A DNA stretch of 64,000 nucleotides, taken from contig NZ_QRUF01000007.1 of assembly GCF_003458415.1 (NCBI RefSeq), positions 42,083 through 106,082 on the forward strand. The letters run 5' to 3'. The translations under genes were made by a program, and so were the position numbers. Source of the stretch: Collinsella sp. AF25-2LB. Lineage in GTDB: Bacteria > Actinomycetota > Coriobacteriia > Coriobacteriales > Coriobacteriaceae. Below are positions 1 through 64,000 of the stretch, piece by piece (positions within the stretch are counted from its first letter, which is position 1; each line of letters opens with the position of its first letter). The notes under the pieces were generated by a model. The model was not told the origin of the DNA and did no database searches. It saw only the letters and a program-made list of their open reading frames with translations.

Positions 1-707
1 CGGGCCCCGGCGTTATGGCCGCAGCCCTGGAGACGCTGCCCGACTCCGCATCGATGATGGAAGTCGCCGAGAAGATTAAGCAGACCGCCTTTAAGATCAC
101 CCGCGCCGGCGAGCTCATGAGCCGCGAGGCCGCCCATCGCCTGGGTGTCGAGAAGGGCATTGTCGACCTCTCGCTGGCTCCCACGCCTGCCATCGGCGAC
201 TCCGTCGCGCGCATCCTCGAGATCATCGGCGTGGGCACCTGCGGTGGCCCGGGCACGACCTGCGCGCTCGCCATGCTCAACGATGCCGTCAAGAAGGGCG
301 GCGTCATGGCCAGCTCCAGCGTGGGCGGTCTCTCGGGCGCCTTTATCCCCGTGTCCGAGGACGCCGGCATGATCGCCGCCGTCGAGGCCGGCGCGCTTTC
401 GCTCGAGAAGCTCGAGGCCATGACCTGCGTGTGCTCCGTTGGCCTGGACATGATCGCCATCCCCGGCGACACCCCGGTCGAGACCATCGCCGGCATCATC
501 GCCGACGAGATGGCCATCGGCGTCATCAACAACAAGACCACGGCCGTCCGCGTGATCCCCGCCATCGGCAAGGGCGTGGGCGACTGCGTCGAGTATGGCG
601 GCCTGTTTGGCCGTGCGCCCATCATGCCGGTGAACCCCAACGCCGGCACCGTGCTTGCCCACCGCGGCGGACGCTTCCCGGCACCGCTGAACTCGCTGAA
701 GAACTAG
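1..707 (+). CDS. UPF0210/DUF711 (PFL) family protein, C-terminal part
   Basis: This is the C-terminal part of a UPF0210 (DUF711, PFL) family protein. The reading frame is open from base 3 and enters from outside the window, so the start is not visible; the family is usually around 450 residues, so about half is missing. The tail is diagnostic: it carries [17 protein letters not shown], then a GRAPIMPVN segment, and ends in [14 protein letters not shown], matching the family's closing pattern of RGGRIPAPI followed by S-x-KN. The family is cytoplasmic and often has an ACT-domain protein partner upstream; its biochemical role is not established. An unusual inverted-repeat element begins 17 bases after the stop codon. 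The family call is secure; no function should be inferred. Confidence 0.88.
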
Positions 708-724
708 CTGAGGGGGACTGGCGA

Positions 725-858
725 GGAGCCCCGGGGAGGGCAAATATATAAGGTCGCCTGCTCGGACAGTCCTGACTCGCACGGAGAGCACATTAAGTGC
801 TCTCCGGCTCGTGCGGAACTCGCGATCGACCTTATATATTTGCCCTCCCCGGGGCTCC
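725..858 (+). other. Long inverted-repeat element with conserved core, copy A
   Basis: Bases 725-756 and 827-858 are a perfect 32-bp inverted repeat. The 70-base core contains CGGACAGTCCTGACTC, an inner hairpin (GAGAGCAC / GTGCTCTC), and TCGTGCGGAACTC. The same core, in the same orientation relative to the upstream gene, occurs at 16471-16598 (read on the minus strand after gatB), but with completely different outer arms. The element starts 17 bases after the UPF0210 stop. It could be a structured 3'-UTR RNA, a termination or RNA-stability element, or a small non-autonomous mobile element. I do not recognise it as a known family. Confidence 0.8.
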
Positions 859-975
859 CGCACAACGGAACCTCAGTTGGGTTCTATCCCGTATGGCAGT
901 CGCTTCGCTCCTGCCCGCCTTGGTTGTGAGGGCGATTTGGCGTTGGAACGGTTCTTTTTCTGATATATGCTGGTT

Positions 976-1007
976 GCGGCTCTTCTTTTGGGAGGAGTCG
1001 CTTTTTT
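976..1007 (+). terminator. Hairpin plus T6, terminator or leader attenuator
   Basis: A stem of about ten pairs (GCGGCTC with GAGTCGC at the base, one G-T pair) is followed by six T residues. It ends only six bases before the AGGAGG ribosome-binding site of the methyltransferase. It could end transcripts from the UPF0210 gene, or act as an attenuator in the methyltransferase leader. Confidence 0.6.
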
Positions 1008-1026
1008 GTTGCTAGGAGGTTAGCCC

Positions 1027-1914
1027 GTGGTTGAAGGGGATGCTCGCTCTGAGCTTCTTTCTGCGGATTGGAATGGCGAATGGATGCGCCTGCAAGCTGG
1101 TCGGCATCGGGCTGATGATTCTTTTGAGTGGGATAAACGGGCTCGGCATTTTCGGCCGCTTGAGACTGCTCCTTATGCCCGGGATTTTATAAAGTTGTTG
1201 GCGATTGAGCCCGGCGAGTCCGTGCTGGATATGGGGTGTGGGGCTGGGTCGATTGCTATTCCGCTTGCTCAGGCTGGGCATTCCGTGATTGCTGCCGACT
1301 TCTCTCCTGCCATGTTGGGCACGCTTGATGCCGGCATTGAGTATTACGGGCTCGAAGATCTTATTACGCCGCTTGAGCTTGCTTGGGATGATGATTGGGA
1401 TTTGGTTGGACCGGTCGCGAAAGCGGTGGATGTTGCCTTTGCCAGTCGGTCGGTTACGACGACCAATCTAAAAGATGCGCTTGCCAAGCTCGACCGCACG
1501 GCTCGTCGGCGTTGTGCTGTCACGATGGTCGCCAACTCCAGCCCGCGCTATGACCTGCACCTGATGAACGCCATCGGTGCCTCGGTTACCTGCAGTAATG
1601 GCTTTGTGTATGCTTTTAATATCCTCATTCAGATGGGTGCCCTGCCGCAGGTTACGTACTTTGAATCGCCTCGTCGCGATACCTTCGATAACCTTGAAGC
1701 GGGCGTAGCAGATTTTTCCCGTATGCTCGAGCATGGCAACGAGGATAAGGTCGACCGTCTGCGCGACTACATCGCCCAGCACATGATTGAGAACCCCCAT
1801 GCCGGTGAGCCGGGCTCCAAGGGTGTGCCGCAGGGACGCTATATGCTCGACCACGTCCGCAAGGTCCGTTGGGCGTTTATTGCATGGGAGCCGGTCTCTG
1901 CACCCCGCTCATAG
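1027..1914 (+). CDS. Class I SAM-dependent methyltransferase
   Basis: A 295-residue cytoplasmic protein with a Rossmann-fold SAM-binding motif, VLDMGCGAGSIAIPLA, at about residues 65-80. It is followed by an acidic strand end (VIAADFSPAML) that should bind the ribose hydroxyls of SAM. The start is a GTG, chosen because AGGAGG at 1014-1019 lies seven bases upstream. The substrate cannot be read from the sequence; relatives methylate small molecules or tRNA. The first half of the gene is clearly richer in A and T than its neighbours and uses different third-position bases, which may reflect transfer. A hairpin with a T-tract sits immediately upstream of the ribosome-binding site, so expression may be attenuated. 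Confidence 0.75.
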   Translation: MVEGDARSELLSADWNGEWMRLQAGRHRADDSFEWDKRARHFRPLETAPYARDFIKLLAIEPGESVLDMGCGAGSIAIPLAQAGHSVIAADFSPAMLGTLDAGIEYYGLEDLITPLELAWDDDWDLVGPVAKAVDVAFASRSVTTTNLKDALAKLDRTARRRCAVTMVANSSPRYDLHLMNAIGASVTCSNGFVYAFNILIQMGALPQVTYFESPRRDTFDNLEAGVADFSRMLEHGNEDKVDRLRDYIAQHMIENPHAGEPGSKGVPQGRYMLDHVRKVRWAFIAWEPVSAPRS

Positions 1915-2072
1915 CCTGTTCGCAGCCCGCACTGCCCACTCACTCGGCATCCGCATTCTTTTTGAACTGGGCAAACGCGCTCCACACCGCACCGTTCCTG
2001 CGCTATCGTGGGACAGCTCACGTAAATTAAGGCCCCGTCGCGGGGCGCCCCATACATAGAAAGCGAGAACCC

Positions 2073-2372
2073 ATGGCACTGACAGGAGCACAGGTCAAGC
2101 AGCTTCGCAGCATGGCCCATCACCTCAACCCCGTCATCATCATCGGTAAGTCCGATGTCAACGAGGGCACCGTCGAGCAGACGGTCGCCTACCTGGAGAA
2201 GCACGAGCTCGTTAAGTGCTCCGTGCTCGATGGCTCCAGCCTTTCCGCCCGCGAGGCCGCCGAGGAGCTCGCCGAGCGTTGCCACGCCGAGGTCGTCCAG
2301 GTCATCGGCCGCAAGTTCTCACTGTATCGCGAGTCCTCGCGCAAGGACATCGAGAAGATCAAGCTCGTCTAA
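2073..2372 (+). CDS. yhbY: YhbY/CRS1-type RNA-binding protein
   Basis: A 99-residue protein of the YhbY (CRM domain) family, which binds pre-50S ribosomal particles. The fold is KH-like. The N-terminal sequence LTGAQVKQLRSMAHHLNPVI followed by IGKSDVNEGTV is the family signature, with the GxxG-type loop at IIIGKSD. Length is normal for the bacterial single-domain form. The start codon follows an AAAGCGAG segment, a modest ribosome-binding site. The gene stands alone, with a strong terminator after the stop codon and a convergent regulator gene beyond it. A role in ribosome assembly follows from the family. Confidence 0.9.
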   Translation: MALTGAQVKQLRSMAHHLNPVIIIGKSDVNEGTVEQTVAYLEKHELVKCSVLDGSSLSAREAAEELAERCHAEVVQVIGRKFSLYRESSRKDIEKIKLV

Positions 2373-2410
2373 GAGCCAATGATCCGGCGATCCAACACAT
2401 AGCAAGCTTA

Positions 2411-2443
2411 CGGGTGCCCAAGTACTTCGGGCGCCCGTTTTTT
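2411..2443 (+). terminator. Rho-independent terminator of yhbY
   Basis: A nine-pair stem (CGGGTGCCC with GGGCGCCCG, one G-T pair) closes an eight-base loop and is followed by six T residues. The T-tract just touches the stop codon of the convergent regulator gene. Confidence 0.85.
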
Positions 2444-5441
2444 ATCGCTCGACCAGCACGCGATTGAGCCGCCCCTCCACCAAGCGCTCGTATAGACGCC
2501 GCGTCTCGGGCTCGGGCACGCCATTGACCTGCTCCCTCAGGTGGTGCATATGCCCGCTGTACAGCTCGACGATATCGCGCCGCCGCCCCGCCGCACTGTA
2601 GACGCGCATGGCGCAGCGCACCATATCCTCACGCGCCGTTTCCTGTCGAAGCCCCGACTCCGCCAGCCAAATCGCCGACTGCAGATCGTTTTCTTCTAGA
2701 GCGGCATTTGCTCCCTTAATCATGCAATCGATGTACTTTGACTGCATAATGCGCCGCATGCGCAAAAAGTAGGTGGGATTACAGCCATTGGGAACATACA
2801 GCGGTCCGGCATAAAGCTGCTCAATCTTAAGGCACAGCTCAACTAAATGGGGCCCGCGCGCACCCGTGCGATTTCCCAAAACCTCGCGGCTTATCTGGTC
2901 AAACAGCCGTACATCGGTCTTGACGTAGTCGCCGTTGAGCCCAATGCATTCATTTTGGATGAGCACGCACGACTTGCCATCCGGCGTCGGTCCCAAAGCC
3001 GACCGCAAGCGCGATATCGTCGAGTACAGGTTGTTGCGGGCGCTATTAAACTCGGCATGGGGCCACAGCTCCATGGCCAGCGTCTCACGATCGACGAGCG
3101 CATCCATGCCCAGCGCAAGCCGCTCGGCAAGCGTCGCCGCCTTCTTGCGGCGCCACATTTTGTCCGTGATGGGAAACCCATCGCGCTCGGCGCGAAACGC
3201 ACCAAACATGCGAATCTCGATATGGTCGATGGTATCAACGGCTTCAACCTCGCCGGCCTGGAACAGGCGCTCGCCCTCTCCTTCCAAATCGTCGCGCAGC
3301 GAGTACCGCGACAGCTCGCGCACGGGAAGCTTCTTGCGTATCCTGCCCGCCGGCTCGCCCAGACAATGCATGGCAAGGCGCGCAAAGAGCCGATACGATG
3401 GCTCTAGAATCCCCGCACGATTCATGGACATCCAGGCCGCAAGATCGCTGTCTCGGCCCGCACAGGCCAAATGCAGCGCCACCATCCAGGCCTCCGCTCC
3501 ACCAACCTGCGTCTGGCTTATATCGAGCAACTCCGCTTCCTCGCGCACCGAAACCATCGAGGTGTTACGCAGATATGCCGCGCGCTCCAGCAGCAATGCG
3601 TTATCGCGCATGTACGCAATCGACTCCTCGGCAAGTTTGAGCACTTGGACCGCACGGAACTTTGCATTAACCGGCCGTCCCTCTGCCAGCGACTGCCAGC
3701 CTTCTAGCAACAGCCCAAACAGCTGAATCTGGTTGTCGCGCATGCGCACGGCAAAACGATCGAGCTCGTTGAACGCCGCATCGTCGGTTACCGGCAAGCC
3801 GGAAAGGAGCCGCCGTGCCGCCAACACCATGCGCACCCAGATAGCCATCGCCTTAAGTCCACGTACGTCGAGCGCCTCCCGCACCACCGTCATCTCGTCG
3901 TCGCGCTCGTCGGTTCCCGCAAACGACCCATCAAAGAGCTCCACCAGCATGCTATCGGCCCGTATAACAATCCCCGCGATGTCGAGCTCGCAGTCATAGG
4001 CCTTGCTCGTTTTGAGCTGCTGTAGAACGCCGCTGTCATCTCCCCGTTCGGTCAGGCAGCGCTTGACCTCGATATGCGCAGACAACATATCGAGTGCGGT
4101 GTGAGATGCCTCGATTTCTGGCACGGCCAGGTTCGTAGGAAGCCCAAGCCCGTTGTCCCCATAGCAAACAGCCGTCAGTGTCTGGGCCACCCTCCATGAA
4201 ACAGGGTCTATTTCGCAGGCCGCCCGTTCGCCCCCGCATTCGATGACCGATGCCATATAGCGAGCGAGCTTTGTATTGGACACGCTGACCGCTGCCAGAT
4301 ATACGCCAAGCGCTTCGGCAGGCGTTGGCTCTGGAGCCGGATCGTCGGCATCGATCGTGCCCAGCGCCGCTCGGCAGATATCGGCCCCGTGCCCCGTCAG
4401 AGCCAGATCGACCCCATACTGCCCAGCAAGTTCAAGGACCGCTTCACGGTCCAGAAAGGCGTCCGCCAGGCCCATCGCCGCATCGCATCGGCCCGCCTTA
4501 AGCAAAATCCGGGCCGCCCTCGGAACAAGTTCGGGGCGAACCTCGGCCACCAACTTACGCAAGCGCAAGCGTCCGTTATCCTCCGTGCCCAGACACGTAA
4601 AACTCCGCTCGGCGGGATCCAAGCCAAAGATCGGGTAGTCGCGTACAAAGTAGGACTGGTCGACCATCGACAGCCTCACCCCACAGGCCTCGAGTTCTGC
4701 GATATTGCCCTCGCCCATCAAAACCATGAGACATGCCACGCAAAACAGCGCATTATTGTCGAGTGAAGCCAGATCGGCAAGTGCCGCGCCATACACGTTG
4801 ACAATCTCGTTTTCGAGCAGGCCGGCTACGTCGCCTTGGCCATACAGACCTGTCTGCAATGCCGAAACGAGCTCGGGCACGCCCTGCGTGAGCTGATAAA
4901 AGTCGAGCGATGTGCTGATCGAAAACGCCGATGCCCACGCCGAATACTCATAGGCATGCACCTTGAGCATCTGCGCATTGATCTTAACCGAATCGCCCAG
5001 CCCATGAATCAGCTGACGATTTGAAGGACGGCAGGAGATAAAGACCCCTACCCCCATAGCGCGCAGGCCGCGAATCCTGTCGATGAGGTCTTCGGTATCG
5101 TGCTGATCGAGGTTTGGCACATTATCAATCGCGATAAGGGAGTGCGGTTTGTCTTTGAGTTCTTCGGTAACCACCTCGAGCTGCATAAACACCTCGCGCC
5201 CAATGGCACGATCGGCCTCGATAATCCGCACGGGGCCTCGCGTCGGGTCGCATTTAACCTCATGGGTGTACTGCAGCAGCACCGAGGTCTTCCCAAACCC
5301 GTCGGGCGCATAAAGAACCACGATGCCGGCCTTTCGGCCCTTGGCGATAAGCTCATTCATCAAGCGTTCGCGTCGCACCATATAGCCTCCGCCCAGCGGC
5401 ATCAGCTCGAGGTCGTCTATACCGCTCAAATCATTTACCAT
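2442..5441 (-). CDS. Large STAND ATPase / SARP-type transcriptional regulator
   Basis: A 999-residue regulator with an N-terminal STAND-type NTPase, a helical middle, and a C-terminal DNA-binding plus BTAD unit. The Walker A motif is APDGFGKTS near residues 44-52 and a Walker B-like strand is SLIAIDNVPN near 100-110. At about residues 745-830 there is a winged-helix segment (MFGAFRAERDG, then MWRRKKAATLAERLAL and SARNNLYSTISRLRSALG) typical of SARP-like activators. The final 150 residues are helical like a BTAD domain. Such proteins usually act as signal-dependent activators of metabolism, colonisation or secondary-product genes. The gene is monocistronic and no obvious target is adjacent. 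The signal is unknown. Confidence 0.82.
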   Translation of the reverse strand: MVNDLSGIDDLELMPLGGGYMVRRERLMNELIAKGRKAGIVVLYAPDGFGKTSVLLQYTHEVKCDPTRGPVRIIEADRAIGREVFMQLEVVTEELKDKPHSLIAIDNVPNLDQHDTEDLIDRIRGLRAMGVGVFISCRPSNRQLIHGLGDSVKINAQMLKVHAYEYSAWASAFSISTSLDFYQLTQGVPELVSALQTGLYGQGDVAGLLENEIVNVYGAALADLASLDNNALFCVACLMVLMGEGNIAELEACGVRLSMVDQSYFVRDYPIFGLDPAERSFTCLGTEDNGRLRLRKLVAEVRPELVPRAARILLKAGRCDAAMGLADAFLDREAVLELAGQYGVDLALTGHGADICRAALGTIDADDPAPEPTPAEALGVYLAAVSVSNTKLARYMASVIECGGERAACEIDPVSWRVAQTLTAVCYGDNGLGLPTNLAVPEIEASHTALDMLSAHIEVKRCLTERGDDSGVLQQLKTSKAYDCELDIAGIVIRADSMLVELFDGSFAGTDERDDEMTVVREALDVRGLKAMAIWVRMVLAARRLLSGLPVTDDAAFNELDRFAVRMRDNQIQLFGLLLEGWQSLAEGRPVNAKFRAVQVLKLAEESIAYMRDNALLLERAAYLRNTSMVSVREEAELLDISQTQVGGAEAWMVALHLACAGRDSDLAAWMSMNRAGILEPSYRLFARLAMHCLGEPAGRIRKKLPVRELSRYSLRDDLEGEGERLFQAGEVEAVDTIDHIEIRMFGAFRAERDGFPITDKMWRRKKAATLAERLALGMDALVDRETLAMELWPHAEFNSARNNLYSTISRLRSALGPTPDGKSCVLIQNECIGLNGDYVKTDVRLFDQISREVLGNRTGARGPHLVELCLKIEQLYAGPLYVPNGCNPTYFLRMRRIMQSKYIDCMIKGANAALEENDLQSAIWLAESGLRQETAREDMVRCAMRVYSAAGRRRDIVELYSGHMHHLREQVNGVPEPETRRLYERLVEGRLNRVLVER

Positions 5442-5828
5442 GCCCGCTCCTCAACTCGACCGTATGGACACTGTAGCCGCAAGACCATACAAGCCGCGCT
5501 ATGAATAGAGCGACCTTGTGTTTTAGGTTGTCTTTTGGTACGCAAGCGGCAAGTTTTTGTACAGCGAGGGCCGATTGTTATTAATCCCCCGACTAATCGG
5601 TCTTTAAGCAGGTAAATGAGCTTGTCAGCTTGTCCCATCTAAGCGGCAGTGTAACGCAGATGAACAAGGTTCAGCCATGTCATTCAACTCGCCTAGCACC
5701 CGCTACCGTCTACGACCTTCTAGTGGCATTTTTGCATAGAATCTGGTATGGAATGAATCAAGCTGTTGGACATCTGGCGTTCGTCAAGCTTGCGGCAAGA
5801 TTTTGGTCAAGTGGGCAAAAAGGGATAG
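5442..5828. other. Intergenic region upstream of the STAND regulator
   Basis: About 390 bases of moderate GC. It should hold the promoter of the minus-strand regulator, but no convincing pair of promoter hexamers stands out. Short open frames here have no family signature. Beyond the nagB terminator at its right edge I see no RNA gene or repeat. Confidence 0.5.
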
Positions 5829-5856
5829 CAAAAAGGCCCCCGCAAAGCGGAGGCCT
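5829..5856 (-). terminator. Rho-independent terminator of nagB
   Basis: On the minus strand, a stem of AGGCC with GGCCT extended by CTCCGC / GCGGGG pairing is followed by five T residues. It lies about 35 bases beyond the nagB stop codon. Confidence 0.85.
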
Positions 5857-5889
5857 TAGACAAGGCTATGTCGAGCTGCAGGATTCGCG

Positions 5890-6618
5890 CTACTCGCAGA
5901 GCGAAAGGGCGGCCTCGTCGGCAACGACAACGCAGTTGGTGTGCAGCTGCAGGATCGAAGCCGGGCACTCGGGCGTAACCGGACCATAGCACATGTCATG
6001 CACGGCCTGAGCCTTGGCCTCGCCGTTGGCGACGACCAGGATCATGCGGGCATACATGATGGTCTGGGTACCCATGGTGTAGGCCTGACGGGGAACATCG
6101 TCGATGCTGTCGAACAGGCGGCTGTTGGCCTGAATGGTGCTCTCGGTGAGGTCGACGCAGTGCGTGCCCTTGGAGAAGTGGTCATCGGGCTCGTTGAAGC
6201 CAATGTGGCCGTTGTTGCCAATGCCGAGCAGCTGCAGATCCGGATAACCGGCGTCGGCGACAATCTTGTCGTACTCAGAGCAGGCAGCGGCGGCGTCGGG
6301 GTTGGAACCGTCGGGCACATGCGTGTTGTTCAGGTCGATGTTGATGTGATCGAAGAAGTTCTCACGCATGAAGTAGTGATAGCTCTGGGGATCGTCGTGC
6401 GAAAGGCCGCGATACTCGTCCAGGTTGTAGGTGCTGACCTCGGCAAAGTCGACGTCGCCCTTCTCGTACCAAGCAGCGAGCTGCTTGTAGGCACCGATCG
6501 GGGTGGAGCCGGTGGCAAGGCCCAGTACACAGTCGGGCTTGAGGATAACCTGGGCCGAGATGATATTGGCGGCCTTGCGGCTCATATCCTCGTAGTCTTT
6601 AGCTTTAATGATCTTCAT
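5890..6618 (-). CDS. nagB: Glucosamine-6-phosphate deaminase
   Basis: NagB converts glucosamine 6-phosphate to fructose 6-phosphate and ammonia, linking amino-sugar catabolism to glycolysis in the cytoplasm. The 242-residue product has the phosphate-binding GLATGSTP motif (residues 33-40), the NLDEY segment with the catalytic aspartate (about residue 67), and GIGNNGHIGFNEP (132-144) with the catalytic histidine. Length matches the short form that lacks the E. coli allosteric C-terminal extension. The frame stays open far upstream, but the ATG at 6618 begins the conserved MKIIKAKDYE sequence and has AAAGGA just before it. The EIIA-Glc gene upstream and glmM suggest a sugar and amino-sugar cluster. 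It has its own terminator. Confidence 0.95.
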   Translation of the reverse strand: MKIIKAKDYEDMSRKAANIISAQVILKPDCVLGLATGSTPIGAYKQLAAWYEKGDVDFAEVSTYNLDEYRGLSHDDPQSYHYFMRENFFDHINIDLNNTHVPDGSNPDAAAACSEYDKIVADAGYPDLQLLGIGNNGHIGFNEPDDHFSKGTHCVDLTESTIQANSRLFDSIDDVPRQAYTMGTQTIMYARMILVVANGEAKAQAVHDMCYGPVTPECPASILQLHTNCVVVADEAALSLCE

Positions 6619-6815
6619 TACGCGTCCTTTCTCGTACAAGAGAGGCAAGGCTCCCTTACAAGCACTTGCCCGCGGCCCGCGTCGGCCGCAACCAACGTGT
6701 GCGGCCACCAGGGCGAGGTCGCGTAATGTATGTGTCTCGTGTCTAGCCGCGTCGAGGCCCCTGCCCGTCCACGGTGACCCAAAGCTGTTTAGCTTCGGAC
6801 AAATCTCATCTTGCC

Positions 6816-6849
6816 ACGGAGGGCGTCCTCTTTCAAGGGCGCCCTCCGT
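6816..6849 (-). terminator. Hairpin downstream of the EIIA gene
   Basis: A ten-pair stem (ACGGAGGGCG with CGCCCTCCGT) lies between the EIIA stop and the nagB start. No T-tract follows on either strand, so it may be a weak terminator, a processing site or an RNA-stability element. Confidence 0.45.
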
Positions 6850-6889
6850 AAACGTGTTTGAATTGTAGGCTAATGGCCACGTGCACTTG

Positions 6890-7387
6890 CTAGCGCTCGC
6901 GAGCAACGATGAGCTGGTCCATCTCTTCGACATGCACGCCAACGGAACCCTTGATGCTCGAGAACTCAACGGAGTTGCACACCAAGATGGGAACCGTCAC
7001 ATCGTAGCCTTCGGCAGCAATTGCCTCGCGATCGAACTCAATGAGCACATCGCCCTTATGGACGATGTCACCCACTTGCGCATGTACGGTAAAGTGCTTG
7101 CCCTCGAGCTGAACGGTATCCAAACCAACGTGGATGAGCACGTCCAAGCCATCGACCGTGTTAAGCGCAACGGCGTGTCCCGTAGGAAAAATGGCCTCGA
7201 CCTTGGCATCAGCCGGTGCAATCACACGCGTTCCGGTGGGCTGAATCGCCACGCCCTGGCCCAAAAGGCCGGTAGCAAACGTCTGATCGTTTACCTCGGA
7301 GAGCGGAATGACGTCACCCGAGATGGGAGCATCCAACGTAAGGACTCGACCACGCATACCAAAAGACCTTAGGACTTTAGTGAACAT
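6890..7387 (-). CDS. crr: PTS EIIA-Glc family phosphocarrier
   Basis: A stand-alone 165-residue EIIA domain of the glucose/N-acetylglucosamine PTS family, which passes phosphate from HPr to an EIIB domain. Both active-site histidines are visible: H71 in FPTGHAVAL and H86 in DVLIHVGLDTV, equivalent to H75 and H90 of E. coli. The N-terminal APISGDVIPL segment is also typical. The first ATG has a GGGGGAG ribosome-binding site with short spacing; a second ATG at 7357 with CTAAGG upstream is possible and would remove ten residues. It lies between glmM and nagB, so import of glucose or N-acetylglucosamine is likely, but no EIIBC partner is in the window. Confidence 0.9.
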   Translation of the reverse strand: MFTKVLRSFGMRGRVLTLDAPISGDVIPLSEVNDQTFATGLLGQGVAIQPTGTRVIAPADAKVEAIFPTGHAVALNTVDGLDVLIHVGLDTVQLEGKHFTVHAQVGDIVHKGDVLIEFDREAIAAEGYDVTVPILVCNSVEFSSIKGSVGVHVEEMDQLIVARER

Positions 7388-7458
7388 GCTCCCCCTCGGA
7401 CATACCGATCAACCAAAATAACCTTAACAGTTTACCACTTGGCACCCGTTTTTGACCA

Positions 7459-8796
7459 TTAGGGAAGTTCGCGCTTGACAACCTCGACGATGTCGTCGAC
7501 AACGCGCTGGGTCAGCTCGTGCGTCTCGGCCTCGGCCATCACGCGGACCAGCGGCTCGGTACCACTCGGGCGCACCAGAATGCGGCCGCGGCCATCAAGC
7601 TCCTTCTCGGCAGCAGCGACGGCATCCCAGATGGGCTGGCAATCGTCCAGACCAGCCTTGTTGTCGGAATGCACGTTGACGAGTACCTGCGGGTACTTCT
7701 TCATGATGCCGGCAAGATCGGTGAGGGTACGACCGGTGCGCTTGAGCACGGCCAGCAGCTGCAGAGCCGTCACCAGGCCGTCACCGGTGGTGTTGTGCTC
7801 CAGGAAGATGATGTGGCCGGACTGTTCGCCGCCGATGACGGCGCCGTCCGCGAGCATGCGCTCCAGAACGTAGCGGTCGCCCACGGCGGTCTGAACCATC
7901 TCGAAGCCCTGCTCCTTCATAGCGATGGAGAAGCCCAGGTTGCACATGACGGTCGAGACGATCTCGGAGTTGGCGAGCTTGCCGCGAGCGGCAAGGTCAG
8001 AACCGCAGATAGCCAGGATGTAGTCACCGTCGATCTCATTGCCCTCGCTGTCCACGAACAGTACGCGGTCGGCGTCGCCGTCGTGGGCCAGACCGATGTC
8101 AGCATGGGTGCGCAGCACGAGCTCGCGCAAGGGCTCGAGATGCGTAGAACCGCACTCAACGTTAATGTCGGTGCCGCAATAATCGGTGTTGATGGCATGG
8201 ACCGTAGCACCCAGGCGCTGCAGCGCGGCGGGCGTGGTCTGGCAAGAAGCACCGTGGCCGCAGTCGACGGCAACGACCAGGCCGTCGAGCCTCAGGCCAT
8301 CGAGCGTATCGATGGCATGATCGACATATGCCTTGCGGGCATCCTTCATCTTGATGATGTGGCCCACGCCGGCACCGGTCGGCAGCGTGTCGGCAGCCAT
8401 GGCTTCCTCGGACATGACCCAGGCGCTGATCTCTTCCTCGACAGCATCGGGAAGCTTCATGCCCTTGCGGCTAAAGAACTTGATGCCGTTGAACTCCGGC
8501 GGATTATGCGAAGCAGAGATGACGATGCCGCCGTCGAGCTCGTTTTGAACGGTGAGCAGGGCCACGGCCGGCGTGGGGATGACGCCGCAGCAATGCGGGC
8601 GGCCGCCCTCGGCCATAATGCCAGCGGTCAGAGCGCTCTCGAGCATGGTGCCCGAAAGACGCGTGTCGCGGCCGATGCAGATATCCGGACCAAGAAACTT
8701 GGTCGCCGCGCGGCCCAGGCGAAACGCGAGGTCGCACGAGAGGCCGGCATTGGCGACGCCACGAACGCCGTCGGTACCGAAGATGTTCTGGGGCAT
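7459..8796 (-). CDS. glmM: Phosphoglucosamine mutase
   Basis: GlmM interconverts glucosamine 6-phosphate and glucosamine 1-phosphate for UDP-GlcNAc and peptidoglycan synthesis. The 445-residue protein begins with the typical FGTDGVRGVAN segment. It has the phosphoserine loop ISASHNPPEFNG (active serine about residue 96), the metal-binding DGDADRVLFVD loop near 240, and the phosphate-binding RPSGTEPLVRV motif near the C-terminus. Length is that of the bacterial family. It lies just downstream of rplM-rpsI but is separated from them by a terminator, and it is followed at 70 bases by the EIIA gene. NagB and GlmM compete for the same substrate, so their closeness is metabolically coherent. Confidence 0.96.
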   Translation of the reverse strand: MPQNIFGTDGVRGVANAGLSCDLAFRLGRAATKFLGPDICIGRDTRLSGTMLESALTAGIMAEGGRPHCCGVIPTPAVALLTVQNELDGGIVISASHNPPEFNGIKFFSRKGMKLPDAVEEEISAWVMSEEAMAADTLPTGAGVGHIIKMKDARKAYVDHAIDTLDGLRLDGLVVAVDCGHGASCQTTPAALQRLGATVHAINTDYCGTDINVECGSTHLEPLRELVLRTHADIGLAHDGDADRVLFVDSEGNEIDGDYILAICGSDLAARGKLANSEIVSTVMCNLGFSIAMKEQGFEMVQTAVGDRYVLERMLADGAVIGGEQSGHIIFLEHNTTGDGLVTALQLLAVLKRTGRTLTDLAGIMKKYPQVLVNVHSDNKAGLDDCQPIWDAVAAAEKELDGRGRILVRPSGTEPLVRVMAEAETHELTQRVVDDIVEVVKRELP

Positions 8797-8845
8797 AGGA
8801 TCGCTCCTTCCCTAGCAGGCGATATGCAACCGCCCGCCCTAGTCG

Positions 8846-8889
8846 AAAAAGAAAAGCGGGACCCGCCGAGGAATCGGCAGGCCCCGCTT
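8846..8889 (-). terminator. Rho-independent terminator of rplM-rpsI
   Basis: On the minus strand, AAGCGGGGCCTGCCGA pairs with TCGGCGGGTCCCGCTT around a four-base loop and runs into TTCTTTTTC. It lies 30 bases after the rpsI stop. Confidence 0.9.
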
Positions 8890-8919
8890 GTACATTGTAT
8901 CTCGAAAGGAGATAAAACC

Positions 8920-9315
<396 letters not shown>

Positions 9316-9317
9316 CT

Positions 9318-9761
9318 TTAAGCCTCCAGCTCAATCTTCGTGGGGTTCTGGGCAGCGTGCGGATGCTCGGCACCAGCGTAGACCTTAAGCTTGGTCATCT
9401 GGGCACGGCCGAGGGTGGTCTTGGGCAGCATACCGCGAACGGCGCGCTCGATGACCTTCTCCGGGTGCTTCTCCATAGCCTGGCGGAAGCTCTCAGCCTT
9501 GAGGCCGCCGTTGTAGCCGCTGTGGCGATAATAGGTCTTCGTGTCGGCCTTGTTACCGGTAAGCTGGACCTTATCGGCGTTGATGACGACAACGAAGTCG
9601 CCGCAGTCGCTGTTGGGCGTGAACTGGGGCTTGTTCTTACCGCGCAGGATCATTGCGATCTGGGTGGCAAGACGGCCCAGGACAGCACCATCGGCGTCGA
9701 CGAGAACCCAGTTGCGCTGGACCTCGCCCTGCTTGGCGTAGTGAGTCGATTTCGAAATCAC
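9318..9761 (-). CDS. rplM: 50S ribosomal protein L13
   Basis: L13 (uL13) is an early-assembling large-subunit protein. The 147-residue product contains [39 protein letters not shown] and the [16 protein letters not shown]-terminal segment, all standard for the family. It is the first gene of a two-gene operon with rpsI. A plausible promoter lies 70-95 bases upstream. Confidence 0.98.
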
Positions 9762-9827
9762 TTAGACTCCTCCATGTACAGTACGTGTTGTTACAGAGAT
9801 TCACGGGGCTCTGCAAGTAACCCGTCC

Positions 9828-9855
9828 ATATTACCCCGCTCGCCGTACGAGTCAA
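9828..9855 (-). promoter_or_regulatory. Candidate promoter of rplM-rpsI
   Basis: On the minus strand, TTGACT (9855-9850) and TAATAT (9833-9828) are separated by 16 bases, a good housekeeping-type match. The position, about 70 bases before the rplM start, fits a ribosomal protein operon. Confidence 0.6.
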
Positions 9856-9954
9856 CAGGTATTTTGGCTCCGACCAGAGTTTCTGCACATGTCATCCACG
9901 AGCCGTGATTTTCCAGCTCTTTAGCTGTTGTCATTTTTTGAGGGTTCGCCGTCG

Positions 9955-10833
9955 CTAGCGCTCAACGAACTCTTGGATTTCCGCGAGCAGGCGCTTTGCC
10001 TCCTGACGTCCCTGGATATACAAGTCCAAAAGCTTTGCCGAATCGTGCTCGACATGGCCGACCTCGACCGGCTTTTGCGGAGCGACGACCAACGCACGAC
10101 CCTCGCGCTCATACTTCCACAGGTGCATGCGCTGGATGTTGTAACGGTCGTGGCGCGTCTCGATAGCCTCGAGCAGATAGGGGTAGTCGGCATAGCGGGC
10201 GCGCGCGGCCGGCAAAAACTCGTAGGGCTTTTTCTCGTACGAGCGGTCCTGCGTGACGATGACGACCGCACGGTCGAAGCCCGCCTCCTCGAGCACATGC
10301 TCGATGGGGACCGAATCGGCTACGCCGCCGTCGACGTATTTGTGCCCGTCTATCTCGACCGGCGGCGTCACCAGCGGCAACGAAGTCGAGGCGCGCACGG
10401 CGTCGAGATCGAGCACAGCGCTTTTGACCGGCAGGTACGTGGCGGTTCCAAAGAGCATGTCCGTCGCGACGGCGTACATCTCGATGGGGCTCGCGTCGAA
10501 CGTCTCGTTGTCAAAGGGATCCAGGCGGTCCTGGACATCGTTGAAGATAAAGTCGTAGCCGACGATAGAGCCCGTGGATGCAAACGATGCGGCGCCCATG
10601 AAGCGGTTGTCATTGCAGAAAGCCAGGTTGATGCGGTTGGCACGGCCGATCTGGTGCGACTTATAGTTCACGCCGTTGAGGGCGCCGGCCGATACACCGT
10701 AGACAGCCGGAATCTCGACGCCGGCCTCCATGAGAACGTCGAGCACGCCCGCGGTAAACTGCCCGCGAAAACTACCGCCCTCCAGGACGAGCGCGACCTT
10801 GCCGGCGTTCTTTGCCTTATCTTCTGCAGTCAT
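9955..10833 (-). CDS. Patatin-like phospholipase
   Basis: A 292-residue patatin-family serine acyl hydrolase. The oxyanion hole is LVLEGGSFRGQFTAGVL (about residues 16-32), the nucleophile elbow is GVSAG (about 46-50), and the catalytic aspartate lies in YVDGGVADSVP. There is no signal peptide or membrane segment, so the enzyme should be cytoplasmic or peripheral to the membrane. The family hydrolyses phospholipids or other acyl esters; this subgroup resembles E. coli YjjU. AGGAGG lies immediately upstream of the ATG. The gene is monocistronic, and its upstream region is filled by the tandem repeat described separately. Confidence 0.88.
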   Translation of the reverse strand: MTAEDKAKNAGKVALVLEGGSFRGQFTAGVLDVLMEAGVEIPAVYGVSAGALNGVNYKSHQIGRANRINLAFCNDNRFMGAASFASTGSIVGYDFIFNDVQDRLDPFDNETFDASPIEMYAVATDMLFGTATYLPVKSAVLDLDAVRASTSLPLVTPPVEIDGHKYVDGGVADSVPIEHVLEEAGFDRAVVIVTQDRSYEKKPYEFLPAARARYADYPYLLEAIETRHDRYNIQRMHLWKYEREGRALVVAPQKPVEVGHVEHDSAKLLDLYIQGRQEAKRLLAEIQEFVER

Positions 10834-10929
10834 GTTGACCTCCTGCTGTTTCGTTTTGGCTTTCTTCTACCCAGTTTTGGGATGGAGGGCGCGCAGGTTT
10901 TGGAGTTGAGGAGGGCGGAGCGGTCGGCG

Positions 10930-11190
10930 GGAAAGCGTGCCCCGTTCTCAGAGCAAATTCCGGGTCGTATTTTCCGCTGAGCCCGCCATCTGGAAAATGA
11001 ATCCCATTCCGAGCTTAGATTCCGGGATGCGCTTTCCGCTTGAGCTGCCATTGGGAAAGCATGTCCCACTCTACGGCGGGATTCCGGGTCGCAGTTTCCG
11101 CTTGAGGCGCCATCCGGAAACTACGTCCCAGTCTGAGCGCGGATTCCGGGATGGACTTTCCGCCTGGGCCGCCATTGGGAAAGCGTGTCC
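10930..11190. repeat. 62-bp tandem repeat array, about four copies
   Basis: The GGAAA start of each unit recurs at 10930, 10992, 11054, 11116 and 11178, an exact 62-base period. Each unit carries GGAAA, a TCCC segment, ATTCCGGG and TTTCCGC, so each can fold on itself and pair with its neighbours. Substitutions differ between units while the period is kept. The array sits between the patatin gene and tmRNA and is not coding in any convincing way. Confidence 0.85.
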
Positions 11191-11224
11191 CGGCCTGCGT
11201 TGACGCGGCATTTTCTTTACGCCC

Positions 11225-11466
11225 GCGCCCTGCACAGAGTTCGATTCTCCGCGGTTTGGGGGATCCGTTGATGGGTTGAGGCCAGGGCAAGACGCCCGAT
11301 CGGCATCGCATCTATATCTGGCTGAAGCATTGCGCGGAGAATCCGCGTATTTGCTTCGCAAATACGCGCCGGCTTCGGCCGCCTACCGGCGTCCTCGCCC
11401 GCTCGCTACAAACGCTTCGCGTTTGCTTAACGCTCGCGCCCTGCATAGAGTTCGATTCTCCGCGGT
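11225..11466 (+). repeat. Two direct copies of a tmRNA T-arm-like sequence
   Basis: CGCGCCCTGCA followed by GAGTTCGATTCTCCGCGGT occurs at 11225-11255 and 11435-11466 with one difference. The core GAGTTCGATTCTCCGCG is identical to the T-arm and 3' acceptor of the tmRNA gene that starts at 11522, but in the opposite orientation. TTCG-capped hairpins such as GCGTATTTGCTTCGCAAATACGC lie between the copies. These may be remains of attachment sites of elements that once used ssrA. Confidence 0.65.
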
Positions 11467-11477
11467 ACGGACTAGAA

Positions 11478-11513
11478 ATAAAAAGGCAGGTAGATATAAA
11501 TATCTACCTGCCT
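11478..11513 (-). terminator. Rho-independent terminator of ssrA
   Basis: A 13-pair stem (AGGCAGGTAGATA with TATCTACCTGCCT) is followed on the minus strand by TTTTTATT. It sits directly after the 3' end of tmRNA. Confidence 0.92.
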
Positions 11514-11521
11514 GTTACTTA

Positions 11522-11885
11522 TGGTGGAGGCGCGGAGAATCGAACTCCGGTCCACGAAAGCCCCCTGATTGGCATCTCCAAGCTCAGTCGCTGGTTTAGT
11601 CTCGGACGCTTTGCGCGCAGCGACACGCTCGCGGCGTCCTAACCGGTTCGGTCTTAGCCTGCGCCATACCGATTACGTGCGCAGGAGCATTCCCCTAACA
11701 TGACGTCGCGCCGGTGTCGGGGAAATCACCGGGTTGACGCGCCGCTATAAACTAAGCAGCGAGAGCCATAGGCTCAAAAGAAGAGTTGTTGTCAATTCAA
11801 TTTGACGGTACCCCTGTTTAACGAGGCGAGGAGACCTCGGCTTGCTTCCTCTCTCAGAGCTATCGTGTCGAAACCAGTCGCCCCC
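11522..11885 (-). ncRNA. ssrA: Transfer-messenger RNA
   Basis: tmRNA rescues stalled ribosomes with SmpB. The 5' end reads GGGGGCGACTGG and TTTCGACA on the minus strand; its first seven bases pair with CGCCTCC before the encoded ACCA at 11522, giving the tRNA-like acceptor stem. The T-arm GGAGTTCGATTCTCC is intact. The tag frame, at 11793-11752 on the minus strand, reads DNNSSFEPMALAA and then TAG, a normal degradation tag ending in ALAA. Length is 364 bases. smpB is not in the window. Confidence 0.96.
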
Positions 11886-12122
11886 GAATGTCGGGAAAGT
11901 CTGGATGGCACTGGGCACGAGCGCCCAACACCCGTCGACTTTTCAAGGAACACGCGGGGTGAACCCCGCTCGTGGATAGCTATCTTACCACGTTCTAAAG
12001 GCAGACAGCTGTTCTATGCACGAGCTGTGAAGACCCCAATGTGCGCCGCACTTCGCACTTTTGCTACCGATCGCGTAACGTATATTTTCGCCAAGCAAAA
12101 CTGACCCGTCGAAAGGACCGTT

Positions 12123-12557
12123 ATGGATACCAAGCAGCAACTCATCAATGCCCTCACAGGCCTGGGCTCAACCATTACCGAAGCTATGGATGTCATCGAA
12201 GGCTTTGTCCCCTGCGGACATCCCGCCCTCACGGTTTCGAACGCACTCGTCGCGCTGGACGCTGACGATGATGCAGCTCTCGCCCAGCAGCTTGAGACCG
12301 TCGAGGGCTTTATCGACCACGTGAGCGAGAACCGCGGCGTGACCGCCTACCACGGCATCGAGGTCGAGCTCGCGGGTCCCAAAGCCGATCTGCTCGCAGC
12401 AATCCGCGAGGTAGGCGCCCTTATGCAGACCGCAGGCGTCAAGAACACCCAGGTCAACGAGTGGGTCTACCGCAGTCTGGCAGCACTCGACAGCTCCGAA
12501 GAAAAGGCAGCCGAGCAGCTCGCAGAAAGTCCCGCCATTAAGGCCGAGCTTTTGTAA
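12123..12557 (+). CDS. Hypothetical helical protein
   Basis: A 144-residue acidic, mostly helical protein that I do not recognise. It has no signal peptide, membrane segment, zinc motif or nucleotide-binding motif. GAAAGGA lies upstream of the ATG with normal spacing and codon use matches the neighbours, so it is probably real. It begins about 240 bases from the 5' end of tmRNA, on the opposite strand, and is followed by a hairpin. A single CGH sequence near residue 37 is the only conspicuous polar cluster. Confidence 0.65.
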   Translation: MDTKQQLINALTGLGSTITEAMDVIEGFVPCGHPALTVSNALVALDADDDAALAQQLETVEGFIDHVSENRGVTAYHGIEVELAGPKADLLAAIREVGALMQTAGVKNTQVNEWVYRSLAALDSSEEKAAEQLAESPAIKAELL

Positions 12558-12566
12558 ATAGCAGAC

Positions 12567-12603
12567 GCGGGCCCCTTGGCGCATCGTCGTCCAAGAGGCC
12601 CGC
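12567..12603. terminator. Hairpin between convergent genes
   Basis: GCGGGCC-C-CTTGG pairs with CCAAG-A-GGCCCGC around an 11-base loop. It lies between the stop codons of two convergent genes. No T-tract follows, so it is a weak or Rho-assisted terminator at best. Confidence 0.5.
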
Positions 12604-12615
12604 AAACAGTTCGCG

Positions 12616-13131
12616 TCAACCGATAGCCGCGCCGCCGCGTTCGGCCAGAGCAAGAATCGGCATCATTTGGCGCGGGGTCTTTGCTGCGAGATCGGCATGT
12701 TCGAGCAGCTTTCGATCGTTAGTCACCAAGTAATCGACCTGCGCGCGCTTGCACGCGGCGAGCACCAAGTTGTCCTCGTAATCGCGATGGAGCGCTAAGT
12801 ATTTGTCGGCCAGCCAAAGGTCCGACGCATCTGCACCAACGGCCATGGCGTTTTCGGTCATGTTCCGAACAAACGCCAACGCCGCATCGCCAATTGCACG
12901 GGCAGATGCCTCGTCGATCGCTCCCCCGCTGGCAAGAACGCTACGCTTCAGCTCATGTTGGACAACGTACAGCACGTCCTTAGCGATATACACCGGGAAG
13001 AACAGCAATGCCCCCGTCTCCGCCGCCTGCCCAATAAACGCACGCGCGGCAAGCGACTCGGCATGGTCGACGCAAAACGAATCAACCCATACGTTGGCGT
13101 CCACCATGATCTTGAGAGGCGCCCCACTCAC
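12616..13131 (-). CDS. PIN-domain toxin
   Basis: A 171-residue PIN-domain ribonuclease, probably the toxin of a type II toxin-antitoxin pair. Conserved acidic positions are visible at IMVDANVWVD near residues 9-18, in the middle, and at LVTNDRKLLEHA near the C-terminus, the usual metal-binding set. The start overlaps the stop of the upstream antitoxin gene by four bases, so translation is coupled. PIN toxins cleave tRNA or mRNA; the target is unknown. Pairing with a ribbon-helix-helix antitoxin rather than a VapB-type partner is plausible for this subgroup. Confidence 0.8.
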   Translation of the reverse strand: MSGAPLKIMVDANVWVDSFCVDHAESLAARAFIGQAAETGALLFFPVYIAKDVLYVVQHELKRSVLASGGAIDEASARAIGDAALAFVRNMTENAMAVGADASDLWLADKYLALHRDYEDNLVLAACKRAQVDYLVTNDRKLLEHADLAAKTPRQMMPILALAERGGAAIG

Positions 13132-13463
13132 TGGATCATCCCCTTTTGGCGATAATGCTCATCCATGGCTTCGGAATAGATTGTGTCCCAACCGCGATCG
13201 TCGGATACAGGCGACGCAGCGATGCCCATATCTGCATAAAGCCGGTCTGCCGCTGCCCATGATGCGGCGAACGGAGTATCGGGCGCGACGGTCTGCTGCC
13301 GGTCGTCGACGGCCGCAAGCACTTCCTCGCACTGCCCGCCACCCTGCGCGACCTTGGCCACCACCTTTTTGATGAGCTCGGGCAGCGACCCGCCCGAAAG
13401 CCGCAGCGCCTCCTCGGCACGCTCTTTAACCGAGCGATCTACGCGAACATTCACCTGTGCCAT
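13128..13463 (-). CDS. RelB/DinJ-like ribbon-helix-helix antitoxin
   Basis: A 111-residue antitoxin. The start at 13463 gives MAQVNVRVDRSVKERAEEAL, the RelB/DinJ-type ribbon-helix-helix beginning; an upstream in-frame start would add 20 residues with no family match and would overlap the operator. The N-terminal 45 residues should bind DNA and dimerise, and the C-terminal part should neutralise the PIN toxin encoded downstream with a four-base overlap. Three GCTAGC sites upstream of the start are the likely autoregulatory operator. Confidence 0.8.
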   Translation of the reverse strand: MAQVNVRVDRSVKERAEEALRLSGGSLPELIKKVVAKVAQGGGQCEEVLAAVDDRQQTVAPDTPFAASWAAADRLYADMGIAASPVSDDRGWDTIYSEAMDEHYRQKGMIQ

Positions 13464-13503
13464 GCCGCTAACAGCACCCACGTCGATCCCGCTCCCTTCA
13501 ATT

Positions 13504-13540
13504 GCTAGCCATGCTAGCACCACTTTATAGAGAAGCTAGC
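13504..13540 (-). promoter_or_regulatory. Operator and promoter of the RelB-PIN module
   Basis: GCTAGC occurs three times, at 13504, 13513 and 13535. On the minus strand CTATAAAG between the second and third site resembles a -10 box. This is the arrangement expected for an autorepressed toxin-antitoxin operon. Confidence 0.65.
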
Positions 13541-13554
13541 AAATGGTCAAATGC

Positions 13555-13600
13555 AAAAGGCCTGCGCCCGGACGACACCGATGCCGTCTGGGCGCAGGCC
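13555..13600 (-). terminator. Terminator of the P-type ATPase operon
   Basis: On the minus strand, GGCCTGCGCCC-AGACG pairs with CGTC-CGGGCGCAGGCC around a ten-base loop and is followed by TTTTGC. It lies 25 bases beyond the ATPase stop. Confidence 0.85.
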
Positions 13601-13624
13601 AGATAACGTGGGCGGACACGTCTG

Positions 13625-15700
13625 CTAACGCAGGTAAGCCTTCGCGTTGCTCAGACTGTAGGCAATCGTCGAGCCGTTGTGCAGCAACGACGACGTCTGC
13701 GGAGTGATCATGCCGGTAATACCCAATGCCAACAGCGCCGAGTTGGTGAGCATCACCTTGGAATACGAACTCGTCAGACGGTCGATAAGCCCCTGACTCA
13801 TGCGGCGCAGGCGCACGATCGCGGCCAGATCCGTATCGGTCAGAATGATATCGGCGACCTCCTTGGCGATGTCGCTTCCACCGCCCATCGCCAAGCCCAC
13901 GTCTGCCAAACCGAGCGCCGGCGAATCGTTGACGCCGTCGCCTACCATGGCAACATGGCGCCCCTCGCTCTTAATGCGCTCCACATAGGCGTACTTGTCC
14001 TCGGGCAGCAGCTCGGCCTTAAACTCGTCGACACCCGCCTCGCGCGCAATCCGCTCGGCCGTGCGCTCCGAGTCGCCCGTGAGCATGACCACGTGCTTAA
14101 CGCCCAACGCGTGCAAGTCGGCGATAGCCTCGCGGACCCCGGGCTTAAGCGGGTCCTCGATACCGAGCACGCCCACAACGGTGCCGTCGACCGCCAGATA
14201 CAGCGGCGACAGGCCCTGCATCTGGGACTCAATGCGCTCCTTAATGTCGGAATCGAGCTGCGCGCTCTCGTCCTCAAATACAAAGTGCGCGGAACCGATG
14301 ATGGCGCGACGCCCTTCAATGGACGAAGCGATACCGTGCGCCACAATATACTCGACAGCAGCGTGACGCTCGCGGTGCTCGAGCCCACGCTCGTGAGCAG
14401 CGTTGACCACGGCACGCGCCACCGGATGCGGGAAATGCTCCTCCAAGCAAGCGGAAAGGCGCAGGATCTCGTCCTCGCTCCAGCCATCGGTGGTGAGTAC
14501 GCAGGCAAGACGCGGCTGCGCCTCGGTGAGCGTGCCGGTCTTATCAAACACAATGGTGTCGGCCTTGGCAAACGACTCAAAGTACTTTGCGCCCTTGACC
14601 ATGACGCCCATCTTGGCAGCATCGCTCATAGCGGTCATGACGGCAACGGAACCCGTGAGCTTGAGTGCGCACGAGTAGTCGACCATCAACGCCGCTGAGG
14701 TCTTGATAAGGCTGCGGGTGGTAAGCGCAACCAGGCCCGCGAGCAGGAAGTTCCACGGGACGATCTTGTTGGCGAGATCTTCCATGTGCGACTGGCCCTC
14801 GGACTTGAGCGAGTCGGCCGTCTGCACGAGCGAGACGATTGAGCGCAGTTTGGTTTGCGCCGTATTGGCGCGCACACGCACCAAGATGCTGCCGTCTTCC
14901 ACGACGGTGCCGGCGAACACGTCGTCGCCCACGCTGCGCTCGACGGCCAGCGGCTCGCCGGTCAGGGTCGCCTGGTTGACCATGGCGCTCCCCTGCTCGA
15001 CAACACCGTCGATGCAGATGGACATGCCAGTACGCACGGCGACCAGATCGCCGGGCTCAAGCTCGGTCGCGGCAACACTTACCTCGGTGTCACCGACCAC
15101 TTTTTGTGCCTTATCGGGCACGTCGAGCAGCGAGTTGATGAGCTCGTTTTCGCTCATGGCGCGCGTGTAGTCCTCGAGCAGCTCGCCCACGTTGAGCAGG
15201 AACATTGTCTGGCCCGCGGTGTCGACGTCGCGTTTGACGAACGAAATGCCGATGGCCGAAGCGTCGAGCACAGGAACGGTCAGACGCGGCTGCGCCAGCT
15301 CATGAAGGGCAGCGCGCAAAAATGCCATGTAACCGGCCACGACAAACACCGCACGCAGGGGCGTGGGCAAAAACCAGCGACGTGCGTAATGGGCACCGAC
15401 GAGTGTCGCCAGGTCCATAACGAGTTTGTGCTTGCGCGGCTCGAGTTGCATCACGTAGCCCGACTTGGCATCGGCGACGGCTTGAGCATCGAGTGCGCCC
15501 AAGGCGTCGAGCACGCTCGCACGACACTGCTCGTCGTACTCCAGCGCCATCTGGCCAATGCGGCCATACACGCGCACTTTGCGCACGCCGTCGATTTCGC
15601 CGCCAAGCTTAAGAAGTGCATCGAGATCGCTCTCTGGCACAGGACCCGCCAATTGAAGACGGGTCCTGCCGGGGATCTCGCTAATAATCGAGAATCTCAT
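13625..15700 (-). CDS. Heavy-metal translocating P-type ATPase
   Basis: A 691-residue P1B-type ATPase in the cytoplasmic membrane. Visible motifs are TGEP (248-251), the phosphorylation site DKTGTLT (D386), VVMLTGD, and GDGVNDSPAL. The N-terminal 70 residues resemble a heavy-metal-associated domain but lack its CxxC pair. The intramembrane motif, normally CPC, is replaced by YSCALK at about 342-347, so the metal cannot be assigned by analogy to copper or zinc pumps. It is preceded by a small DUF6110-like gene 18 bases upstream, forming an operon. A palindrome in the promoter region suggests a metal-responsive repressor. Export of manganese, iron or another metal is possible. Confidence 0.88.
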   Translation of the reverse strand: MRFSIISEIPGRTRLQLAGPVPESDLDALLKLGGEIDGVRKVRVYGRIGQMALEYDEQCRASVLDALGALDAQAVADAKSGYVMQLEPRKHKLVMDLATLVGAHYARRWFLPTPLRAVFVVAGYMAFLRAALHELAQPRLTVPVLDASAIGISFVKRDVDTAGQTMFLLNVGELLEDYTRAMSENELINSLLDVPDKAQKVVGDTEVSVAATELEPGDLVAVRTGMSICIDGVVEQGSAMVNQATLTGEPLAVERSVGDDVFAGTVVEDGSILVRVRANTAQTKLRSIVSLVQTADSLKSEGQSHMEDLANKIVPWNFLLAGLVALTTRSLIKTSAALMVDYSCALKLTGSVAVMTAMSDAAKMGVMVKGAKYFESFAKADTIVFDKTGTLTEAQPRLACVLTTDGWSEDEILRLSACLEEHFPHPVARAVVNAAHERGLEHRERHAAVEYIVAHGIASSIEGRRAIIGSAHFVFEDESAQLDSDIKERIESQMQGLSPLYLAVDGTVVGVLGIEDPLKPGVREAIADLHALGVKHVVMLTGDSERTAERIAREAGVDEFKAELLPEDKYAYVERIKSEGRHVAMVGDGVNDSPALGLADVGLAMGGGSDIAKEVADIILTDTDLAAIVRLRRMSQGLIDRLTSSYSKVMLTNSALLALGITGMITPQTSSLLHNGSTIAYSLSNAKAYLR

Positions 15701-15718
15701 AGTTTGTGCCTGGGAGCG

Positions 15719-15964
15719 TTACTCGGCTGCCTCGTCAGCAGCGGCCTCGCTCTGGGTGATGTAGGCAGCCTCGGCAACCATGTCATCGACATTGGCCTTG
15801 GCCTGCTCGACCATGTCCTGGTAGCAGTTCTTGACGCGCATACCGCACGCAATACCCTGCACGCAGGCATTCTTTACCGGAGCGCTGGTGAGCAGCTTGA
15901 TGCCAGCCGTACCAAGCAGAAAACCGCCACCGACAAGCAGGGTATTGAACGTCGACTTCTTCAT
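15719..15964 (-). CDS. DUF6110-like small membrane-associated protein
   Basis: An 81-residue protein with a basic start, a hydrophobic segment at about residues 9-26 (LLVGGGFLLGTAGIKLL), and a C-terminal acidic helix. Two cysteines lie at about 33 and 40 in CVQGIACGMRVKNC, with a third close by, and might bind metal. The pattern GTAGIKLLTS...KNxC is what I recall for DUF6110 proteins that accompany this ATPase type. The start at 15964 is chosen for the GGGAGAAG ribosome-binding site. It probably assists the ATPase; function is not established. Confidence 0.7.
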   Translation of the reverse strand: MKKSTFNTLLVGGGFLLGTAGIKLLTSAPVKNACVQGIACGMRVKNCYQDMVEQAKANVDDMVAEAAYITQSEAAADEAAE

Positions 15965-16049
15965 GTTGCTTCTCCCTTTTGCCGCATTGGACGCGGCACG
16001 GTACCTCAGCACTCGAGTAAACAAGTTTGCTCGAGCACACTTTTGGAAA

Positions 16050-16071
16050 ATAGTTTAGTTTATCTAACTAT
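16050..16071 (-). promoter_or_regulatory. Candidate repressor palindrome upstream of the ATPase operon
   Basis: ATAGTT and AACTAT are 22 bases apart end to end, with a second nested pair TTAG/CTAA inside. The site is AT-rich in a GC-rich genome and sits about 85 bases before the DUF6110-like start. The form resembles DtxR/MntR or Fur-type operators, but no regulator is adjacent. Confidence 0.45.
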
Positions 16072-16195
16072 TAAGTTCAACAAAGGTTAACTCTTTGGAA
16101 ATCTTAAGGTGGGGAACAGCCGGCTTCTAGCGATCCGCCCGCCGCGATGTACATCCGTAACGCCAAAGAGGGAGCCCTCCCCTCTCCAGCAAATT

Positions 16196-16376
16196 GAAGG
16201 TGAATGGTTTTCCGCGAAGTGAACGAGCAAAATTAGACCCCCGAAACATCCGCATTTTTTCGCAGCAAAACCGCAGGAAACACTCGACAAAACCGCAGGA
16301 AACCGAGCCAGAAAAGTGTTGATGTTTCAGGGGTCCAAAATAGGTCGTTCACTTCGCGGAAAAGTATTCACCTTCG
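16196..16376. repeat. Imperfect 60-bp inverted repeat (MITE-like)
   Basis: The left arm (16196-16253) and right arm (about 16320-16376) are inverted copies sharing GAAGGTGAAT, TTTTCCGCGAAGTGAACGA, GACCCC and GAAACATC. The middle contains ACAAAACCGCAGGAAAC-type direct repeats. No open reading frame fits. It may be a non-autonomous element or a large structured RNA. Confidence 0.7.
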
Positions 16377-16389
16377 TTTTCTCGTCCAC

Positions 16390-16418
16390 AAAAATGAGGG
16401 CGCCAACGGCGCCCTCAT
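16390..16418 (-). terminator. Terminator downstream of gatB
   Basis: A perfect stem of ATGAGGGCGCC with GGCGCCCTCAT and a three-base loop is followed on the minus strand by five T residues. It lies about 190 bases beyond the gatB stop, after the long inverted-repeat element. Confidence 0.8.
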
Positions 16419-16470
16419 TCACCAAATTCCATTCAGCCTACCTGACCCGAACGGCCGAGTCGTCACGGAG

Positions 16471-16598
16471 CCGAGGGGCCGGGCGCAGGGCCTTGCCTCT
16501 CAATGAGTTCCGCACGAACAGGAGGCGCCAGTGGCGCCTCCGTCGTGAGTCAGGACTGTCCGAAATTGAGAGGCAAGGCCCTGCGCCCGGCCCCTCGG
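16471..16598 (-). other. Long inverted-repeat element with conserved core, copy B
   Basis: Bases 16471-16504 and 16565-16598 are perfect 34-bp inverted arms. Read on the minus strand, the 60-base core has CGGACAGTCCTGACTC, an inner hairpin (GGAGGCGCC / GGCGCCTCC), and TTCGTGCGGAACTC, as in copy A at 725-858. The inner stem and outer arms differ from copy A in sequence but keep pairing. The first arm begins eight bases after the gatB stop codon, so the element is almost certainly in the gatCAB 3' untranslated region. Confidence 0.8.
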
Positions 16599-16605
16599 TT
16601 CCCGC

Positions 16606-18282
16606 TTACGAGAGCGACGTTCTCAGCAACTCGTTGAAGAGCTTCGGATTGCCCTTGCCGCGGCTCGCCTTCATGCACTGGCCCACCAAAAAGCCGATGA
16701 CCTTCTGGTTGCCGTCACGATACTGCTGCGCCTGATCAGCACAGTTTGCCAGCACCTCGTCCACGATCGGCTGCAACGCGCCGGCATCGCTCACCTGACG
16801 CATACCGCGCTCGTCGACGATCTTGTTGGGGTCGTCGCCGGTCTGGGCCATGGCCTCAAAGACCTCGTGCGCCTGGTTGGAACTGATGGCATCGGTCGCC
16901 AGTAGCTTGGCAAGAGCTGCCACCTGAGCCGGCGCGATCCCAGACTCGGTCAGCGAGACGCCGGCGCCCTTAAGGTAGGCAATCATCTCGTTCACCAGCA
17001 GGTTTGCGACCGTCTGAGCCTCCTTGCCAGCCATGCCGGCAGCGGCGGCCTCAAAGAACTCGGCAAACTCCGGATCGCCAGCAATCTGCTCGGCGTCGGC
17101 CGTCTTAATGCCAAAGTCGGCCTCAAAACGGGCGCGCTTGGCATCGGGCAGCTCGGGAATCTCGCCACGGCAGCGGTCGATGAACTCGTCGTCCAGATCG
17201 AACGGCGCCAGGTCGGGGTCGGGGAACAGACGATAGTCGTCGGCCGTCTCCTTCACGCGCATGACCACGGTGCGCTTGCGGCTGGGCTCCCAGTGGCGGG
17301 TCTCCTGATAGATGATGCCACCCTCCTCGAGCACCTCGGCCTGGCGGCAGATCTCGTAGGCAAGGCCGTCATGCAGACTCTTAAACGAGTTGAGGTTCTT
17401 GAGCTCGGTCTTGGTGCCCAGCTTGGTCTCGCCGCGACGACGCAGCGACACGTTGCCGTCGCAGCGCATGGAACCCTTCTCCATGGAGCAGTCCGAAATG
17501 CCCAGCGTCACAAAGATGCGACGGAGCTTCTCCATAAACAGGCGCGCTTCCTCAGGCGTACGCAAGTCGGGCTCGGTGACAAGCTCGATCAAAGGCGTGC
17601 CGCAGCGGTTGTAGTCGACGAGCGACTCGGCCGCGGCGGTAATGCGGCCCTCGGCGCCACCCACGTGGACCATCTTGGCGGCGTCTTCCTCCATGTGGAT
17701 GCGCAGAATGCGGATAGGCACCGTGTAGGAACCGTCCTCGCGGCGCTCGGGCATCTGCAGGTTGGACGCGTCGTAGCTGGCCAGATGGCCGGCGCGCTGG
17801 TTGCCCTCGCGCATGGTCATCGTCATGGACGTGGACAGGCCCTCGGCGTTGGCCGAGGCGCTCGCCAGGCTCTGGGCCTCGGCCTCACCAAACGCGCAGT
17901 CGGGGCGCTCGGCGGCACCGCGACCGGTCACGTCCAGGTCCAGGTGGCCGTACATGGCAAAGGCGACCGGGCCCTGCGTGGTCTGGAAGTTCTTGGCCAT
18001 ATCGGGATAGAAGTAGTGCTTGCGGTAGAACATCGAGTGGCGCTGGATCTCGCAGTTGGTGGCGAGGCCGGCCTTGACGATGCTCTCGATGGCGCGCTTG
18101 TTGGGCACCGGCAGGGCGCCGGGCAGGCCCAGGCATACCGGGCACACGTTGGCGTTGGGCTCGTCATCGTGGCTGAGCTTGCAGTTGCAGAACATCTTGG
18201 TATCGAGTGCGGTGAGCTCGGTATGGATCTCCAGGCCGATCACGGCCTCCCAATCCTGCAGGACCTCGGAAAGCTCCTTCAT
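16606..18282 (-). CDS. gatB: Asp/Glu-tRNA amidotransferase subunit B
   Basis: GatB binds the misacylated tRNA and, with GatA and GatC, converts Glu-tRNA(Gln) or Asp-tRNA(Asn) to the amide form. The 558-residue product is slightly longer than usual. It starts with WEAVIGLEIHTELTALDTKMF, has the zinc-binding FCNCKL and VCPVCLGLPGALPVPN segments, and the LVTEPDLRTPEEA motif. The C-terminal YqeY-like tail is present. It is the last gene of gatCAB and its start overlaps the gatA stop by one base. A structured inverted repeat begins directly after the stop. Confidence 0.97.
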   Translation of the reverse strand: MKELSEVLQDWEAVIGLEIHTELTALDTKMFCNCKLSHDDEPNANVCPVCLGLPGALPVPNKRAIESIVKAGLATNCEIQRHSMFYRKHYFYPDMAKNFQTTQGPVAFAMYGHLDLDVTGRGAAERPDCAFGEAEAQSLASASANAEGLSTSMTMTMREGNQRAGHLASYDASNLQMPERREDGSYTVPIRILRIHMEEDAAKMVHVGGAEGRITAAAESLVDYNRCGTPLIELVTEPDLRTPEEARLFMEKLRRIFVTLGISDCSMEKGSMRCDGNVSLRRRGETKLGTKTELKNLNSFKSLHDGLAYEICRQAEVLEEGGIIYQETRHWEPSRKRTVVMRVKETADDYRLFPDPDLAPFDLDDEFIDRCRGEIPELPDAKRARFEADFGIKTADAEQIAGDPEFAEFFEAAAAGMAGKEAQTVANLLVNEMIAYLKGAGVSLTESGIAPAQVAALAKLLATDAISSNQAHEVFEAMAQTGDDPNKIVDERGMRQVSDAGALQPIVDEVLANCADQAQQYRDGNQKVIGFLVGQCMKASRGKGNPKLFNELLRTSLS

Positions 18283-19796
18283 TACAGCTCGCCTCCCTTC
18301 CCGGCAAAATCGGGCGCGACGGAAAGCGCGGGCGCACCCGTAGCGGTATCGGCAAAGCTGCGCTCCAGGGCGCGGGCAAACGTGAGCAGCTGACGGTCCT
18401 TAAAGGCAGGTCCCACCAGCTGGGCAGAAACGGGCAGTTGAGTATCCTCGCCCAGACCCAGCGGCACCGAGATGCCACCGTTGCCGCAAATGTTGAGCGA
18501 AATGGTGTACAGGTCGGAGAGGTACATCTGCGTGGGGTCGCTAATCTCGCCAAACTTAAAGGCCGTGCGCGGCGAGGCGGGCATGAGGATGGTGTCCACC
18601 TTGGCATACGCGGCGTCGTAGTCCTGCGTGATGAGCGTGCGGGCCTTTTGCGCAGCGTAGTAGTACTTGTCGTACACGCCCGAGCTCAGCAGGTAGGCGC
18701 CGAGCATCTGACGGCGCTTGGCCTCGGCACCAAAGCCGTGGGCGCGCGACAGCGAGCTCTGGTCGGACAGGTTGGCGCAGCCCTCCTCCTGGTAGCCGTA
18801 GCGAATGCCGTCGAAGCGGGCCAGGTTGGAGAACGCCTCGGCCGGGCCGATGACGTAGTAAGCGGCGATGGCGGCGTCCAGGTGCGGCAGGTCGACCTCG
18901 ACCAGCTCGGCGCCCTGGTTCTGCAGCTCCTGGGCGGCGCGCTGAACAGCGGCCTTGACCTCGGGCGTCAGGCCCTCGGCCTCCATAAACGAGGGGATGA
19001 TGCCCACGCGCTTGCCCTCGATGCTGTCGTTGAGATGCTCGGTAAAGTCGACGGCGCAGTCCTGGCTGGTGCAGTCGTACGGATCGTGGCCCGCGCCGGT
19101 AAGCGCGTTCATGGCCAGCGCGACATCCTCGACCGTGCGGCCAAAGGGTCCCACCTGGTCGAGCGACGAGCCAAAGGCAACCACGCCGTAACGGCTCACG
19201 GCGCCATACGTGGGCTTAAAGCCCACCACGCCGCACAGCGACGCCGGCTGGCGAATGGAGCCGCCGGTGTCCGAGCCCAGCGAGAGCGCGACCTCGCCCG
19301 CGGCGACGGCGGCAGCGGAGCCGCCCGAAGAGCCGCCGGGCACGCGCTCGGTATCCCAGGGGTTGTTGGTGCGGTGGAACGCCGAGCTCTCGGTAGAGCT
19401 ACCAAAGGCAAACTCGTCCATGTTGGCCTTGCCCATGGGCAGGCAGCCGGCATCGAGCATGCGCTGGACGCAGGTAGCGGTGTAGACGCTCTGGTAGTTC
19501 TCGAGCATGCGGGAAGCGCAGGTGGTGCACGTGCCCACGAGGTTCATGTTGTCCTTGATGGCCAGCGGCACGCCCGCAAGCGGGGGCAGCGGCTTGCCTG
19601 CGGCACGGTCAGCATCCACGCGCGCAGCGGCCTCGAGCGCAAGCTCGGGCGCCACCTGCAGGAATGCCTGGACCCCGCCCTCGCGCGCCTCGATGGCGGC
19701 AAGGGAGGCCTGGGCCACCTCGGTAGCGGTAAAGTCGCCGGCGGCAACGCCCGCGGCGATCTGGGCGGCGGTAAGGGAATCGAAGCTTAGCGCCAT
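18282..19796 (-). CDS. gatA: Asp/Glu-tRNA amidotransferase subunit A
   Basis: GatA is the amidase subunit that releases ammonia from glutamine. The 504-residue protein has the amidase signature with the Lys-Ser-Ser triad at K81 (LAIKDNMN), S156 (VPGGSSGGS) and S180 (GSDTGGSIRQPAS). Length is normal. It overlaps gatC and gatB by one base at each end, so the three subunits are translationally coupled. The unusually large C-terminal variation in the family is not seen here. Confidence 0.97.
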   Translation of the reverse strand: MALSFDSLTAAQIAAGVAAGDFTATEVAQASLAAIEAREGGVQAFLQVAPELALEAAARVDADRAAGKPLPPLAGVPLAIKDNMNLVGTCTTCASRMLENYQSVYTATCVQRMLDAGCLPMGKANMDEFAFGSSTESSAFHRTNNPWDTERVPGGSSGGSAAAVAAGEVALSLGSDTGGSIRQPASLCGVVGFKPTYGAVSRYGVVAFGSSLDQVGPFGRTVEDVALAMNALTGAGHDPYDCTSQDCAVDFTEHLNDSIEGKRVGIIPSFMEAEGLTPEVKAAVQRAAQELQNQGAELVEVDLPHLDAAIAAYYVIGPAEAFSNLARFDGIRYGYQEEGCANLSDQSSLSRAHGFGAEAKRRQMLGAYLLSSGVYDKYYYAAQKARTLITQDYDAAYAKVDTILMPASPRTAFKFGEISDPTQMYLSDLYTISLNICGNGGISVPLGLGEDTQLPVSAQLVGPAFKDRQLLTFARALERSFADTATGAPALSVAPDFAGKGGEL

Positions 19797-20107
19797 TACT
19801 CGCTCTCCCCCTCTCCCAAAATGGACGGCACGCGGAAGTAGCGGTCGCGCGCGCTGCCGGCGTTTTCCAGCGCAACGTCGAGCGGCAGGTCGCGCTCGGG
19901 CTCGCGCAGGTCATCGCCCATCACGTTGGACAGGCTTCCGATAGGATGGAACGTGGGCTCCACGTCGGGCAAGTCATATTGCAAGACGGGCTCGAGCATC
20001 TGGACGGCGTCGTTCATGTAGGACGTCATCTGGACGAGCTCGTCATCGGTCAGTGCGATCTTTGCGTACTCGGCGATGCCGCGCACGTCTTTCTCGCTGA
20101 GTGCCAT
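19796..20107 (-). CDS. gatC: Asp/Glu-tRNA amidotransferase subunit C
   Basis: GatC is the small scaffold that wraps around GatA and GatB. The 103-residue product begins MALSEKDVRGIAEYAKIALT and ends with the FRVPSIL segment followed by an acidic tail, as in the family. The start at 20107 is preferred over an in-frame ATG six codons upstream because GGGAG precedes it with good spacing. It is the first gene of the gatCAB operon. Confidence 0.94.
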   Translation of the reverse strand: MALSEKDVRGIAEYAKIALTDDELVQMTSYMNDAVQMLEPVLQYDLPDVEPTFHPIGSLSNVMGDDLREPERDLPLDVALENAGSARDRYFRVPSILGEGESE

Positions 20108-20255
20108 AGGCGCTCCCTTCCGCATAGCAGTTAAACCGCTCTAGTATACAAGGCAACGCCGCTTGGAGCAGGTGCTTTACCCAAATGCAGCGAAAACGTA
20201 ACGAGGGCGGCGGTTGGCAGGCGGCGGGCCGGCCGTTCTGCAACGAAACCGCACC

Positions 20256-20330
20256 GTCCATAGCGAAAACCGTCCCGCCCACAGCGAAGACCGTCTCGAC
20301 CACAACGAAAACCGTCCCGCCCGAAACGAA
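20256..20330. repeat. 21-bp tandem repeat
   Basis: AGCGAAAACCGTCCCGCC and close variants recur about three and a half times with a 21-base period, immediately beside a dispersed palindrome. It lies in the 345-base gap between gatC and the convergently placed end of the sortase gene. Nothing coding is visible. Confidence 0.7.
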
Positions 20331-20333
20331 AAG

Positions 20334-20391
20334 CATCACAACATTCGACGCTTTTCGCCAAAATCGAGATTTTCATCGAATGTTGTGATGG
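20334..20391. repeat. Dispersed palindrome, family 2, copy 1
   Basis: CATCACAACATTCGA at one end pairs with TCGAATGTTGTGATG at the other, with CTTTTCGCCAAAATCGAGATTTTC between. Related copies occur at 32098, 36231 and 37473. A family 1 hairpin follows 13 bases later. Confidence 0.85.
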
Positions 20392-20403
20392 TTTGGAAGT
20401 CCC

Positions 20404-20440
20404 GACCACCGCAAAGGCGCCTGTCCCCATTGTGGTGGTT
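20404..20440. repeat. Dispersed CCACCAC hairpin, family 1, copy 1
   Basis: ACCACCGCAAAGGCGCC pairs with the TTGTGGTGGT side, a diverged copy of the hairpin found at 31069, 32029, 33622 and 48710. It sits 12 bases beyond the sortase stop and may help end transcription. Confidence 0.8.
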
Positions 20441-20452
20441 CTGGAGAATGTC

Positions 20453-21391
20453 TTATGCCGAGGCTTTGGCCTTGCGGCGCTTGCGGACCGCGTGGATCAC
20501 GATGTCCAGCAGCAACAGCGCAATGGCTATGACCACGATGAGCACGGCAAACTCGCGCTTACCCCAGTGGCGGCCGGCCAGCGACTTTTGCTTGTCGACG
20601 TCCTTCTTGCTGTACTTGGTGCGCACGCAATGCACCAGCAGGCGATGGTCGTTTACGCCGTAGGGCGTGCAGGTGACAAGCGTCACCTTGTCGGCGCCCG
20701 GCTCGATGGTCAGCGACTCCATCTCCTCGGGCAGCACGACCTCGGAGTCCACCATCTTGTAGGCGAGCGTCTTGTTCATGGTGTGCAGCAGCACCAGGTC
20801 GCCGGGCTCCAGCGAGTGGATGTCGTCGAACATGCTCAGGTTGCGCATGCCCGAGTGCGCGGTGAGCACGCAATGCGTCGAGGTGCCGCCCACCGGCAGG
20901 CTCGTGCCCTCCAGATGGCCGACGCCCGCCATGAGGACCTCCTCGCTCGTGCCGTGGTAGATGGGCATGCTCACGTCGATGGAGGGGATCTCGACCCAGC
21001 TCATCATGGGGTCGCGGTCAAAGATGAGCTGCTGGGCGTAGGGCTCGATCTGGTCGGCGGGGAGCTCGGTGGCCTCGCCCGCCAGCTGCTCGTTAAAGGA
21101 GCGCGCCTGGAGCAGGATGCGCTCGCGCTCCTCGGCAGACAGCGCGTCCACGGTGCTGGACACGGTGCTGATCTGGTTGAACACGCCCGAGGCCTCGAGC
21201 CGGTCCAAGATCCACGGCCAGGTCATAAGACCCACGCCAATAAGGATGATGACGATGGTGATGAGCCGATCGGCCCAGCGCGGCAGTCGCTTGCGACGGC
21301 GCTTGGGCTTTGGTTGAGGTTTGGGCTGAGGGCTTGAGCCGCCGTTGGCCGCAGCGTTATTGCTCTTCATATGTTTGGCGCCCTGCACCAT
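20453..21391 (-). CDS. Class C (pilus) sortase
   Basis: A 312-residue membrane-anchored transpeptidase that polymerises pilins. The catalytic residues are H179 (LTAHSG), C241 (TLVTCTPYG) and R250 (NDHRLLVHCVR). A proline- and lysine-rich cytoplasmic N-terminus is followed by a membrane segment at about 42-60, and a second C-terminal membrane segment with a basic tail, typical of class C. The lid-like DRDPMMSW segment lies near 125-132. GGAG upstream supports the first ATG; MKSNN seven codons later is possible. It belongs with the pilin genes at 23737-30611 but is separated from them by an AbiE-like pair. Confidence 0.92.
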   Translation of the reverse strand: MVQGAKHMKSNNAAANGGSSPQPKPQPKPKRRRKRLPRWADRLITIVIILIGVGLMTWPWILDRLEASGVFNQISTVSSTVDALSAEERERILLQARSFNEQLAGEATELPADQIEPYAQQLIFDRDPMMSWVEIPSIDVSMPIYHGTSEEVLMAGVGHLEGTSLPVGGTSTHCVLTAHSGMRNLSMFDDIHSLEPGDLVLLHTMNKTLAYKMVDSEVVLPEEMESLTIEPGADKVTLVTCTPYGVNDHRLLVHCVRTKYSKKDVDKQKSLAGRHWGKREFAVLIVVIAIALLLLDIVIHAVRKRRKAKASA

Positions 21392-21502
21392 CGCCGGTCA
21401 CTCCTCTACAACTCAGGTTGTCTAAACAAATAATAGCCGATTAGCGAGCTCATACGCCGGACAACGCAGCTTGGCTGCACCGTCCGGGCCACGTAACCCC
21501 AC

Positions 21503-22276
21503 TCAACCAATCAAGCCATATGTTGCTTTCATCGTCTCGAGCAACTGCGCCATCGTTACGCCCGCAACCCCAATCTGTTTCAGATTGACGTCGCCCACCT
21601 CACAATCTTTGACAAACGCAAGCATATCGTCCTTCAGTTCTCCGCCCAGGTCGACACCTTCCGACTCGCCGAGCAGCTGAGCAAGTCTCAGCGCATCGCG
21701 TTTATGCTTTTTTACCTTCCTCGAATCAACGTTCTCCCCCGCTTCCCTTCTAGCTTTTAGGTCGAGATACGCCTTCGCTTTGAACGGGACAATGTATTCC
21801 GTACCCAGGACCGAAACGCCGCCTACGGTCCGAATTCCCTGAAGGAACAAGCTGTAGTAAGCATCGTCCAACAAAATTGCCGACAGACTGCTTATGTTTT
21901 CATCAACGTGAATTGGCGCCACATCAATCCCCTCACGACCCTTTAGAAAGTCGGGGCACTTCGCGAAGAGTTCGATCATATGGGGGTAACCCGGCCTCTT
22001 TGGCTCTGTAAACCGATAAAAGCATGAGTCTTTACCTTCGCCCCAGCCGCAGCGGTAGCCGCCATCACGCACCAAAGTCCATATAGCTTCTGCCGTCTGA
22101 GGCAACCGGTCATCGGCGACAATTACCACATCAAAATCGTGAGTCGCCCTAAACGGAAGTCCCGCCTCCGAGAGCAAAATGTCGCATGCCGTGCCGCCGA
22201 TAAGAGCATACGATCCTGCAGCTTCTTGCATATGCTGCTGAAATTCTTGGAGACCTTCTACAGCGCTTCTTGCCAT
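21503..22276 (-). CDS. AbiEii-like nucleotidyltransferase
   Basis: A 257-residue protein with the AbiEii/AbiGii-type nucleotidyltransferase signature: YALIGGTACDILL followed by THDFDVVIV, which supplies the GG and DxD catalytic elements. A lysine-rich helical C-terminal part follows. Family members act as toxins in type IV toxin-antitoxin or abortive-infection systems by modifying tRNA. The start overlaps the end of the upstream winged-helix gene by 19 bases, so the two are coupled. GC content is lower than in neighbouring genes, and the pair splits a pilus locus, so acquisition is likely. Confidence 0.75.
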   Translation of the reverse strand: MARSAVEGLQEFQQHMQEAAGSYALIGGTACDILLSEAGLPFRATHDFDVVIVADDRLPQTAEAIWTLVRDGGYRCGWGEGKDSCFYRFTEPKRPGYPHMIELFAKCPDFLKGREGIDVAPIHVDENISSLSAILLDDAYYSLFLQGIRTVGGVSVLGTEYIVPFKAKAYLDLKARREAGENVDSRKVKKHKRDALRLAQLLGESEGVDLGGELKDDMLAFVKDCEVGDVNLKQIGVAGVTMAQLLETMKATYGLIG

Positions 22277-23226
22277 GGATATTCCTTTCCAAACATGCGA
22301 TCGACTTCGAGCTGAATTCGCTCATCGTCGATTGCCGCCAAAGATAGCGCAAGCGAAATGTTGTCGACACGGGAGGAGTCGGCAAACACGGGTGCATAGC
22401 GCCACACTTGGATCATCGCCGTCTCGTTATCCGGCAACTCCCCGTCTGCGACTTCGAGGTCGCTCAGTTGACGCCATGTACTTCTTAAGACGGCCTTTTG
22501 TTCCATGCCCGGCGCAGCGAGCATCGAACGCGCAGCGAGCGCCGTCTCCCCGGCGTCAACAAGATAGTCGATCTGCTGCGTCTTCCTTGCAAAAAAGACC
22601 TTCGAGACAGGCGAGGAGAGCTCTGCCATGTGCTCGCTGAGCAGAAGATCAACGGCAACAGGGAACACGACGACACGTCGCTCGCGACGCTCGCGCCTCG
22701 CGAGTCCCCTGTCAACAAGCTCGGTTATGGCCTCACTCGCGCGGCTTGCCGAGATCCCAAGTGCACGACAAAGGTCATAGGGACGATATAGCTCCTGGGC
22801 TGCTCCCCAGATTGCGGCAGCCTGCGCGTTGGGTGACATCTTGGTCGCGTGGTTGCGAAACCGGGCACCGCCCCTCTCCGTGCAGGCTGTGCCCATAAAT
22901 GGAAGAAAAGCCTGTCTGCCGGGGCAAACAAACGGAATCCCTTGTGCGACCAATGCTTTGCGCTGACGTGCATCGGCATCAGGAAACGAAACGACAACAG
23001 GAGTCTCCGCGCGCAAGGCTAGCTGACTATAGACTCTCTTAGCCTCGGGAAGCCCGACGCCAGTAGGCAAGCTTGCAAGCAAAAACGAAAAACCGTTTGC
23101 GTCAACAGCGCGGACCTCAATCGTCCGCAGATGCAGCGGCAAGCGTGCAGATCCAGGCCAAGTTTTGGTCTTGGCAGAGAGGCCTAGTGCTTCTTGTAAG
23201 TAGATTAGCGCTTCGTTCATTTCCAT
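22258..23226 (-). CDS. Winged-helix protein, likely AbiEi-type partner
   Basis: A 322-residue protein with a winged-helix segment near its middle (YDLCRALGISASRASEAIT then ELVDRGLARRERRERR). Its place just upstream of an AbiEii-like toxin makes an antitoxin and autorepressor role likely, but it is longer than a usual AbiEi antitoxin and the rest is unrecognised. The start is uncertain: ATGs at 23226 and 23220 are both possible. A further upstream ATG at 23265 overlaps a TATAAT box and is rejected. A perfect inverted repeat sits between that box and the start. Confidence 0.65.
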   Translation of the reverse strand: MEMNEALIYLQEALGLSAKTKTWPGSARLPLHLRTIEVRAVDANGFSFLLASLPTGVGLPEAKRVYSQLALRAETPVVVSFPDADARQRKALVAQGIPFVCPGRQAFLPFMGTACTERGGARFRNHATKMSPNAQAAAIWGAAQELYRPYDLCRALGISASRASEAITELVDRGLARRERRERRVVVFPVAVDLLLSEHMAELSSPVSKVFFARKTQQIDYLVDAGETALAARSMLAAPGMEQKAVLRSTWRQLSDLEVADGELPDNETAMIQVWRYAPVFADSSRVDNISLALSLAAIDDERIQLEVDRMFGKEYPWQEAL

Positions 23227-23238
23227 CGTTTTCGTTTG

Positions 23239-23262
23239 ATTCCAGTTTGTATTGGAATTATA
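23239..23262 (-). promoter_or_regulatory. Promoter and operator of the AbiE-like pair
   Basis: On the minus strand TATAAT (23262-23257) is followed directly by ATTCCA-8-TGGAAT, an inverted repeat at 23258-23239. A repressor bound here would cover the transcription start. No good -35 box is visible. Confidence 0.65.
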
Positions 23263-23597
23263 CATAATTTTCGGAATTAAAGAGATACCGTTCGTGCCTA
23301 AGTCTACATTTGAGTTTTCAAAATGTCCCGAATCGACTGGGCGATTCGGGATACAATGTCAATAAAAAACGACGCATCCCGCGTAAGTGTACGAGAGCGC
23401 GGGCGGCCTAGTTTTCTGGTTTTGTTAAATGCCCGGAATCCGACCCCCGGGCATTCTTATTTGCACTTGCGGCGCAAATGCCGTCCACCGTCCGCACCGC
23501 GCGTGCGCCTACGGACCTTAATCCGAACCTCATACGAGTCAAGAAACGCGATGACGAACGTGCCCGCATCGGACGATGGAGGCTGCCTGCGTTATCC
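23263..23597. other. Intergenic region with two hairpins
   Basis: The gap between the backbone pilin terminator and the AbiE-like promoter holds two perfect nine-pair hairpins: CCCGAATCG/CGATTCGGG at 23327-23350 and AATGCCCGG/CCGGGCATT at 23428-23455. Neither has a clear T-tract. No gene is supported. Confidence 0.55.
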
Positions 23598-23636
23598 AAA
23601 AAAAACGGGGCAAACTCCAGCGTGGAGTCCGCCCCG
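23598..23636 (-). terminator. Terminator of the pilin operon
   Basis: On the minus strand CGGGGC-GGACTCCA pairs with TGGAGT-TTGCCCCG around a short loop and is followed by eight T residues. It closes the backbone pilin transcript. Confidence 0.9.
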
Positions 23637-23736
23637 AAAAGAGGATGGCAAAGCAAGAACGTGGATGAACGAGAAAAGTGTCCGCAAGTCTCATGGCCAT
23701 CACATCCCACCTGCCAAAGGGATGGGTGAGCGAGCG

Positions 23737-25437
23737 TTACTCCTGCTCGGACTCCTCAGCCTGCTTACGGCTGCGGATGAGGTGCGCCACGCCGATGCAC
23801 AGCACCGCACCACCAGCGATCCACGTGAAGGTCACGCCATTGAGACCGGTGAGCGGGAGGCCAACCTGCTTGGTATCGCCAACGGTGATGTTGAAGATGC
23901 CGTCCGTCTTCTCCGAGCCAGACTTCAACGTCAGCTTGTTATCGCCGGAGTCGCCATCGGTGAGGCCGGCGATAACCTTGTCGTTCTGGCCAGTCGTAAG
24001 TTCTCCAGTGAGCTCAGTAAGACCAGCACCCGGATCATCGGCATTCATGCTCGGCTTGATCTCGAAGGTGAAGGGGTCGACCTTAGCGTAACCAGAGGGG
24101 GCAGAAACCTCCGTGACGGTATAGGTGCCGGCGTCGAGTCCGGTGACCTTGATGACACCGCCGTTGGCAGTCACGAATTTCCAGGGATCAGAACCAAGAG
24201 AACCATCCTTCTGGACATACAAACTCTTGGATGCGCCGCCGTCCGCTCCAGTGGCCTGAATGGTGAACTCGGCACCGTCGAGGGCTGCCTCGGTACCCAG
24301 GTCGACCTTATTGATCTTGAGGCCGTAGGTGTAATCCTTGACCGTGTCAGGCTTGGTCTCGCCGCGCTCGCTGGTCATGGGGTTATTGGAGTAGTTGAGC
24401 GTCACGGCGTTCTCGTTACCCTCGGTGCCCGCGACGACCGCATCCTTGTTGATTTGCGCCTTATAGGAGACGACGATGTAGGAGTCCTTAGTGACGTCAC
24501 TGACCTTCTTCAGGTTATCGCAGGTCCACGTCGTCGTCTTGCTGCCGTCTTCGGCAGCCTCGGCGGGCGTTTCCTCCTTGAAATACGCAGTGATATCCGT
24601 GCCCTTCGTGCGGGTGAGATCACCCTTCGCATCAGACCTGTTCTTATACAGGTAGATCTTAGCGCCCGTCTGCAGCGTCAGACCCTTGGAGATCTGGTCG
24701 GAAAACTCGTAGAAATACGTGTCGTACTTGTCGAAGTTCTCGGCGACGGTGCCGTAGAGGTTGTACGTCACGTCCTGGCCGATCTGGGAATCGGCGGCAT
24801 CGTGCTCTTTGTCATCAGCATCGCTCACGATTTTCTTCTCAACGGTAGGGATGCCCGTTTTCTCGTTGACGTTAACGGGCGTGCTTCCCACGACAGTGAA
24901 GATGGGAGACGTGCCCGCCTCGCCGTCTCCGATGGTGCCGGCATCGGTCACAAAGAGCCAGTAACCGTGCTCTAGACCGGAGGCAACACCAGCACTCGTT
25001 GTCTTTTTGTCAGTAAGATCGTCCACAGCAGCGGCAATCTTATAAGCAATGTTGTCGGGGCCAACGCAATATGCATCGTTGGTTCCCGTCACCTTACTCG
25101 TGATCCAGTCTGCAGCGTCCTGGGCGGTCTTGCCCTTGTAAGTCGGCTCCTCATTCTTAATGACACCCTCGACAGCCGCCTTCACGCTACCGTTTGCCCA
25201 GGTGATATTACTCACAACCGTCTTACCTTCGACTGTCGCAACATCAGCCTTAAAAATCTGATAGCCATCGAATTCGGTATGGTTGCCCTCAACGTTCGCA
25301 ATGGTCACCGAGCCGTTCGCAGTCGTCGTGCCCTCGGCAAACGCCATCGTGACCGGTGCCATCACTCCGCCGAAGCTCAGGGCTGCGGTGAGGCCGGCGG
25401 TTACTGCCAGGCGTGCGATGTTCTTGGTTGTTTTCAT
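23737..25437 (-). CDS. LPXTG-anchored pilus backbone protein
   Basis: A 566-residue fimbrial subunit. A signal peptide ends near AFAEG (about residue 35). The N-terminal domain has the YQIFKADV pattern seen in Gram-positive backbone pilins, the middle is an isopeptide-forming fimbrial domain, and a SpaA-like Cna-B domain carries an E-box-like TYTVTEVSAPSGY. The C-terminus is a cell-wall sorting signal: LPLTG, a hydrophobic segment, and a RSRKQ basic tail. It is the last and probably most abundant pilin of the locus. The C8 tract in the preceding intergenic region could modulate its expression. Confidence 0.92.
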   Translation of the reverse strand: MKTTKNIARLAVTAGLTAALSFGGVMAPVTMAFAEGTTTANGSVTIANVEGNHTEFDGYQIFKADVATVEGKTVVSNITWANGSVKAAVEGVIKNEEPTYKGKTAQDAADWITSKVTGTNDAYCVGPDNIAYKIAAAVDDLTDKKTTSAGVASGLEHGYWLFVTDAGTIGDGEAGTSPIFTVVGSTPVNVNEKTGIPTVEKKIVSDADDKEHDAADSQIGQDVTYNLYGTVAENFDKYDTYFYEFSDQISKGLTLQTGAKIYLYKNRSDAKGDLTRTKGTDITAYFKEETPAEAAEDGSKTTTWTCDNLKKVSDVTKDSYIVVSYKAQINKDAVVAGTEGNENAVTLNYSNNPMTSERGETKPDTVKDYTYGLKINKVDLGTEAALDGAEFTIQATGADGGASKSLYVQKDGSLGSDPWKFVTANGGVIKVTGLDAGTYTVTEVSAPSGYAKVDPFTFEIKPSMNADDPGAGLTELTGELTTGQNDKVIAGLTDGDSGDNKLTLKSGSEKTDGIFNITVGDTKQVGLPLTGLNGVTFTWIAGGAVLCIGVAHLIRSRKQAEESEQE

Positions 25438-25555
25438 GTTGGGACCTCTTTCTTGGAGGTTGCTTTAATTCTCGTCATCACCAAAAGTCAGCAGGCTCAT
25501 TTCCCTGCGCTCTAATCGCTACGGAGGCAGTACGCCATTGAGCAGGGGGGGGCAA
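25438..25555 (-). promoter_or_regulatory. Inter-pilin region with a homopolymer tract
   Basis: This 118-base gap separates the ancillary and backbone pilin genes. It contains eight consecutive G residues on the plus strand (25545-25552), three bases from the upstream stop codon, and GGAGGTCCCAAC-type sequence ahead of the backbone start. The tract could slip and change spacing in a promoter or leader. Confidence 0.55.
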
Positions 25556-27211
25556 TTATTTATCATGGCGACCTCCTCCCCGCTTGATGACGAGCGCGAC
25601 GACAATAGCCACTACTCCGATGACGGCCAAAGCCGTTACCAACACCAACGTTCTATCTCCCGTCGAGGGCATAAAGCCTCGACTCACTTCGTTACTTGGG
25701 GTGTTAAGCACCGACAACTCGACTAAACCCTTCCCGGCATCGGCGGCATCAACTCGCAGAGGGCTTTCGGCCGATACGGTCACCTTAGGCTTGGCGGCGG
25801 CCACCTGGTCGACGTCCAGGCCCTCGGCTTTGACCGTCACGGATCGCGTGCCCTCGAAGGCGGTGTAGCCCTTGGGCGCCTTGAGCTCGCGGACCTCCAG
25901 CTTGCCCGAGTCCACGCCCGAGACGGTCACGCGGCCGTCCTCGCCCGTGGTGACGGTGGCCTTGCCTTGCGCATCCCACGTGCCGTCGGCCGCCAGCGTG
26001 CGACCGCGGTCGTCGGCGATGCTCAGGACCGCCCCGGACAGCGGCTTGTCGCCGTCGCTGCCGCGCTTGATGAGCGCGAGATCCCAGGTGTAGGCGCACG
26101 CGTCGTCGCTCGGCGTGCGGGTGAAGCCGGCGTCGCCGGACTGGTCGGCAAGAGGAGAGCGCGGGTAGCGCAGGTAGACCTCGTTGGGGTTGCCCTTGGC
26201 AATACCGTGGTTACAGTCGCCGGAGAGCGGTGCGTTGTACACGGCGACCACGCGGGCGCCCGCGGTGAAGGCGTTGGCCCCGCCGAGCGCGGCGATCAGG
26301 TCGCCGGTGCGCACAGTGAAGGTCCCGTCCGCGGCAACCTTGGTGGAGCACTGGGCCGTGATGTCGGTCCAACCCTTCGCGGCCTTAGTGCCGGTGCGGC
26401 CGTCCTTGCCGGTCTGGACGGCGTCGAAACCGCCGTCCGCGCCCGCCGCCACGTAAACATGTATGCTCGCGGCCACCTTGGAGGGGTCGAGCCCCGCGCT
26501 CATGGTGTCGACGAACTGCACCGCATAGGTATCGTAGGCCGTGAGGCCCGCCGGGACCGTGGCAGAGAGGCGCCAGTACAGGTCGTCTGCGACCGTGGCA
26601 TCGGCGGCCTTCTGCCAGGCGGCGGTGCTGTCCTCCAGCACGTGCTTGGCCACCTTGGGCGTCGCGGCCTTGGGCTTGACGATGACAGCGCTGCCGCCGA
26701 CCAGGGCCATGATCGGCGCGGTGCCGGCTTCGTTCTGGGAAATGGCGTCGTCTTTGGCGACGATGAGCCAGTAGCCACAGGACAGCTCTGCCGTCGTGCC
26801 CGCGTTAAGGGCCACAGAAGCGGCGTCGGAGCTCTGGAGGGAACGAGCGAGCTGTGCGCTCAGCGCGCTCGTAAGGTGGAAATCGGTGTTGAGCCACTCG
26901 GCAGCTTCCTGCGCGGTGGTCTGGGAATTGGGCATGCCGGCGCTGTGCAGCACGGGCAGCGCGGCGTCGCGCACGGCGCCACTTGCCCAGACAAGGTCGG
27001 TGGCGATCTTGGCGTCGCTGTCGCCGTCGACGACGTTGGCGCTAAAGATCTGGTAGGCGTTGTAGCTGCTCGCCACGGTGCCGCTCACCGTGATGGAACC
27101 GGTCGAGGTCGGCGCGGCCTGCGCGGATGCGGGGAACACAACCGCGCAGGTGCCGATCAGGAGGGCAAGCAGCGCAAACAAGATCGGGAAGGAGCAAACT
27201 TTCTTATTCAC
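25556..27211 (-). CDS. Ancillary pilin with MPSTG sorting signal
   Basis: A 551-residue surface protein that parallels the backbone pilin. A signal peptide ends near AQA|AP, an N-terminal domain has YQIFSANVV, and a Cna-B-like domain precedes the anchor. The sorting signal is MPSTG, an LPXTG variant, followed by a membrane segment and KRGGGRHDK. The start is a GTG at 27211, chosen because GGGAGG is eight bases upstream. It overlaps the end of the tip adhesin gene by eight bases, so translation is coupled. It probably forms the pilus base or a minor shaft subunit. Confidence 0.88.
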   Translation of the reverse strand: MNKKVCSFPILFALLALLIGTCAVVFPASAQAAPTSTGSITVSGTVASSYNAYQIFSANVVDGDSDAKIATDLVWASGAVRDAALPVLHSAGMPNSQTTAQEAAEWLNTDFHLTSALSAQLARSLQSSDAASVALNAGTTAELSCGYWLIVAKDDAISQNEAGTAPIMALVGGSAVIVKPKAATPKVAKHVLEDSTAAWQKAADATVADDLYWRLSATVPAGLTAYDTYAVQFVDTMSAGLDPSKVAASIHVYVAAGADGGFDAVQTGKDGRTGTKAAKGWTDITAQCSTKVAADGTFTVRTGDLIAALGGANAFTAGARVVAVYNAPLSGDCNHGIAKGNPNEVYLRYPRSPLADQSGDAGFTRTPSDDACAYTWDLALIKRGSDGDKPLSGAVLSIADDRGRTLAADGTWDAQGKATVTTGEDGRVTVSGVDSGKLEVRELKAPKGYTAFEGTRSVTVKAEGLDVDQVAAAKPKVTVSAESPLRVDAADAGKGLVELSVLNTPSNEVSRGFMPSTGDRTLVLVTALAVIGVVAIVVALVIKRGGGRHDK

Positions 27212-30200
27212 GACGCTCGCCTCCCTTCGCATTCGCCTTGCGACGAATGTGCATCCAGGCCGCAGCAGCGCAAAGCACCGCCGCGCCGGCAAGGTACGTC
27301 AGAGTGACGCCCGACATACCAGAAAGGGGCAAAGAGGTGGAGTAGGTGTTGATGAAGGTGGGGATGGAGTCGGGCTTGGTGCCGTCGAAGTTGACAGGAT
27401 GCTGGTCTTTCGTGGCGATATCCTTGCCGTCGGCGTCCTTGATCTTGGTGTAGGTCACCGACTCGGCCTCGATCGAACCGTCCTCCTGGTCCTTCATCCT
27501 GACATCAAATCGATAGACCGACTTGTCGTACTTATATTGCGAGAACCACGAAACCTCTGCACTCTCGCGCACGTAGTACGTAAAGTCTTTGCAAGCACCA
27601 CGACCCGGATCATCGGATTCCTTCTGCTTCAAGTCTTTAAGGCCGTACTCAATATTGGAGAAATAAAGCTTCTGGGGATTGTCGCCGCCGGCTTTGGTCG
27701 TAACCCTCTCGGCACTATTGAACTTATCGTTATCCGCAAACTCGAGCGTGAACTCCTTCATCTCGCCGCCCTTGACGACCTTGGTTGCCGCAGGCTTCCA
27801 AGAGCCGAGAGAAGTATAGGGCTCAATTTTGTTGATAAAGGTAGGGTTATCATTGTCACCGATAACGACCGTAGTCGTCGTGTCATCCGACGAGTTGTTA
27901 TCCGATGGACGCGTAACGGAGTAGTGTGCGCTATCAAGTTCTACGAAATCCTGATTCCCCTCGGCCTTTTTAGAGACGGTGACTTTATTCACCTTGTAAT
28001 AATTAATAGGAATCGACATGAGAAGGTCAGTTTTGTATGAATTGCTATCGACTGTTGCCACGATCTTGTAAATGGTCTTATCGAATTTGGTATCCAATTC
28101 GTTGTCGCCGCTGATGGGCTCCTCAACTAGATAGAAAACATACTGCCCCGAAGAATAGTCCTTGCCAGAGTCGAAGGTGATACTGCCGGTTGACGGATCA
28201 ACAGTTGCCTCACCTGCAACGATGCAATCGCCCATATCAATTGTGCCGTCATCTTTCCAAGAAGGTGCTGTATCGCCATCCTGCCGCAGCAGCATAAACT
28301 TGTATCCGTGTCCGCTAAGGCTTTGCGAGACATCATCTTTTTTAAGCACCTTAGTGGCGTTGAGCTTCATGTTCGGATAAACGCTCAGCTCAGCAACCTC
28401 GCCAACGGTGAGATCGCCGTTGGTCATGATGCCGCCGCCATGGGTAAACGAGTAGTTGCCACTGATGATGGTCGTAGCCGCCACTCGCGCCTTTTCTACG
28501 GCCTCGTCAGTCGGATGGGCCTCCAAGCCGAACATGTACTTGGCCTCGGCGCCGCCGTTAGGATCGATGGCGATCTTTTGACCATCACAGGTACCCTTCC
28601 AGCCAGCAGAACCATTGCCGAGCATCTTTCCAAGAACGACTGCGACCGTCTTATCGCTGCCCTTCTTGCGCACGAGGAAGAAGTCCTTGTGGCCGGCAGT
28701 TTTGAAGTCATCGGTAATGTACTCAGGCTTACTGTCCTCGTCCTTGCCATTACCACCGGCAGAGAAGTGCTCGCCACGATCCGTATTGTTATAGATTGCG
28801 GCACCATTTGAGTGCGAGACAATCGTTTCACCCGTAGGGCAAGCACCAACGCCGCCGCCCCAGCCGCCGGCTTCATTATCAGTAATCAGCGTCTTTACGA
28901 TGTTGAGCTTGCCGCCCTTCTGGATAAAGATGCCACCGCCGCCCCAGTCGCCGCCACGGCTCTCACCCGTCATGGTCTTGTTGTTGGTGATGTAAACCAT
29001 GTTGGACATGCCCGGCTCAGTCCCAATATTGCCGGTAGTACCGGTGGAAATACGGAGACCACCGCCCTCGGCGTTTACAGATTTGTTGCCGGCAATCGTG
29101 CCGCCTGTCATCTTAAACGTAATCGCCTGGTTCCAGAAACCAGCGTAGATTCCGCCGCCGGCCTCATGAGAGTAATTGGCAGTAACGGAACCACCCGTCA
29201 TGGTCAGCTTTCCACCGTTCGTGGACGCAATGCCGCCGCCACCGAGGAGACCGTTGTTGTAAAGGTTGTCACTAGTGATGCGAGCGTCAGCTTGGTTGTT
29301 AGTTATGCAGGCAGAGCCGCTAATGGTTACGGTTGCACCCTTGGTATAAACACCGCCACCGTAACCGCCGCTGTCGGTGTTATCGCCATTGTTGATTTCA
29401 TTGGCATATGTTGCATTGCCCGAAATGACACCGCCGGAGAGATTCAACGTGACACCGCTGTCGGCAAAAATACCACCACCGGAAGCAGCCTTATTCGCTG
29501 CGATCACGCCGCCGGTCATGTTGACCGTGACTTTCGCGCCCGCTACGCACAGTCCGCCGCCCCAGCCGCCACGTTGCTGATTGAGATTCGCGCCAGTAAT
29601 AAAACCGCGATTGATATTCACATGAGTTTCATTGCTTTTCCCCTCGGCAAAGATGATATGACCGTTGTTGGTCAAATCCCTCGGTGTCGTGATCATGCCT
29701 CCGTTGAGGTTAAGCGTACCGCCGTCCGCAACAGAGATGACCTGTTGGACCGAGCCACGGTCGGACGCAGCAACGATTGCGCCGAAACCGCTGACGACAT
29801 GCTCAGTCGTGGTTTCAGTGGTGGTGGTGCCAAGGGTATCTGCGTTAGGCGCGCTCGTGGTTTCATAATAGGTTAAGCTCTGAGGAGTACCTTTGTTGTC
29901 ACCGGTCCATGCCATAGTTGCAAGCTTGCCAGGATCTTTATCAACGACCGAAGGTGTATCGCTAACATGGGCAGAGTCTTCAACGGTAAGTGCACCGCTC
30001 GCTACCGTAATGAACGTGTCGTTATTACCAACGCGGTAATAAAGCTTGTGACCCGCAAGGTCGATCGTAGTATTTTGCCTGATAGTGATTGGCACACTTG
30101 AACTAATGTCAGCCTTAAGACGTAGTTTATCGGGTTTAGTCGGGGCGTTAAGGTACGCTGTCAGGTCTCCGTCACTCGCCAGCAGCGTGTACCCATCCTC

Positions 30201-30611
30201 ATCTTTTTGAAGTCCCGGAACCTCACCTTCATTTGCAACAGTAGCGACCTTATAGACAGACTGTCCATCATCCGCGGGCTGCGCAGCGCTCTCGGCTCCC
30301 GTGTCATCAGACGACGGGGCCGTCCTGAGAGCATCGTCGCCGGTCTCGTCGCCCTCGGTCTCGTCACTATTCTGGTTTTCGGTATCCCTGTTGTTGGTGT
30401 TGTCTACATCAGTAGACTCACTTGAGGAACCCCCCCCCATCACAGTTTCCTCGGCTGCACCCGCCTGACCATCGTTGGCAATGGCCTGCGAGATCGGGGG
30501 CATGACGAGCGACAGTACCAGGCTCAAAACGGAGGCTCCGCACAAAACGCCTGCCAGTACACGGCGCGTCGCTTTATTACTCTGCTTAGATTTGTCCGAA
30601 TTCGCTTTCAT
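27204..30611 (-). CDS. Large beta-helix pilus tip adhesin
   Basis: A 1135-residue cell-wall protein, probably the pilus tip. A signal peptide ends near residue 45, followed by an acidic Ser/Asp/Asn-rich linker. Residues about 200-650 contain repeats such as GGGIFADSGVTLNLSGGVI, typical of a right-handed beta-helix. Two Spy0128-type isopeptide domains follow (GYKFMLLRQDG and VFYLVEEP in the first). The C-terminus is LPLSG, a hydrophobic segment and a basic tail. The start at 30611 has GGGGAGGAG upstream. Codons 59-61 are a run of nine G residues, where slippage would truncate the protein just after the signal peptide. Confidence 0.88.
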   Translation of the reverse strand: MKANSDKSKQSNKATRRVLAGVLCGASVLSLVLSLVMPPISQAIANDGQAGAAEETVMGGGSSSESTDVDNTNNRDTENQNSDETEGDETGDDALRTAPSSDDTGAESAAQPADDGQSVYKVATVANEGEVPGLQKDEDGYTLLASDGDLTAYLNAPTKPDKLRLKADISSSVPITIRQNTTIDLAGHKLYYRVGNNDTFITVASGALTVEDSAHVSDTPSVVDKDPGKLATMAWTGDNKGTPQSLTYYETTSAPNADTLGTTTTETTTEHVVSGFGAIVAASDRGSVQQVISVADGGTLNLNGGMITTPRDLTNNGHIIFAEGKSNETHVNINRGFITGANLNQQRGGWGGGLCVAGAKVTVNMTGGVIAANKAASGGGIFADSGVTLNLSGGVISGNATYANEINNGDNTDSGGYGGGVYTKGATVTISGSACITNNQADARITSDNLYNNGLLGGGGIASTNGGKLTMTGGSVTANYSHEAGGGIYAGFWNQAITFKMTGGTIAGNKSVNAEGGGLRISTGTTGNIGTEPGMSNMVYITNNKTMTGESRGGDWGGGGIFIQKGGKLNIVKTLITDNEAGGWGGGVGACPTGETIVSHSNGAAIYNNTDRGEHFSAGGNGKDEDSKPEYITDDFKTAGHKDFFLVRKKGSDKTVAVVLGKMLGNGSAGWKGTCDGQKIAIDPNGGAEAKYMFGLEAHPTDEAVEKARVAATTIISGNYSFTHGGGIMTNGDLTVGEVAELSVYPNMKLNATKVLKKDDVSQSLSGHGYKFMLLRQDGDTAPSWKDDGTIDMGDCIVAGEATVDPSTGSITFDSGKDYSSGQYVFYLVEEPISGDNELDTKFDKTIYKIVATVDSNSYKTDLLMSIPINYYKVNKVTVSKKAEGNQDFVELDSAHYSVTRPSDNNSSDDTTTTVVIGDNDNPTFINKIEPYTSLGSWKPAATKVVKGGEMKEFTLEFADNDKFNSAERVTTKAGGDNPQKLYFSNIEYGLKDLKQKESDDPGRGACKDFTYYVRESAEVSWFSQYKYDKSVYRFDVRMKDQEDGSIEAESVTYTKIKDADGKDIATKDQHPVNFDGTKPDSIPTFINTYSTSLPLSGMSGVTLTYLAGAAVLCAAAAWMHIRRKANAKGGERRE
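30430..30438 (-). repeat. Coding G9 homopolymer in the tip adhesin
   Basis: Nine consecutive C residues on the plus strand encode three glycines (about residues 59-61) on the minus strand. This is the longest homopolymer I noticed inside a gene of the window. Its place right after the signal peptide is typical of phase-variable surface proteins. Confidence 0.85.
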
Positions 30612-31068
30612 CGATGTCTCCTCCCCAAGAGACCGCGATCTTGCTCTTTCACCATCAAACGTATCTGCGCAATCTGTAATTGCGCTCGCTAAGTGATGCA
30701 ATTATAACGATTGTTTAAACATCTGAGCAGCAAAATCGACATTTTTGTGCAAGTTCTTAATTCTCTTGACATTTACTCAGATTTGCCTTTGTTTATTCGC
30801 TATCTATTATTTGTTTCTGCTGGTAATTTAGTTGCGTATTATTATTTAATGGCATTAGATTTATTTGCACAACATTTTGCTCAAGAGCGAACATCCTGTG
30901 AACGGTTGAAAATCGACCGTGAGCGGTAGGTCATCAACCGGGAGGAATACCCTACCAAACTGATGAGAATATCTTTAACCCATCGGTGGTTAGAAGCGTA
31001 ATGTTCAGACAACCATATTTGAATTTATGCGCAGATTTTAGGTATCAATTCGCCCAAATTGCCTGAGG
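30612..31068 (-). promoter_or_regulatory. AT-rich promoter region of the pilus operon
   Basis: About 450 bases, strikingly AT-rich for this genome. On the minus strand TATAAT occupies 30706-30701, about 90 bases before the tip adhesin start, preceded by the palindrome GTTTAAAC. A GGTAGG / CCCTACC pair lies near 30925-30953. A plus-strand TTGACA occurs near 30769 without a gene to serve. No coding sequence is supported. Confidence 0.55.
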
Positions 31069-31100
31069 CCACCACAAAGGTGCCTGCCCCTTCGTGGTGG
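31069..31100. repeat. Dispersed CCACCAC hairpin, family 1, copy 2
   Basis: CCACCACAAAGGTGCCTG followed by CCCCTTCGTGGTGG can form a hairpin. It lies 14 bases beyond the stop of the HAD phosphatase gene. Confidence 0.85.
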
Positions 31101-31113
31101 TTCTCCCCCGGCG

Positions 31114-31935
31114 CTATAGCAGATGTTCCTCGATAAAGATCGCGATGCCGTCCTCGTCGTTGCTCGCGGTTACAAAGTCCGCGGCGGTACGGGTGGCGTC
31201 GCTGCCGTTTGCCATAGCCACGCCCACGCCGGCGTCAGCCACCATGCAGGTGTCGTTATCGGCATCGCCAAACACGCAGATGTTCTGGAGCTCCATGTCG
31301 TTGAGCTCCGCCACGCGCACAAGGCCGCGCGTCTTGGACACGCGCGGATCCATGAACTCGTAGAGCCGCTGCGTGGTTTGCAGAGCCGCCGCCTTAACAG
31401 TGTTATCGGCAAACGTCGACGCCCGTTCAATCACCCGCGGCATTACCTCGGGCGCCATGGTAAACATCACCTTGGGCTGCGGCTCGCGCAAAAACTCGGC
31501 AAAATCGACCACCTGGTAGGGCACGCAGTCAACGCGCGACAGGTGCTCGACGCACGCGTTGCTCTCGGGCACGTAGAACACGCCGTCTCGGGGGCAGACG
31601 GGCGTCGCCGGAAGGTCCGCCATGTGCTTGCAGATGCGCGCGATGGTCTCGCCCGGCAGCGGATAGCTCAGCTCGTTGATGTCGCGCGCACGGTCGATGA
31701 CCTCGGCACCACCGCAGCCCACCAGCACGTCCACCAGGCCTTCGATGTTCCAGAGCTCGTACATGGCCTCGGTCGCGTGGGCGTCGCGCCCGGTGCACAG
31801 GCCAAAGAGCACGCCGCGCTCGCGCAGGGCGCGAATCGCCGCCACGGTGCGCGGGGACACCGTGTGCTGGCTCGTGAGCAGCGTGCCGTCGATATCGCAG
31901 AACACGGCTTTGATGTGGCTGAAGGTGGTGTCCAT
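31114..31935 (-). CDS. HAD-superfamily (Cof-type) phosphatase
   Basis: A 273-residue cytoplasmic hydrolase of the Cof/IIB branch of the HAD superfamily. Motif I is FCDIDGTLL (about residues 12-20), motif II has the serine/threonine in LCTGRD, and motif IV is FGDADNDTCMV. The long cap between motifs II and III is typical of sugar-phosphate and nucleotide phosphatases. The start at 31935 follows AAAGG; the open frame upstream runs through dispersed palindromes and is not coding. The substrate cannot be assigned. Confidence 0.88.
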   Translation of the reverse strand: MDTTFSHIKAVFCDIDGTLLTSQHTVSPRTVAAIRALRERGVLFGLCTGRDAHATEAMYELWNIEGLVDVLVGCGGAEVIDRARDINELSYPLPGETIARICKHMADLPATPVCPRDGVFYVPESNACVEHLSRVDCVPYQVVDFAEFLREPQPKVMFTMAPEVMPRVIERASTFADNTVKAAALQTTQRLYEFMDPRVSKTRGLVRVAELNDMELQNICVFGDADNDTCMVADAGVGVAMANGSDATRTAADFVTASNDEDGIAIFIEEHLL

Positions 31936-32028
31936 GGGGGCCTTTCTGGGTTGCGCGGCGGTGTGGGGTGTATTCGTGAACGGCGTACATGGTATACCAA
32001 GGCGGACACGGGGCGCTTTGGCGCAAAA

Positions 32029-32061
32029 CCACCACAAAGGTGCCTGGCCCCCTTGTGGTGG
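32029..32061. repeat. Dispersed CCACCAC hairpin, family 1, copy 3
   Basis: CCACCACAAAGGTGCCTGG followed by CCCCCTTGTGGTGG. A family 2 palindrome begins 36 bases later, the same pairing of families as at 20334-20440. Confidence 0.85.
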
Positions 32062-32097
32062 CCGAACCCGAAGGGTGGCCTGGCCCGAGACGCAAAG

Positions 32098-32155
32098 CAT
32101 CACAACATTCGACGTTTTTCGGCAAAATCGCGATTTTCGCTGAATGTTGTGATGG
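32098..32155. repeat. Dispersed palindrome, family 2, copy 2
   Basis: CATCACAACATTCGA and GAATGTTGTGATGG are the arms; the middle reads TTTTTCGGCAAAATCG. It touches the 3' end of the MFS gene and may act as its terminator. Confidence 0.85.
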
Positions 32156-32158
32156 TTT

Positions 32159-33445
32159 TTACTGCCTTGTGGCACGATCAAAATGCCGGCGTCCAAACAG
32201 CAGCAACGCCGCGGGAACCGCCGTCACAACCATGCCCGCCCCTACGAGCGTCTGCTGCACGCCAAATGTCGCCGCCAGACACGGGGCAATCGCCAGCGGC
32301 GCCACGCCGGCGAACATGTTGCCAAAGCCCATGACCGAGTTCACGCGACCAAGCTGCTCGAGAGGAGCCGTCGTTTGCACGATAGTGTTGTGGAGCGGAT
32401 TTACGACACCCCAGGCAACGCCCAGGGCAATCTGGCCGACAAGGGCTACGCCCACGTACGGTGTCCCCACATAGAGCAAACTTCCCAGGCCTACGAACAT
32501 AAGCGCCACAAGCAGCGTCTTAAGGTTGACCAGGTGCGGCGGCAAGCGGAGCGCGGCCACGGCGCCCAGCACCGCGCCCACACCGCTGGCCGACGAGAGC
32601 CAGCCCATCCATTCGACACCGACGTGCAGGACACCGCGGTAGAAGAACGACTCCAGCGGGTCGAAGGCACCGTAGCCAAAGTTTGAAAGGAAAATAATGC
32701 AGAACAGCAGGGCAAGGACGCTGTTGGTAAAGACTGTCTTGATGCTGGTCGCGAAGGTGACGCGGGAAGATGTGTTGGGGTCGGGGCTTTGGCTGGCAGT
32801 GATTGCCGTTGTACTGCTGTCCGCGGGAGTACTTTCACGCGCGGCGACGCGAACTGCTTGCGGTCTAAAGCCCCAGCCGGCAATAAACGCCAGTACGGTA
32901 AAAATCATCATGAGCACGAACACCGCGCGCGACGACGCAGCAGCCGCGACAAAGCCGCCCAGCGTGGGGCCGACGATGATACTCACGTTTGAGAACATGG
33001 CAATGGCGGAGTTGATGTCTTTGAGCTCGACGGGGTCGTTGGTGAGGTAGGCCGGATAGGACGTGGCAATGGGCTGAGCGAATCCCATCGTAAAGCCTAG
33101 GAACACCGCGCCGAGCAGGATGACGCCGGTCGCGCTACCAAAGGCGAGGATTGCCGCGCCGGTTGCCAGCGTGCCCACGATGCTCAGCAAGAAATGACGG
33201 CGCGGACCCCAGGCGTCGAGCGCCGCGCCACCCGCAAAGGATCCCAAGATCACGAATACGTTCATAAAGAGGACAGCCAGCGATGTCGCCACGACCGAGG
33301 CATCGTCTGCATAGGTGAGCGTTCCGATGACGCCGATAAAGTAGCTGGTCTGAAAACCGGTGTAGATGAGAAAGCGCATCGCCACCAGGCGCTTGGCCTG
33401 CACGGACAGCGATGACTGAGGCTTTGAGAAAAGAGAGACGAGCAT
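32159..33445 (-). CDS. MFS transporter
   Basis: A 428-residue integral membrane carrier with about twelve hydrophobic segments. The loop between segments 2 and 3 has GGAALDAWGPRRHFL, the D-x-x-G-x-R-x type MFS signature, and a central cytoplasmic loop lies near residues 200-235. The closest general type is the enterobactin-exporter-like/MFS_3 group of efflux carriers. The start at 33445 has AAGGAG upstream; the longer frame lacks support. It stands alone, so the substrate is unknown. Confidence 0.85.
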   Translation of the reverse strand: MLVSLFSKPQSSLSVQAKRLVAMRFLIYTGFQTSYFIGVIGTLTYADDASVVATSLAVLFMNVFVILGSFAGGAALDAWGPRRHFLLSIVGTLATGAAILAFGSATGVILLGAVFLGFTMGFAQPIATSYPAYLTNDPVELKDINSAIAMFSNVSIIVGPTLGGFVAAAASSRAVFVLMMIFTVLAFIAGWGFRPQAVRVAARESTPADSSTTAITASQSPDPNTSSRVTFATSIKTVFTNSVLALLFCIIFLSNFGYGAFDPLESFFYRGVLHVGVEWMGWLSSASGVGAVLGAVAALRLPPHLVNLKTLLVALMFVGLGSLLYVGTPYVGVALVGQIALGVAWGVVNPLHNTIVQTTAPLEQLGRVNSVMGFGNMFAGVAPLAIAPCLAATFGVQQTLVGAGMVVTAVPAALLLFGRRHFDRATRQ

Positions 33446-33621
33446 GGAGACTCCTTGTTTCATACGAATGCGGACGGCGGGCATTCGCCACCGTCTGTCG
33501 AATCAATCTATCCGCATGAAACATTAAGGACGCATCAAGAGCCCCTTCTCTCCGTTTTTCGCCCGTCATGAACTACTTGGTAGATTGTAAGGCATGTCCC
33601 ACACATCTACTTAAACAAAAA

Positions 33622-33654
33622 CCACCACAAAGGTGCCTGGCCCCTTTGTGGTGG
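33622..33654. repeat. Dispersed CCACCAC hairpin, family 1, copy 4
   Basis: The copy closest to consensus: CCACCACAAAGGTGCCTGG then CCCCTTTGTGGTGG. It lies between the MFS start and the end of the moaC-mobB gene. Confidence 0.88.
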
Positions 33655-33735
33655 AAGTGACGTTTGCCCAGATAAAACCTGCCAAAACAAACCTGTCCCT
33701 ATTTGGCAGGTTATGGCAGCGCAGCGAGCCAGCCC

Positions 33736-35037
33736 TTAAAGGTAATCTTGGATAAGATCGCAGATGGCTCGGGCGTCGTTGATGTTGATGGCTCGGGTCG
33801 CAAAGCCGGCGTCGAATGCCTGGCGTGCCAGGGCCTCGTTGCAGGCAAGGGCCAGCGTGCGACCGTCGACCAGGTCGAGCGAGCTCTTGCCGCGCAAACG
33901 GTCGACACCGGAGCGCGCGACGACGATATTGTCAAAGCCCTCGGTCTTGTAGCCCTCGATGATCACCACGTCGACATCGTTGTAGCGCGACAGCAGCTCG
34001 CGCGCGGGCATCTCGTCCTCCTCGCGCGTGTCGGCGTACTCCGCCCAGCGCGTGGCGCAGATGAGGCCCACGTGCTTGGATCCGGCTTGGTGATGGCGCC
34101 AGGTGTCCTTAGCGGGCACATCGATATCAAAGCCGTGATGCCCATGATGCTTAAGCGAACCCACGCGCAGGCCGCGGCGGGTGAGCTCGGCAATGACCTT
34201 CTCGACGAGCGTGGTCTTTCCCGAGTTCTGGTAGCCGATAAACGCGATCGCGGGGACGGCCGGTGCCGGAGCTGCGGGCGCGACGGCGACGGGTGCGCTT
34301 GCGGGCGCGGCACCGTCAGCGGCCACGGCCTCAACAGCAGCGGCCTGGCGTTCGGCACGATCCCACACGCCCGAGCGGCCACCCTCCTTGTGCAGCAGGC
34401 GCACGTCGACGATCTCCATGCCGCGATCGACGGCCTTGCACATGTCGTAGATGGTTAGGCACGCGGCACTCGCGCCGGTCAACGCCTCCATCTCGATACC
34501 CGTCTTGCCCGTCACGCCGGCCGTGACCAGTACGTGAAAGCCAACCTGCCCGTCCGCGCGCGCCGGCGCCCAGCCCTCGGGCACGTCCTCGGCCGGCGTC
34601 CCCGCCGCAGCGATGGGCGCAATATCGCACTTGCTCTTGGTAATGAGCAGCGGATGGCACATAGGGATAATGTCGCTCGTGCGCTTGATGGCCATAATGC
34701 CCGCCACGCGCGCGCAGGCAAGCACGTCGCCCTTTTTGGCGCGGTCCTGCAGCACCATGGCCTGCGTCTCGGGGTGCATGAGGATGGTGCCCTCGGCGAT
34801 GGCGATGCGATGGGTCTCGGCCTTGTCGGACACGTCGACCATGCGTACCTCGCCCTTGGCGTCCACGTGCGTCAGCTCGTCGCGACGGGCGTCGCGGGCG
34901 GGCTCGGCGGCAGCGCTGGCAGTCGGCTGTGCGGACGCGTCGGCGTTGCCAACATTCGCCGCAGCCGTGGCTTTGTGGGCAGACATCGCGGCCCTGCGAG
35001 CGGCCTTGGTGGCATCGGCGTACCTGCTCTTGGCCAT
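33736..35037 (-). CDS. moaC-mobB: MoaC-MobB fusion protein
   Basis: A 433-residue fusion of two molybdenum cofactor enzymes. After a 55-residue Ala-rich leader, MoaC (about 56-215) converts the MoaA product to cyclic pyranopterin monophosphate; its signature segments are PMCHPLLITK and GIEMEALTGASAACLTIYDM. An Ala/Pro linker is followed by MobB (about 258-433), a GTP-binding protein with a P-loop, FIGYQNSGKTTLVEKV, and VGSLKHHGHHGFD. MobB acts late, in guanine dinucleotide attachment, so the fusion joins non-consecutive steps. The start at 35037 is preceded by GGAGGA. The gene follows moaA by four bases. Confidence 0.9.
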   Translation of the reverse strand: MAKSRYADATKAARRAAMSAHKATAAANVGNADASAQPTASAAAEPARDARRDELTHVDAKGEVRMVDVSDKAETHRIAIAEGTILMHPETQAMVLQDRAKKGDVLACARVAGIMAIKRTSDIIPMCHPLLITKSKCDIAPIAAAGTPAEDVPEGWAPARADGQVGFHVLVTAGVTGKTGIEMEALTGASAACLTIYDMCKAVDRGMEIVDVRLLHKEGGRSGVWDRAERQAAAVEAVAADGAAPASAPVAVAPAAPAPAVPAIAFIGYQNSGKTTLVEKVIAELTRRGLRVGSLKHHGHHGFDIDVPAKDTWRHHQAGSKHVGLICATRWAEYADTREEDEMPARELLSRYNDVDVVIIEGYKTEGFDNIVVARSGVDRLRGKSSLDLVDGRTLALACNEALARQAFDAGFATRAININDARAICDLIQDYL

Positions 35038-35041
35038 ATGA

Positions 35042-36097
35042 TCATCCTCCGATTTGGGACATAAATCGTTGCGTGCCCTCAATTATCGCGTGTTCCTGCG
35101 GTTTGTGGGCCACGGCATCGCGCCAAATCGAAAGTACCTGCATATCATCACCACGGCGCAGCGCCTCACGCACCGAATACTCGGCATCGCTGAACAGGCA
35201 CGGACGCACGTTGCCATCGGCCGTCAGGCGCAGACGGTTGCAATTCGCGCAAAAATGGTTGGACATGGCGCTAATAAAGCCAACCGTTCCCGCCGCACCC
35301 GGAAAGTGCCAGTAGCGCGCAGGGCCCGCGCCGGCAGGAGCGTCGTTGATGTCGAGCGGCTCGAGCTCGCCCAGTCCCGTCGCTGCGGCCCCGGCATTGA
35401 TGCGCGCCCGCAGCTCGTCGCTCGGCACGGTATCGCTCGCGTCCCACAGCTCGGGATTGAGCGCAGGCGCATGCGGATCCACAGCGCAATGCGAGCTCGT
35501 GCGCTCGTCGCCGATGGGCATGTATTCGATAAAGCGCAGATGGATGGGGCGGTCGAGCGTGAGCCGCGCAAGGGCTCCCACATCCTGGTTGAGCCGGCGC
35601 ACCACAACGCAGTTGACCTTAACGGGCTCAAAGCCCCAAGCCAGCGCCGCGTCGATGCCAGCCATGGTCTGCTCGAGTCGGCCCAGGCGCGTGATCTTTC
35701 CAAAGAGCGTAGGGTCGAGCGTGTCGAGCGAGATGTTGACGCGGTTAAGCCCGGCGTCTTTGAGCTGCGGCGCCAGCTTGGGCAGCAGGGCGCCATTGGT
35801 GGTGAGCGAGATGTCCTCGATCTGCGGAATCGCGCGGATGTCACGAATGAGCGGAATAATACGGCGGCTGACCAGCGGCTCGCCGCCCGTCAGGCGCACG
35901 CGGCGAATGCCCTCCCCCGCCACCAAGCGCACAAAGCGGGCGATTTCCTCGGCGCTGAGCAGCTCGTCGTGTGCACGGGGCGCCACGCCATCGGCCGGCA
36001 TGCAGTAAATGCAGCGGAAATTGCACTTGTCGGTAACGGCAATGCGCAGGTAGTTGATATCGCGGCCAAAGCCGTCATGTTGCACGTGCCCGTCCAC
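35042..36097 (-). CDS. moaA: GTP 3',8-cyclase
   Basis: MoaA is a radical-SAM enzyme that starts molybdenum cofactor synthesis from GTP. The 351-residue product has the radical-SAM cluster motif CNFRCIYC (about residues 26-33) and the C-terminal cluster motif CANCNRLRL plus C in GNVRPC. The start is a GTG at 36097 with GGGGAGGG just upstream. It is the first gene of a two-gene operon with moaC-mobB. The protein ends slightly differently from the usual GG, as SQIGG, keeping the terminal diglycine that activates the enzyme. No molybdoenzyme lies in the window. Confidence 0.95.
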   Translation of the reverse strand: MDGHVQHDGFGRDINYLRIAVTDKCNFRCIYCMPADGVAPRAHDELLSAEEIARFVRLVAGEGIRRVRLTGGEPLVSRRIIPLIRDIRAIPQIEDISLTTNGALLPKLAPQLKDAGLNRVNISLDTLDPTLFGKITRLGRLEQTMAGIDAALAWGFEPVKVNCVVVRRLNQDVGALARLTLDRPIHLRFIEYMPIGDERTSSHCAVDPHAPALNPELWDASDTVPSDELRARINAGAAATGLGELEPLDINDAPAGAGPARYWHFPGAAGTVGFISAMSNHFCANCNRLRLTADGNVRPCLFSDAEYSVREALRRGDDMQVLSIWRDAVAHKPQEHAIIEGTQRFMSQIGG

Positions 36098-36230
36098 GCA
36101 ACCCTCCCCTCACGCGGCGTTTTATTCTTCGGAAAACATAATACCCCACGAGAGAATCATGCCGACACCCGTACGACAGGACAGGTCGCTTCGAGCAAGA
36201 CCGGCTTCCCAAGCCCATCCTCAGCATACA

Positions 36231-36295
36231 AACCATCACAACATTCGATGCTTTTCCCGTTTTTGGCGATAAACGTCGAATGTTGTGATGGTTTG
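36231..36295. repeat. Dispersed palindrome, family 2, copy 3
   Basis: AACCATCACAACATTCGA and TCGAATGTTGTGATGGTT are perfect 18-base arms around CTTTTCCCGTTTTTGGCG. It is nearly identical to the copy at 37473, on the other side of the neighbouring gene. Confidence 0.88.
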
Positions 36296-36332
36296 CGTGC
36301 CCGCAGCACCCCGCAGAAGGACCAAAACGCCC

Positions 36333-37370
36333 CTAAAGACCGCCGTCCCAGTGCCGAATCACGAATTCTCGCAGGTCGTTCTGACGTTTCTGGAACGCTT
36401 CGCTTCGGTCGCACTTGAGGCCCATGGCAAGCGCGATGGCGTTCATCGCCCGGTGCAATTGCAGCTGGTGGGCAAACTGAGTCCCGGTGAGGACGATCAT
36501 CCTAAAGCCCAGCGCGCTCAGCACGGTCATACGCTCCGCGTCCGACGCGCTGCGCTGTTTATCAAGATGGTCCGAGCCGTTGTATTCAATCCCCGTACCG
36601 CTCGCAGGCGCATATACGTCAATCTCGAAATACCCGGCCTTTGCGAGATACTTGAACTCGTTGGGAACATCGACCCGATGGTTGAGCTCGATCTTGGCGT
36701 ATCCCAGCCCTCCCTGGGAACGTTTTGCTACGACCATGATTGCGGTGGCCGTCTCCATGGGCGACCGCGCGCCATCGTGCACGCGCTTGAGCACGGCGGC
36801 CGCGCGTATAGCCCCCTGACGAGATCGGTTCTCGTTGCAATAAGCAATCAAGTCGGCAACGGTATACCTCTGCCCCATCTCGATATAATCGCCTGTCGAC
36901 AGATGATTCAAATGGTATCGGGCGCAGATTTCGTAGCCATATTCCAGCTGCTCGGGCTCGCTCATCCACGAACCCGCTTGGACAAAGCACATGGCCTCAT
37001 CAACCACTAGAAGGCCCTCTGCCACCTCGATAAGATGGCCTGGAGGTATCGGCGCCCCAAACACGTGGCACCTAAATCCAGCCGGCGTCGAACGCTCAAA
37101 ATCGAAGTTGACGAGCGTGTCGATATGATCGAGCTCTTCTCGTGGAATACCAAGCGAAACCAGATAGTCGGTAACGATCCCAGCTGCCGTTGAAGCCCTC
37201 AGACCCTTGGCATCGAGTCCCAATTTGGGCAGGCCCGCAGTCGGCTCCGCCTCGTTAGCAAGCGAGTCCTCATCGTATAGGCTGCTTGCTCGCGAGAGCG
37301 GCTCGGACGGACGCGCCACGTTGTGGTACAGCCAGGCAGTCTTATGGGACAGGACGATCGGCAGGTCCAT
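36333..37370 (-). CDS. Protein with a PD-(D/E)XK-like C-terminal domain
   Basis: A 345-residue protein with no secure family. The C-terminal third has FEIDVYAPASGTGIEYNG, then a basic stretch and a FRMIVLT strand, which fits the D-x(n)-E-x-x core of DUF559/Vsr-like PD-(D/E)XK nuclease folds. The N-terminal part is helical with no membrane segment. Genes of this shape are common, single and variable in gut actinobacteria, and a defence or mobile-element role is possible. The gene is bracketed by two nearly identical palindromes at 36231 and 37473, suggesting it moved as a unit. Confidence 0.55.
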   Translation of the reverse strand: MDLPIVLSHKTAWLYHNVARPSEPLSRASSLYDEDSLANEAEPTAGLPKLGLDAKGLRASTAAGIVTDYLVSLGIPREELDHIDTLVNFDFERSTPAGFRCHVFGAPIPPGHLIEVAEGLLVVDEAMCFVQAGSWMSEPEQLEYGYEICARYHLNHLSTGDYIEMGQRYTVADLIAYCNENRSRQGAIRAAAVLKRVHDGARSPMETATAIMVVAKRSQGGLGYAKIELNHRVDVPNEFKYLAKAGYFEIDVYAPASGTGIEYNGSDHLDKQRSASDAERMTVLSALGFRMIVLTGTQFAHQLQLHRAMNAIALAMGLKCDRSEAFQKRQNDLREFVIRHWDGGL

Positions 37371-37472
37371 GAGCCCTCCAATGGAGTCGGATAACCAACC
37401 TTATTCCCCGGCCCACGGGTCCGCACACCTTCGTGCGCAAGAAAGCGATTCCACCCGGTCGAGTGGCAGAAA

Positions 37473-37536
37473 AACCATCACAACATTCGATGCTTTTCCC
37501 GTTTTTGGCGAAAAGTGTCGAATGTTGTGATGGTTT
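37473..37536. repeat. Dispersed palindrome, family 2, copy 4
   Basis: AACCATCACAACATTCGA and TCGAATGTTGTGATGGTT are perfect 18-base arms. The left half is identical to copy 3 at 36231. It lies between the nuclease-like gene and the ABC exporter. Confidence 0.88.
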
Positions 37537-37585
37537 GAGTCGAGGTGAGGAGCACGGAGGGGTCAAAGCATCGTGCTCGAACGGG

Positions 37586-39484
37586 TTAATCCAACTCTTT
37601 TAAGCCATGCGCCAGCTGCCAGTACTCGCCGTGCTGGGCGAGCAGCTCTTCGTGCGTGCCGCGCTCGATGATGCGGCCGTGTTCGAGGACCATGATGGCG
37701 TCGGCGTCGCGGACGGTGGACAGGCGGTGCGCGATCATAAACGTGGTGCGACCGCGCATGATGCGGTCCATACCGCGCTCGATGAGCTTTTCGGTACGCG
37801 TGTCAATGGAGCTCGTGGCCTCGTCCAGGATGAGCACCGGCGGATCGGCAACGGCCACGCGCGCGATGGCGAGCAGCTGACGCTGGCCCTGCGACAGGTT
37901 GGCGCCATCGGCCGTGACCGGTGTGTCGTACCCTCTAGGCAGGCGGCGGATAAACGAGTCGGCGCAGGCGGCCTCGGCAGCGGCGCGCACTTCCTCGTCG
38001 GTCGCGTCGAGCTTGCCAAAGCGGATGTTCTGCGCAATGGTGCCGCTAAACAGGTGCGTGTCCTGCAGCACAATGCCGAGCGACCCGCGCAGGCTGGCCT
38101 TGGCAATGTGCTTGACGTCGATGCCGTCGTACGTGATCTCGCCGTCATCGACCTCGTAGAAGCGGTTGATGAGGTTGGTAATGGTCGTCTTGCCGGCGCC
38201 CGTGGAGCCCACAAACGCAATCTTTTGCCCCGGCTTGGCAAACAGGTTGAGGTCCGTGAGCACGCGGGCGCCCGGCACGTAGGAAAAGTCCACGGCATGG
38301 AAGCGCACGTCGCCGGCAAGCGGGACCAAGCCGCACGTGAGCTCGGTGCCGTCGGCGGCCACCGCGCGGCCCGACTCATCAACGGCTGCCACGTCATGCA
38401 GGTGCCCGTAGACGCCCACGCCCTGGCCCTCGGGAATTTTCCACGCCCATGCGGCATCGCCCGTCTGCACCAGCTCCACGCAGCCCTCGTCCACCTCGGG
38501 CTCAAGGTCCATAGCCGCAAACAGGCGCTCGGCACCGGCCAACGCGTTGAGCAAGAAGTTGCCGAGCTGCGTAAACTGGTTGATGGGCATGGCGGCCTGG
38601 CGCACAAAGACCAGGTAGCTTGCAAGCGCGCCCACGTCGGAGAGTCCCTTGATGCAGAGCATGCCGCCCGCCACGGCGACGATGGCATAATTGACGTAGC
38701 CAATCACGACGGTCATGGGCACCATGGAGTTGGCATAGCTCACGGCGGCGGTGCCGGTGCGGCGAAGCTCGTCGTTGCGGCAGGTGAAGCCGGCAACATT
38801 CGCCGCCTCGCGGTTAAAGACCTTGATGACCTTTTGGCCCGAGACCATCTCTTCGATATATCCGTCCAGGTCGCCAAGCGATGCCTGCTGGGCGGCAAAG
38901 AAGCGCTTAGAGCGCGCGCCCGAGTAGCGCGCATACAGCACAATGGCCGCATCGCACACGAGTGTGATAATCGTGAGCTGCCAGTTAAGGATGATGAGCA
39001 TGGCCGTGGTGCCCACAACCTGAATGGCGGCCTGAATCACGTTGGCAAAGCTGTTGTTAAGCGCCTCGGAGACGGTGTCGACGTCGTTGGTGAAAAAGCT
39101 CATGATGTCGCCCGAGCGCGTGCTGTCAAAATAACTGAGCGGCAGCGTCTGGATGTGCGCGAACAGGTCGCGGCGAATATCGGACACCACGTGTTGGGCC
39201 GCGCGCACCATAATCTGCGAGTAGCCCAGGGCCGAGAGCACGCCCGCAGCGTAGATGATCGCCGTCAGGATGACCTGCTTGGCAAGCAGTTCCTCCCCGC
39301 CCGTGGCCAAACCGTTAACGATGGGGCGCACCATGTAGGTGCCGGCGAGGCTCGCGATGGCGGCAACGGAGGCGAGCACGCCCACCGCGAGCAACGAGAA
39401 CTTGGCATGCCCCATGTAGGAGAGCAAGCGACGCACAGTGCGCTTGAGGTCGGCCGGGCGTGCTTGGGCTGCGGTCTTAGGCAT
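37586..39484 (-). CDS. ABC exporter half-transporter, active-site subunit
   Basis: A 632-residue fusion of six membrane helices and an ATPase domain. Walker A is GSTGAGKTT, the signature is LSQGQRQL, Walker B is ILDEATSS with an intact glutamate, and the H-loop is IAHRLST, so this subunit keeps a canonical catalytic site. A long insertion of about 70 residues precedes the ATPase domain. The start at 39484 overlaps the upstream partner gene by eight bases; the longer frame is a shadow of that gene. The pair resembles heterodimeric multidrug exporters such as LmrCD and BmrCD. Confidence 0.92.
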   Translation of the reverse strand: MPKTAAQARPADLKRTVRRLLSYMGHAKFSLLAVGVLASVAAIASLAGTYMVRPIVNGLATGGEELLAKQVILTAIIYAAGVLSALGYSQIMVRAAQHVVSDIRRDLFAHIQTLPLSYFDSTRSGDIMSFFTNDVDTVSEALNNSFANVIQAAIQVVGTTAMLIILNWQLTIITLVCDAAIVLYARYSGARSKRFFAAQQASLGDLDGYIEEMVSGQKVIKVFNREAANVAGFTCRNDELRRTGTAAVSYANSMVPMTVVIGYVNYAIVAVAGGMLCIKGLSDVGALASYLVFVRQAAMPINQFTQLGNFLLNALAGAERLFAAMDLEPEVDEGCVELVQTGDAAWAWKIPEGQGVGVYGHLHDVAAVDESGRAVAADGTELTCGLVPLAGDVRFHAVDFSYVPGARVLTDLNLFAKPGQKIAFVGSTGAGKTTITNLINRFYEVDDGEITYDGIDVKHIAKASLRGSLGIVLQDTHLFSGTIAQNIRFGKLDATDEEVRAAAEAACADSFIRRLPRGYDTPVTADGANLSQGQRQLLAIARVAVADPPVLILDEATSSIDTRTEKLIERGMDRIMRGRTTFMIAHRLSTVRDADAIMVLEHGRIIERGTHEELLAQHGEYWQLAHGLKELD

Positions 39485-41306
39485 GGCGCTCACCCCCTTC
39501 CAAGGGCGATCCGCATGCGACGGAGGAAAATGGATCATTCGCGCAACCATCGTCGCTGCCGTCGCCGGCGTCCGCGTTCCTCGCAAACTCCATCTGCGAG
39601 GCGTAAATCTCCTGGTATATGTTGTCGCCCGCCAGCAGTTCCTCGTGCGTGCCCACGCCGTGGACACGACCGTCGTCCAGCACCACAATGCGATCGGCAT
39701 CCATGACGCTCGCGATGCGCTGGGCGATGATGAGCACGGTCGCATCGGGAATCCGAGCGATGTGCTCGCGAATCTTAGCGTCGGTCGCCATATCGACCGC
39801 GCTGGTGGAGTCATCAAAAATGAGCACGCGCGGATGCTTGAGCAGCGTGCGCGCGATGCACAGGCGTTGCTTCTGGCCACCCGAGACACCGGCGCCGCCT
39901 TGGCCCAACTCGCCGTCCAGCCCGCCGATGCGATCAAGGAACTCGTCCACGCACGCCGCGCGGCAAGCCGCGAGGAGCTCATCGTCCGACGCCTGCGGAT
40001 TGCCCCACTGCAGGTTCTCGCGCACGGTACCCGTAAACAGCACATTCTTTTGCAGCACAATGCCCACAGCGTCGCGCAAGGCGGCGAGGTCGTAGTCGCG
40101 CACGTCGCGTCCGCCCACAAGCACGGCGCCTTCGGTGGCGTCGTACAGGCGCGCAATCAGCTGCACAAGCGAGCTCTTGCCCGAGCCCGTGCCGCCGAGG
40201 ATGCCCACCGTCGAGCCGCTCTCGATGCGAAGGTCGATATGCTGGAGCACATCCTCGGCTGCATCCGCGCGGTATTTAAAGGAAACGTCGCGAAACTCGA
40301 TACTGCCGTCCGCTGGCGCCGCAATCGCGAGGTCTCCCGCGGGGTTGGCGATAAAGGGTTCCTCATCGAGCACCTCGGCGATACGGCCCACACTCGTAAG
40401 AGCGCGCGTGAGCAGCAAAAACACGTTGGAAATCATCATGAGCGAATTCATGATCAGCAGCACGTAGCTCATAAAGCCCGTGAGCGAGCCCACGCCCAGC
40501 TTGCCGGCGAGAATCATGCGGCCGCCAATCCACAGGATAGAGAGCGCAGCCACGTACATCGACAGCTGAAACACCGGCAGGTTGAGCACCGCGCTGCCAA
40601 AGGTCTTTGTCGCAGTGCCGGCGAGCTCGGTATTGACGGTGTCGAACTTGGCCTCCTCGTGCTCGGCACGCACATACGCCTTGACGGCACGCACGGCGGT
40701 GAGGTCTTCCTGTACCACGCCGTTGAGGTGGTCCATCGAGGTCTGGAGTTGGCGGTAGAGCGGACTGACGCGATAGGTGATGGCGCCCAGTACGATTGCC
40801 AGCACGGGCAAGATGATCGCAAAGACGGTGGCGAGCGGGCGCGACAGCATCAGCGCGTAGATAAGGCCGACGATAAGCGTCACCGGGCCGCGCACCATAG
40901 GGCGAAAGCCGTTGCCCACAGCATTTTGGATAACGGTGATGTCCGTGGTCATGCGGGTGACGAGCGAGCTGGCGTCGTAGTTGTCCAGGTTACCAAAAGC
41001 GAGCGTCTGAATCTTTTTGTACTCGGCCTCGCGCAGGTTAGCGCCTAGGCCCGAGGCAACGCGGGCGGACGTGCAGGCATAACCCAAGCCCAGTACCAGC
41101 GAAAGCGCAGCGCACACCAGCATGTACGCGCCCTGCAGCAGCATGTAGTTGATATCACCCGCAGGCACGCCCACATCGATGATGTTGGCCATGATGACCG
41201 GGATAAACAGCTCGAGCACCGTCTCGACCGACACAAAGAACACGCCGAGGATGGCATCGCGACGGTATGCCCCTAGATAGGAAAACAGTATTTTGAGATT
41301 GCGCAC
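39477..41306 (-). CDS. ABC exporter half-transporter, degenerate-site subunit
   Basis: A 609-residue membrane-ATPase fusion, the first gene of the exporter pair. Walker A is GGTGSGKSS and the signature is VSGGQKQRL. However, Walker B ends in FDDSTSA, with aspartate in place of the catalytic glutamate, and the H-loop reads IIAQRIAS, with glutamine for histidine. These are the hallmarks of the degenerate half of heterodimeric exporters, so the partner should do most ATP hydrolysis. A divergent regulatory region with repeated GAATAATGGTG boxes lies upstream. Confidence 0.92.
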   Translation of the reverse strand: MRNLKILFSYLGAYRRDAILGVFFVSVETVLELFIPVIMANIIDVGVPAGDINYMLLQGAYMLVCAALSLVLGLGYACTSARVASGLGANLREAEYKKIQTLAFGNLDNYDASSLVTRMTTDITVIQNAVGNGFRPMVRGPVTLIVGLIYALMLSRPLATVFAIILPVLAIVLGAITYRVSPLYRQLQTSMDHLNGVVQEDLTAVRAVKAYVRAEHEEAKFDTVNTELAGTATKTFGSAVLNLPVFQLSMYVAALSILWIGGRMILAGKLGVGSLTGFMSYVLLIMNSLMMISNVFLLLTRALTSVGRIAEVLDEEPFIANPAGDLAIAAPADGSIEFRDVSFKYRADAAEDVLQHIDLRIESGSTVGILGGTGSGKSSLVQLIARLYDATEGAVLVGGRDVRDYDLAALRDAVGIVLQKNVLFTGTVRENLQWGNPQASDDELLAACRAACVDEFLDRIGGLDGELGQGGAGVSGGQKQRLCIARTLLKHPRVLIFDDSTSAVDMATDAKIREHIARIPDATVLIIAQRIASVMDADRIVVLDDGRVHGVGTHEELLAGDNIYQEIYASQMEFARNADAGDGSDDGCANDPFSSVACGSPLEGGERHA

Positions 41307-41359
41307 GCAGGTTCAACCCCCATCAAACGTTGTTCGCAAACGCACGTATTATTGCGCGC

Positions 41360-41529
41360 CGAATAATGGTGTCAAGTATTCCGAAATCGTTTTCTGCAAG
41401 GTTAGCGCCGGCGGCGAGTTCTCGTGATGTGTGTCCATATTCACTCGGAATAATGGTGCGCGAGACTTTTTCGCTCCGGCGTCAACACAAACCTTGACTC
41501 TACAATCGTTGTAGGGTTTTCACTACACT
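41360..41529. promoter_or_regulatory. Divergent promoter region of the ABC and MATE exporters
   Basis: The 11-mer GAATAATGGTG occurs at 41361 and 41448. Near each, GAAT/ATTC half-sites form inverted pairs, as expected for a TetR- or MarR-like operator. On the plus strand TTGACT (41494-41499) is followed by the perfect palindrome CTACAATCGTTGTAG (41500-41514) and then TTCACT about 19 bases from the -35 box. That long spacing with a central dyad is typical of MerR-type promoters. No regulator gene is adjacent. Confidence 0.55.
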
Positions 41530-41564
41530 GGTACGTAAACAAACCCAGCCAGAAAGCCCCGCCC

Positions 41565-42911
41565 ATGGAACACGACCTCACACGCGGCAATGTCCTTAAG
41601 ACCATCGCGGTCTATGCCCTGCCCTATATGCTCTCGTACTTTTTGCAGATGCTCTACGGCATGGCCGACCTGTACATGATGGGGCAGTTTAGCGGCGCCG
41701 CCGGTATCACCGCCGTGGGCAATGGCGCGCAGACGCTCTATATCATTACCGTGACGCTCGTGGGCCTGGCCATGGGAACGACGGTGATCGTCGGCCACGC
41801 CGTGGGCTCGCGCCGCTTCGACCGCGCCGAGACCGCCATCGGCAATACCATCACGCTCTTTATGGGCGTCTCGGTGGTGCTGGCCGCTGTCCTGCTTGCA
41901 TTGTGTCCGCAGATTGTGGCACTCATTGGCACGCCGGCCGAGGCGGTCGAAGGAACCGCCGCCTACCTGCGCATCTGCTTTGTCGGCATTCCGTTTATCG
42001 CCGCATACAACATCCTCTCGGCCATCTTTCGCGGGCTGGGCGATTCGCGCTCGCCCATGTACGTGATCGGCGTGGCATGCATCATCAACATCGCGCTCGA
42101 CTTTCTATTTATCGGCCACATGGGACTCGGCCCCGTGGGTGCGGCGCTCGGCACGGTAACCGCCCAGACGGCAAGCGTTGCCCTCGCGCTCGTGTGGCTC
42201 AAGAGCCGTCGCACGAACATCCACGTTAAGCGTAGCGACCTGCGCCCCCAGCCCGAGGTGCTCGGCAGCATTCTTAAGATCGGCGTGCCCGTGGCCGTGC
42301 AGGACGGCTGCATCCAGGTGGCGTTTATGTTCATCACCGTCATTGCCAACCACCGAGGGCTCGTCGACGCTGCCGCCGTGGGCCTGGTCGAAAAGATGAT
42401 CAGCTTTTTGTTCATTGTGCCGAGTTCCATGGGCGCTACCGTCAGTGCACTCACGGCGCAAAACGCCGGCGCGGGCAAGGGCGACCGTGCACGTCAGGTG
42501 CTCAAAGACGCCATGACGATCTCGGTGGTGTACGGCTGTCTGATCACGGTGCTGATGTGGCTAGTGGCGCCGGCGTTTATCGGCTTTTTTGCCAAGGACG
42601 CCGCGGTAGTCGCGGCCGGCACCGGCTATATGCGCAGCTATATTTTCGACGCGATTTTTGCCGGCATCCACATTTGCTTTAGCGGCTTTTTCGCTGCGTA
42701 TGGCAAGAGCTACATCGGCTTTGCGCACAACGTACTAGCCGTGGCGCTCATTCGCGTGCCGGGCGCGTGGCTGCTGTCGAACGCCTATTCCGACACGCTG
42801 TTTCCCATGGGCATCGCCTCGCCGTGCGGATCGATTTTGTCGGCGGTCATCTGTGTTGTCGCGTTTACCGTGCTCAACCGGCGCGGGGCTTTTGACAAGT
42901 TGGCAGCGTAG
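41565..42911 (+). CDS. MATE family efflux transporter
   Basis: A 448-residue carrier with twelve hydrophobic segments arranged as two similar halves. The first helix has LPYMLSYFLQMLYGMADLYM and the segment GLAMGTTVIVGHAVGSRR is typical of MATE helices 2-3; the second half repeats VPSSMGATVSALTAQNAGAG. MATE proteins export cationic drugs and metabolites in exchange for sodium or protons. It is divergent from the ABC exporter, and a MerR-like promoter precedes it, which suggests drug-induced expression. A degenerate gene end abuts the stop codon. Confidence 0.9.
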   Translation: MEHDLTRGNVLKTIAVYALPYMLSYFLQMLYGMADLYMMGQFSGAAGITAVGNGAQTLYIITVTLVGLAMGTTVIVGHAVGSRRFDRAETAIGNTITLFMGVSVVLAAVLLALCPQIVALIGTPAEAVEGTAAYLRICFVGIPFIAAYNILSAIFRGLGDSRSPMYVIGVACIINIALDFLFIGHMGLGPVGAALGTVTAQTASVALALVWLKSRRTNIHVKRSDLRPQPEVLGSILKIGVPVAVQDGCIQVAFMFITVIANHRGLVDAAAVGLVEKMISFLFIVPSSMGATVSALTAQNAGAGKGDRARQVLKDAMTISVVYGCLITVLMWLVAPAFIGFFAKDAAVVAAGTGYMRSYIFDAIFAGIHICFSGFFAAYGKSYIGFAHNVLAVALIRVPGAWLLSNAYSDTLFPMGIASPCGSILSAVICVVAFTVLNRRGAFDKLAA

Positions 42912-42922
42912 CGGGGCAACGT

Positions 42923-43009
42923 GAGATTGCCCTGATCGACGACATCATCAGCGACGATCCCACAACCTACGTGACGCAGATCACGGTGCCGGTTGCCCCG
43001 TCCAAATAA
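42923..43009 (+). pseudogene. C-terminal relic of a binding-protein-like gene, left copy
   Basis: Immediately after the MATE stop, an open stretch reads EIALIDDIISDDPTTYVTQI and ends TVPVAPSK before TAA. It has no start. The end resembles the C-terminus of a sugar-binding or LacI-type protein, but this is a weak inference. About 48 bases of it recur with roughly 80 percent identity at 44296-44343, on the other side of the toxin-antitoxin genes. Confidence 0.55.
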
Positions 43010-43051
43010 GAACTGCCCAGAAAACGTTCGGCTGAAAGCAGAATCTTGACG

Positions 43052-43243
43052 TTATAGGCCATATTTTGCCTCAAGGTCATCGAGAGCCTCAAAGGCATCA
43101 CGCGCCATGCCAGCAGTACGCTCCCGCTCGGCCACAGCTATACGAGCCATCAGACGAGCCTTAGCCTGTTCCTGAACCATGAAGTCATAGTCTTCAGATC
43201 GAAGTACAACAAATTTGCTATAGCCGTTTTTTGTAACAGTCAC
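43052..43243 (-). pseudogene. Truncated Phd/YefM-like antitoxin
   Basis: About 63 residues can be read from a GTG at 43243, starting TVTKNGYSKFVVLRSEDYD, the second half of a Phd/YefM antitoxin (the VTKNG strand and the following helix). The DNA-binding N-terminus is missing and is replaced by a short GGGGATTGTCCCC hairpin sequence. It lies 60 bases after the PIN toxin stop on the same strand. It may be inactive, or a co-opted neutralising fragment. Confidence 0.6.
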
Positions 43244-43304
43244 TGGACCAGGAGCCTCCCAACAAGCTCGCCAAACGCCGGGGACAATCCCCGATATGGC
43301 GGTT

Positions 43305-43727
43305 TTACTCCTCCGGAATCGGAAACGCACGGATGAACTCTGCAGGCGAGAAGGTCTTGATGGTCGAGCGCACAAAAGCGGCGCGGTCACGCGTGATGAT
43401 AAAGTCCACGCCGGCACGCTCGGCCATCGCACGGATACAGCCGTCCTCAAAGTCCGGCTCATCGGAATAGGCGGAGGTAAAACAAGCTTCTTGGTCGAGA
43501 GGCTCTACCGAGTAGCTCTTAAGACAGTCGCGCACTACCTCGCGGGCGCGCGCCTCGTCTGTCTGTTTAGTGAGAATGTAGTACGCGTCCTTGAGAGAGC
43601 AGGCCGAAACAACACCCTCGATAAGTCCCACGTCAACGAGCCCCTTGATCGTTTGCGCCGCTGCGTGCTCCAGCCGGCCCGGAAGCACGCAATCGAGCAG
43701 AAAGTTGGTATCAAGAAATGCCCTCAT
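43305..43727 (-). CDS. PIN-domain (VapC-like) toxin
   Basis: A 140-residue PIN ribonuclease. The first acidic residue is in MRAFLDTNFLLDCVLPG, further acidic residues lie in SDEPDFEDGCIRAMAE, and the last in FIITRDRAAF, the complete metal-binding set. It overlaps the Phd-type antitoxin upstream by four bases. The target is probably tRNA or rRNA, as for VapC. The cassette is flanked by related gene-end relics. Confidence 0.85.
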   Translation of the reverse strand: MRAFLDTNFLLDCVLPGRLEHAAAQTIKGLVDVGLIEGVVSACSLKDAYYILTKQTDEARAREVVRDCLKSYSVEPLDQEACFTSAYSDEPDFEDGCIRAMAERAGVDFIITRDRAAFVRSTIKTFSPAEFIRAFPIPEE

Positions 43728-44116
43728 AGGTAGCGCTCCCTCGCGACGCGCTTTTCATCTTCAACCGTCATCGTATCGAGCGGCGTTCCCTTTGGCATGT
43801 TAGCCACGATATCGAGATACTCCTGGTAGTCCTCATTCTCCGCGAGCATCTCACGGATCTCCTTCCAGGTGATCTTGGGATGCCACATCGTACCCACGTC
43901 GCGCTTGGGCTTGTCCGTGCCGCACGCCGGCTTTGCGCCCCCACGCTCCTGAGCAGCGTCATATTCCACCGCAACGGGGCTTTCATAGTCGAGCGGCACG
44001 ATCTTGAACAACGGCTTGCTCCGCTTGAAGACCACAACCTCCTCGCCATCATTGGCAACCCTTTCGGCCACCTGCGTAAGGTTTTGGCGCAGTTCCGAAA
44101 ACGCGACGGTAACCAT
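43724..44116 (-). CDS. Phd/YefM-type antitoxin
   Basis: A 130-residue antitoxin. The start at 44116 gives MVTVAFSELRQNLTQVAERV, the Phd N-terminal DNA-binding fold, then EEVVVFKRSKPLFKIVPLD. GAGGAG precedes the ATG. The long C-terminal part (residues 60-130) should contact the PIN toxin encoded next. A palindrome in the promoter suggests autoregulation. It is longer than typical Phd proteins, with an acidic C-terminal region. Confidence 0.82.
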   Translation of the reverse strand: MVTVAFSELRQNLTQVAERVANDGEEVVVFKRSKPLFKIVPLDYESPVAVEYDAAQERGGAKPACGTDKPKRDVGTMWHPKITWKEIREMLAENEDYQEYLDIVANMPKGTPLDTMTVEDEKRVARERYL

Positions 44117-44151
44117 AACTGCTCCTCTCAACATATATCTTTACTGCTAAG

Positions 44152-44183
44152 TATACACGTTAATGTTAATGTTAAAGTGTATA
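44152..44183 (-). promoter_or_regulatory. Operator of the Phd-PIN module
   Basis: TATACAC at 44152-44158 and GTGTATA at 44177-44183 are inverted, with TTAATG direct repeats between them. It lies 35-70 bases upstream of the antitoxin start in an AT-rich stretch. Confidence 0.65.
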
Positions 44184-44295
44184 AAACTCATCACGATGGG
44201 GCAGCCCTGTTGTGGGACCTCACTGCGGGGCCCCTTTGCTTTGTATGAATCTTCTATCGCTCCGGAACGACACCGCTCCGCAGGGTCACCCTCAG

Positions 44296-44345
44296 CAACC
44301 TACATGACGCGGATCATGCTGCCCGCCACCACGCCCAAATAAAAA
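44296..44345 (+). pseudogene. C-terminal relic, right copy
   Basis: CAACCTACATGACGCGGATCA and CCAAATAA match the left relic at 42964-43009 at roughly four of five positions, but an in-frame TGA interrupts it. Together the two relics bracket the toxin-antitoxin genes. Confidence 0.55.
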
Positions 44346-44379
44346 CCTCCCGGAAAGTATCAACCTTTCCGGGAGGTTT
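44344..44379 (-). terminator. Terminator of ligA
   Basis: AACCTCCCGGAAAG pairs with CTTTCCGGGAGGTT. On the minus strand TTTTTATTT follows, 22 bases beyond the ligA stop; on the plus strand TTTTC follows, so it may work both ways. Confidence 0.9.
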
Positions 44380-44400
44380 TCTAATTTGATTATCGATGTC

Positions 44401-46662
<2,262 letters not shown>

Positions 46663-46737
46663 CTAGAGTACCACCGGTCGCAATGGGGTCGAATAGCCCT
46701 TTCGAACCGCACCGAATCGGCAGCCGCCAGACCGGGG

Positions 46738-46940
46738 TGGACAGTTAGTTCAGATACGTATAAATCCTAGAGCTGAATCAGGCACGAACACCCCTGTTTC
46801 AACTAATTTGGGCTCCTCGAGACCATGTAAACGTCCCGCTCTCCCTTCCAAACACCCATTCGAGCCCCATCCCAATCAAAAATTGCTCAAAACGCATCCC
46901 AAGCTGCCCCAGATTTATACGTATCTGAACTAACTGTCCA
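46738..46940. repeat. Element bounded by perfect 29-bp inverted repeats
   Basis: TGGACAGTTAGTTCAGATAC at 46738 continues to 46766 and is repeated inverted at 46912-46940 without a mismatch. The 145 bases between contain no convincing reading frame, but GGGCTC/GAGCCC could pair inside. It lies in the 450-base gap between htrA and ligA, whose promoters are not evident. It resembles a MITE, or a large stem with a structured interior. Confidence 0.75.
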
Positions 46941-47010
46941 GACCATTACGAACCAGGCCTCTTGTCAGCCCCAAGTGATCCGTTTTCCTCCGTCCCCAAC
47001 GGATCAACAA

Positions 47011-47050
47011 GAAAAGAGGGGCTGTCCCACACTTGGCGGGACAGCCCCTC
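47011..47050 (-). terminator. Terminator of htrA
   Basis: GAGGGGCTGTCCC pairs with GGGACAGCCCCTC around a nine-base loop, followed on the minus strand by TTTTC. It lies 28 bases beyond the htrA stop. Confidence 0.9.
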
Positions 47051-47077
47051 TGGCTTCGGCATATGCGATACAGCTCG

Positions 47078-48538
47078 TTAGAAACCCTGGCCGTAGCCCT
47101 GGCCCTGGCCCTGCTGGCCTAGCAGCTCCTCCAGGTACTGGCGCAGCTGCTCGTCGGTAATACCGCCGTTGCCGGTGTCGGTCGAACTGTCGTCCTGCTG
47201 CTGGTTCTGCAGCTCCTCGTCAGAGCCCAGCTCGACGGTGACCTTCTTCTCGTCCTTACCGCGCATAAGCGAGATCTCGACCTTCTCGCCCACCTCGTGG
47301 CTGCGCAGCGCGATGATCAGGCCATCGGCGCTCGTGATTTCGTCGTCGCCCAGCTTGGTGATGACGTCGCCCTCCTGAATGCCGGCCTTGGCAGCAGGAC
47401 CGTCCTCGACGACGCTCGCCACATACGCGCCGCTATCGGTGCTCAGCTTGTTGGTGCGGGCGTTGAGCGCATTGACGCTCGAAAGCGTAGCGCCCATGTA
47501 CGGATGCACCGGCGTCTTGCCGTCGATAATCTGGTCGGCAATGTTCTTGGCGTAGTTAACGGGAATAGCAAAGCCCACGCCTGAGCTGGAGCCCGAGTAG
47601 CTCTCGATGAGCGAGTTGATACCCACCAGCTCGCCATTGTCGTTGACGAGCGCGCCGCCGGAGTTGCCCGGGTTGATGGCGGCATCGGTCTGGATCATGT
47701 TGGCATAGATGGTGTTACCGCTGGTAGAGCTCATGGCCGTGGAGCGGTAGAGCGCCGACACAATGCCCGTGGAGACAGACTGCTCGTTGCCAAACGGCGA
47801 GCCGATCGCCATAACCCACTCTCCCACGTTGAGCTTGGAGGAATCACCAATCTCGATTGGCGTGAGCTTGGAGGCGTCGGCGTCCTTGAGCTTGATGACG
47901 GCCAGGTCGCTCGAGGCATCGTTGCCCACGAACTCAGCCTCGTAGGTGGTGCCGTCGTCCATGGTCACCACGTACTGGTCGTAACCATCGACCACGTGGT
48001 TGTTGGTGAGGATGTGGCCCTCGGTATCGAGCACGACGCCCGAACCGACGCTGCCCGAGCTATCCGACTCATCAGCAGACTGCGAAAGCGAGCCATTCTG
48101 GCTGCCGCTCGAAGTGGCGGTAATGGAAACGACGGAGGGCAGGGCCTTAGCAGAAACGGCCTCGGCCAGCGTGGTGTCCTCGGAGTCAATGGTGATCTTT
48201 TGCGTCGACGAACCCGAAGCACCCGCCGTCACGGCATTCTTGCCACCACCGATATCGAGCGTGCCGCTCATAATGAGCGCAATGACCAGCAGGGCTCCGC
48301 AGGCACAGCCGGCAAGCGCCGTAATAAAGATCGGCAGCTTTTTGGTCTTGGTCTTGACCACCGTGTGCTTGTTCACGACCTGCTGGCCACCCAGCGGCTT
48401 GCCGGTCTGCGTGTCGTAGGCCTGCACGTAGGGAATGTTACTGCCGGCAGGCGTCGACTCCACCTGCACACGCGGCTGCTGCTGGGTCTCGCCGGCGTTG
48501 CCCGCATCCTGGGGACGCTGGGAATCGTACTCGCTCAT
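47078..48538 (-). CDS. htrA: HtrA/DegP-like serine protease
   Basis: A 486-residue membrane-anchored protease. A 65-residue cytoplasmic N-terminus rich in Gln and Pro is followed by a membrane helix (about 69-91), an extracytoplasmic trypsin-like domain, and one PDZ domain. The triad is H181 (LTNNHVVDG), D211 (SSDLAVIKL) and S293 (NPGNSGGAL). The protein ends in a glutamine- and glycine-rich tail. The start at 48538 has GAAAGGA upstream. HtrA proteins degrade misfolded exported proteins under stress. It is downstream of glnA and the GlnR-like gene but separated by hairpins. Confidence 0.93.
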   Translation of the reverse strand: MSEYDSQRPQDAGNAGETQQQPRVQVESTPAGSNIPYVQAYDTQTGKPLGGQQVVNKHTVVKTKTKKLPIFITALAGCACGALLVIALIMSGTLDIGGGKNAVTAGASGSSTQKITIDSEDTTLAEAVSAKALPSVVSITATSSGSQNGSLSQSADESDSSGSVGSGVVLDTEGHILTNNHVVDGYDQYVVTMDDGTTYEAEFVGNDASSDLAVIKLKDADASKLTPIEIGDSSKLNVGEWVMAIGSPFGNEQSVSTGIVSALYRSTAMSSTSGNTIYANMIQTDAAINPGNSGGALVNDNGELVGINSLIESYSGSSSGVGFAIPVNYAKNIADQIIDGKTPVHPYMGATLSSVNALNARTNKLSTDSGAYVASVVEDGPAAKAGIQEGDVITKLGDDEITSADGLIIALRSHEVGEKVEISLMRGKDEKKVTVELGSDEELQNQQQDDSSTDTGNGGITDEQLRQYLEELLGQQGQGQGYGQGF

Positions 48539-48567
48539 GGCTGCGATCCTTTCGTCAAATAACCAAA

Positions 48568-48591
48568 GGCCCGCCAAACATGTGGCGGGCC
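48568..48591 (-). terminator. Hairpin in the htrA leader
   Basis: GGCCCGCCA pairs with TGGCGGGCC around a six-base loop. On the minus strand TTTGGTTATTT follows, then the htrA ribosome-binding site. It could end transcripts coming from glnA and the GlnR-like gene, or regulate htrA. Confidence 0.6.
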
Positions 48592-48709
48592 ATCATTGTT
48601 CACGTTGAGTTGTACCCCAATATGCGGGCGCAAGTGTATGAGAACGCAATCTTTTAGGAAGGCTTAAGTTCTGCCGCAGACCCGAAAGGAATCCGTACCT
48701 GCGTCAAAA

Positions 48710-48742
48710 CCACCACAAAAGTGCCTGTCCCCTTTGTGGTGG
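48710..48742. repeat. Dispersed CCACCAC hairpin, family 1, copy 5
   Basis: CCACCACAAAAGTGCCTGTC followed by CCCTTTGTGGTGG. It ends four bases from the stop codon of the GlnR-like gene and probably shapes its 3' end. Confidence 0.88.
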
Positions 48743-48746
48743 AAAT

Positions 48747-49409
48747 CTAGTCTTTAAACAGATAGCCCACGCCGCGGACGGTGGTGATGTGCGCCGCGAT
48801 CTGCGGACCCACCTTGGAGCGGATGCGTCGAATGTGCACGTCGACGGTGCGCGTGCCGCCGCAGTACTCAAAGCCCCATACGCGGTGCAGCAGCACCTCG
48901 CGGCTGTAGGCGCGGTTGGGGTGCGTCGCCAAAAAGCTCAGCAGCGAGTACTCCATCAGCGTCAGGTCGATGGGCTCGTTATCGAGCGTCACCTGGTAGG
49001 TGGCCAAGTTGATCTCGAGGTTATCGATGTTGAGCACATCGTCGGCGGCGACGGTCTCCTCCTCGCCCATCAGGCGCTGCGCACGAGACTTAAGCTCGTT
49101 GGGCGTCGCCGTGGGGCATACAAAGTCGGCATGCGCGTGATTGGGCAGGCGCAGGGTGCCGAGCGCCTCGTCGTCAACGATCACCAGCATGGGGACGCCG
49201 CCGCGGTCGTCGAGCCACTTGGCAATCTGATCGATGCGGTCACTGCGGATGCCATCGGAATCGAGGATCAGCAGGTCAAAGTCGTGCGCCGCAGTCGGCG
49301 AATCGGGGGTTGCCAAGCTCACCTCGACACCCAGAGTGGTCGTCAAGCTGCGGGCAAACTCGTGGAAGCGCGTCGTGCGCGCCATGAACAGGGCACTCTT
49401 TTCGGACAT
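48747..49409 (-). CDS. glnR: GlnR-like OmpR-family regulator
   Basis: A 220-residue regulator with a receiver-like domain and a C-terminal winged helix. The DNA-binding part has YSREVLLHRVWGFEYCGGTR followed by TVDVHIRRIRSKVGP, very close to actinobacterial GlnR. The receiver is degenerate: the acidic pair at the first strand is absent, and the conserved lysine is replaced in DFVCP, although an aspartate remains in LLILDSDG. GlnR proteins are known for this atypical pocket. The gene lies 50 bases after glnA on the same strand, which supports a nitrogen-control role. The start at 49409 has TTTGGAGG upstream. No kinase is adjacent. Confidence 0.78.
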   Translation of the reverse strand: MSEKSALFMARTTRFHEFARSLTTTLGVEVSLATPDSPTAAHDFDLLILDSDGIRSDRIDQIAKWLDDRGGVPMLVIVDDEALGTLRLPNHAHADFVCPTATPNELKSRAQRLMGEEETVAADDVLNIDNLEINLATYQVTLDNEPIDLTLMEYSLLSFLATHPNRAYSREVLLHRVWGFEYCGGTRTVDVHIRRIRSKVGPQIAAHITTVRGVGYLFKD

Positions 49410-49459
49410 ATCGGCCTCCAAAGAAATGAGCTCAATCGTACTGGAACAAGCCAGCACGA

Positions 49460-50797
49460 TTAGGAGTTCGCCAGGTAGTGCTTGATCTCCCACTCGGTGA
49501 TCGTAGACTCAAACTTATGCCACTCGTCGCGTTTCTTTTTGAGGAAGAAGCTGTGGATGTGCTCGCCGAGGGCATCCTTCATAAACTGCGAGTCCTCAAA
49601 CACGTCGAGCGCCTCTTTGAGCGAGCGCGGTAGCGGCGTGTAGCCGGCCTCAACCATCTGACGGTCGGTGAGCTTGAGCGTCTCGGCCGTGGCCTCGGGC
49701 GGGAGCTCCAGCTTGCGCTCGATGCCGTCCAGACCAGCCGCCAGCGTGACGGCGTTGACCAGGTACGGGTTGGCCATGGGGTCGGGGCTGCGAAGCTCGA
49801 TGCGCGTGGACAGCTGCTTGCCGGGCTTGTAGACCGGAATGCGGACCATGCTCGCGCGGTTGCGCAGGCCCCACGTGGCGTACTGCGGCACGGAGTCGCC
49901 GCCTGTGGTGATGCGCTTGTACGAGTTGACCGTGGGGTTGGTGATGGCGCTAATCTCGCGGGCATGCGCCAGGATGCCGGCCATGTAGTGCTTGGCGATA
50001 TCGGAGAGGTGGTACTTCTCGTCGTCCTCGCCCCAAAAGACGTTGTTGCCGTCGTGGTCGAATAGCGACTGGCACAGGAACATAGCGCTGCCGTCCTCGC
50101 CCGCCAACGGCTTGGGCATAAAGGAGGCGTGGCAACCGCTCTCGTAGGCCTGCTGCTTAATGATGAGTTTGGCCGTGGTGATGGCGTCGGACATGCTCAG
50201 GGCCTCGGCGTGGCGCAGGCTCATGCCGTGCTGCGAGCGGCCGGCAGCGTGGAAGGTGTACTCCACGGGCACGGACATCTTCTCGAGCGTGAGAACCGTG
50301 TTGCGGCGCAGGTCGCGGGCGGCATCGCTCACCGAAAGATCGAAGTAGCCCACGTTGTCGAGCGGCTCGGGCGTGTGCTCGTCGGGGAAGTAGTAATACT
50401 CCAGCTCGGCACCCACGTTGAGCAGATAGCCAGCCTTCTCGGCCTTGCGGAACATGCGGCGCAGGGCATCGCGTGGATCGCCGGCAAAGGGCTTGCAATC
50501 GGGAGTGCACACGTCGCAGAACACGCGGGCGACGCCGTTGTGGCTCGGGCGCCACGGCAGGATCTGGAAGGTCGAAGCATCGGGAAACGCCAGCATGTCG
50601 GCTTCCTCGGGCGTGGCAAAGCCCTCGATGGCGGAGCCGTCAAAGCCAATACCCTCCTCAAAAGCGACCTCGAGGTCCTCGGGGCTAATGGCAAAGTTCT
50701 TGAGGCGGCCGAGAATGTCGACAAACCACAGACGCACAAAGCGGATGTCACGCTGCTCTACGGAGCGGAGTACGTAATCGATGTTCTGCTGGTTCAT
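49460..50797 (-). CDS. glnA: Glutamine synthetase, type I
   Basis: GlnA makes glutamine from glutamate and ammonia. The 445-residue product has the beta-grasp N-terminus with GIGFDGSAIEGF, the NPTVNSYKRI ATP-binding segment and the RIELRSPDPMANPYL active-site region. Length and the ending KRDEWHKFESTITEWEIKHYL fit the GSI-alpha type of Firmicutes; the tyrosine used for adenylylation in GSI-beta enzymes is not evident. Feedback inhibition and transcriptional control are therefore more likely than adenylylation. It is followed by a GlnR-like gene in an apparent operon. Confidence 0.96.
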   Translation of the reverse strand: MNQQNIDYVLRSVEQRDIRFVRLWFVDILGRLKNFAISPEDLEVAFEEGIGFDGSAIEGFATPEEADMLAFPDASTFQILPWRPSHNGVARVFCDVCTPDCKPFAGDPRDALRRMFRKAEKAGYLLNVGAELEYYYFPDEHTPEPLDNVGYFDLSVSDAARDLRRNTVLTLEKMSVPVEYTFHAAGRSQHGMSLRHAEALSMSDAITTAKLIIKQQAYESGCHASFMPKPLAGEDGSAMFLCQSLFDHDGNNVFWGEDDEKYHLSDIAKHYMAGILAHAREISAITNPTVNSYKRITTGGDSVPQYATWGLRNRASMVRIPVYKPGKQLSTRIELRSPDPMANPYLVNAVTLAAGLDGIERKLELPPEATAETLKLTDRQMVEAGYTPLPRSLKEALDVFEDSQFMKDALGEHIHSFFLKKKRDEWHKFESTITEWEIKHYLANS

Positions 50798-50931
50798 GTC
50801 GCTCCCCTTTCTTTCGGGCGGGTTTCGACTGGTCTATATCGCAGATACTATCGCAGAAAAATGTTTCCGCAGGGTTAAAGCGTATCAAGCGCTCAAAAAA
50901 CGTGCGCGAACAGGCAGTTGCGAACGAGCGG

Positions 50932-51303
50932 CTAGCGTTCAGATTCGGAGACAATTTGTCTACAGGCTCGTTCCAGCGTAGGGAACTCCATCGTCACTGC
51001 ATCCCAAACAACCGAGCGGTCGACATTGCCGTAATCATGCGCAAGATAATTTCTCATGCCGATAATTCCACGCCATTCGATTTCGGGATGAAGCCGCTGC
51101 GAGCGTTCCGACAATTTGCCCGCTTCTTCCGTTACCCTAAGCGCACACATCAAAAGGGAGTCCGCCAACGCCCTCGTCCGCACGTCATTCGCATGCAGAA
51201 ACTGGTCCTCGGTGATATCAAAAACCTTGATGCGCTCGTTCGTTTCAGAAATGGCATCCAAAACCTCTTGGGCGCGAAGGCTGTCTGACTTACGCGCGAT
51301 CAT
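50932..51303 (-). CDS. hepT: HepT-like (DUF86) ribonuclease toxin
   Basis: A 123-residue helical HEPN protein. The catalytic R-x(4-6)-H-x-Y motif is seen as RNYLAHDYG near residues 82-90. HepT toxins cleave RNA and are neutralised by an MntA nucleotidyltransferase that AMPylates the tyrosine of this motif. The start overlaps the end of the MntA-like gene by 14 bases. The pair is therefore a type VII-like toxin-antitoxin module. Confidence 0.88.
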   Translation of the reverse strand: MIARKSDSLRAQEVLDAISETNERIKVFDITEDQFLHANDVRTRALADSLLMCALRVTEEAGKLSERSQRLHPEIEWRGIIGMRNYLAHDYGNVDRSVVWDAVTMEFPTLERACRQIVSESER

Positions 51304-51784
51304 AAAGGATCACTCCTTCGCGCTCGATTACCGCGGCAAGATCGTCATCAAGATGATCACTAGAGACGAGATCAACCTGCCTCCCGGTTTCTTTGCGCAC
51401 CGCCTCACCAAATGCCGACAGCGCGAAAAGACCAAAGCCCCGCTCGCGATCGACTTCGAGGCGCAAGTCAATATCACTATCGGCATGCGCCTCGCCACGG
51501 GCATACGAACCAAAAAGAATCACGGTTTTGATGGCGGGAATCGAGCTGGCCGCCTCGCGGACGGCGGACTCAATCTGGGCAGTATCCAAAATGCCCGCCG
51601 CGGCGCTTTCGCTCGCAGAGCTTTTACCGAGTGAAGGAACAAACGGCAGAGAGCGTTCGCGCAGCATCTGCCTCATAAACATATTGACCGCAACAGACGA
51701 AGTCATGCCAAGCTCTTCGCACAGTTCGGCAAATGAGTCTTTAATTGACGAGTCCACTCGCACACTCAGCACAGACGCAGCCAT
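51290..51784 (-). CDS. mntA: RelB/DinJ-like domain fused to MntA nucleotidyltransferase
   Basis: A 164-residue protein with two parts. Residues 1-50 (SVLSVRVDSSIKDSFAELCE, then SSVAVNMFMRQMLRERSLPF) form a RelB/DinJ-type ribbon-helix-helix domain. Residues 70-164 form a minimal nucleotidyltransferase with ILFGSYARGEAHADSDIDL, the GSxRG and DxD active site. MntA proteins usually lack a DNA-binding domain, so this fusion could both AMPylate the HepT toxin and repress the operon. CAGGAGG precedes the start, and a GTCT/AGAC pair lies in the promoter region. Confidence 0.85.
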   Translation of the reverse strand: MAASVLSVRVDSSIKDSFAELCEELGMTSSVAVNMFMRQMLRERSLPFVPSLGKSSASESAAAGILDTAQIESAVREAASSIPAIKTVILFGSYARGEAHADSDIDLRLEVDRERGFGLFALSAFGEAVRKETGRQVDLVSSDHLDDDLAAVIEREGVILYDRA

Positions 51785-51826
51785 GGATACCTCCTGTATG
51801 ACATTGTCTATATATTATCACACAGA

Positions 51827-52849
51827 CTAGCGCGAGGTCGATGCGCGATGTTCGATGTGGCCGGGGATCTCGATGCGCTTGGGGGCGAGCTTTGCGGCCT
51901 CGCCCACGGTGGTGGTAACAACATCGATGCGCTCGGACAGGCGCTCGACTACGCGCTCGGCAATGGTAAGGGTGTCTTGCGCTGCCGTGGTCACGCCGCC
52001 AAAGAGCACGTGATTCCAGGGATAGTCGTCAAACGTTGCGATCTTGAGACCCGCCGGCAGCGAGGGACCAAGCTGCGCCAGCGCCTCGGTCAGACGCAGG
52101 AAAACCAGGCCGTTGACGGCAATGAGGCCGAGCTTTTTGCCTGCATAGCCGCGGATGGTCTCGTCCAAGCGACCGACGCCCGTGGCGCCACCGTCGGCCA
52201 GGGTGACGACCTCGCCCGCAAGGCCGCGGCGCGAAAGCTCGTCGGCAAAGGCCTCGGCGCGCTCTCGACGCACGGGGCTATCGTCGCTTGCCTCGGTGAG
52301 CAGGCACAGACGCTCGCTGCCCGCAGCGGCGAGCTCGTCTACCAAGCCGGCGACGAGCTCACGGTTGTTAGATGTCACCAGATCGACACCGCCGTCGGCA
52401 ACATCGCGGTCGAGCAGCACAACGGGCAGACGTCCCGCTGCCGCGACGATCGCCTCGTCATTGCCTCCGCAGGTGTTGACGACCAGGCCGTCCACGCCGG
52501 CATCGATAAGTCTGGTGAGCGACTCCGCTTCCTTAGCGGGGTCGTTGCCGCTAATGGCCGTCATGAGCGAGCAGCCGCGCGCCGCGGCGCTGGCGGAAAG
52601 GCCCTCGAGCATGGCGCTCGAGAACGGGTTGGCGATGTCAGCCAGAATCACACCGATGAGGTTCGTACGCGAGCTGCGCAGATTGCGCGCGGCGGCACGT
52701 GGGCGATAGCCGGTGCGTTCGATAACCGCTGCGATGCGAGCGCGGGTTTCCTCGGTCATTTGCCCGGGGCGGTTGTTGAGATAGCGCGAGACCGTGGCCG
52801 GGCTCACGCCCGCCTCGGCGGCAATGTCCTTGATTCTCATCTGCGCCAT
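51827..52849 (-). CDS. kdgR: LacI-family regulator, KdgR-like
   Basis: A 340-residue LacI-type repressor. The N-terminal helix-turn-helix is MRIKDIAAEAGVSPATVSRY and the hinge helix follows at RAAARNLRSSRT. The effector domain contains FDDYPWNHVLFGG, a pattern seen in 2-keto-3-deoxygluconate-responsive KdgR proteins. It is divergent from kdgK, and the intergenic region carries the palindrome ACGAAACCGATTTCGT, also found upstream of the YczE-like gene at 56325. These are the likely operators. The start could be at 52849 or three codons later. Confidence 0.82.
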   Translation of the reverse strand: MAQMRIKDIAAEAGVSPATVSRYLNNRPGQMTEETRARIAAVIERTGYRPRAAARNLRSSRTNLIGVILADIANPFSSAMLEGLSASAAARGCSLMTAISGNDPAKEAESLTRLIDAGVDGLVVNTCGGNDEAIVAAAGRLPVVLLDRDVADGGVDLVTSNNRELVAGLVDELAAAGSERLCLLTEASDDSPVRRERAEAFADELSRRGLAGEVVTLADGGATGVGRLDETIRGYAGKKLGLIAVNGLVFLRLTEALAQLGPSLPAGLKIATFDDYPWNHVLFGGVTTAAQDTLTIAERVVERLSERIDVVTTTVGEAAKLAPKRIEIPGHIEHRASTSR

Positions 52850-52934
52850 AGCGCACCCCGTTTCCCAATTGTCGGCGATCTGAGCCATTTTAGGCATTTT
52901 TTAAAAATCTCGGTTGCAAAACGCTGTAGGTGAG

Positions 52935-52979
52935 TATACTACAACTCGAAACGAAACCGATTTCGTAAACCGATTTCGG
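52935..52979 (+). promoter_or_regulatory. kdgK promoter and LacI operators
   Basis: TATACT (52935-52940) is a good -10 box. Ten bases later lies the palindrome ACGAAACCGATTTCGT (52951-52966), then a second partial site, ACCGATTTCGG (52969-52979). The same -10 box and operator, at almost the same distance, occur at 56310-56340. The sites overlap the expected transcription start, so repression is expected. Confidence 0.8.
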
Positions 52980-52982
52980 CAA

Positions 52983-53040
52983 GCGTTGGCACGCAGGTGC
53001 AAAGACGCACCCTACCGTCTTGGCACCTGCGTGCCAACGC
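52983..53040 (+). other. Leader stem-loop with conserved apical sequence, copy 1
   Basis: A perfect 18-pair stem (52983-53000 with 53023-53040) closes a 22-base apical segment, AAAGACGCACCCTACC plus GTCTTG, in which AAGAC and GTCTT can also pair. At 56344-56401 the apical segment is almost identical while the stem sequence is different but still paired. It starts just after the operator, so it should be the first structure in the kdgK mRNA. Confidence 0.8.
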
Positions 53041-53082
53041 CATATCAAAGGTGTACGCACGAGTAAAAGGAGCTGCGCGACC

Positions 53083-54117
53083 ATGGGTAAAACGGTTCTT
53101 ACCTTCGGCGAGATCATGATGAGACTCTCGCCCAAAGACCACCTGCGTATTGAGCAGGCAACCGAGTTTGACGTCCGCTACGGCGGCGCCGAGGCCAACA
53201 CCGCGCTTTCCCTGGCCTACCAGGGCGACAAGGCCGCTTACGTCTCCGTTGTCCCGGCCAACCGTCTGGGCGAGTGCGCCCTGCGTTCGCTGAAGGCCTA
53301 CGACGTCGACACCACGCGCGTCGTGCGTCGGGGCGACCGCCTTGGCTCCTATGTGTTTGAGGTCGGTGCCTCGCAGCGCGGCAACGGTTGCGTCTACGAC
53401 CGCAAGTACTCTGCCATCAACATGGCCAAGCGCGACGTCTTTGACTGGGACGAGATCCTCAAGGGCATCGATGTCTTCTATTTCTCCGGCGTGACCCCCG
53501 CCGTCTCCGATGAGATGGCCGCCGCCTGCAAGGATGCGCTCGCCGCCTGCCGCGCCAAGGGCATCACCACCGTGTGTGACGTGAACTATCGCGGCAAGAT
53601 GTGGTCGCCCGAGAAGTCGCAGGCCACCATGAAGGAACTCCTGCCGCTCGTCGACATCTGCATCGCCAACGACGAGGATGCGCCTGCCGGCCTTGGCATG
53701 ACCTGCGTCTCTGGCTCCCTTTCCCACGGCATCGAGGAGCGCGACACCTACGTCGAGATGGCCCGCCAGATCTGCGCCGAGTACGGCTGCAAGAAGGTCG
53801 CCTCGGTCGTCCGCAACATCTCCTGCGTCGAGCGCTCCATCTGGATGGGCATGCTCTTTGACGCCGAGAGCGGCGAGCACTGGTTCTCCCCTGCTCACGA
53901 TGTACACGTGCTCGAGGGCGTTGCCGCTGGCGACGCTTTCAACGCCGGCCTCGTCCATGCCCTCATCAACGACTTTGACCCGCAGGCTGCCGTCAACTAC
54001 GCCATCGCGGCCTCGATCCTCAAGCTCACCATCAAGGGCGATTCCAACTTGGTGACCGCAGACGAGATCGCAGCCGTGGCATCAGCCGCCAACGGTGGCA
54101 CTCGCGTCGCACGCTAG
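53083..54117 (+). CDS. kdgK: 2-keto-3-deoxygluconate kinase
   Basis: KdgK phosphorylates 2-keto-3-deoxygluconate to KDPG in the breakdown of uronic acids and pectin-derived sugars. The 344-residue PfkB-family protein starts MGKTVLTFGEIMMRLSP, has the PfkB-type GGAEANTALSL segment near 35-45, and the ATP-site motif GVAAGDAFNAGLVHAL with catalytic aspartate near 285. The start at 53083 has AAAGGAG upstream. It is the first gene of a kdgK-eda unit under a LacI operator. The stem-loop leader suggests additional RNA-level control. Confidence 0.93.
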   Translation: MGKTVLTFGEIMMRLSPKDHLRIEQATEFDVRYGGAEANTALSLAYQGDKAAYVSVVPANRLGECALRSLKAYDVDTTRVVRRGDRLGSYVFEVGASQRGNGCVYDRKYSAINMAKRDVFDWDEILKGIDVFYFSGVTPAVSDEMAAACKDALAACRAKGITTVCDVNYRGKMWSPEKSQATMKELLPLVDICIANDEDAPAGLGMTCVSGSLSHGIEERDTYVEMARQICAEYGCKKVASVVRNISCVERSIWMGMLFDAESGEHWFSPAHDVHVLEGVAAGDAFNAGLVHALINDFDPQAAVNYAIAASILKLTIKGDSNLVTADEIAAVASAANGGTRVAR

Positions 54118-54131
54118 TCCGTCTCCATTCC

Positions 54132-54171
54132 GCGGGCCGCAGCTTTCCAATCCCATACCCCTGCGGCCCGC
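54132..54171 (+). other. Hairpin after kdgK
   Basis: An 11-pair stem (GCGGGCCGCAG with CTGCGGCCCGC) holds an 18-base loop reading CCAATCCCATACCC in part, similar to the AGTCCCATTCC loop of the next element. No T-tract follows, so it may be part of a larger structured region rather than a terminator. Confidence 0.6.
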
Positions 54172-54187
54172 TCCCCGATTCCTCCGG

Positions 54188-54320
54188 CCGGGCAAAACCA
54201 CCAGTCCCATTCCGGTTTTGCCTGGCATTTCCTACATGACTGGTCGAGCAGCCGGTTTTGGAATTGCTTGAACCCCAAGCAGTGCCTCCGATAACCAATC
54301 CAAAATCGGCTCCTGACCAG
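54188..54320 (+). other. Multi-stem RNA element before eda, copy 1
   Basis: The first stem (GGCAAAACC/GGTTTTGCC, extended by a G-T pair) presents AGTCCCATTCCGG in its loop. CTGGTC pairs with GACCAG (54240-54245 and 54315-54320), and a 12-pair stem (54251-54262 with 54299-54310, one G-T pair) lies inside. An inner TGCTT/AAGCA hairpin is followed by the fixed sequence CAGTGCCTCCGATAACC. The second copy at 56423-56547 keeps the loops and the last sequence but has different, still complementary stems. This is the form of a riboswitch or other cis-regulatory RNA. I do not recognise the class. Confidence 0.8.
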
Positions 54321-54370
54321 CACATTTGGCAATCACGCGCCCATGCGCGCCACACATCGAAAGGAACATC

Positions 54371-55012
54371 ATGTTCGATCAGTTCTACACCACGCTTGAG
54401 TCCCTGGGCATCGTGCCGGTCGTTGTGCTCGACAAGGTCGAGGACGCCGCTCCGCTCGCCCACGCCCTTATGGCAGCTGGCATGAAGTCCGCCGAGGTCA
54501 CCTTCCGCACCGCCTGCGCCGCCGAGTGCATCGCCGCTATGGCCGAGGCCGAGCCCGAGATGTGCGTTGGCGCCGGCACTGTCCTGACCGTCGAGCAGGT
54601 TGAGCAGGCCCGCGCAGCCGGTGCCAAGTTCATCGTCTCCCCGGGTTACAACGAGGACGTCGTGAAGCACTGCATCGACATCGACCTGCCCGTCCTTCCC
54701 GGCACCGTGACCCCCTCCGAGGTCACCGCAGCCGAGAACCTGGGCCTCAAGGTCACCAAGTTCTTCCCCGCGTCCCAGTATGGCGGCCTGAACACCATCA
54801 AGGCCCTCGCCGCTCCGTTTGTCGGTCACCGCTTTATGCCTACCGGCGGCGTGAGCACCGCCAACGTCGAGGAGTACCTGAGCTCCTCCGCCATCATCGC
54901 CTGCGGTGGCACCTGGATGGTCAAGCCGGCCCTGTTTGCCGACGGCGACTTCTCCAAGGTCGAGCAGATCGCCCGCGAGGCCATGGACGTCGTCAAGAAG
55001 GTCCGCGGCTAG
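54371..55012 (+). CDS. eda: KDPG aldolase
   Basis: Eda splits 2-keto-3-deoxy-6-phosphogluconate into pyruvate and glyceraldehyde 3-phosphate. The 213-residue TIM-barrel protein has IVPVVVLDKVEDA at the start, AEVTFRT with the catalytic glutamate, VGAGTVLT, and the Schiff-base lysine in LKVTKFFPAS. The GGTWMVKP segment closes the phosphate site. GAAAGGAACATC precedes the ATG. It follows kdgK by about 250 bases, and the gap contains a structured element, so eda may be controlled separately from kdgK. Confidence 0.95.
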   Translation: MFDQFYTTLESLGIVPVVVLDKVEDAAPLAHALMAAGMKSAEVTFRTACAAECIAAMAEAEPEMCVGAGTVLTVEQVEQARAAGAKFIVSPGYNEDVVKHCIDIDLPVLPGTVTPSEVTAAENLGLKVTKFFPASQYGGLNTIKALAAPFVGHRFMPTGGVSTANVEEYLSSSAIIACGGTWMVKPALFADGDFSKVEQIAREAMDVVKKVRG

Positions 55013-55029
55013 GTTTAGCTCTCTATCGT

Positions 55030-55067
55030 GAAAGGGGGCGTGCCCTAGACCTCGCCCCCTTTCTTTT
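55030..55067 (+). terminator. Terminator of eda
   Basis: GAAAGGGGGCG pairs with CGCCCCCTTTC around a 12-base loop and is followed by TTTT. It lies 17 bases after the eda stop. Confidence 0.9.
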
Positions 55068-55168
55068 AAAGCGGCTCGGAAGCGCGCCGTTTCCGTCACG
55101 GACAAGAACCGAAAACGTCTTGTATGCTGATAGAACGTGACGGAAGCGACACGCCCCCGAGCCGCTTT
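55068..55168. other. Nested inverted-repeat element
   Basis: Three concentric pairs are visible: AAAGCGGCTCGG/CCGAGCCGCTTT (55068-55079 and 55157-55168), TTCCGTCACG/CGTGACGGAA (55091-55100 and 55136-55145), and ACAAGA/TCTTGT inside. It directly follows the eda terminator and could be an RNA with coaxial stems or a mobile palindrome. Confidence 0.7.
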
Positions 55169-55230
55169 GCCTACTCGGTTGGCAACCGCGCTCAACTGAG
55201 CCACTTCGACAAAAGCCGAGCCACCAAAAC

Positions 55231-55301
55231 AGCTGCGGCGCCGTCTGGAGGAATGGACTCTTGCTTCCGGTCTTTTCCTCCAAGCAGCGCCGCAGCTTTT
55301 T
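55231..55301 (+). terminator. Large hairpin with T-tract between eda and gntR
   Basis: AGCTGCGGCGC pairs with GCGCCGCAGCT and, inside, TGGAGGA with TCCTCCA. Five T residues follow on the plus strand. It may end transcripts from the element upstream. Confidence 0.6.
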
Positions 55302-55322
55302 CGTGCCCCGATGTGCCCCGTC

Positions 55323-55389
55323 ACTTGCGGTGGAATACGGACTGCCTACACCATCAGAGCCGCAAAACAATCCCTATTTCACCGCAACT
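55323..55389. repeat. TTGCGGTGGAATA palindrome, copy 1
   Basis: ACTTGCGGTGGAATA and TATTTCACCGCAACT pair with two mismatches. The copy lies 15 bases 3' of the GntR-family gene; a longer perfect copy lies on its other side at 56167-56233. Confidence 0.75.
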
Positions 55390-55404
55390 AATGAAGGGGA
55401 CGAG

Positions 55405-56094
55405 TTAGATGGCCGAGTCTTTGGACAGCTCAAAATAGTCGGGATGCAAGGCGATAACCGGACCTTGCTCCTCGGGCATCAGGTGCAGGTGCGTCTCTGC
55501 CAGATAGCTCGCCGCGTCGGTATCGCCCCTCTTAATGGCCTCGAGAATCCGGCGGTGCTGCCGACGAATCGGCTCCCAATCCAGATCCTGCGACACCATA
55601 CGCAACCAGTTGTATCGCTCAAAATGCGTGTTGATGCTCTTCATCCAATCCCACAACATGTGGCGGCCGGCAATCTCAAAACATGTCTCATGGAACAGGT
55701 TGTCCAGATCGAAAAAGCGACGCGTTTCGCTATGGTCGAGCGACTCGGACTCGGCAAGAATCTGCTCGAGCCGACACTTCTGCTCGGGTGTGGCGGCAGA
55801 GCAGCATTTAATGAGCACGCTTCTCTCGAGTTTCTCACGCAAGAAACAGGCGTTCTCGGCGCGCTCCATGCTGATTTTTGAGACATAGGTGCCGCTTTTG
55901 GGACGCGTTTCCACCAGCTCCTGCTCACGCAGGCGCACAAAGGACTCGCGAATGGGCGTGCGTCCGATTCCCGTCTCCTTTTCCAGACCAATCGCCGAAA
56001 GGCGCGTGCCGGGCTTGAGCTCGGCATAGATGATCTTGGACCGCAATGCGTTGTACGCCTGGTCTTGCAGGCTCTGATAATGCTGCTGTTCCAT
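55405..56094 (-). CDS. GntR-family (FadR subfamily) regulator
   Basis: A 229-residue regulator with a winged helix at about 10-75 (SKIIYAELKPGTRLSAIGLE then GRTPIRESFVRLREQELVE) and a C-terminal helical FCD domain with the metal or ligand residues D, H and H in DLDNLFHETCFE and HRRILEAI. FadR-type GntR proteins such as UxuR and ExuR often control hexuronate pathways, which fits the neighbouring kdgK and eda. The start at 56094 follows GAGGG. The gene is flanked by two copies of the same palindrome. Confidence 0.85.
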   Translation of the reverse strand: MEQQHYQSLQDQAYNALRSKIIYAELKPGTRLSAIGLEKETGIGRTPIRESFVRLREQELVETRPKSGTYVSKISMERAENACFLREKLERSVLIKCCSAATPEQKCRLEQILAESESLDHSETRRFFDLDNLFHETCFEIAGRHMLWDWMKSINTHFERYNWLRMVSQDLDWEPIRRQHRRILEAIKRGDTDAASYLAETHLHLMPEEQGPVIALHPDYFELSKDSAI

Positions 56095-56166
56095 AAAGCC
56101 CTCGGATGAAGCCTCGGTTAATCGAATACCACCATGCAATACTATCGCATCCCCCGCCCCCCCATA

Positions 56167-56233
56167 AGTTGCGGTGGAATAGTTCCTGCTCAAGGCCTTC
56201 AGCAGCAAAAACAGGAACTATTCCACCGCAACT
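56167..56233. repeat. TTGCGGTGGAATA palindrome, copy 2
   Basis: AGTTGCGGTGGAATAGTTCC plus TG at 56167-56188 is repeated inverted at 56212-56233 without mismatch, a 22-pair stem with a 23-base loop. A diverged copy lies at 55323-55389. Confidence 0.85.
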
Positions 56234-56257
56234 ACAGCCAACGAGTTGTTGCAATTA

Positions 56258-56271
56258 GGTGAACGTTCACC
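56258..56271. promoter_or_regulatory. Perfect palindrome GGTGAACGTTCACC
   Basis: A 14-bp perfect palindrome in the divergent region between the GntR and YczE genes. Its size and AACGTT centre suit a LacI- or GntR-type operator. It occurs once in the window. Confidence 0.55.
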
Positions 56272-56309
56272 TTTTTATTGTTTTTCTCTTCGCAAATAAA
56301 ATCCCGTCG

Positions 56310-56340
56310 TATACTTAGGCTCAAACGAAACCGATTTCGT
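56310..56340 (+). promoter_or_regulatory. yczE promoter and LacI operator
   Basis: TATACT (56310-56315) is followed nine bases later by ACGAAACCGATTTCGT (56325-56340), identical to the kdgK operator. This places the membrane protein gene in the same regulon. Confidence 0.8.
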
Positions 56341-56343
56341 TGA

Positions 56344-56401
56344 GCGTGGGCAATATGATGCTAAGACGCACCCTACCATCTTGGCATCTTATCGCCCACG
56401 C
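56344..56401 (+). other. Leader stem-loop with conserved apical sequence, copy 2
   Basis: GCGTGGGC-A-ATA-T-GATGC pairs with GCATC-T-TAT-C-GCCCACGC (56344-56361 with 56384-56401), 16 of 18 positions. The apical segment TAAGACGCACCCTACC plus ATCTTG matches the copy at 52983-53040 at 20 of 22 positions, although the stems are unrelated in sequence. Confidence 0.8.
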
Positions 56402-56422
56402 AATGCCATTTGCTTTCTTCCC

Positions 56423-56547
56423 GTCTCGTTGGACCTTTAGTCCCATTCCGGCACAGCGAGACACTTCCTAGACGACTGACCGTGGGGCCGGCTTTTCTGC
56501 TTTTGCAGCAGTGCCTCCGATAACCCTCTTTTGCCGGCCCGGGTCAG
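56423..56547 (+). other. Multi-stem RNA element before yczE, copy 2
   Basis: The first stem is GTCTCG/CGAGAC with AGTCCCATTCCGG in the loop (56439-56451). The second stem pairs CTGACC with GGTCAG and GGGCCGGC with GCCGGCCC. Inside, CTGCTTTTGCAG is a hairpin and CAGTGCCTCCGATAACC (56509-56525) is identical to copy 1 before eda. It ends 33 bases before the ATG, so it could hide or expose the ribosome-binding site. Confidence 0.8.
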
Positions 56548-56580
56548 CTTTTTCACACAACCGAAAGGACGGGTAGCAAC

Positions 56581-57261
56581 ATGCGACCGCTCATCATCAT
56601 GCATGGCGAGAACATCGACTGGTGCCATACCGTCATCAGAATGCTGATGTATCTGGTGGGCGTTGCAGTACTGGCACTCGGTATGAGTCTCCAGACGGCA
56701 TCCGGCCTGGGCGTCGCCGCGCTCACGTGCTTTGCCACAACCCTATCCATGCTCACTGGCAAGACGCTCGGCTTTTGGATCACCGCAACCTACGTCGCCT
56801 ACATCGTGGCGCAATTAGCCATCTTGCGAAGCGAGTTCCAGCCGCGCATCCTGCTCGAGTTGTTCTTCTCAACGCTGATTGGCGGCTTGACCGACCTCTT
56901 CATGGCGGTCAACCCACTGCATCCCACGGCACTCCCCACACAGATTGCGACCATGCTGCTCTCCCTCGCTGTCACCGCATTTGGCGTAAGTCTCGTCGTC
57001 AACATGGGCGTTGTCCCCAACGCGCCCGACGGCTTGGTGCAAGTCATTGCCGAAAAGCTTAAACGCCGCTTTGGTGACGTAAAAGTCGTGTTTGACTGCT
57101 CACATGTCGCCGCCTCGCTCGCGTTGTCGCTGATCTTTATGTACAACCTGGGCGGCTTTGGCGTCACGACCGCCATCTCGGCACTGTTCCTGGGCCATGT
57201 CATCAACGTCGCCAACAAGCTGTTCGCCCAGCGCTTTGTGCGCGCGGCATTCGGGAAATAG
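56581..57261 (+). CDS. yczE: YczE/YyaS/YitT-type membrane protein
   Basis: A 226-residue integral membrane protein with five or six hydrophobic segments. The first, RMLMYLVGVAVLALGMSLQT, and the MGVVPNAPDGLVQVIAEKL loop are typical of the YczE/YitT group, whose transport substrate is unknown. Its promoter carries the same LacI operator and leader RNA motifs as kdgK and eda, so a role in uptake or export of a uronic acid or its breakdown product is a reasonable inference. GAAAGGA lies 11 bases before the ATG. Confidence 0.82.
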   Translation: MRPLIIMHGENIDWCHTVIRMLMYLVGVAVLALGMSLQTASGLGVAALTCFATTLSMLTGKTLGFWITATYVAYIVAQLAILRSEFQPRILLELFFSTLIGGLTDLFMAVNPLHPTALPTQIATMLLSLAVTAFGVSLVVNMGVVPNAPDGLVQVIAEKLKRRFGDVKVVFDCSHVAASLALSLIFMYNLGGFGVTTAISALFLGHVINVANKLFAQRFVRAAFGK

Positions 57262-57307
57262 CACCACCGTAAGAACCCGCGAACAGCGCTATACGTTGCT
57301 ATATCTC

Positions 57308-57348
57308 ACTATACTTTGCTATACTTTGCTATACTTTGCTATATCTTG
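57308..57348 (+). repeat. 10-bp tandem repeat in the ATPase promoter region
   Basis: CTATACTTTG is repeated three times, followed by CTATATCTTG, with diverged copies before it from 57289. Each unit contains a TATACT box. Copy-number change would alter promoter strength or spacing. Confidence 0.8.
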
Positions 57349-57364
57349 AGCAAAGGTGGCTCAC

Positions 57365-58456
57365 ATGCAAACAAACCCTTTTAAGCCCACAGCAGGTAAA
57401 ACACCTCCCACGATTATCGGCCGCGAAGATGTACTTGAAGAATTCAGTGAAGGCCTCACCAACGGGCCTGGTGCCCCTGGGCGCCTAATGCGCATAGCCG
57501 GCGTCCGTGGAACGGGCAAGACGGTCCTCCTTGACAAGTGCTCACGTTTGGCGCAAAGCCGTGGCTGGACGGTCATAAAAGAGGTCGCAACCGAGGGACT
57601 TTGCCAGCGCATTCTCGAACAGCTGCAGCCCAAATTCCAGGCCAAACACGCCAGATTTGAGCCCACCGTAGCTGGCATATCCATCGGCAGCATAGATATT
57701 GAGCGAATCGGCCCATCGCTACGCGACGCCATGAGACAGACAATATCCAAGAATGGAAATGGCCTGCTCATCACTCTCGACGAGGTTCAAGACGCAGAGC
57801 TCGATGAGGTCCGAACGCTCTCCATTGCGATTCAGCAGGTTATCGGCGAAGACCTTGATATCGCCTTTGTTTTTGCTGGGCTGCCTTCGATGATTGAAAG
57901 CATCATCAACGGAAAGACACTTACGTTTTTGCGCCGTGCCCTCCCCTTTGATCTGAAGGCTGTGGCAGTAACCGAAGTGTCGTACTCCCTCGAGGAAACC
58001 ATTGAAGCGTCTGGCATGGAGTTGCAGCCAGGTATTGCCGGCCAACTTGCCGAGGCAACGCAAGGCTATCCTTTCATGATCCAACTCGTTGGATACTACG
58101 CATGGCAGTTGGCAAGACGTGCACATACAGCGATTATTGGAGAAGAAGAAGCCGAGCGTGGCATTGCAACGGCACGCGAACGCTTCTGCGCCATGGTGAT
58201 TGAGCCCGCGCTGCGGCGCATTCCGCCCACGTGCATCGCTTATCTGCTGAGCATGGCGTCTTTGGGGCAGACGAGCTCGACTAGCATGGTTGCCGATGGC
58301 CTAAACAAAACGCCTCAACAGGTGAGCTCCGTCCGCAGCCGCCTGTTAAGAGAATCGATTATCGAGGCCCCCTCGTACGGCAAGGTCTCATTTGCCATCC
58401 CCTACATGCGCAATTACCTCTACGAACACAAAGCCGAACTGGAAGTTGAACTGTAG
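57365..58456 (+). CDS. AAA/ORC-STAND ATPase
   Basis: A 363-residue ATPase with Walker A GVRGTGKTVLL (about residues 44-54) and Walker B LLITLDEVQD (about 136-145), an arginine-rich sensor region, and a C-terminal winged helix (PQQVSSVRSRLLRES). It belongs with the ORC1/AAA_16-like ATPases found alone in many actinobacterial genomes. GC content is below the local average. AAAGG precedes the ATG; a GTG nine bases upstream is possible. Tandem repeats lie before it and a palindromic array after it. Function is unknown; a defence or mobile-element role is possible. Confidence 0.72.
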   Translation: MQTNPFKPTAGKTPPTIIGREDVLEEFSEGLTNGPGAPGRLMRIAGVRGTGKTVLLDKCSRLAQSRGWTVIKEVATEGLCQRILEQLQPKFQAKHARFEPTVAGISIGSIDIERIGPSLRDAMRQTISKNGNGLLITLDEVQDAELDEVRTLSIAIQQVIGEDLDIAFVFAGLPSMIESIINGKTLTFLRRALPFDLKAVAVTEVSYSLEETIEASGMELQPGIAGQLAEATQGYPFMIQLVGYYAWQLARRAHTAIIGEEEAERGIATARERFCAMVIEPALRRIPPTCIAYLLSMASLGQTSSTSMVADGLNKTPQQVSSVRSRLLRESIIEAPSYGKVSFAIPYMRNYLYEHKAELEVEL

Positions 58457-58475
58457 AAGCGGTAACTGCCCTGCA

Positions 58476-58606
58476 AGACGAAAACCGTTTTCGTACGGAT
58501 TTAAAGCAGACGTAAACGATTTTCGTCTTGATTTGCGTACGGAATTAAGACGTAAATTGCGCTTTCGTACGCTTATTACCAGACGCAAATTGTTTTCGTC
58601 CGGCCA
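58476..58606. repeat. Array of four short palindromic repeats
   Basis: AGACGNAAANNGNTTTCGT recurs at 58476, 58508, 58548 and 58581, with a partial fifth at 58621. Spacing is 32, 40 and 33 bases. Each unit is an imperfect palindrome. It looks like a cluster of binding sites rather than a CRISPR array, because units are short and divergent. Confidence 0.7.
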
Positions 58607-58625
58607 TGCGTCCCCAATCTAGACG

Positions 58626-58654
58626 AAAAGAGCCCCGAGCTCGAATCGGGGCTC
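58626..58654 (-). terminator. Terminator for minus-strand transcripts
   Basis: GAGCCCCGA pairs with TCGGGGCTC around a seven-base loop. TTTTCG follows on the minus strand. It lies 30 bases beyond the end of the minus-strand fragment at 58685. Confidence 0.8.
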
Positions 58655-58684
58655 GATGTAAGTTCTAGGGTGTCAGAAGTTACA

Positions 58685-59008
58685 TCAGCCGCTTACGACC
58701 GCTCTGTCTATCTCTCCGAGCGGGACGGGCGCCGATGCCCTGATCTCTGCCATGTCGAGGTGCGAGATCAAATCCTTGGCGCGCTCGCCGGAGTGGTATG
58801 CCTTGTTCGGCGCCACCTTCCTGTAGAGCTTCTTGAGCTTCGTCTTCCCCTTGTTGCCCGGCGGCATCTCCGTCTCAGGTGGCAGCCCTAGGAAGGACAG
58901 GACGCCGGGCAGGTCGCACAGCATCACGTCCTCGATGTCGGCCTTGGCCGCCAGGTCGACGACTCTCTGCGCTGTCGGCGAGATGTTCGGGGTGCTGCTA
59001 CCGCCCGC
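58685..59008 (-). pseudogene. Unrecognised fragment after the integrase remnant
   Basis: About 100 residues are open on the minus strand, with SPTAQRVVDLAAKADIEDVM and a lysine-rich KGKTKLKKLYRKVAP segment. The frame continues upstream only through the GGCAGTAGCG tandem repeat and has no good start. It may be the 3' part of an element gene. I do not recognise it. Confidence 0.45.
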
Positions 59009-59022
59009 TGGTTCGGAAGCTG

Positions 59023-59066
59023 GCGGGCAGTAGCGGGCAGTAGCGGGCAGTAGCGGCAGTAGCGGT
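59023..59066. repeat. 10-bp tandem repeat GGCAGTAGCG
   Basis: GGCAGTAGCG occurs about four times in a row at the broken 3' end of the integrase remnant. Replication slippage here probably helped to disrupt the gene. Confidence 0.85.
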
Positions 59067-59964
59067 GTGGCTCGATAGGCCCGAATATCCGTAAGGAAGG
59101 TGCTCGCTCTCATATGTGCTGATATGCCTCGCCTCGCGAACCTTGGGATGCTTCCTGAGGTAATCCCTCAATTCGAGCCACTCTTTATGCTCATAACGCT
59201 TCGAAATCGTTTCCCCGTCGACAGTTTCCTTCACATAATGGTATGTTCGAACGCCTTCGAACTTGCCGAACCCGTTCTCGACGCTGAAGTTTCTGAACCA
59301 GCGCGAAAACCCATTCAGGTCCATGAAGTTGACTTGGGGATGCCTGTCTTTCGTTCGTTCGAATGAGTGGACGAGCGGAGTGCCTTTGACTTGTTCCAGG
59401 CCGAAGGCTTCCATTTCGCGGGCCTGCTCCTTTTTCCAGAATTCGAGATACGACGTCAGCGTCTCGCTTATCGAGATCCTCCGCACGCTTTTCTTGCTTT
59501 TGGGCGAGCGAACGCTTCGATCGGCCGCGAACTGCTGCTCAATGAGGATGCTTCTGTTCTCGACGGAGGCATCGGACCACGTCATCCCGAGGGCTTCTGC
59601 CCTTCTCATGTCGGTGTCGAGCATGAGCATCACGCATGTGATGTGCGCGTCCGTTCTCGATTGAGTAGGATGTCGAGTAGGCGAGCGGCGTGATGGTTCC
59701 TTCGCGGTTGTCGTGGAACTTTTTTGCGTACGAGCCGACGGTGTCCCTCGATTTTTGGACGTAGGTGCCGCTGTTGAGTTCTGCCTTGTAGGCTTCGAGT
59801 GCGGCGTCGACCTCTCGGCTTTTGGTGGTATGTATGGTCTGCCACGGCGAATAGCGGTATTTGCCCGTGACCGGATCCTTGCCGAGGCTGTGACGGTAGC
59901 GCCACGTGTATTTGTCGCGGCGTTGCTTCGTTCCTTTGCCTATGACGAGAGGTCGGTCGTTCAT
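59033..59964 (-). pseudogene. Broken tyrosine-type integrase
   Basis: The N-terminal part (from 59964) has YTWRYRHSLGKDPVTGKYRY, an AP2-like arm-binding domain, and part of a SAM-like domain. The catalytic part continues in another frame from about 59633 with MLDTDMRRAEALGMTWSD, where the first catalytic arginine should lie. The rest of the core, including the H-x-x-R box and the tyrosine, is absent; the end runs into a 10-bp repeat. The gene is therefore frameshifted and truncated. It lies about 280 bases from a tRNA-fMet fragment, the likely attachment site. Confidence 0.8.
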
Positions 59965-60037
59965 CGTGTTCCTTGCCTGAAGTGCCTGAGAATCGCGCTC
60001 GGTTGCGCGGAATGGCGCAAAGGGCTGGGGCGAGTGG

Positions 60038-60089
60038 GCATTACCCTTGGTGGTGGGCCCTGCGTGGGGTCACACCCCAAGGGTAATGC
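60038..60089. repeat. 13-bp inverted repeat upstream of the integrase remnant
   Basis: GCATTACCCTTGG and CCAAGGGTAATGC are perfect inverted copies 26 bases apart. It may be an arm-type or regulatory site of the decayed element. Confidence 0.65.
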
Positions 60090-60245
60090 TCCGCCTGACC
60101 GCTTTCAAGCTCGTTGTGGGTCGAATTTGGGTCGAATTATTCCGCGTACTTTTCTTTCGTAAATCTATGAAAACATCAAATGACCTGGAGTTATATTGAC
60201 TTCAATTTGGGTCGAAATGTCTGAATGAAACAACGTCGTAGCGAC

Positions 60246-60290
60246 CTCATAACCCGAAGGTCGGTGGTTCAAATCCGCCCCCCGCGACCA
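60246..60290 (+). other. 3' fragment of tRNA-fMet(CAT), likely attachment site
   Basis: CTCATAACCCGAAGGTCGG, the T-arm GGTGGTTCAAATCCGCC, and the acceptor end CCGCGACCA are the 3' half of an initiator tRNA. The 5' half is absent: the sequence before the anticodon does not form a D-arm or acceptor strand. This is the pattern left when an element integrates into a tRNA gene. No intact copy is in the window. Confidence 0.82.
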
Positions 60291-60299
60291 TGAAACTTC

Positions 60300-60331
60300 A
60301 GGTCGGAAGCATAAAAGCTCCCGACCTTTTT
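60300..60331 (+). terminator. Terminator after the tRNA fragment
   Basis: AGGTCGG pairs with CCGACCT around a 14-base loop, followed by TTTTTC. It probably ended the original tRNA transcript. Confidence 0.8.
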
Positions 60332-60549
60332 CTTTGTCTAGGGGTTTCGGCATCTCTCGTTCTTTGGGTACCTCGAGGCGGGCAATCAGATAGATGCTTA
60401 CGAGTATCATAGGGTCTTTTTACGTCGCGGTCGTGTCTCGTACTGGTGCGCCGCTCTTTGTGGGACGTGTCACTTTGCCATAGGTTGTCCGGCGGCGGGG
60501 CGCAGGTCGTTCCCCGTGGCGTCGCTCCTTTCGACGCTACGCTGCCTGG
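60332..60549. other. Intergenic stretch
   Basis: No convincing gene, repeat or RNA is seen between the tRNA-fragment terminator and the Ogt-like gene. Confidence 0.5.
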
Positions 60550-60858
60550 CTACTCGTTCCACTGGTGCTTTTTCATGTCGACGCAGCCGTTGTCTCGGAA
60601 GGCGACTCCTTCCTCCGTCAGTAGTGCTCGCTGGTCGGGGAAGTTTGGCGCGAGGCGTCCCGCGTGGTTGACGACGCGGTGGCAGGGATAATCGCCGTAG
60701 CGATCCGCCTCGCTCAGCACCGCTCCGACCAGGCGAGAGTTTTTCTCCCTGCCGATGAGGCGCGCTATCTGACCGTACGAGGCGACGCATCCCGCCGGAA
60801 TCTCTGCCACGACGGAGAGAATCTCATAAACCAAATCTTCGTCCAGGACTTTTCCCAT
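60550..60858 (-). CDS. Ogt-like alkylated-DNA repair protein (single domain)
   Basis: A 102-residue protein equal to the C-terminal domain of O6-alkylguanine-DNA alkyltransferases. It has the VASYGQIARLIG helix and the active-site PCHRVVN motif with the acceptor cysteine. The N-terminal domain is missing, as in short MGMT/ATL proteins, but unlike ATL the cysteine is kept, so alkyl transfer is possible. GGGAGCGATACG precedes the ATG. It stands alone next to the decayed integrative element. Confidence 0.88.
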   Translation of the reverse strand: MGKVLDEDLVYEILSVVAEIPAGCVASYGQIARLIGREKNSRLVGAVLSEADRYGDYPCHRVVNHAGRLAPNFPDQRALLTEEGVAFRDNGCVDMKKHQWNE

Positions 60859-61032
60859 CGTATCGCTCCCGTGTTCGCTTTTGCCTTCGGGGGCGCGGCG
60901 CCGATCACCCGTGCTGCGATTTTCGCAGCTCCCCTTACCGAAGCATCGAGGGAAAGCGCGTGCGTGTCAAGGTTGTCTGGTCCAGTTGCTGGCTCGATGC
61001 CTCGAGATGTTCGCCTCAAGTGCGACCTGCCC

Positions 61033-61539
61033 CTATTGGAAAAGGATGCCGAAGATGTATTTGGTGATGGCGGAGCGGCGGATGACCCCCACGAGTTTGC
61101 CCTCGTCATCAACCACAGGAAGCTTCTTGAACTTCTTCTTCGCCAGCAGCGCGGCGACGCGGGCGATGCTCTGCTCGGGACGGGCACACACTACCTGGCG
61201 CGTCGCGAAATCCATGACGCAGCGATCCTTCAGGTCTTCGATGCGCTGCTCAAGGCTCTGATCGTCGAAGTACAGCATGGACGCGTCGCCGCCCGTGAAG
61301 ATGGTGTGAGCGCGATGCTGCGCGATGGCTCCCATGACATCGCCGTCGGAGATGAACCCGACCACCTGGTTGCGCTCATCGATTACGGGCATGCTGCTCA
61401 CCTCGTTTTCGGCGAGCATGCGCACCACGTCGGAAATCGTGCAATCCTGCGTGCAGGTGAACGGCTCTTCAATCATGATGCTCGAAACGGGCGTCCCCTC
61501 GAGCTCGAGCGGGATGCGCTCGGACAGAATCTCGGACAT
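61033..61539 (-). CDS. Tandem CBS-domain protein
   Basis: A 168-residue protein with two CBS motifs. The first has TISDVVRMLAENEVSSMPVID plus GFISDGDVMG, the second has ARVAALLAKKKFKKLPVVD plus GVIRRSAI. CBS pairs bind adenosine nucleotides and regulate partner proteins. The gene starts three bases after the MFS stop, with AGGAGG overlapping that stop, so it is co-translated with the exporter. A regulatory role on transport is possible but not shown. Confidence 0.88.
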   Translation of the reverse strand: MSEILSERIPLELEGTPVSSIMIEEPFTCTQDCTISDVVRMLAENEVSSMPVIDERNQVVGFISDGDVMGAIAQHRAHTIFTGGDASMLYFDDQSLEQRIEDLKDRCVMDFATRQVVCARPEQSIARVAALLAKKKFKKLPVVDDEGKLVGVIRRSAITKYIFGILFQ

Positions 61540-61542
61540 CGC

Positions 61543-62982
61543 TTATGCCTCCTTCGTTTTCGGTGCGGTTTTCTTGGTGCGCACGCTGAATATGGCGCAG
61601 ATAAGGGAAACGAGGCCGATTGCCGCGCACACCTTGTAAGCGACGCCCGCGCCCACGGCGGTGGCTACTTGGATGCTCGCATCGACGCCGGCCGACGCGG
61701 TGACGCTTGTCATGACCGTGATGATGAGCGCCGTGCACAAACCGCCGGCGACCTGGCGGCCGGTGTTCGCGATGGCGTTGCCGTGGGCGATCATGTCATT
61801 TTTCAAGGCATTGACACCCCATGTGTTCACCGGCATGTTCGCGAGCGACTGGCCGGCGGACTGCAGCATGCAGAACAGCGCAACCACCAAGATGGGCGTG
61901 TTTACCGTCGAAAGCGAGAGCAGGAACAGGGCGCCGGTCATGAGGGCCAGGCCGACGATCGAGATGGCACGCGGACCGAACTTGTCGAACACCACGCCGG
62001 AGATAGGGCTGATGATGATGCCCACCGCCGCGGCGGGAAGCATGGCCATGCCGGTTTCGAAGGCCGAAGCGCCAAGCGAGGTTTGCAGCAGCAACGGCAA
62101 CAGCGTGTTGGTGACCAGGCATGCGGCGTTGATGAGCGTGACGATGATGGCGGCCACGCGGAAATCGCGCGTCTTGAGCGTGCCCAGTTGAAGCAGCGGG
62201 TCCTCGATTTTGCCCTGGCGTACGACGAACAGCACCAAGCACACGACACCCGCGACGATCGAGCCGAGCACCACGGGGTTGCCCCAACCCATCGACGAGG
62301 CGCTCGAGAACCCGTAGAGAAGTCCGCCGAAGGCGATGGTGGAGAGGACGACCGAGGGCAGGTCGAGCTTGGGGTTCTTCAGCTCGCCCACGTTTTTCAG
62401 CATGAACACGCCCAGCACCAGCACGAGAATTGCGAGGGGGACGATGGCGCCGATCATGGTGCGCCAGCCGTACGTGTCGATCACCGCACCGCCTACGACG
62501 GGGCCGACCGCGGGACCCGCCGACATGACGATGCCCGCCATGCCCATAGCCGTTCCTCGTTTCTCGACGGGGAACACCAGCATGGGAACCACCGAGACAA
62601 GCGGCATGAGCACGCCTGAGCCCGCCGCTTGCAACACGCGACCGATGATGAGGAACAGGAAATCAGGGGCTGCGGCGCACAGCAGCGTGCCCAGCGCGAA
62701 CACCAGCGTCGCCCCGAAGAATAGCGCGCGGGTGCTGAACTTGTCGATAAGGAACGCCGAAACGGGGACCATGATGCCGCTCACCAGCGGGTATATGGAC
62801 ATGATCCACTGGGCAGTCGAGGCATCGATGGCGAAATCGGACATGATGACCGGCAGCGCAGGCGACATCACCGTTTGGTTCAGTAGCGCCAAGAAGGCAC
62901 CCAGGACGACGACCGCGACGATGCGGATCTGGGTACCGGTAATGCGCCCATTGGCGGGCGCGACCGTACAATTATCAGACAT
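61543..62982 (-). CDS. DHA2-family (EmrB/QacA-like) MFS exporter
   Basis: A 479-residue carrier with about fourteen hydrophobic segments, as in drug:proton antiporters of the DHA2 family. Early segments contain LNQTVMSPALPVIMSDFAID, the motif-A-like loop FLIDKFSTRALF, and the antiporter motif C at MSAGPAVGPVVGGAVIDTYG. AAGGAAG precedes the ATG. It forms an operon with the CBS-domain gene. Substrates cannot be predicted. Confidence 0.9.
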   Translation of the reverse strand: MSDNCTVAPANGRITGTQIRIVAVVVLGAFLALLNQTVMSPALPVIMSDFAIDASTAQWIMSIYPLVSGIMVPVSAFLIDKFSTRALFFGATLVFALGTLLCAAAPDFLFLIIGRVLQAAGSGVLMPLVSVVPMLVFPVEKRGTAMGMAGIVMSAGPAVGPVVGGAVIDTYGWRTMIGAIVPLAILVLVLGVFMLKNVGELKNPKLDLPSVVLSTIAFGGLLYGFSSASSMGWGNPVVLGSIVAGVVCLVLFVVRQGKIEDPLLQLGTLKTRDFRVAAIIVTLINAACLVTNTLLPLLLQTSLGASAFETGMAMLPAAAVGIIISPISGVVFDKFGPRAISIVGLALMTGALFLLSLSTVNTPILVVALFCMLQSAGQSLANMPVNTWGVNALKNDMIAHGNAIANTGRQVAGGLCTALIITVMTSVTASAGVDASIQVATAVGAGVAYKVCAAIGLVSLICAIFSVRTKKTAPKTKEA

Positions 62983-63502
62983 AAGCTTCCTTCGTATCTA
63001 TTCGATTCTTCGCCGAAGGCGCGCCGGCCCACGGGCGAAATAACATGCACGTGCTATGCGTGCATCAGATACGACAGGAAGAAAGCGGCTGCTCAGAGCG
63101 CACTTGGGGAACAACAGGAGAGGCCCCGTATACCAGGGGCCGCCGAATTGCGATGTATGCTTTGGTCAAATCCTTCATAGCGGGGAGGTATTCTAGCAGC
63201 CGTCTTCGCCCCTTTCAAGGGATGTAACCCAGACGTTGATTTTCTTCACCGAGGCGCCATCGTTGACGGGTGGCGTGCTTCTCTATCGCCACACCGCGGG
63301 GCGAGGGAACGCCGCGGCGAGCTTGTACATCGGCTATGTGTGCAGCTGCGAGCGTGTCGCCGGCGCGCGCTGGGCGCCAGTCCGATCCGGCCGACTCTTG
63401 CCGACGGTCGGTCGCCGTCCTCCTCCATCTCCGCCTGCTCTGTTTTTGCTCGGCTCCCTTGTCGTATCATGGACGGACGAGAATTGAGCGAAGGCGGTAC
63501 GT
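62983..63502. other. Divergent intergenic region
   Basis: About 520 bases between the MFS and the ArsC-like genes. It contains a GGCCCC/GGGGCC hairpin near 63121-63143 and AT-richer stretches that may hold the two promoters. Short open frames here overlap each other on both strands and have no family support. Confidence 0.5.
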
Positions 63503-63844
63503 ATGAACATCCAGATATTCGGCACGAAGAAAAGCTTCGATACTAAGAAGGCGCAGCGCTATTTCAAGGAACGTCGTGTGAAGTTCCAGTTCATCGACTT
63601 GAAGGAAAAGGGGATGAGCAAAGGCGAGCTCGAAAGCGTGGCGCGCGCCGTCGGCGGGATCGACGCTGTGATCGATCCAAAGGCGAAAGATGCCGACACG
63701 GTTGCGCTCGTACAGTATCTTGCTGCCGACCAGAAGTTCGAAAAGGTGCTCGATAACCAGCAGATTCTTCGTGAGCCCATCGTTCGCAACGGCCGCCAGG
63801 CAACCGTTGGCTACGAGCCTGACGTGTGGAAGGGCTGGGAATAA
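63503..63844 (+). CDS. ArsC/Spx-like thioredoxin-fold protein lacking the catalytic cysteine
   Basis: A 113-residue protein of the ArsC/Spx/YffB family: MNIQIFGTKKSFDTKKAQRY at the start, a FQFIDLKEKGMSKGEL segment, and LREPIVRNGRQATVGYEPDVW at the end with the conserved REP-I pattern. The N-terminal cysteine of ArsC and the CxxC of Spx are replaced here by KKSFD, so arsenate reductase activity is unlikely. A role in RNA polymerase binding, as for Spx, would need other residues and is not supported. It is single, with a terminator downstream. Confidence 0.85.
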   Translation: MNIQIFGTKKSFDTKKAQRYFKERRVKFQFIDLKEKGMSKGELESVARAVGGIDAVIDPKAKDADTVALVQYLAADQKFEKVLDNQQILREPIVRNGRQATVGYEPDVWKGWE

Positions 63845-63848
63845 AGTG

Positions 63849-63890
63849 AAGCGCCCACGCCCGTGGTTTTATCCACGGACGCGGGCGCTT
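63849..63890 (+). terminator. Hairpin after the ArsC-like gene
   Basis: AAGCGCCC pairs with GGGCGCTT and, inside, CGTGG with CCACG. No long T-tract follows. It starts five bases after the stop codon. Confidence 0.65.
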
Positions 63891-63966
63891 GCGTAAGACG
63901 TCTCTTGTCGTTTGAGTGGAGCGCCCCGGCGGCGCTGAACAACGCGCCCCGGTGACGTGGTGAACT

Positions 63967-64000
63967 GCCTCCCATTTCTTGGACACAAGAAATGGGAGGC
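63967..64000. repeat. Perfect 15-bp inverted repeat at the window edge
   Basis: GCCTCCCATTTCTTG and CAAGAAATGGGAGGC are separated by GACA. The structure touches the end of the window, so it may continue. It could be a terminator or an insertion-sequence end. Confidence 0.6.

Follow-up and report, generated by a model that had tools for sequence, protein, structure and literature searches.

A LacI-family regulator gene lies divergent from a set of genes that read as one sugar-acid regulon, comprising the kdgK-eda operon and a gene for a yczE-like membrane protein (Table 1; the window is the whole stretch of 64,000 nucleotides that was analysed, and all positions refer to it). As the kinase falls below the NCBIfam equivalog cut-offs, we infer its substrate. 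An identical 14-base operator-like site was found in the leaders of kdgK and yczE, in each case downstream of a TATACT read by eye, and its presence at both leaders supports yczE as a member of the regulon; a sigma-70 consensus scan found no promoter. In another Collinsella genome (G033), the closest YczE homologue (63%) overlaps the end of iolC (L122:1453-3206), the gene for a 5-dehydro-2-deoxygluconokinase (NCBIfam iolC 373 bits, cut-off 300). Together with kdgK at the present locus, this overlap suggests that DUF6198 proteins of the YczE kind handle keto-deoxy sugar acids.

Table 1 Genes, putative operators and folded elements of the locus
Feature	Position	Strand	Remarks
LacI-family regulator gene	51827..52858	-	Divergent from kdgK; Pfam LacI E 8.9e-17
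Putative LacI-type operator CGAAACCGATTTCG before kdgK	52952..52965	.	11 bases downstream of TATACT (52935-52940)
Motif A, kdgK leader	52983..53040	+ (from context)	Long hairpin, conserved centre AAGACGCACCCTACCGTCTTGG (53002-53023)
kdgK, 2-keto-3-deoxygluconate kinase-like PfkB kinase	53083..54117	+	Under NCBIfam equivalog cut-offs
Hairpin C	54132..54171	+	kdgK-eda spacer; loop CTTTCCAATCCCATACCC, flanks CTCCATTCC and CTCCCCGATTCCTCC
Motif B, eda copy	54187-54320	+	kdgK-eda spacer
B eda copy, helix P1 hairpin	54187..54226	+	Loop with block 1 AGUCCCAUUCC (54203-54213)
B eda copy, joining segment	54227..54239	+	UUUCCUA and GA
B eda copy, 3' part	54240..54320	+	P2, P3, P4 and unpaired bulge with block 3
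B eda copy, helices	P2 54240-54245/54315-54320; P3 54250-54262/54299-54311; P4 54263-54270/54276-54283		
B eda copy, block 3 GCAGUGCCUCCGAUAACC	54279-54296	+	In bulge
eda, KDPG/KHG aldolase	54371..55012	+	Pfam Aldolase E 3.2e-66; NCBIfam eda above cut-off
GntR/FCD regulator gene	55405-56094		Convergent, between eda and yczE
Putative LacI-type operator CGAAACCGATTTCG before motif A of yczE	56326..56339	.	10 bases downstream of TATACT (56310-56315)
Motif A, yczE leader	56344..56401	+ (from context)	Directly before motif B
Motif B, yczE copy	56423-56547	+	yczE leader
B yczE copy, P1 hairpin	56423..56462	+	Block 1 at 56439-56449
B yczE copy, 3' part	56476..56547	+	P2 56476-56481/56542-56547; P3 56486-56492/56533-56539; small P4 hairpin
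B yczE copy, block 3 AGTGCCTCCGATAACC	56510-56525	+	
yczE-like membrane protein, DUF6198	56581..57261	+	Pfam DUF6198 E 8.4e-16; NCBIfam YczE 35.8 bits, cut-off 205

The original prediction described two copies of a riboswitch-like element, here termed motif B, that share three unpaired blocks and lie upstream of genes of one sugar-acid regulon. Both copies were located before eda and yczE, 50 and 33 bases respectively from the start codon, and carry the block words exactly, block 1 (AGTCCCATTCCGG) at 54203 and 56439 and block 3 (AGTGCCTCCGATAACC) at 54281 and 56510; neither word has a further exact copy in the window. With up to three mismatches, the 16-mer block word occurs three times in the window (twice exactly) against 0.37 by shuffles, while the 13-mer word at up to two mismatches occurs three times against 1.39, so that only the exactness of the 13-mer copies is telling. 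The two copies fold alike, with a P1 hairpin that holds block 1 in its loop, a joining segment, and P2 and P3 around a small P4, and in both block 3 lies within a large single-stranded region on the 3' side. The three shared blocks were only partly as described, since blocks 1 and 3 are exact but parts of them are paired: the leading CAG of block 3 pairs in P4 in most models, leaving a free part of about UGCCUCCGAUAACC, and the last two bases of block 1, GG, close its own loop. The TTCCTA of the joining segment, described as a shared block, is kept loosely in relatives (TTCCCTA, TTCCTTC, TTTCTA). GACU (54238-54241), at the start of P2, is able to pair with an AGUC of the P1 loop, a possible pseudoknot that would compete with P2; these bases are complementary in 98.1% of cells although the GA lies outside P2, and because the pairs hardly vary, covariation is silent on this pairing. 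The spacing between blocks 1 and 3 differs by 7 bases between the two window copies, which is not a multiple of 3, so that no single reading frame spans both blocks, and a chance or coding origin of B was rejected.

The alignment of B comprised 23 matches (21 distinct; 14 eda-type and 7 yczE-type) drawn from the window and 21 loci searched. The model to which it was fitted came from 11 sequences aligned with MAFFT, and that smaller alignment gives the same picture. The stems had been described as different yet still complementary, G-T pairs included, and this holds across the alignment, where the three helices contain standard pairs in 98.6% of 504 cells (21 distinct sequences), 47 of them G.U. 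Both-sided changes occur in 10 of the 24 pairs, a bare number reached by 28 of 500 shuffles, and the covariation score of 0.450 was reached by none of 500 shuffles, with slid-partner controls at or below 0.134. RNAalifold, run on the fitted alignment with no structure supplied, recovered the same three helices, with 24 pairs of which 10 show both-sided changes. Most of this covariation lies between the two paralogue groups, so that few independent events are counted; identity between the groups is 99.5% in the blocks, 51% outside the blocks and 59% in the paired columns. Block 1 is invariant in all 21 distinct sequences and block 3 at 17 of its 18 columns. The excess of G.U over A.C cells (47 versus 6) indicates an RNA on the + strand, and in shuffle tests the fold of the eda copy has z -7.9 on the + strand and -3.0 on the - strand, that of the yczE copy -3.0 and -1.9, respectively. 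B thus has the features of cis-regulatory structured RNAs, namely compensatory changes in its helices and a strand co-directional with, and a position upstream of, the linked genes. It is a real, covarying, + strand folded mRNA element whose blocks are under selection.

A covariance model across the Coriobacteriia had been proposed at the outset, and the model of B (R1) found 23 elements at an E value of 0.01 in 16 of 43 genomes of the genus, with no third copy in any of the 16. Among 396 sampled genomes of the class at E up to 1, 19 had a match, namely the same 16 plus G333, G046 and G021, and among 396 sampled genomes of the phylum (a sample overlapping that of the class) at E up to 0.1, only G001 did; both searches used strict filters, by which weak matches are lost. 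The three additional matches (at most 19.4 bits) were judged to be chance, none having both blocks. Block 1 is present with one change in G046, and block 3 with three changes in G333, where it lies upstream of an ORF read as ahpC-like; these near-blocks may be distant relatives of B. An exact two-block scan of a genome contig collection returned 20 stretches, 17 of them in 14 Collinsella records (C. aerofaciens strains, Collinsella sp. TF06-26, 4_8_47FAA, BG-O-102 and uncultured MAGs), and the same pattern was absent from a viral contig collection. The three stretches outside Collinsella were taken as chance, about one being expected by our own estimate with equal base frequencies; those in Butyrivibrio and Deltaproteobacteria lie antisense within long ORFs. 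The third, in a Treponema MAG (L077:2864-2949), has the exact block words in the gap separating two ORFs, with an ATG 20 bases further on, so that it is not accounted for by coding; a hairpin loop is predicted to hold its block 1, and R1 does not match it with filters off at E up to 10. B is therefore confined to one Collinsella aerofaciens clade in the genomes sampled, with no convincing match outside it, and the expectation that the blocks would be conserved in other species holds for other Collinsella genomes but extends no further than one clade of one genus. Separately, AGGGCCTCCGATATCC, two letters off block 3, occurs up to six times per genome in some Collinsella (for example L007:1501-1516), and was rejected as a copy of B, as the copy read (L007) has no block 1.

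A second conserved hairpin, motif A, is present in both leaders and is new here. It forms up to 23 pairs around a conserved centre (AAGACGCACCCTACCRTCTTGG), and its arms have diverged but remain complementary, with standard pairing in 95.0% of 460 cells (20 distinct sequences). Its covariation score of 0.281 was reached by none of 500 shuffles (slid controls at most 0.088), and both-sided change was found in 7 pairs, a number matched by 317 of 500 shuffles. Wobble counts for A (12 G.U versus 17 A.C) carry no strand preference, so that it might work at the DNA level or from the opposite strand; the strand given in Table 1 is taken from context. The covariance model of A gave 23 matches in 16 of the 43 genus genomes, the same 16 as for B, and its other matches were discarded as the opposite strand of the palindrome or as weak matches in G017, G022 and G065 that lack the A centre. 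A and B occur together at 16 of 16 kdgK-eda loci and 7 of 7 yczE loci (at least 90% identity), the A of yczE in G015 differing by one letter. The layouts are A-kdgK-C-B-eda and A-B-yczE, placing A near the predicted 5' end of each mRNA and B before the last gene. Two other Collinsella genomes (G033 and G066) have kdgK at 74-75% identity in an operon whose leaders, when read, contained neither A nor B, and the leader of the G033 YczE homologue, also read, is not of the A/B kind.

Between kdgK and eda, B is preceded by hairpin C, which like A was no part of the original prediction, and whose CCCATACC is kept in 12 of 12 aligned sequences, and which has a mismatch or shortened stem in 5 of 11 distinct spacers folded. 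The loops of A (ACCCTACC), C (CCCATACC) and B (CCCATTCC) resemble one another and the flanks of C (CTCCATTCC, CCCCGATTCC): the conserved unpaired segments of B are C-rich, and several hairpins repeat the word CC(G)(A)UWCC. As the pattern CCG?A?T[AT]CC, defined post hoc from the loops and with A and B each counted twice in the tally, this word was counted 7 times over 594 nt of leader, where the rate in the rest of the window (77 copies) predicts 0.36, and 15 times over 17,480 nt of other gaps; shuffled leaders held a mean of 0.93 and a maximum of 5, none of 1000 reaching 7. Five of the six hairpins in the window with at least 8 pairs and a CCCA?T[AT]CC loop sit in the A/B/C leaders. In the kdgK-eda spacer, C makes up 48% and G 5% of the bases predicted to be unpaired, a difference of 0.43 that exceeds all 31 oriented gaps scanned (largest 0.25), these controls including both strands of the gap before yczE. 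Elsewhere the C excess is unremarkable: measured from A, it is 0.24 in the yczE leader and 0.13 in the kdgK leader, both in the control range.

Two further elements lie downstream of eda. Element D (55068-55163), of about 96 nt, is nearly invariant in the clade and folds on either strand; it is found just past a terminator-like hairpin behind eda (about 55029-55066), in one copy per genome in 16 of the 43 genus genomes. Element E (about 55231-55298) is a long hairpin, followed by a T run in most genomes, between the convergent eda and GntR genes, and was detected in 15 of the 43 genus genomes at up to three mismatches, with a more diverged copy in the sixteenth (G005). One arm of E, GUCUGGAGGAAUGGAC, is complementary to the C-rich leader blocks. 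Neither D nor E had an Rfam match above the gathering score. All of these elements share one locus in one clade, so that their co-occurrence is not independent evidence.

The full window was scanned with the 4227 models of Rfam 15, which presumably include RF01700, judging from its accession, using the gathering score of each family as the criterion. The only match was to tmRNA, elsewhere in the window, and no family matched B, in line with the original view, in which the motif was not recognised among familiar classes. At E up to 10, the region 52900-56700 gave 13 matches, all below gathering score and to microRNA, snoRNA and sRNA models away from B. Covariation, the + strand wobble, the lack of an Rfam match and retention in other Collinsella genomes thus bear out the proposal of a structured RNA element before the sugar-acid genes, and we rate B as a new orphan, probably cis-regulatory RNA. 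Like the orphan riboswitch candidates and other cis-regulatory RNAs, it combines a covarying structure before linked genes with invariant unpaired blocks, and like them it has two diverged copies in one genome; unlike them, it is restricted to one Collinsella clade, its unpaired blocks are C-rich and it has a partner element, A. The short words repeated on hairpins of one mRNA recall the targets of CsrA/RsmA and the RAT sites of LicT/BglG; there the word is GGA or the RAT sequence, respectively, whereas the words of A, B and C are C-rich and protein binding here is a proposal only. The Collinsella-1 RNA (RF01700), listed for Actinobacteria and the human gut (PMC2864571), is likewise a structured RNA and is named after the same genus, but is not among the Rfam 15 matches. 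A literature search, with the candidate tables of PMC8040213 outside its scope, returned no description of B. Outside those tables, PMC8040213 gives HMP2_254, a predicted structured RNA of Collinsella (51 bp) that, unlike B, lies before ribosomal protein L7/L12; B may be another candidate of that study.

The means by which B could act on gene expression was sought in its surroundings. A terminator scan found none at B and none conserved; after P2, the yczE copies continue with CTTTTTC, CCTTTTC, TTTTTTC, ACATTTC or CCCAATT, and eda copies have no T run at this point. The Shine-Dalgarno (SD) sequence is partly paired in full-leader models, its partners vary between genomes, and no conserved sequestration was found among the genomes modelled. 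Pairing of the SD by the joining UUCC was rejected, being marginal (0.05 of shuffles, for the eda joining segment with the eda SD, one of 105 pairings) and not conserved. A search for tmRNA pairing, run without a shuffle control, gave nothing usable.

We propose that B is a cis-acting folded mRNA element that would control the gene just downstream (eda or yczE) once transcription has begun, within a small regulon whose putative promoters would share one LacI-type operator. B would work together with hairpin A, near the predicted 5' end of each mRNA, and the likeliest trigger would be a putative trans-acting RNA-binding factor that reads C-rich unpaired faces (CC(G)(A)UWCC, UGCCUCCGAUAACC); several hairpins per transcript would show these faces, and the factor would change translation or readthrough. 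We give this reading a probability of about 35%. Points in its favour are the block identity, covariation and wobble of B, the co-occurrence of A and B, the common operator, the C excess of the spacer and the word count. Counted against it are the invariant unpaired blocks (11 and about 14 bases), which in a multi-helix fold would suit a ligand pocket too, the post hoc definition of the C-rich word and the double counting of A and B in its tally, a C excess that is exceptional only in the kdgK-eda spacer, the lack of strand preference in A, and bare numbers of both-sided pairs that are less decisive than the covariation scores.

That ligand pocket is the core of a second reading, which we hold possible but tentative, in which B would serve as the aptamer of a riboswitch for a pathway metabolite (KDG or KDPG, for example) and thereby adjust eda and yczE, with the AGUC/GACU pairing, in competition with P2, as the switching step. 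The complex fold, with two invariant unpaired regions among diverged stems, would be well explained, as would the placement of B copies only before genes of one regulon with no third copy in the 16 genomes, and the persistent AGUC/GACU complementarity described above. Less expected of a riboswitch are a copy within an operon spacer, restriction to one clade of one genus, the lack of a conserved terminator or conserved SD sequestration, and conserved unpaired bases that are C-rich, which to our knowledge is unusual for aptamers. That A and B jointly form a two-part, new metabolite-sensing RNA class for the KDG/KDPG pathway, acting on every regulon transcript, appears rather doubtful. The presence of A and B on the same transcripts, the C-rich words on several hairpins and the lack of a visible expression platform place a trans-acting factor slightly above a riboswitch.

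Those same leaders could instead carry devices for mRNA processing or stability, with A shielding the 5' end, the intercistronic C and B setting the kdgK:eda mRNA ratio, and an RNase or its partners responsible for the conservation of the loops. This reading agrees with the long and nearly perfect hairpin that A forms near the predicted 5' end, with a kdgK-eda spacer filled by C and B, and with the lack of a visible platform; generic stability hairpins, however, need not hold their blocks at 99.5% between copies, and B is also present in the yczE leader, which has no upstream cistron. We consider this reading unlikely. Least probable, and improbable in our view, is that the C-rich blocks are base-pairing targets of a G-rich RNA, possibly the GUCUGGAGGAAUGGAC strand of element E. 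At 55247-55257, E contains exact 8-base complements to TCCATTCC and ATTCCTCC and 7-base complements to CCATTCC, and it occurs in the same clade as B. Against 55020-55310, 11 segments gave a summed duplex energy that 4 of 300 shuffles reached, and for the best single segment, the yczE joining segment, 1 of 300 did so, but most single segments were not significant (block 1, 45/300 and 19/300). The best site lies in E for only 5 of the 11 segments, the other six having theirs in the eda terminator hairpin or just beyond; the G-rich strand of E is paired in its own strong hairpin, E may be a mere bidirectional terminator between convergent genes, and the co-occurrence reflects one shared locus. 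The resulting order, with the trans-acting factor before the metabolite riboswitch, then processing or stability and then pairing with a G-rich RNA, is a judgement in which we lean slightly towards the first.

If a protein reads the C-rich loops, as in the reading we prefer, it would be an undescribed RNA-binding regulator in Coriobacteriia; if the trigger of B is instead a keto-deoxy sugar acid or the phosphate of one, B would represent a type of RNA sensor without precedent in the literature searched, in a common gut bacterium. Either way, A and B form a compact, testable system, for which G033 and G066, with their operon free of A and B, are natural comparisons. Two minor features were noted nearby: the GntR gene is flanked by two related hairpins (55326-55390 and 56167-56234) with the ends TTGCGGTGGAATA and TATTYCACCGCAACTA, and tandem 10-base repeats (TTTGCTATAC-like) lie at 57288-57346, just before an AAA ATPase gene (57365-58456).
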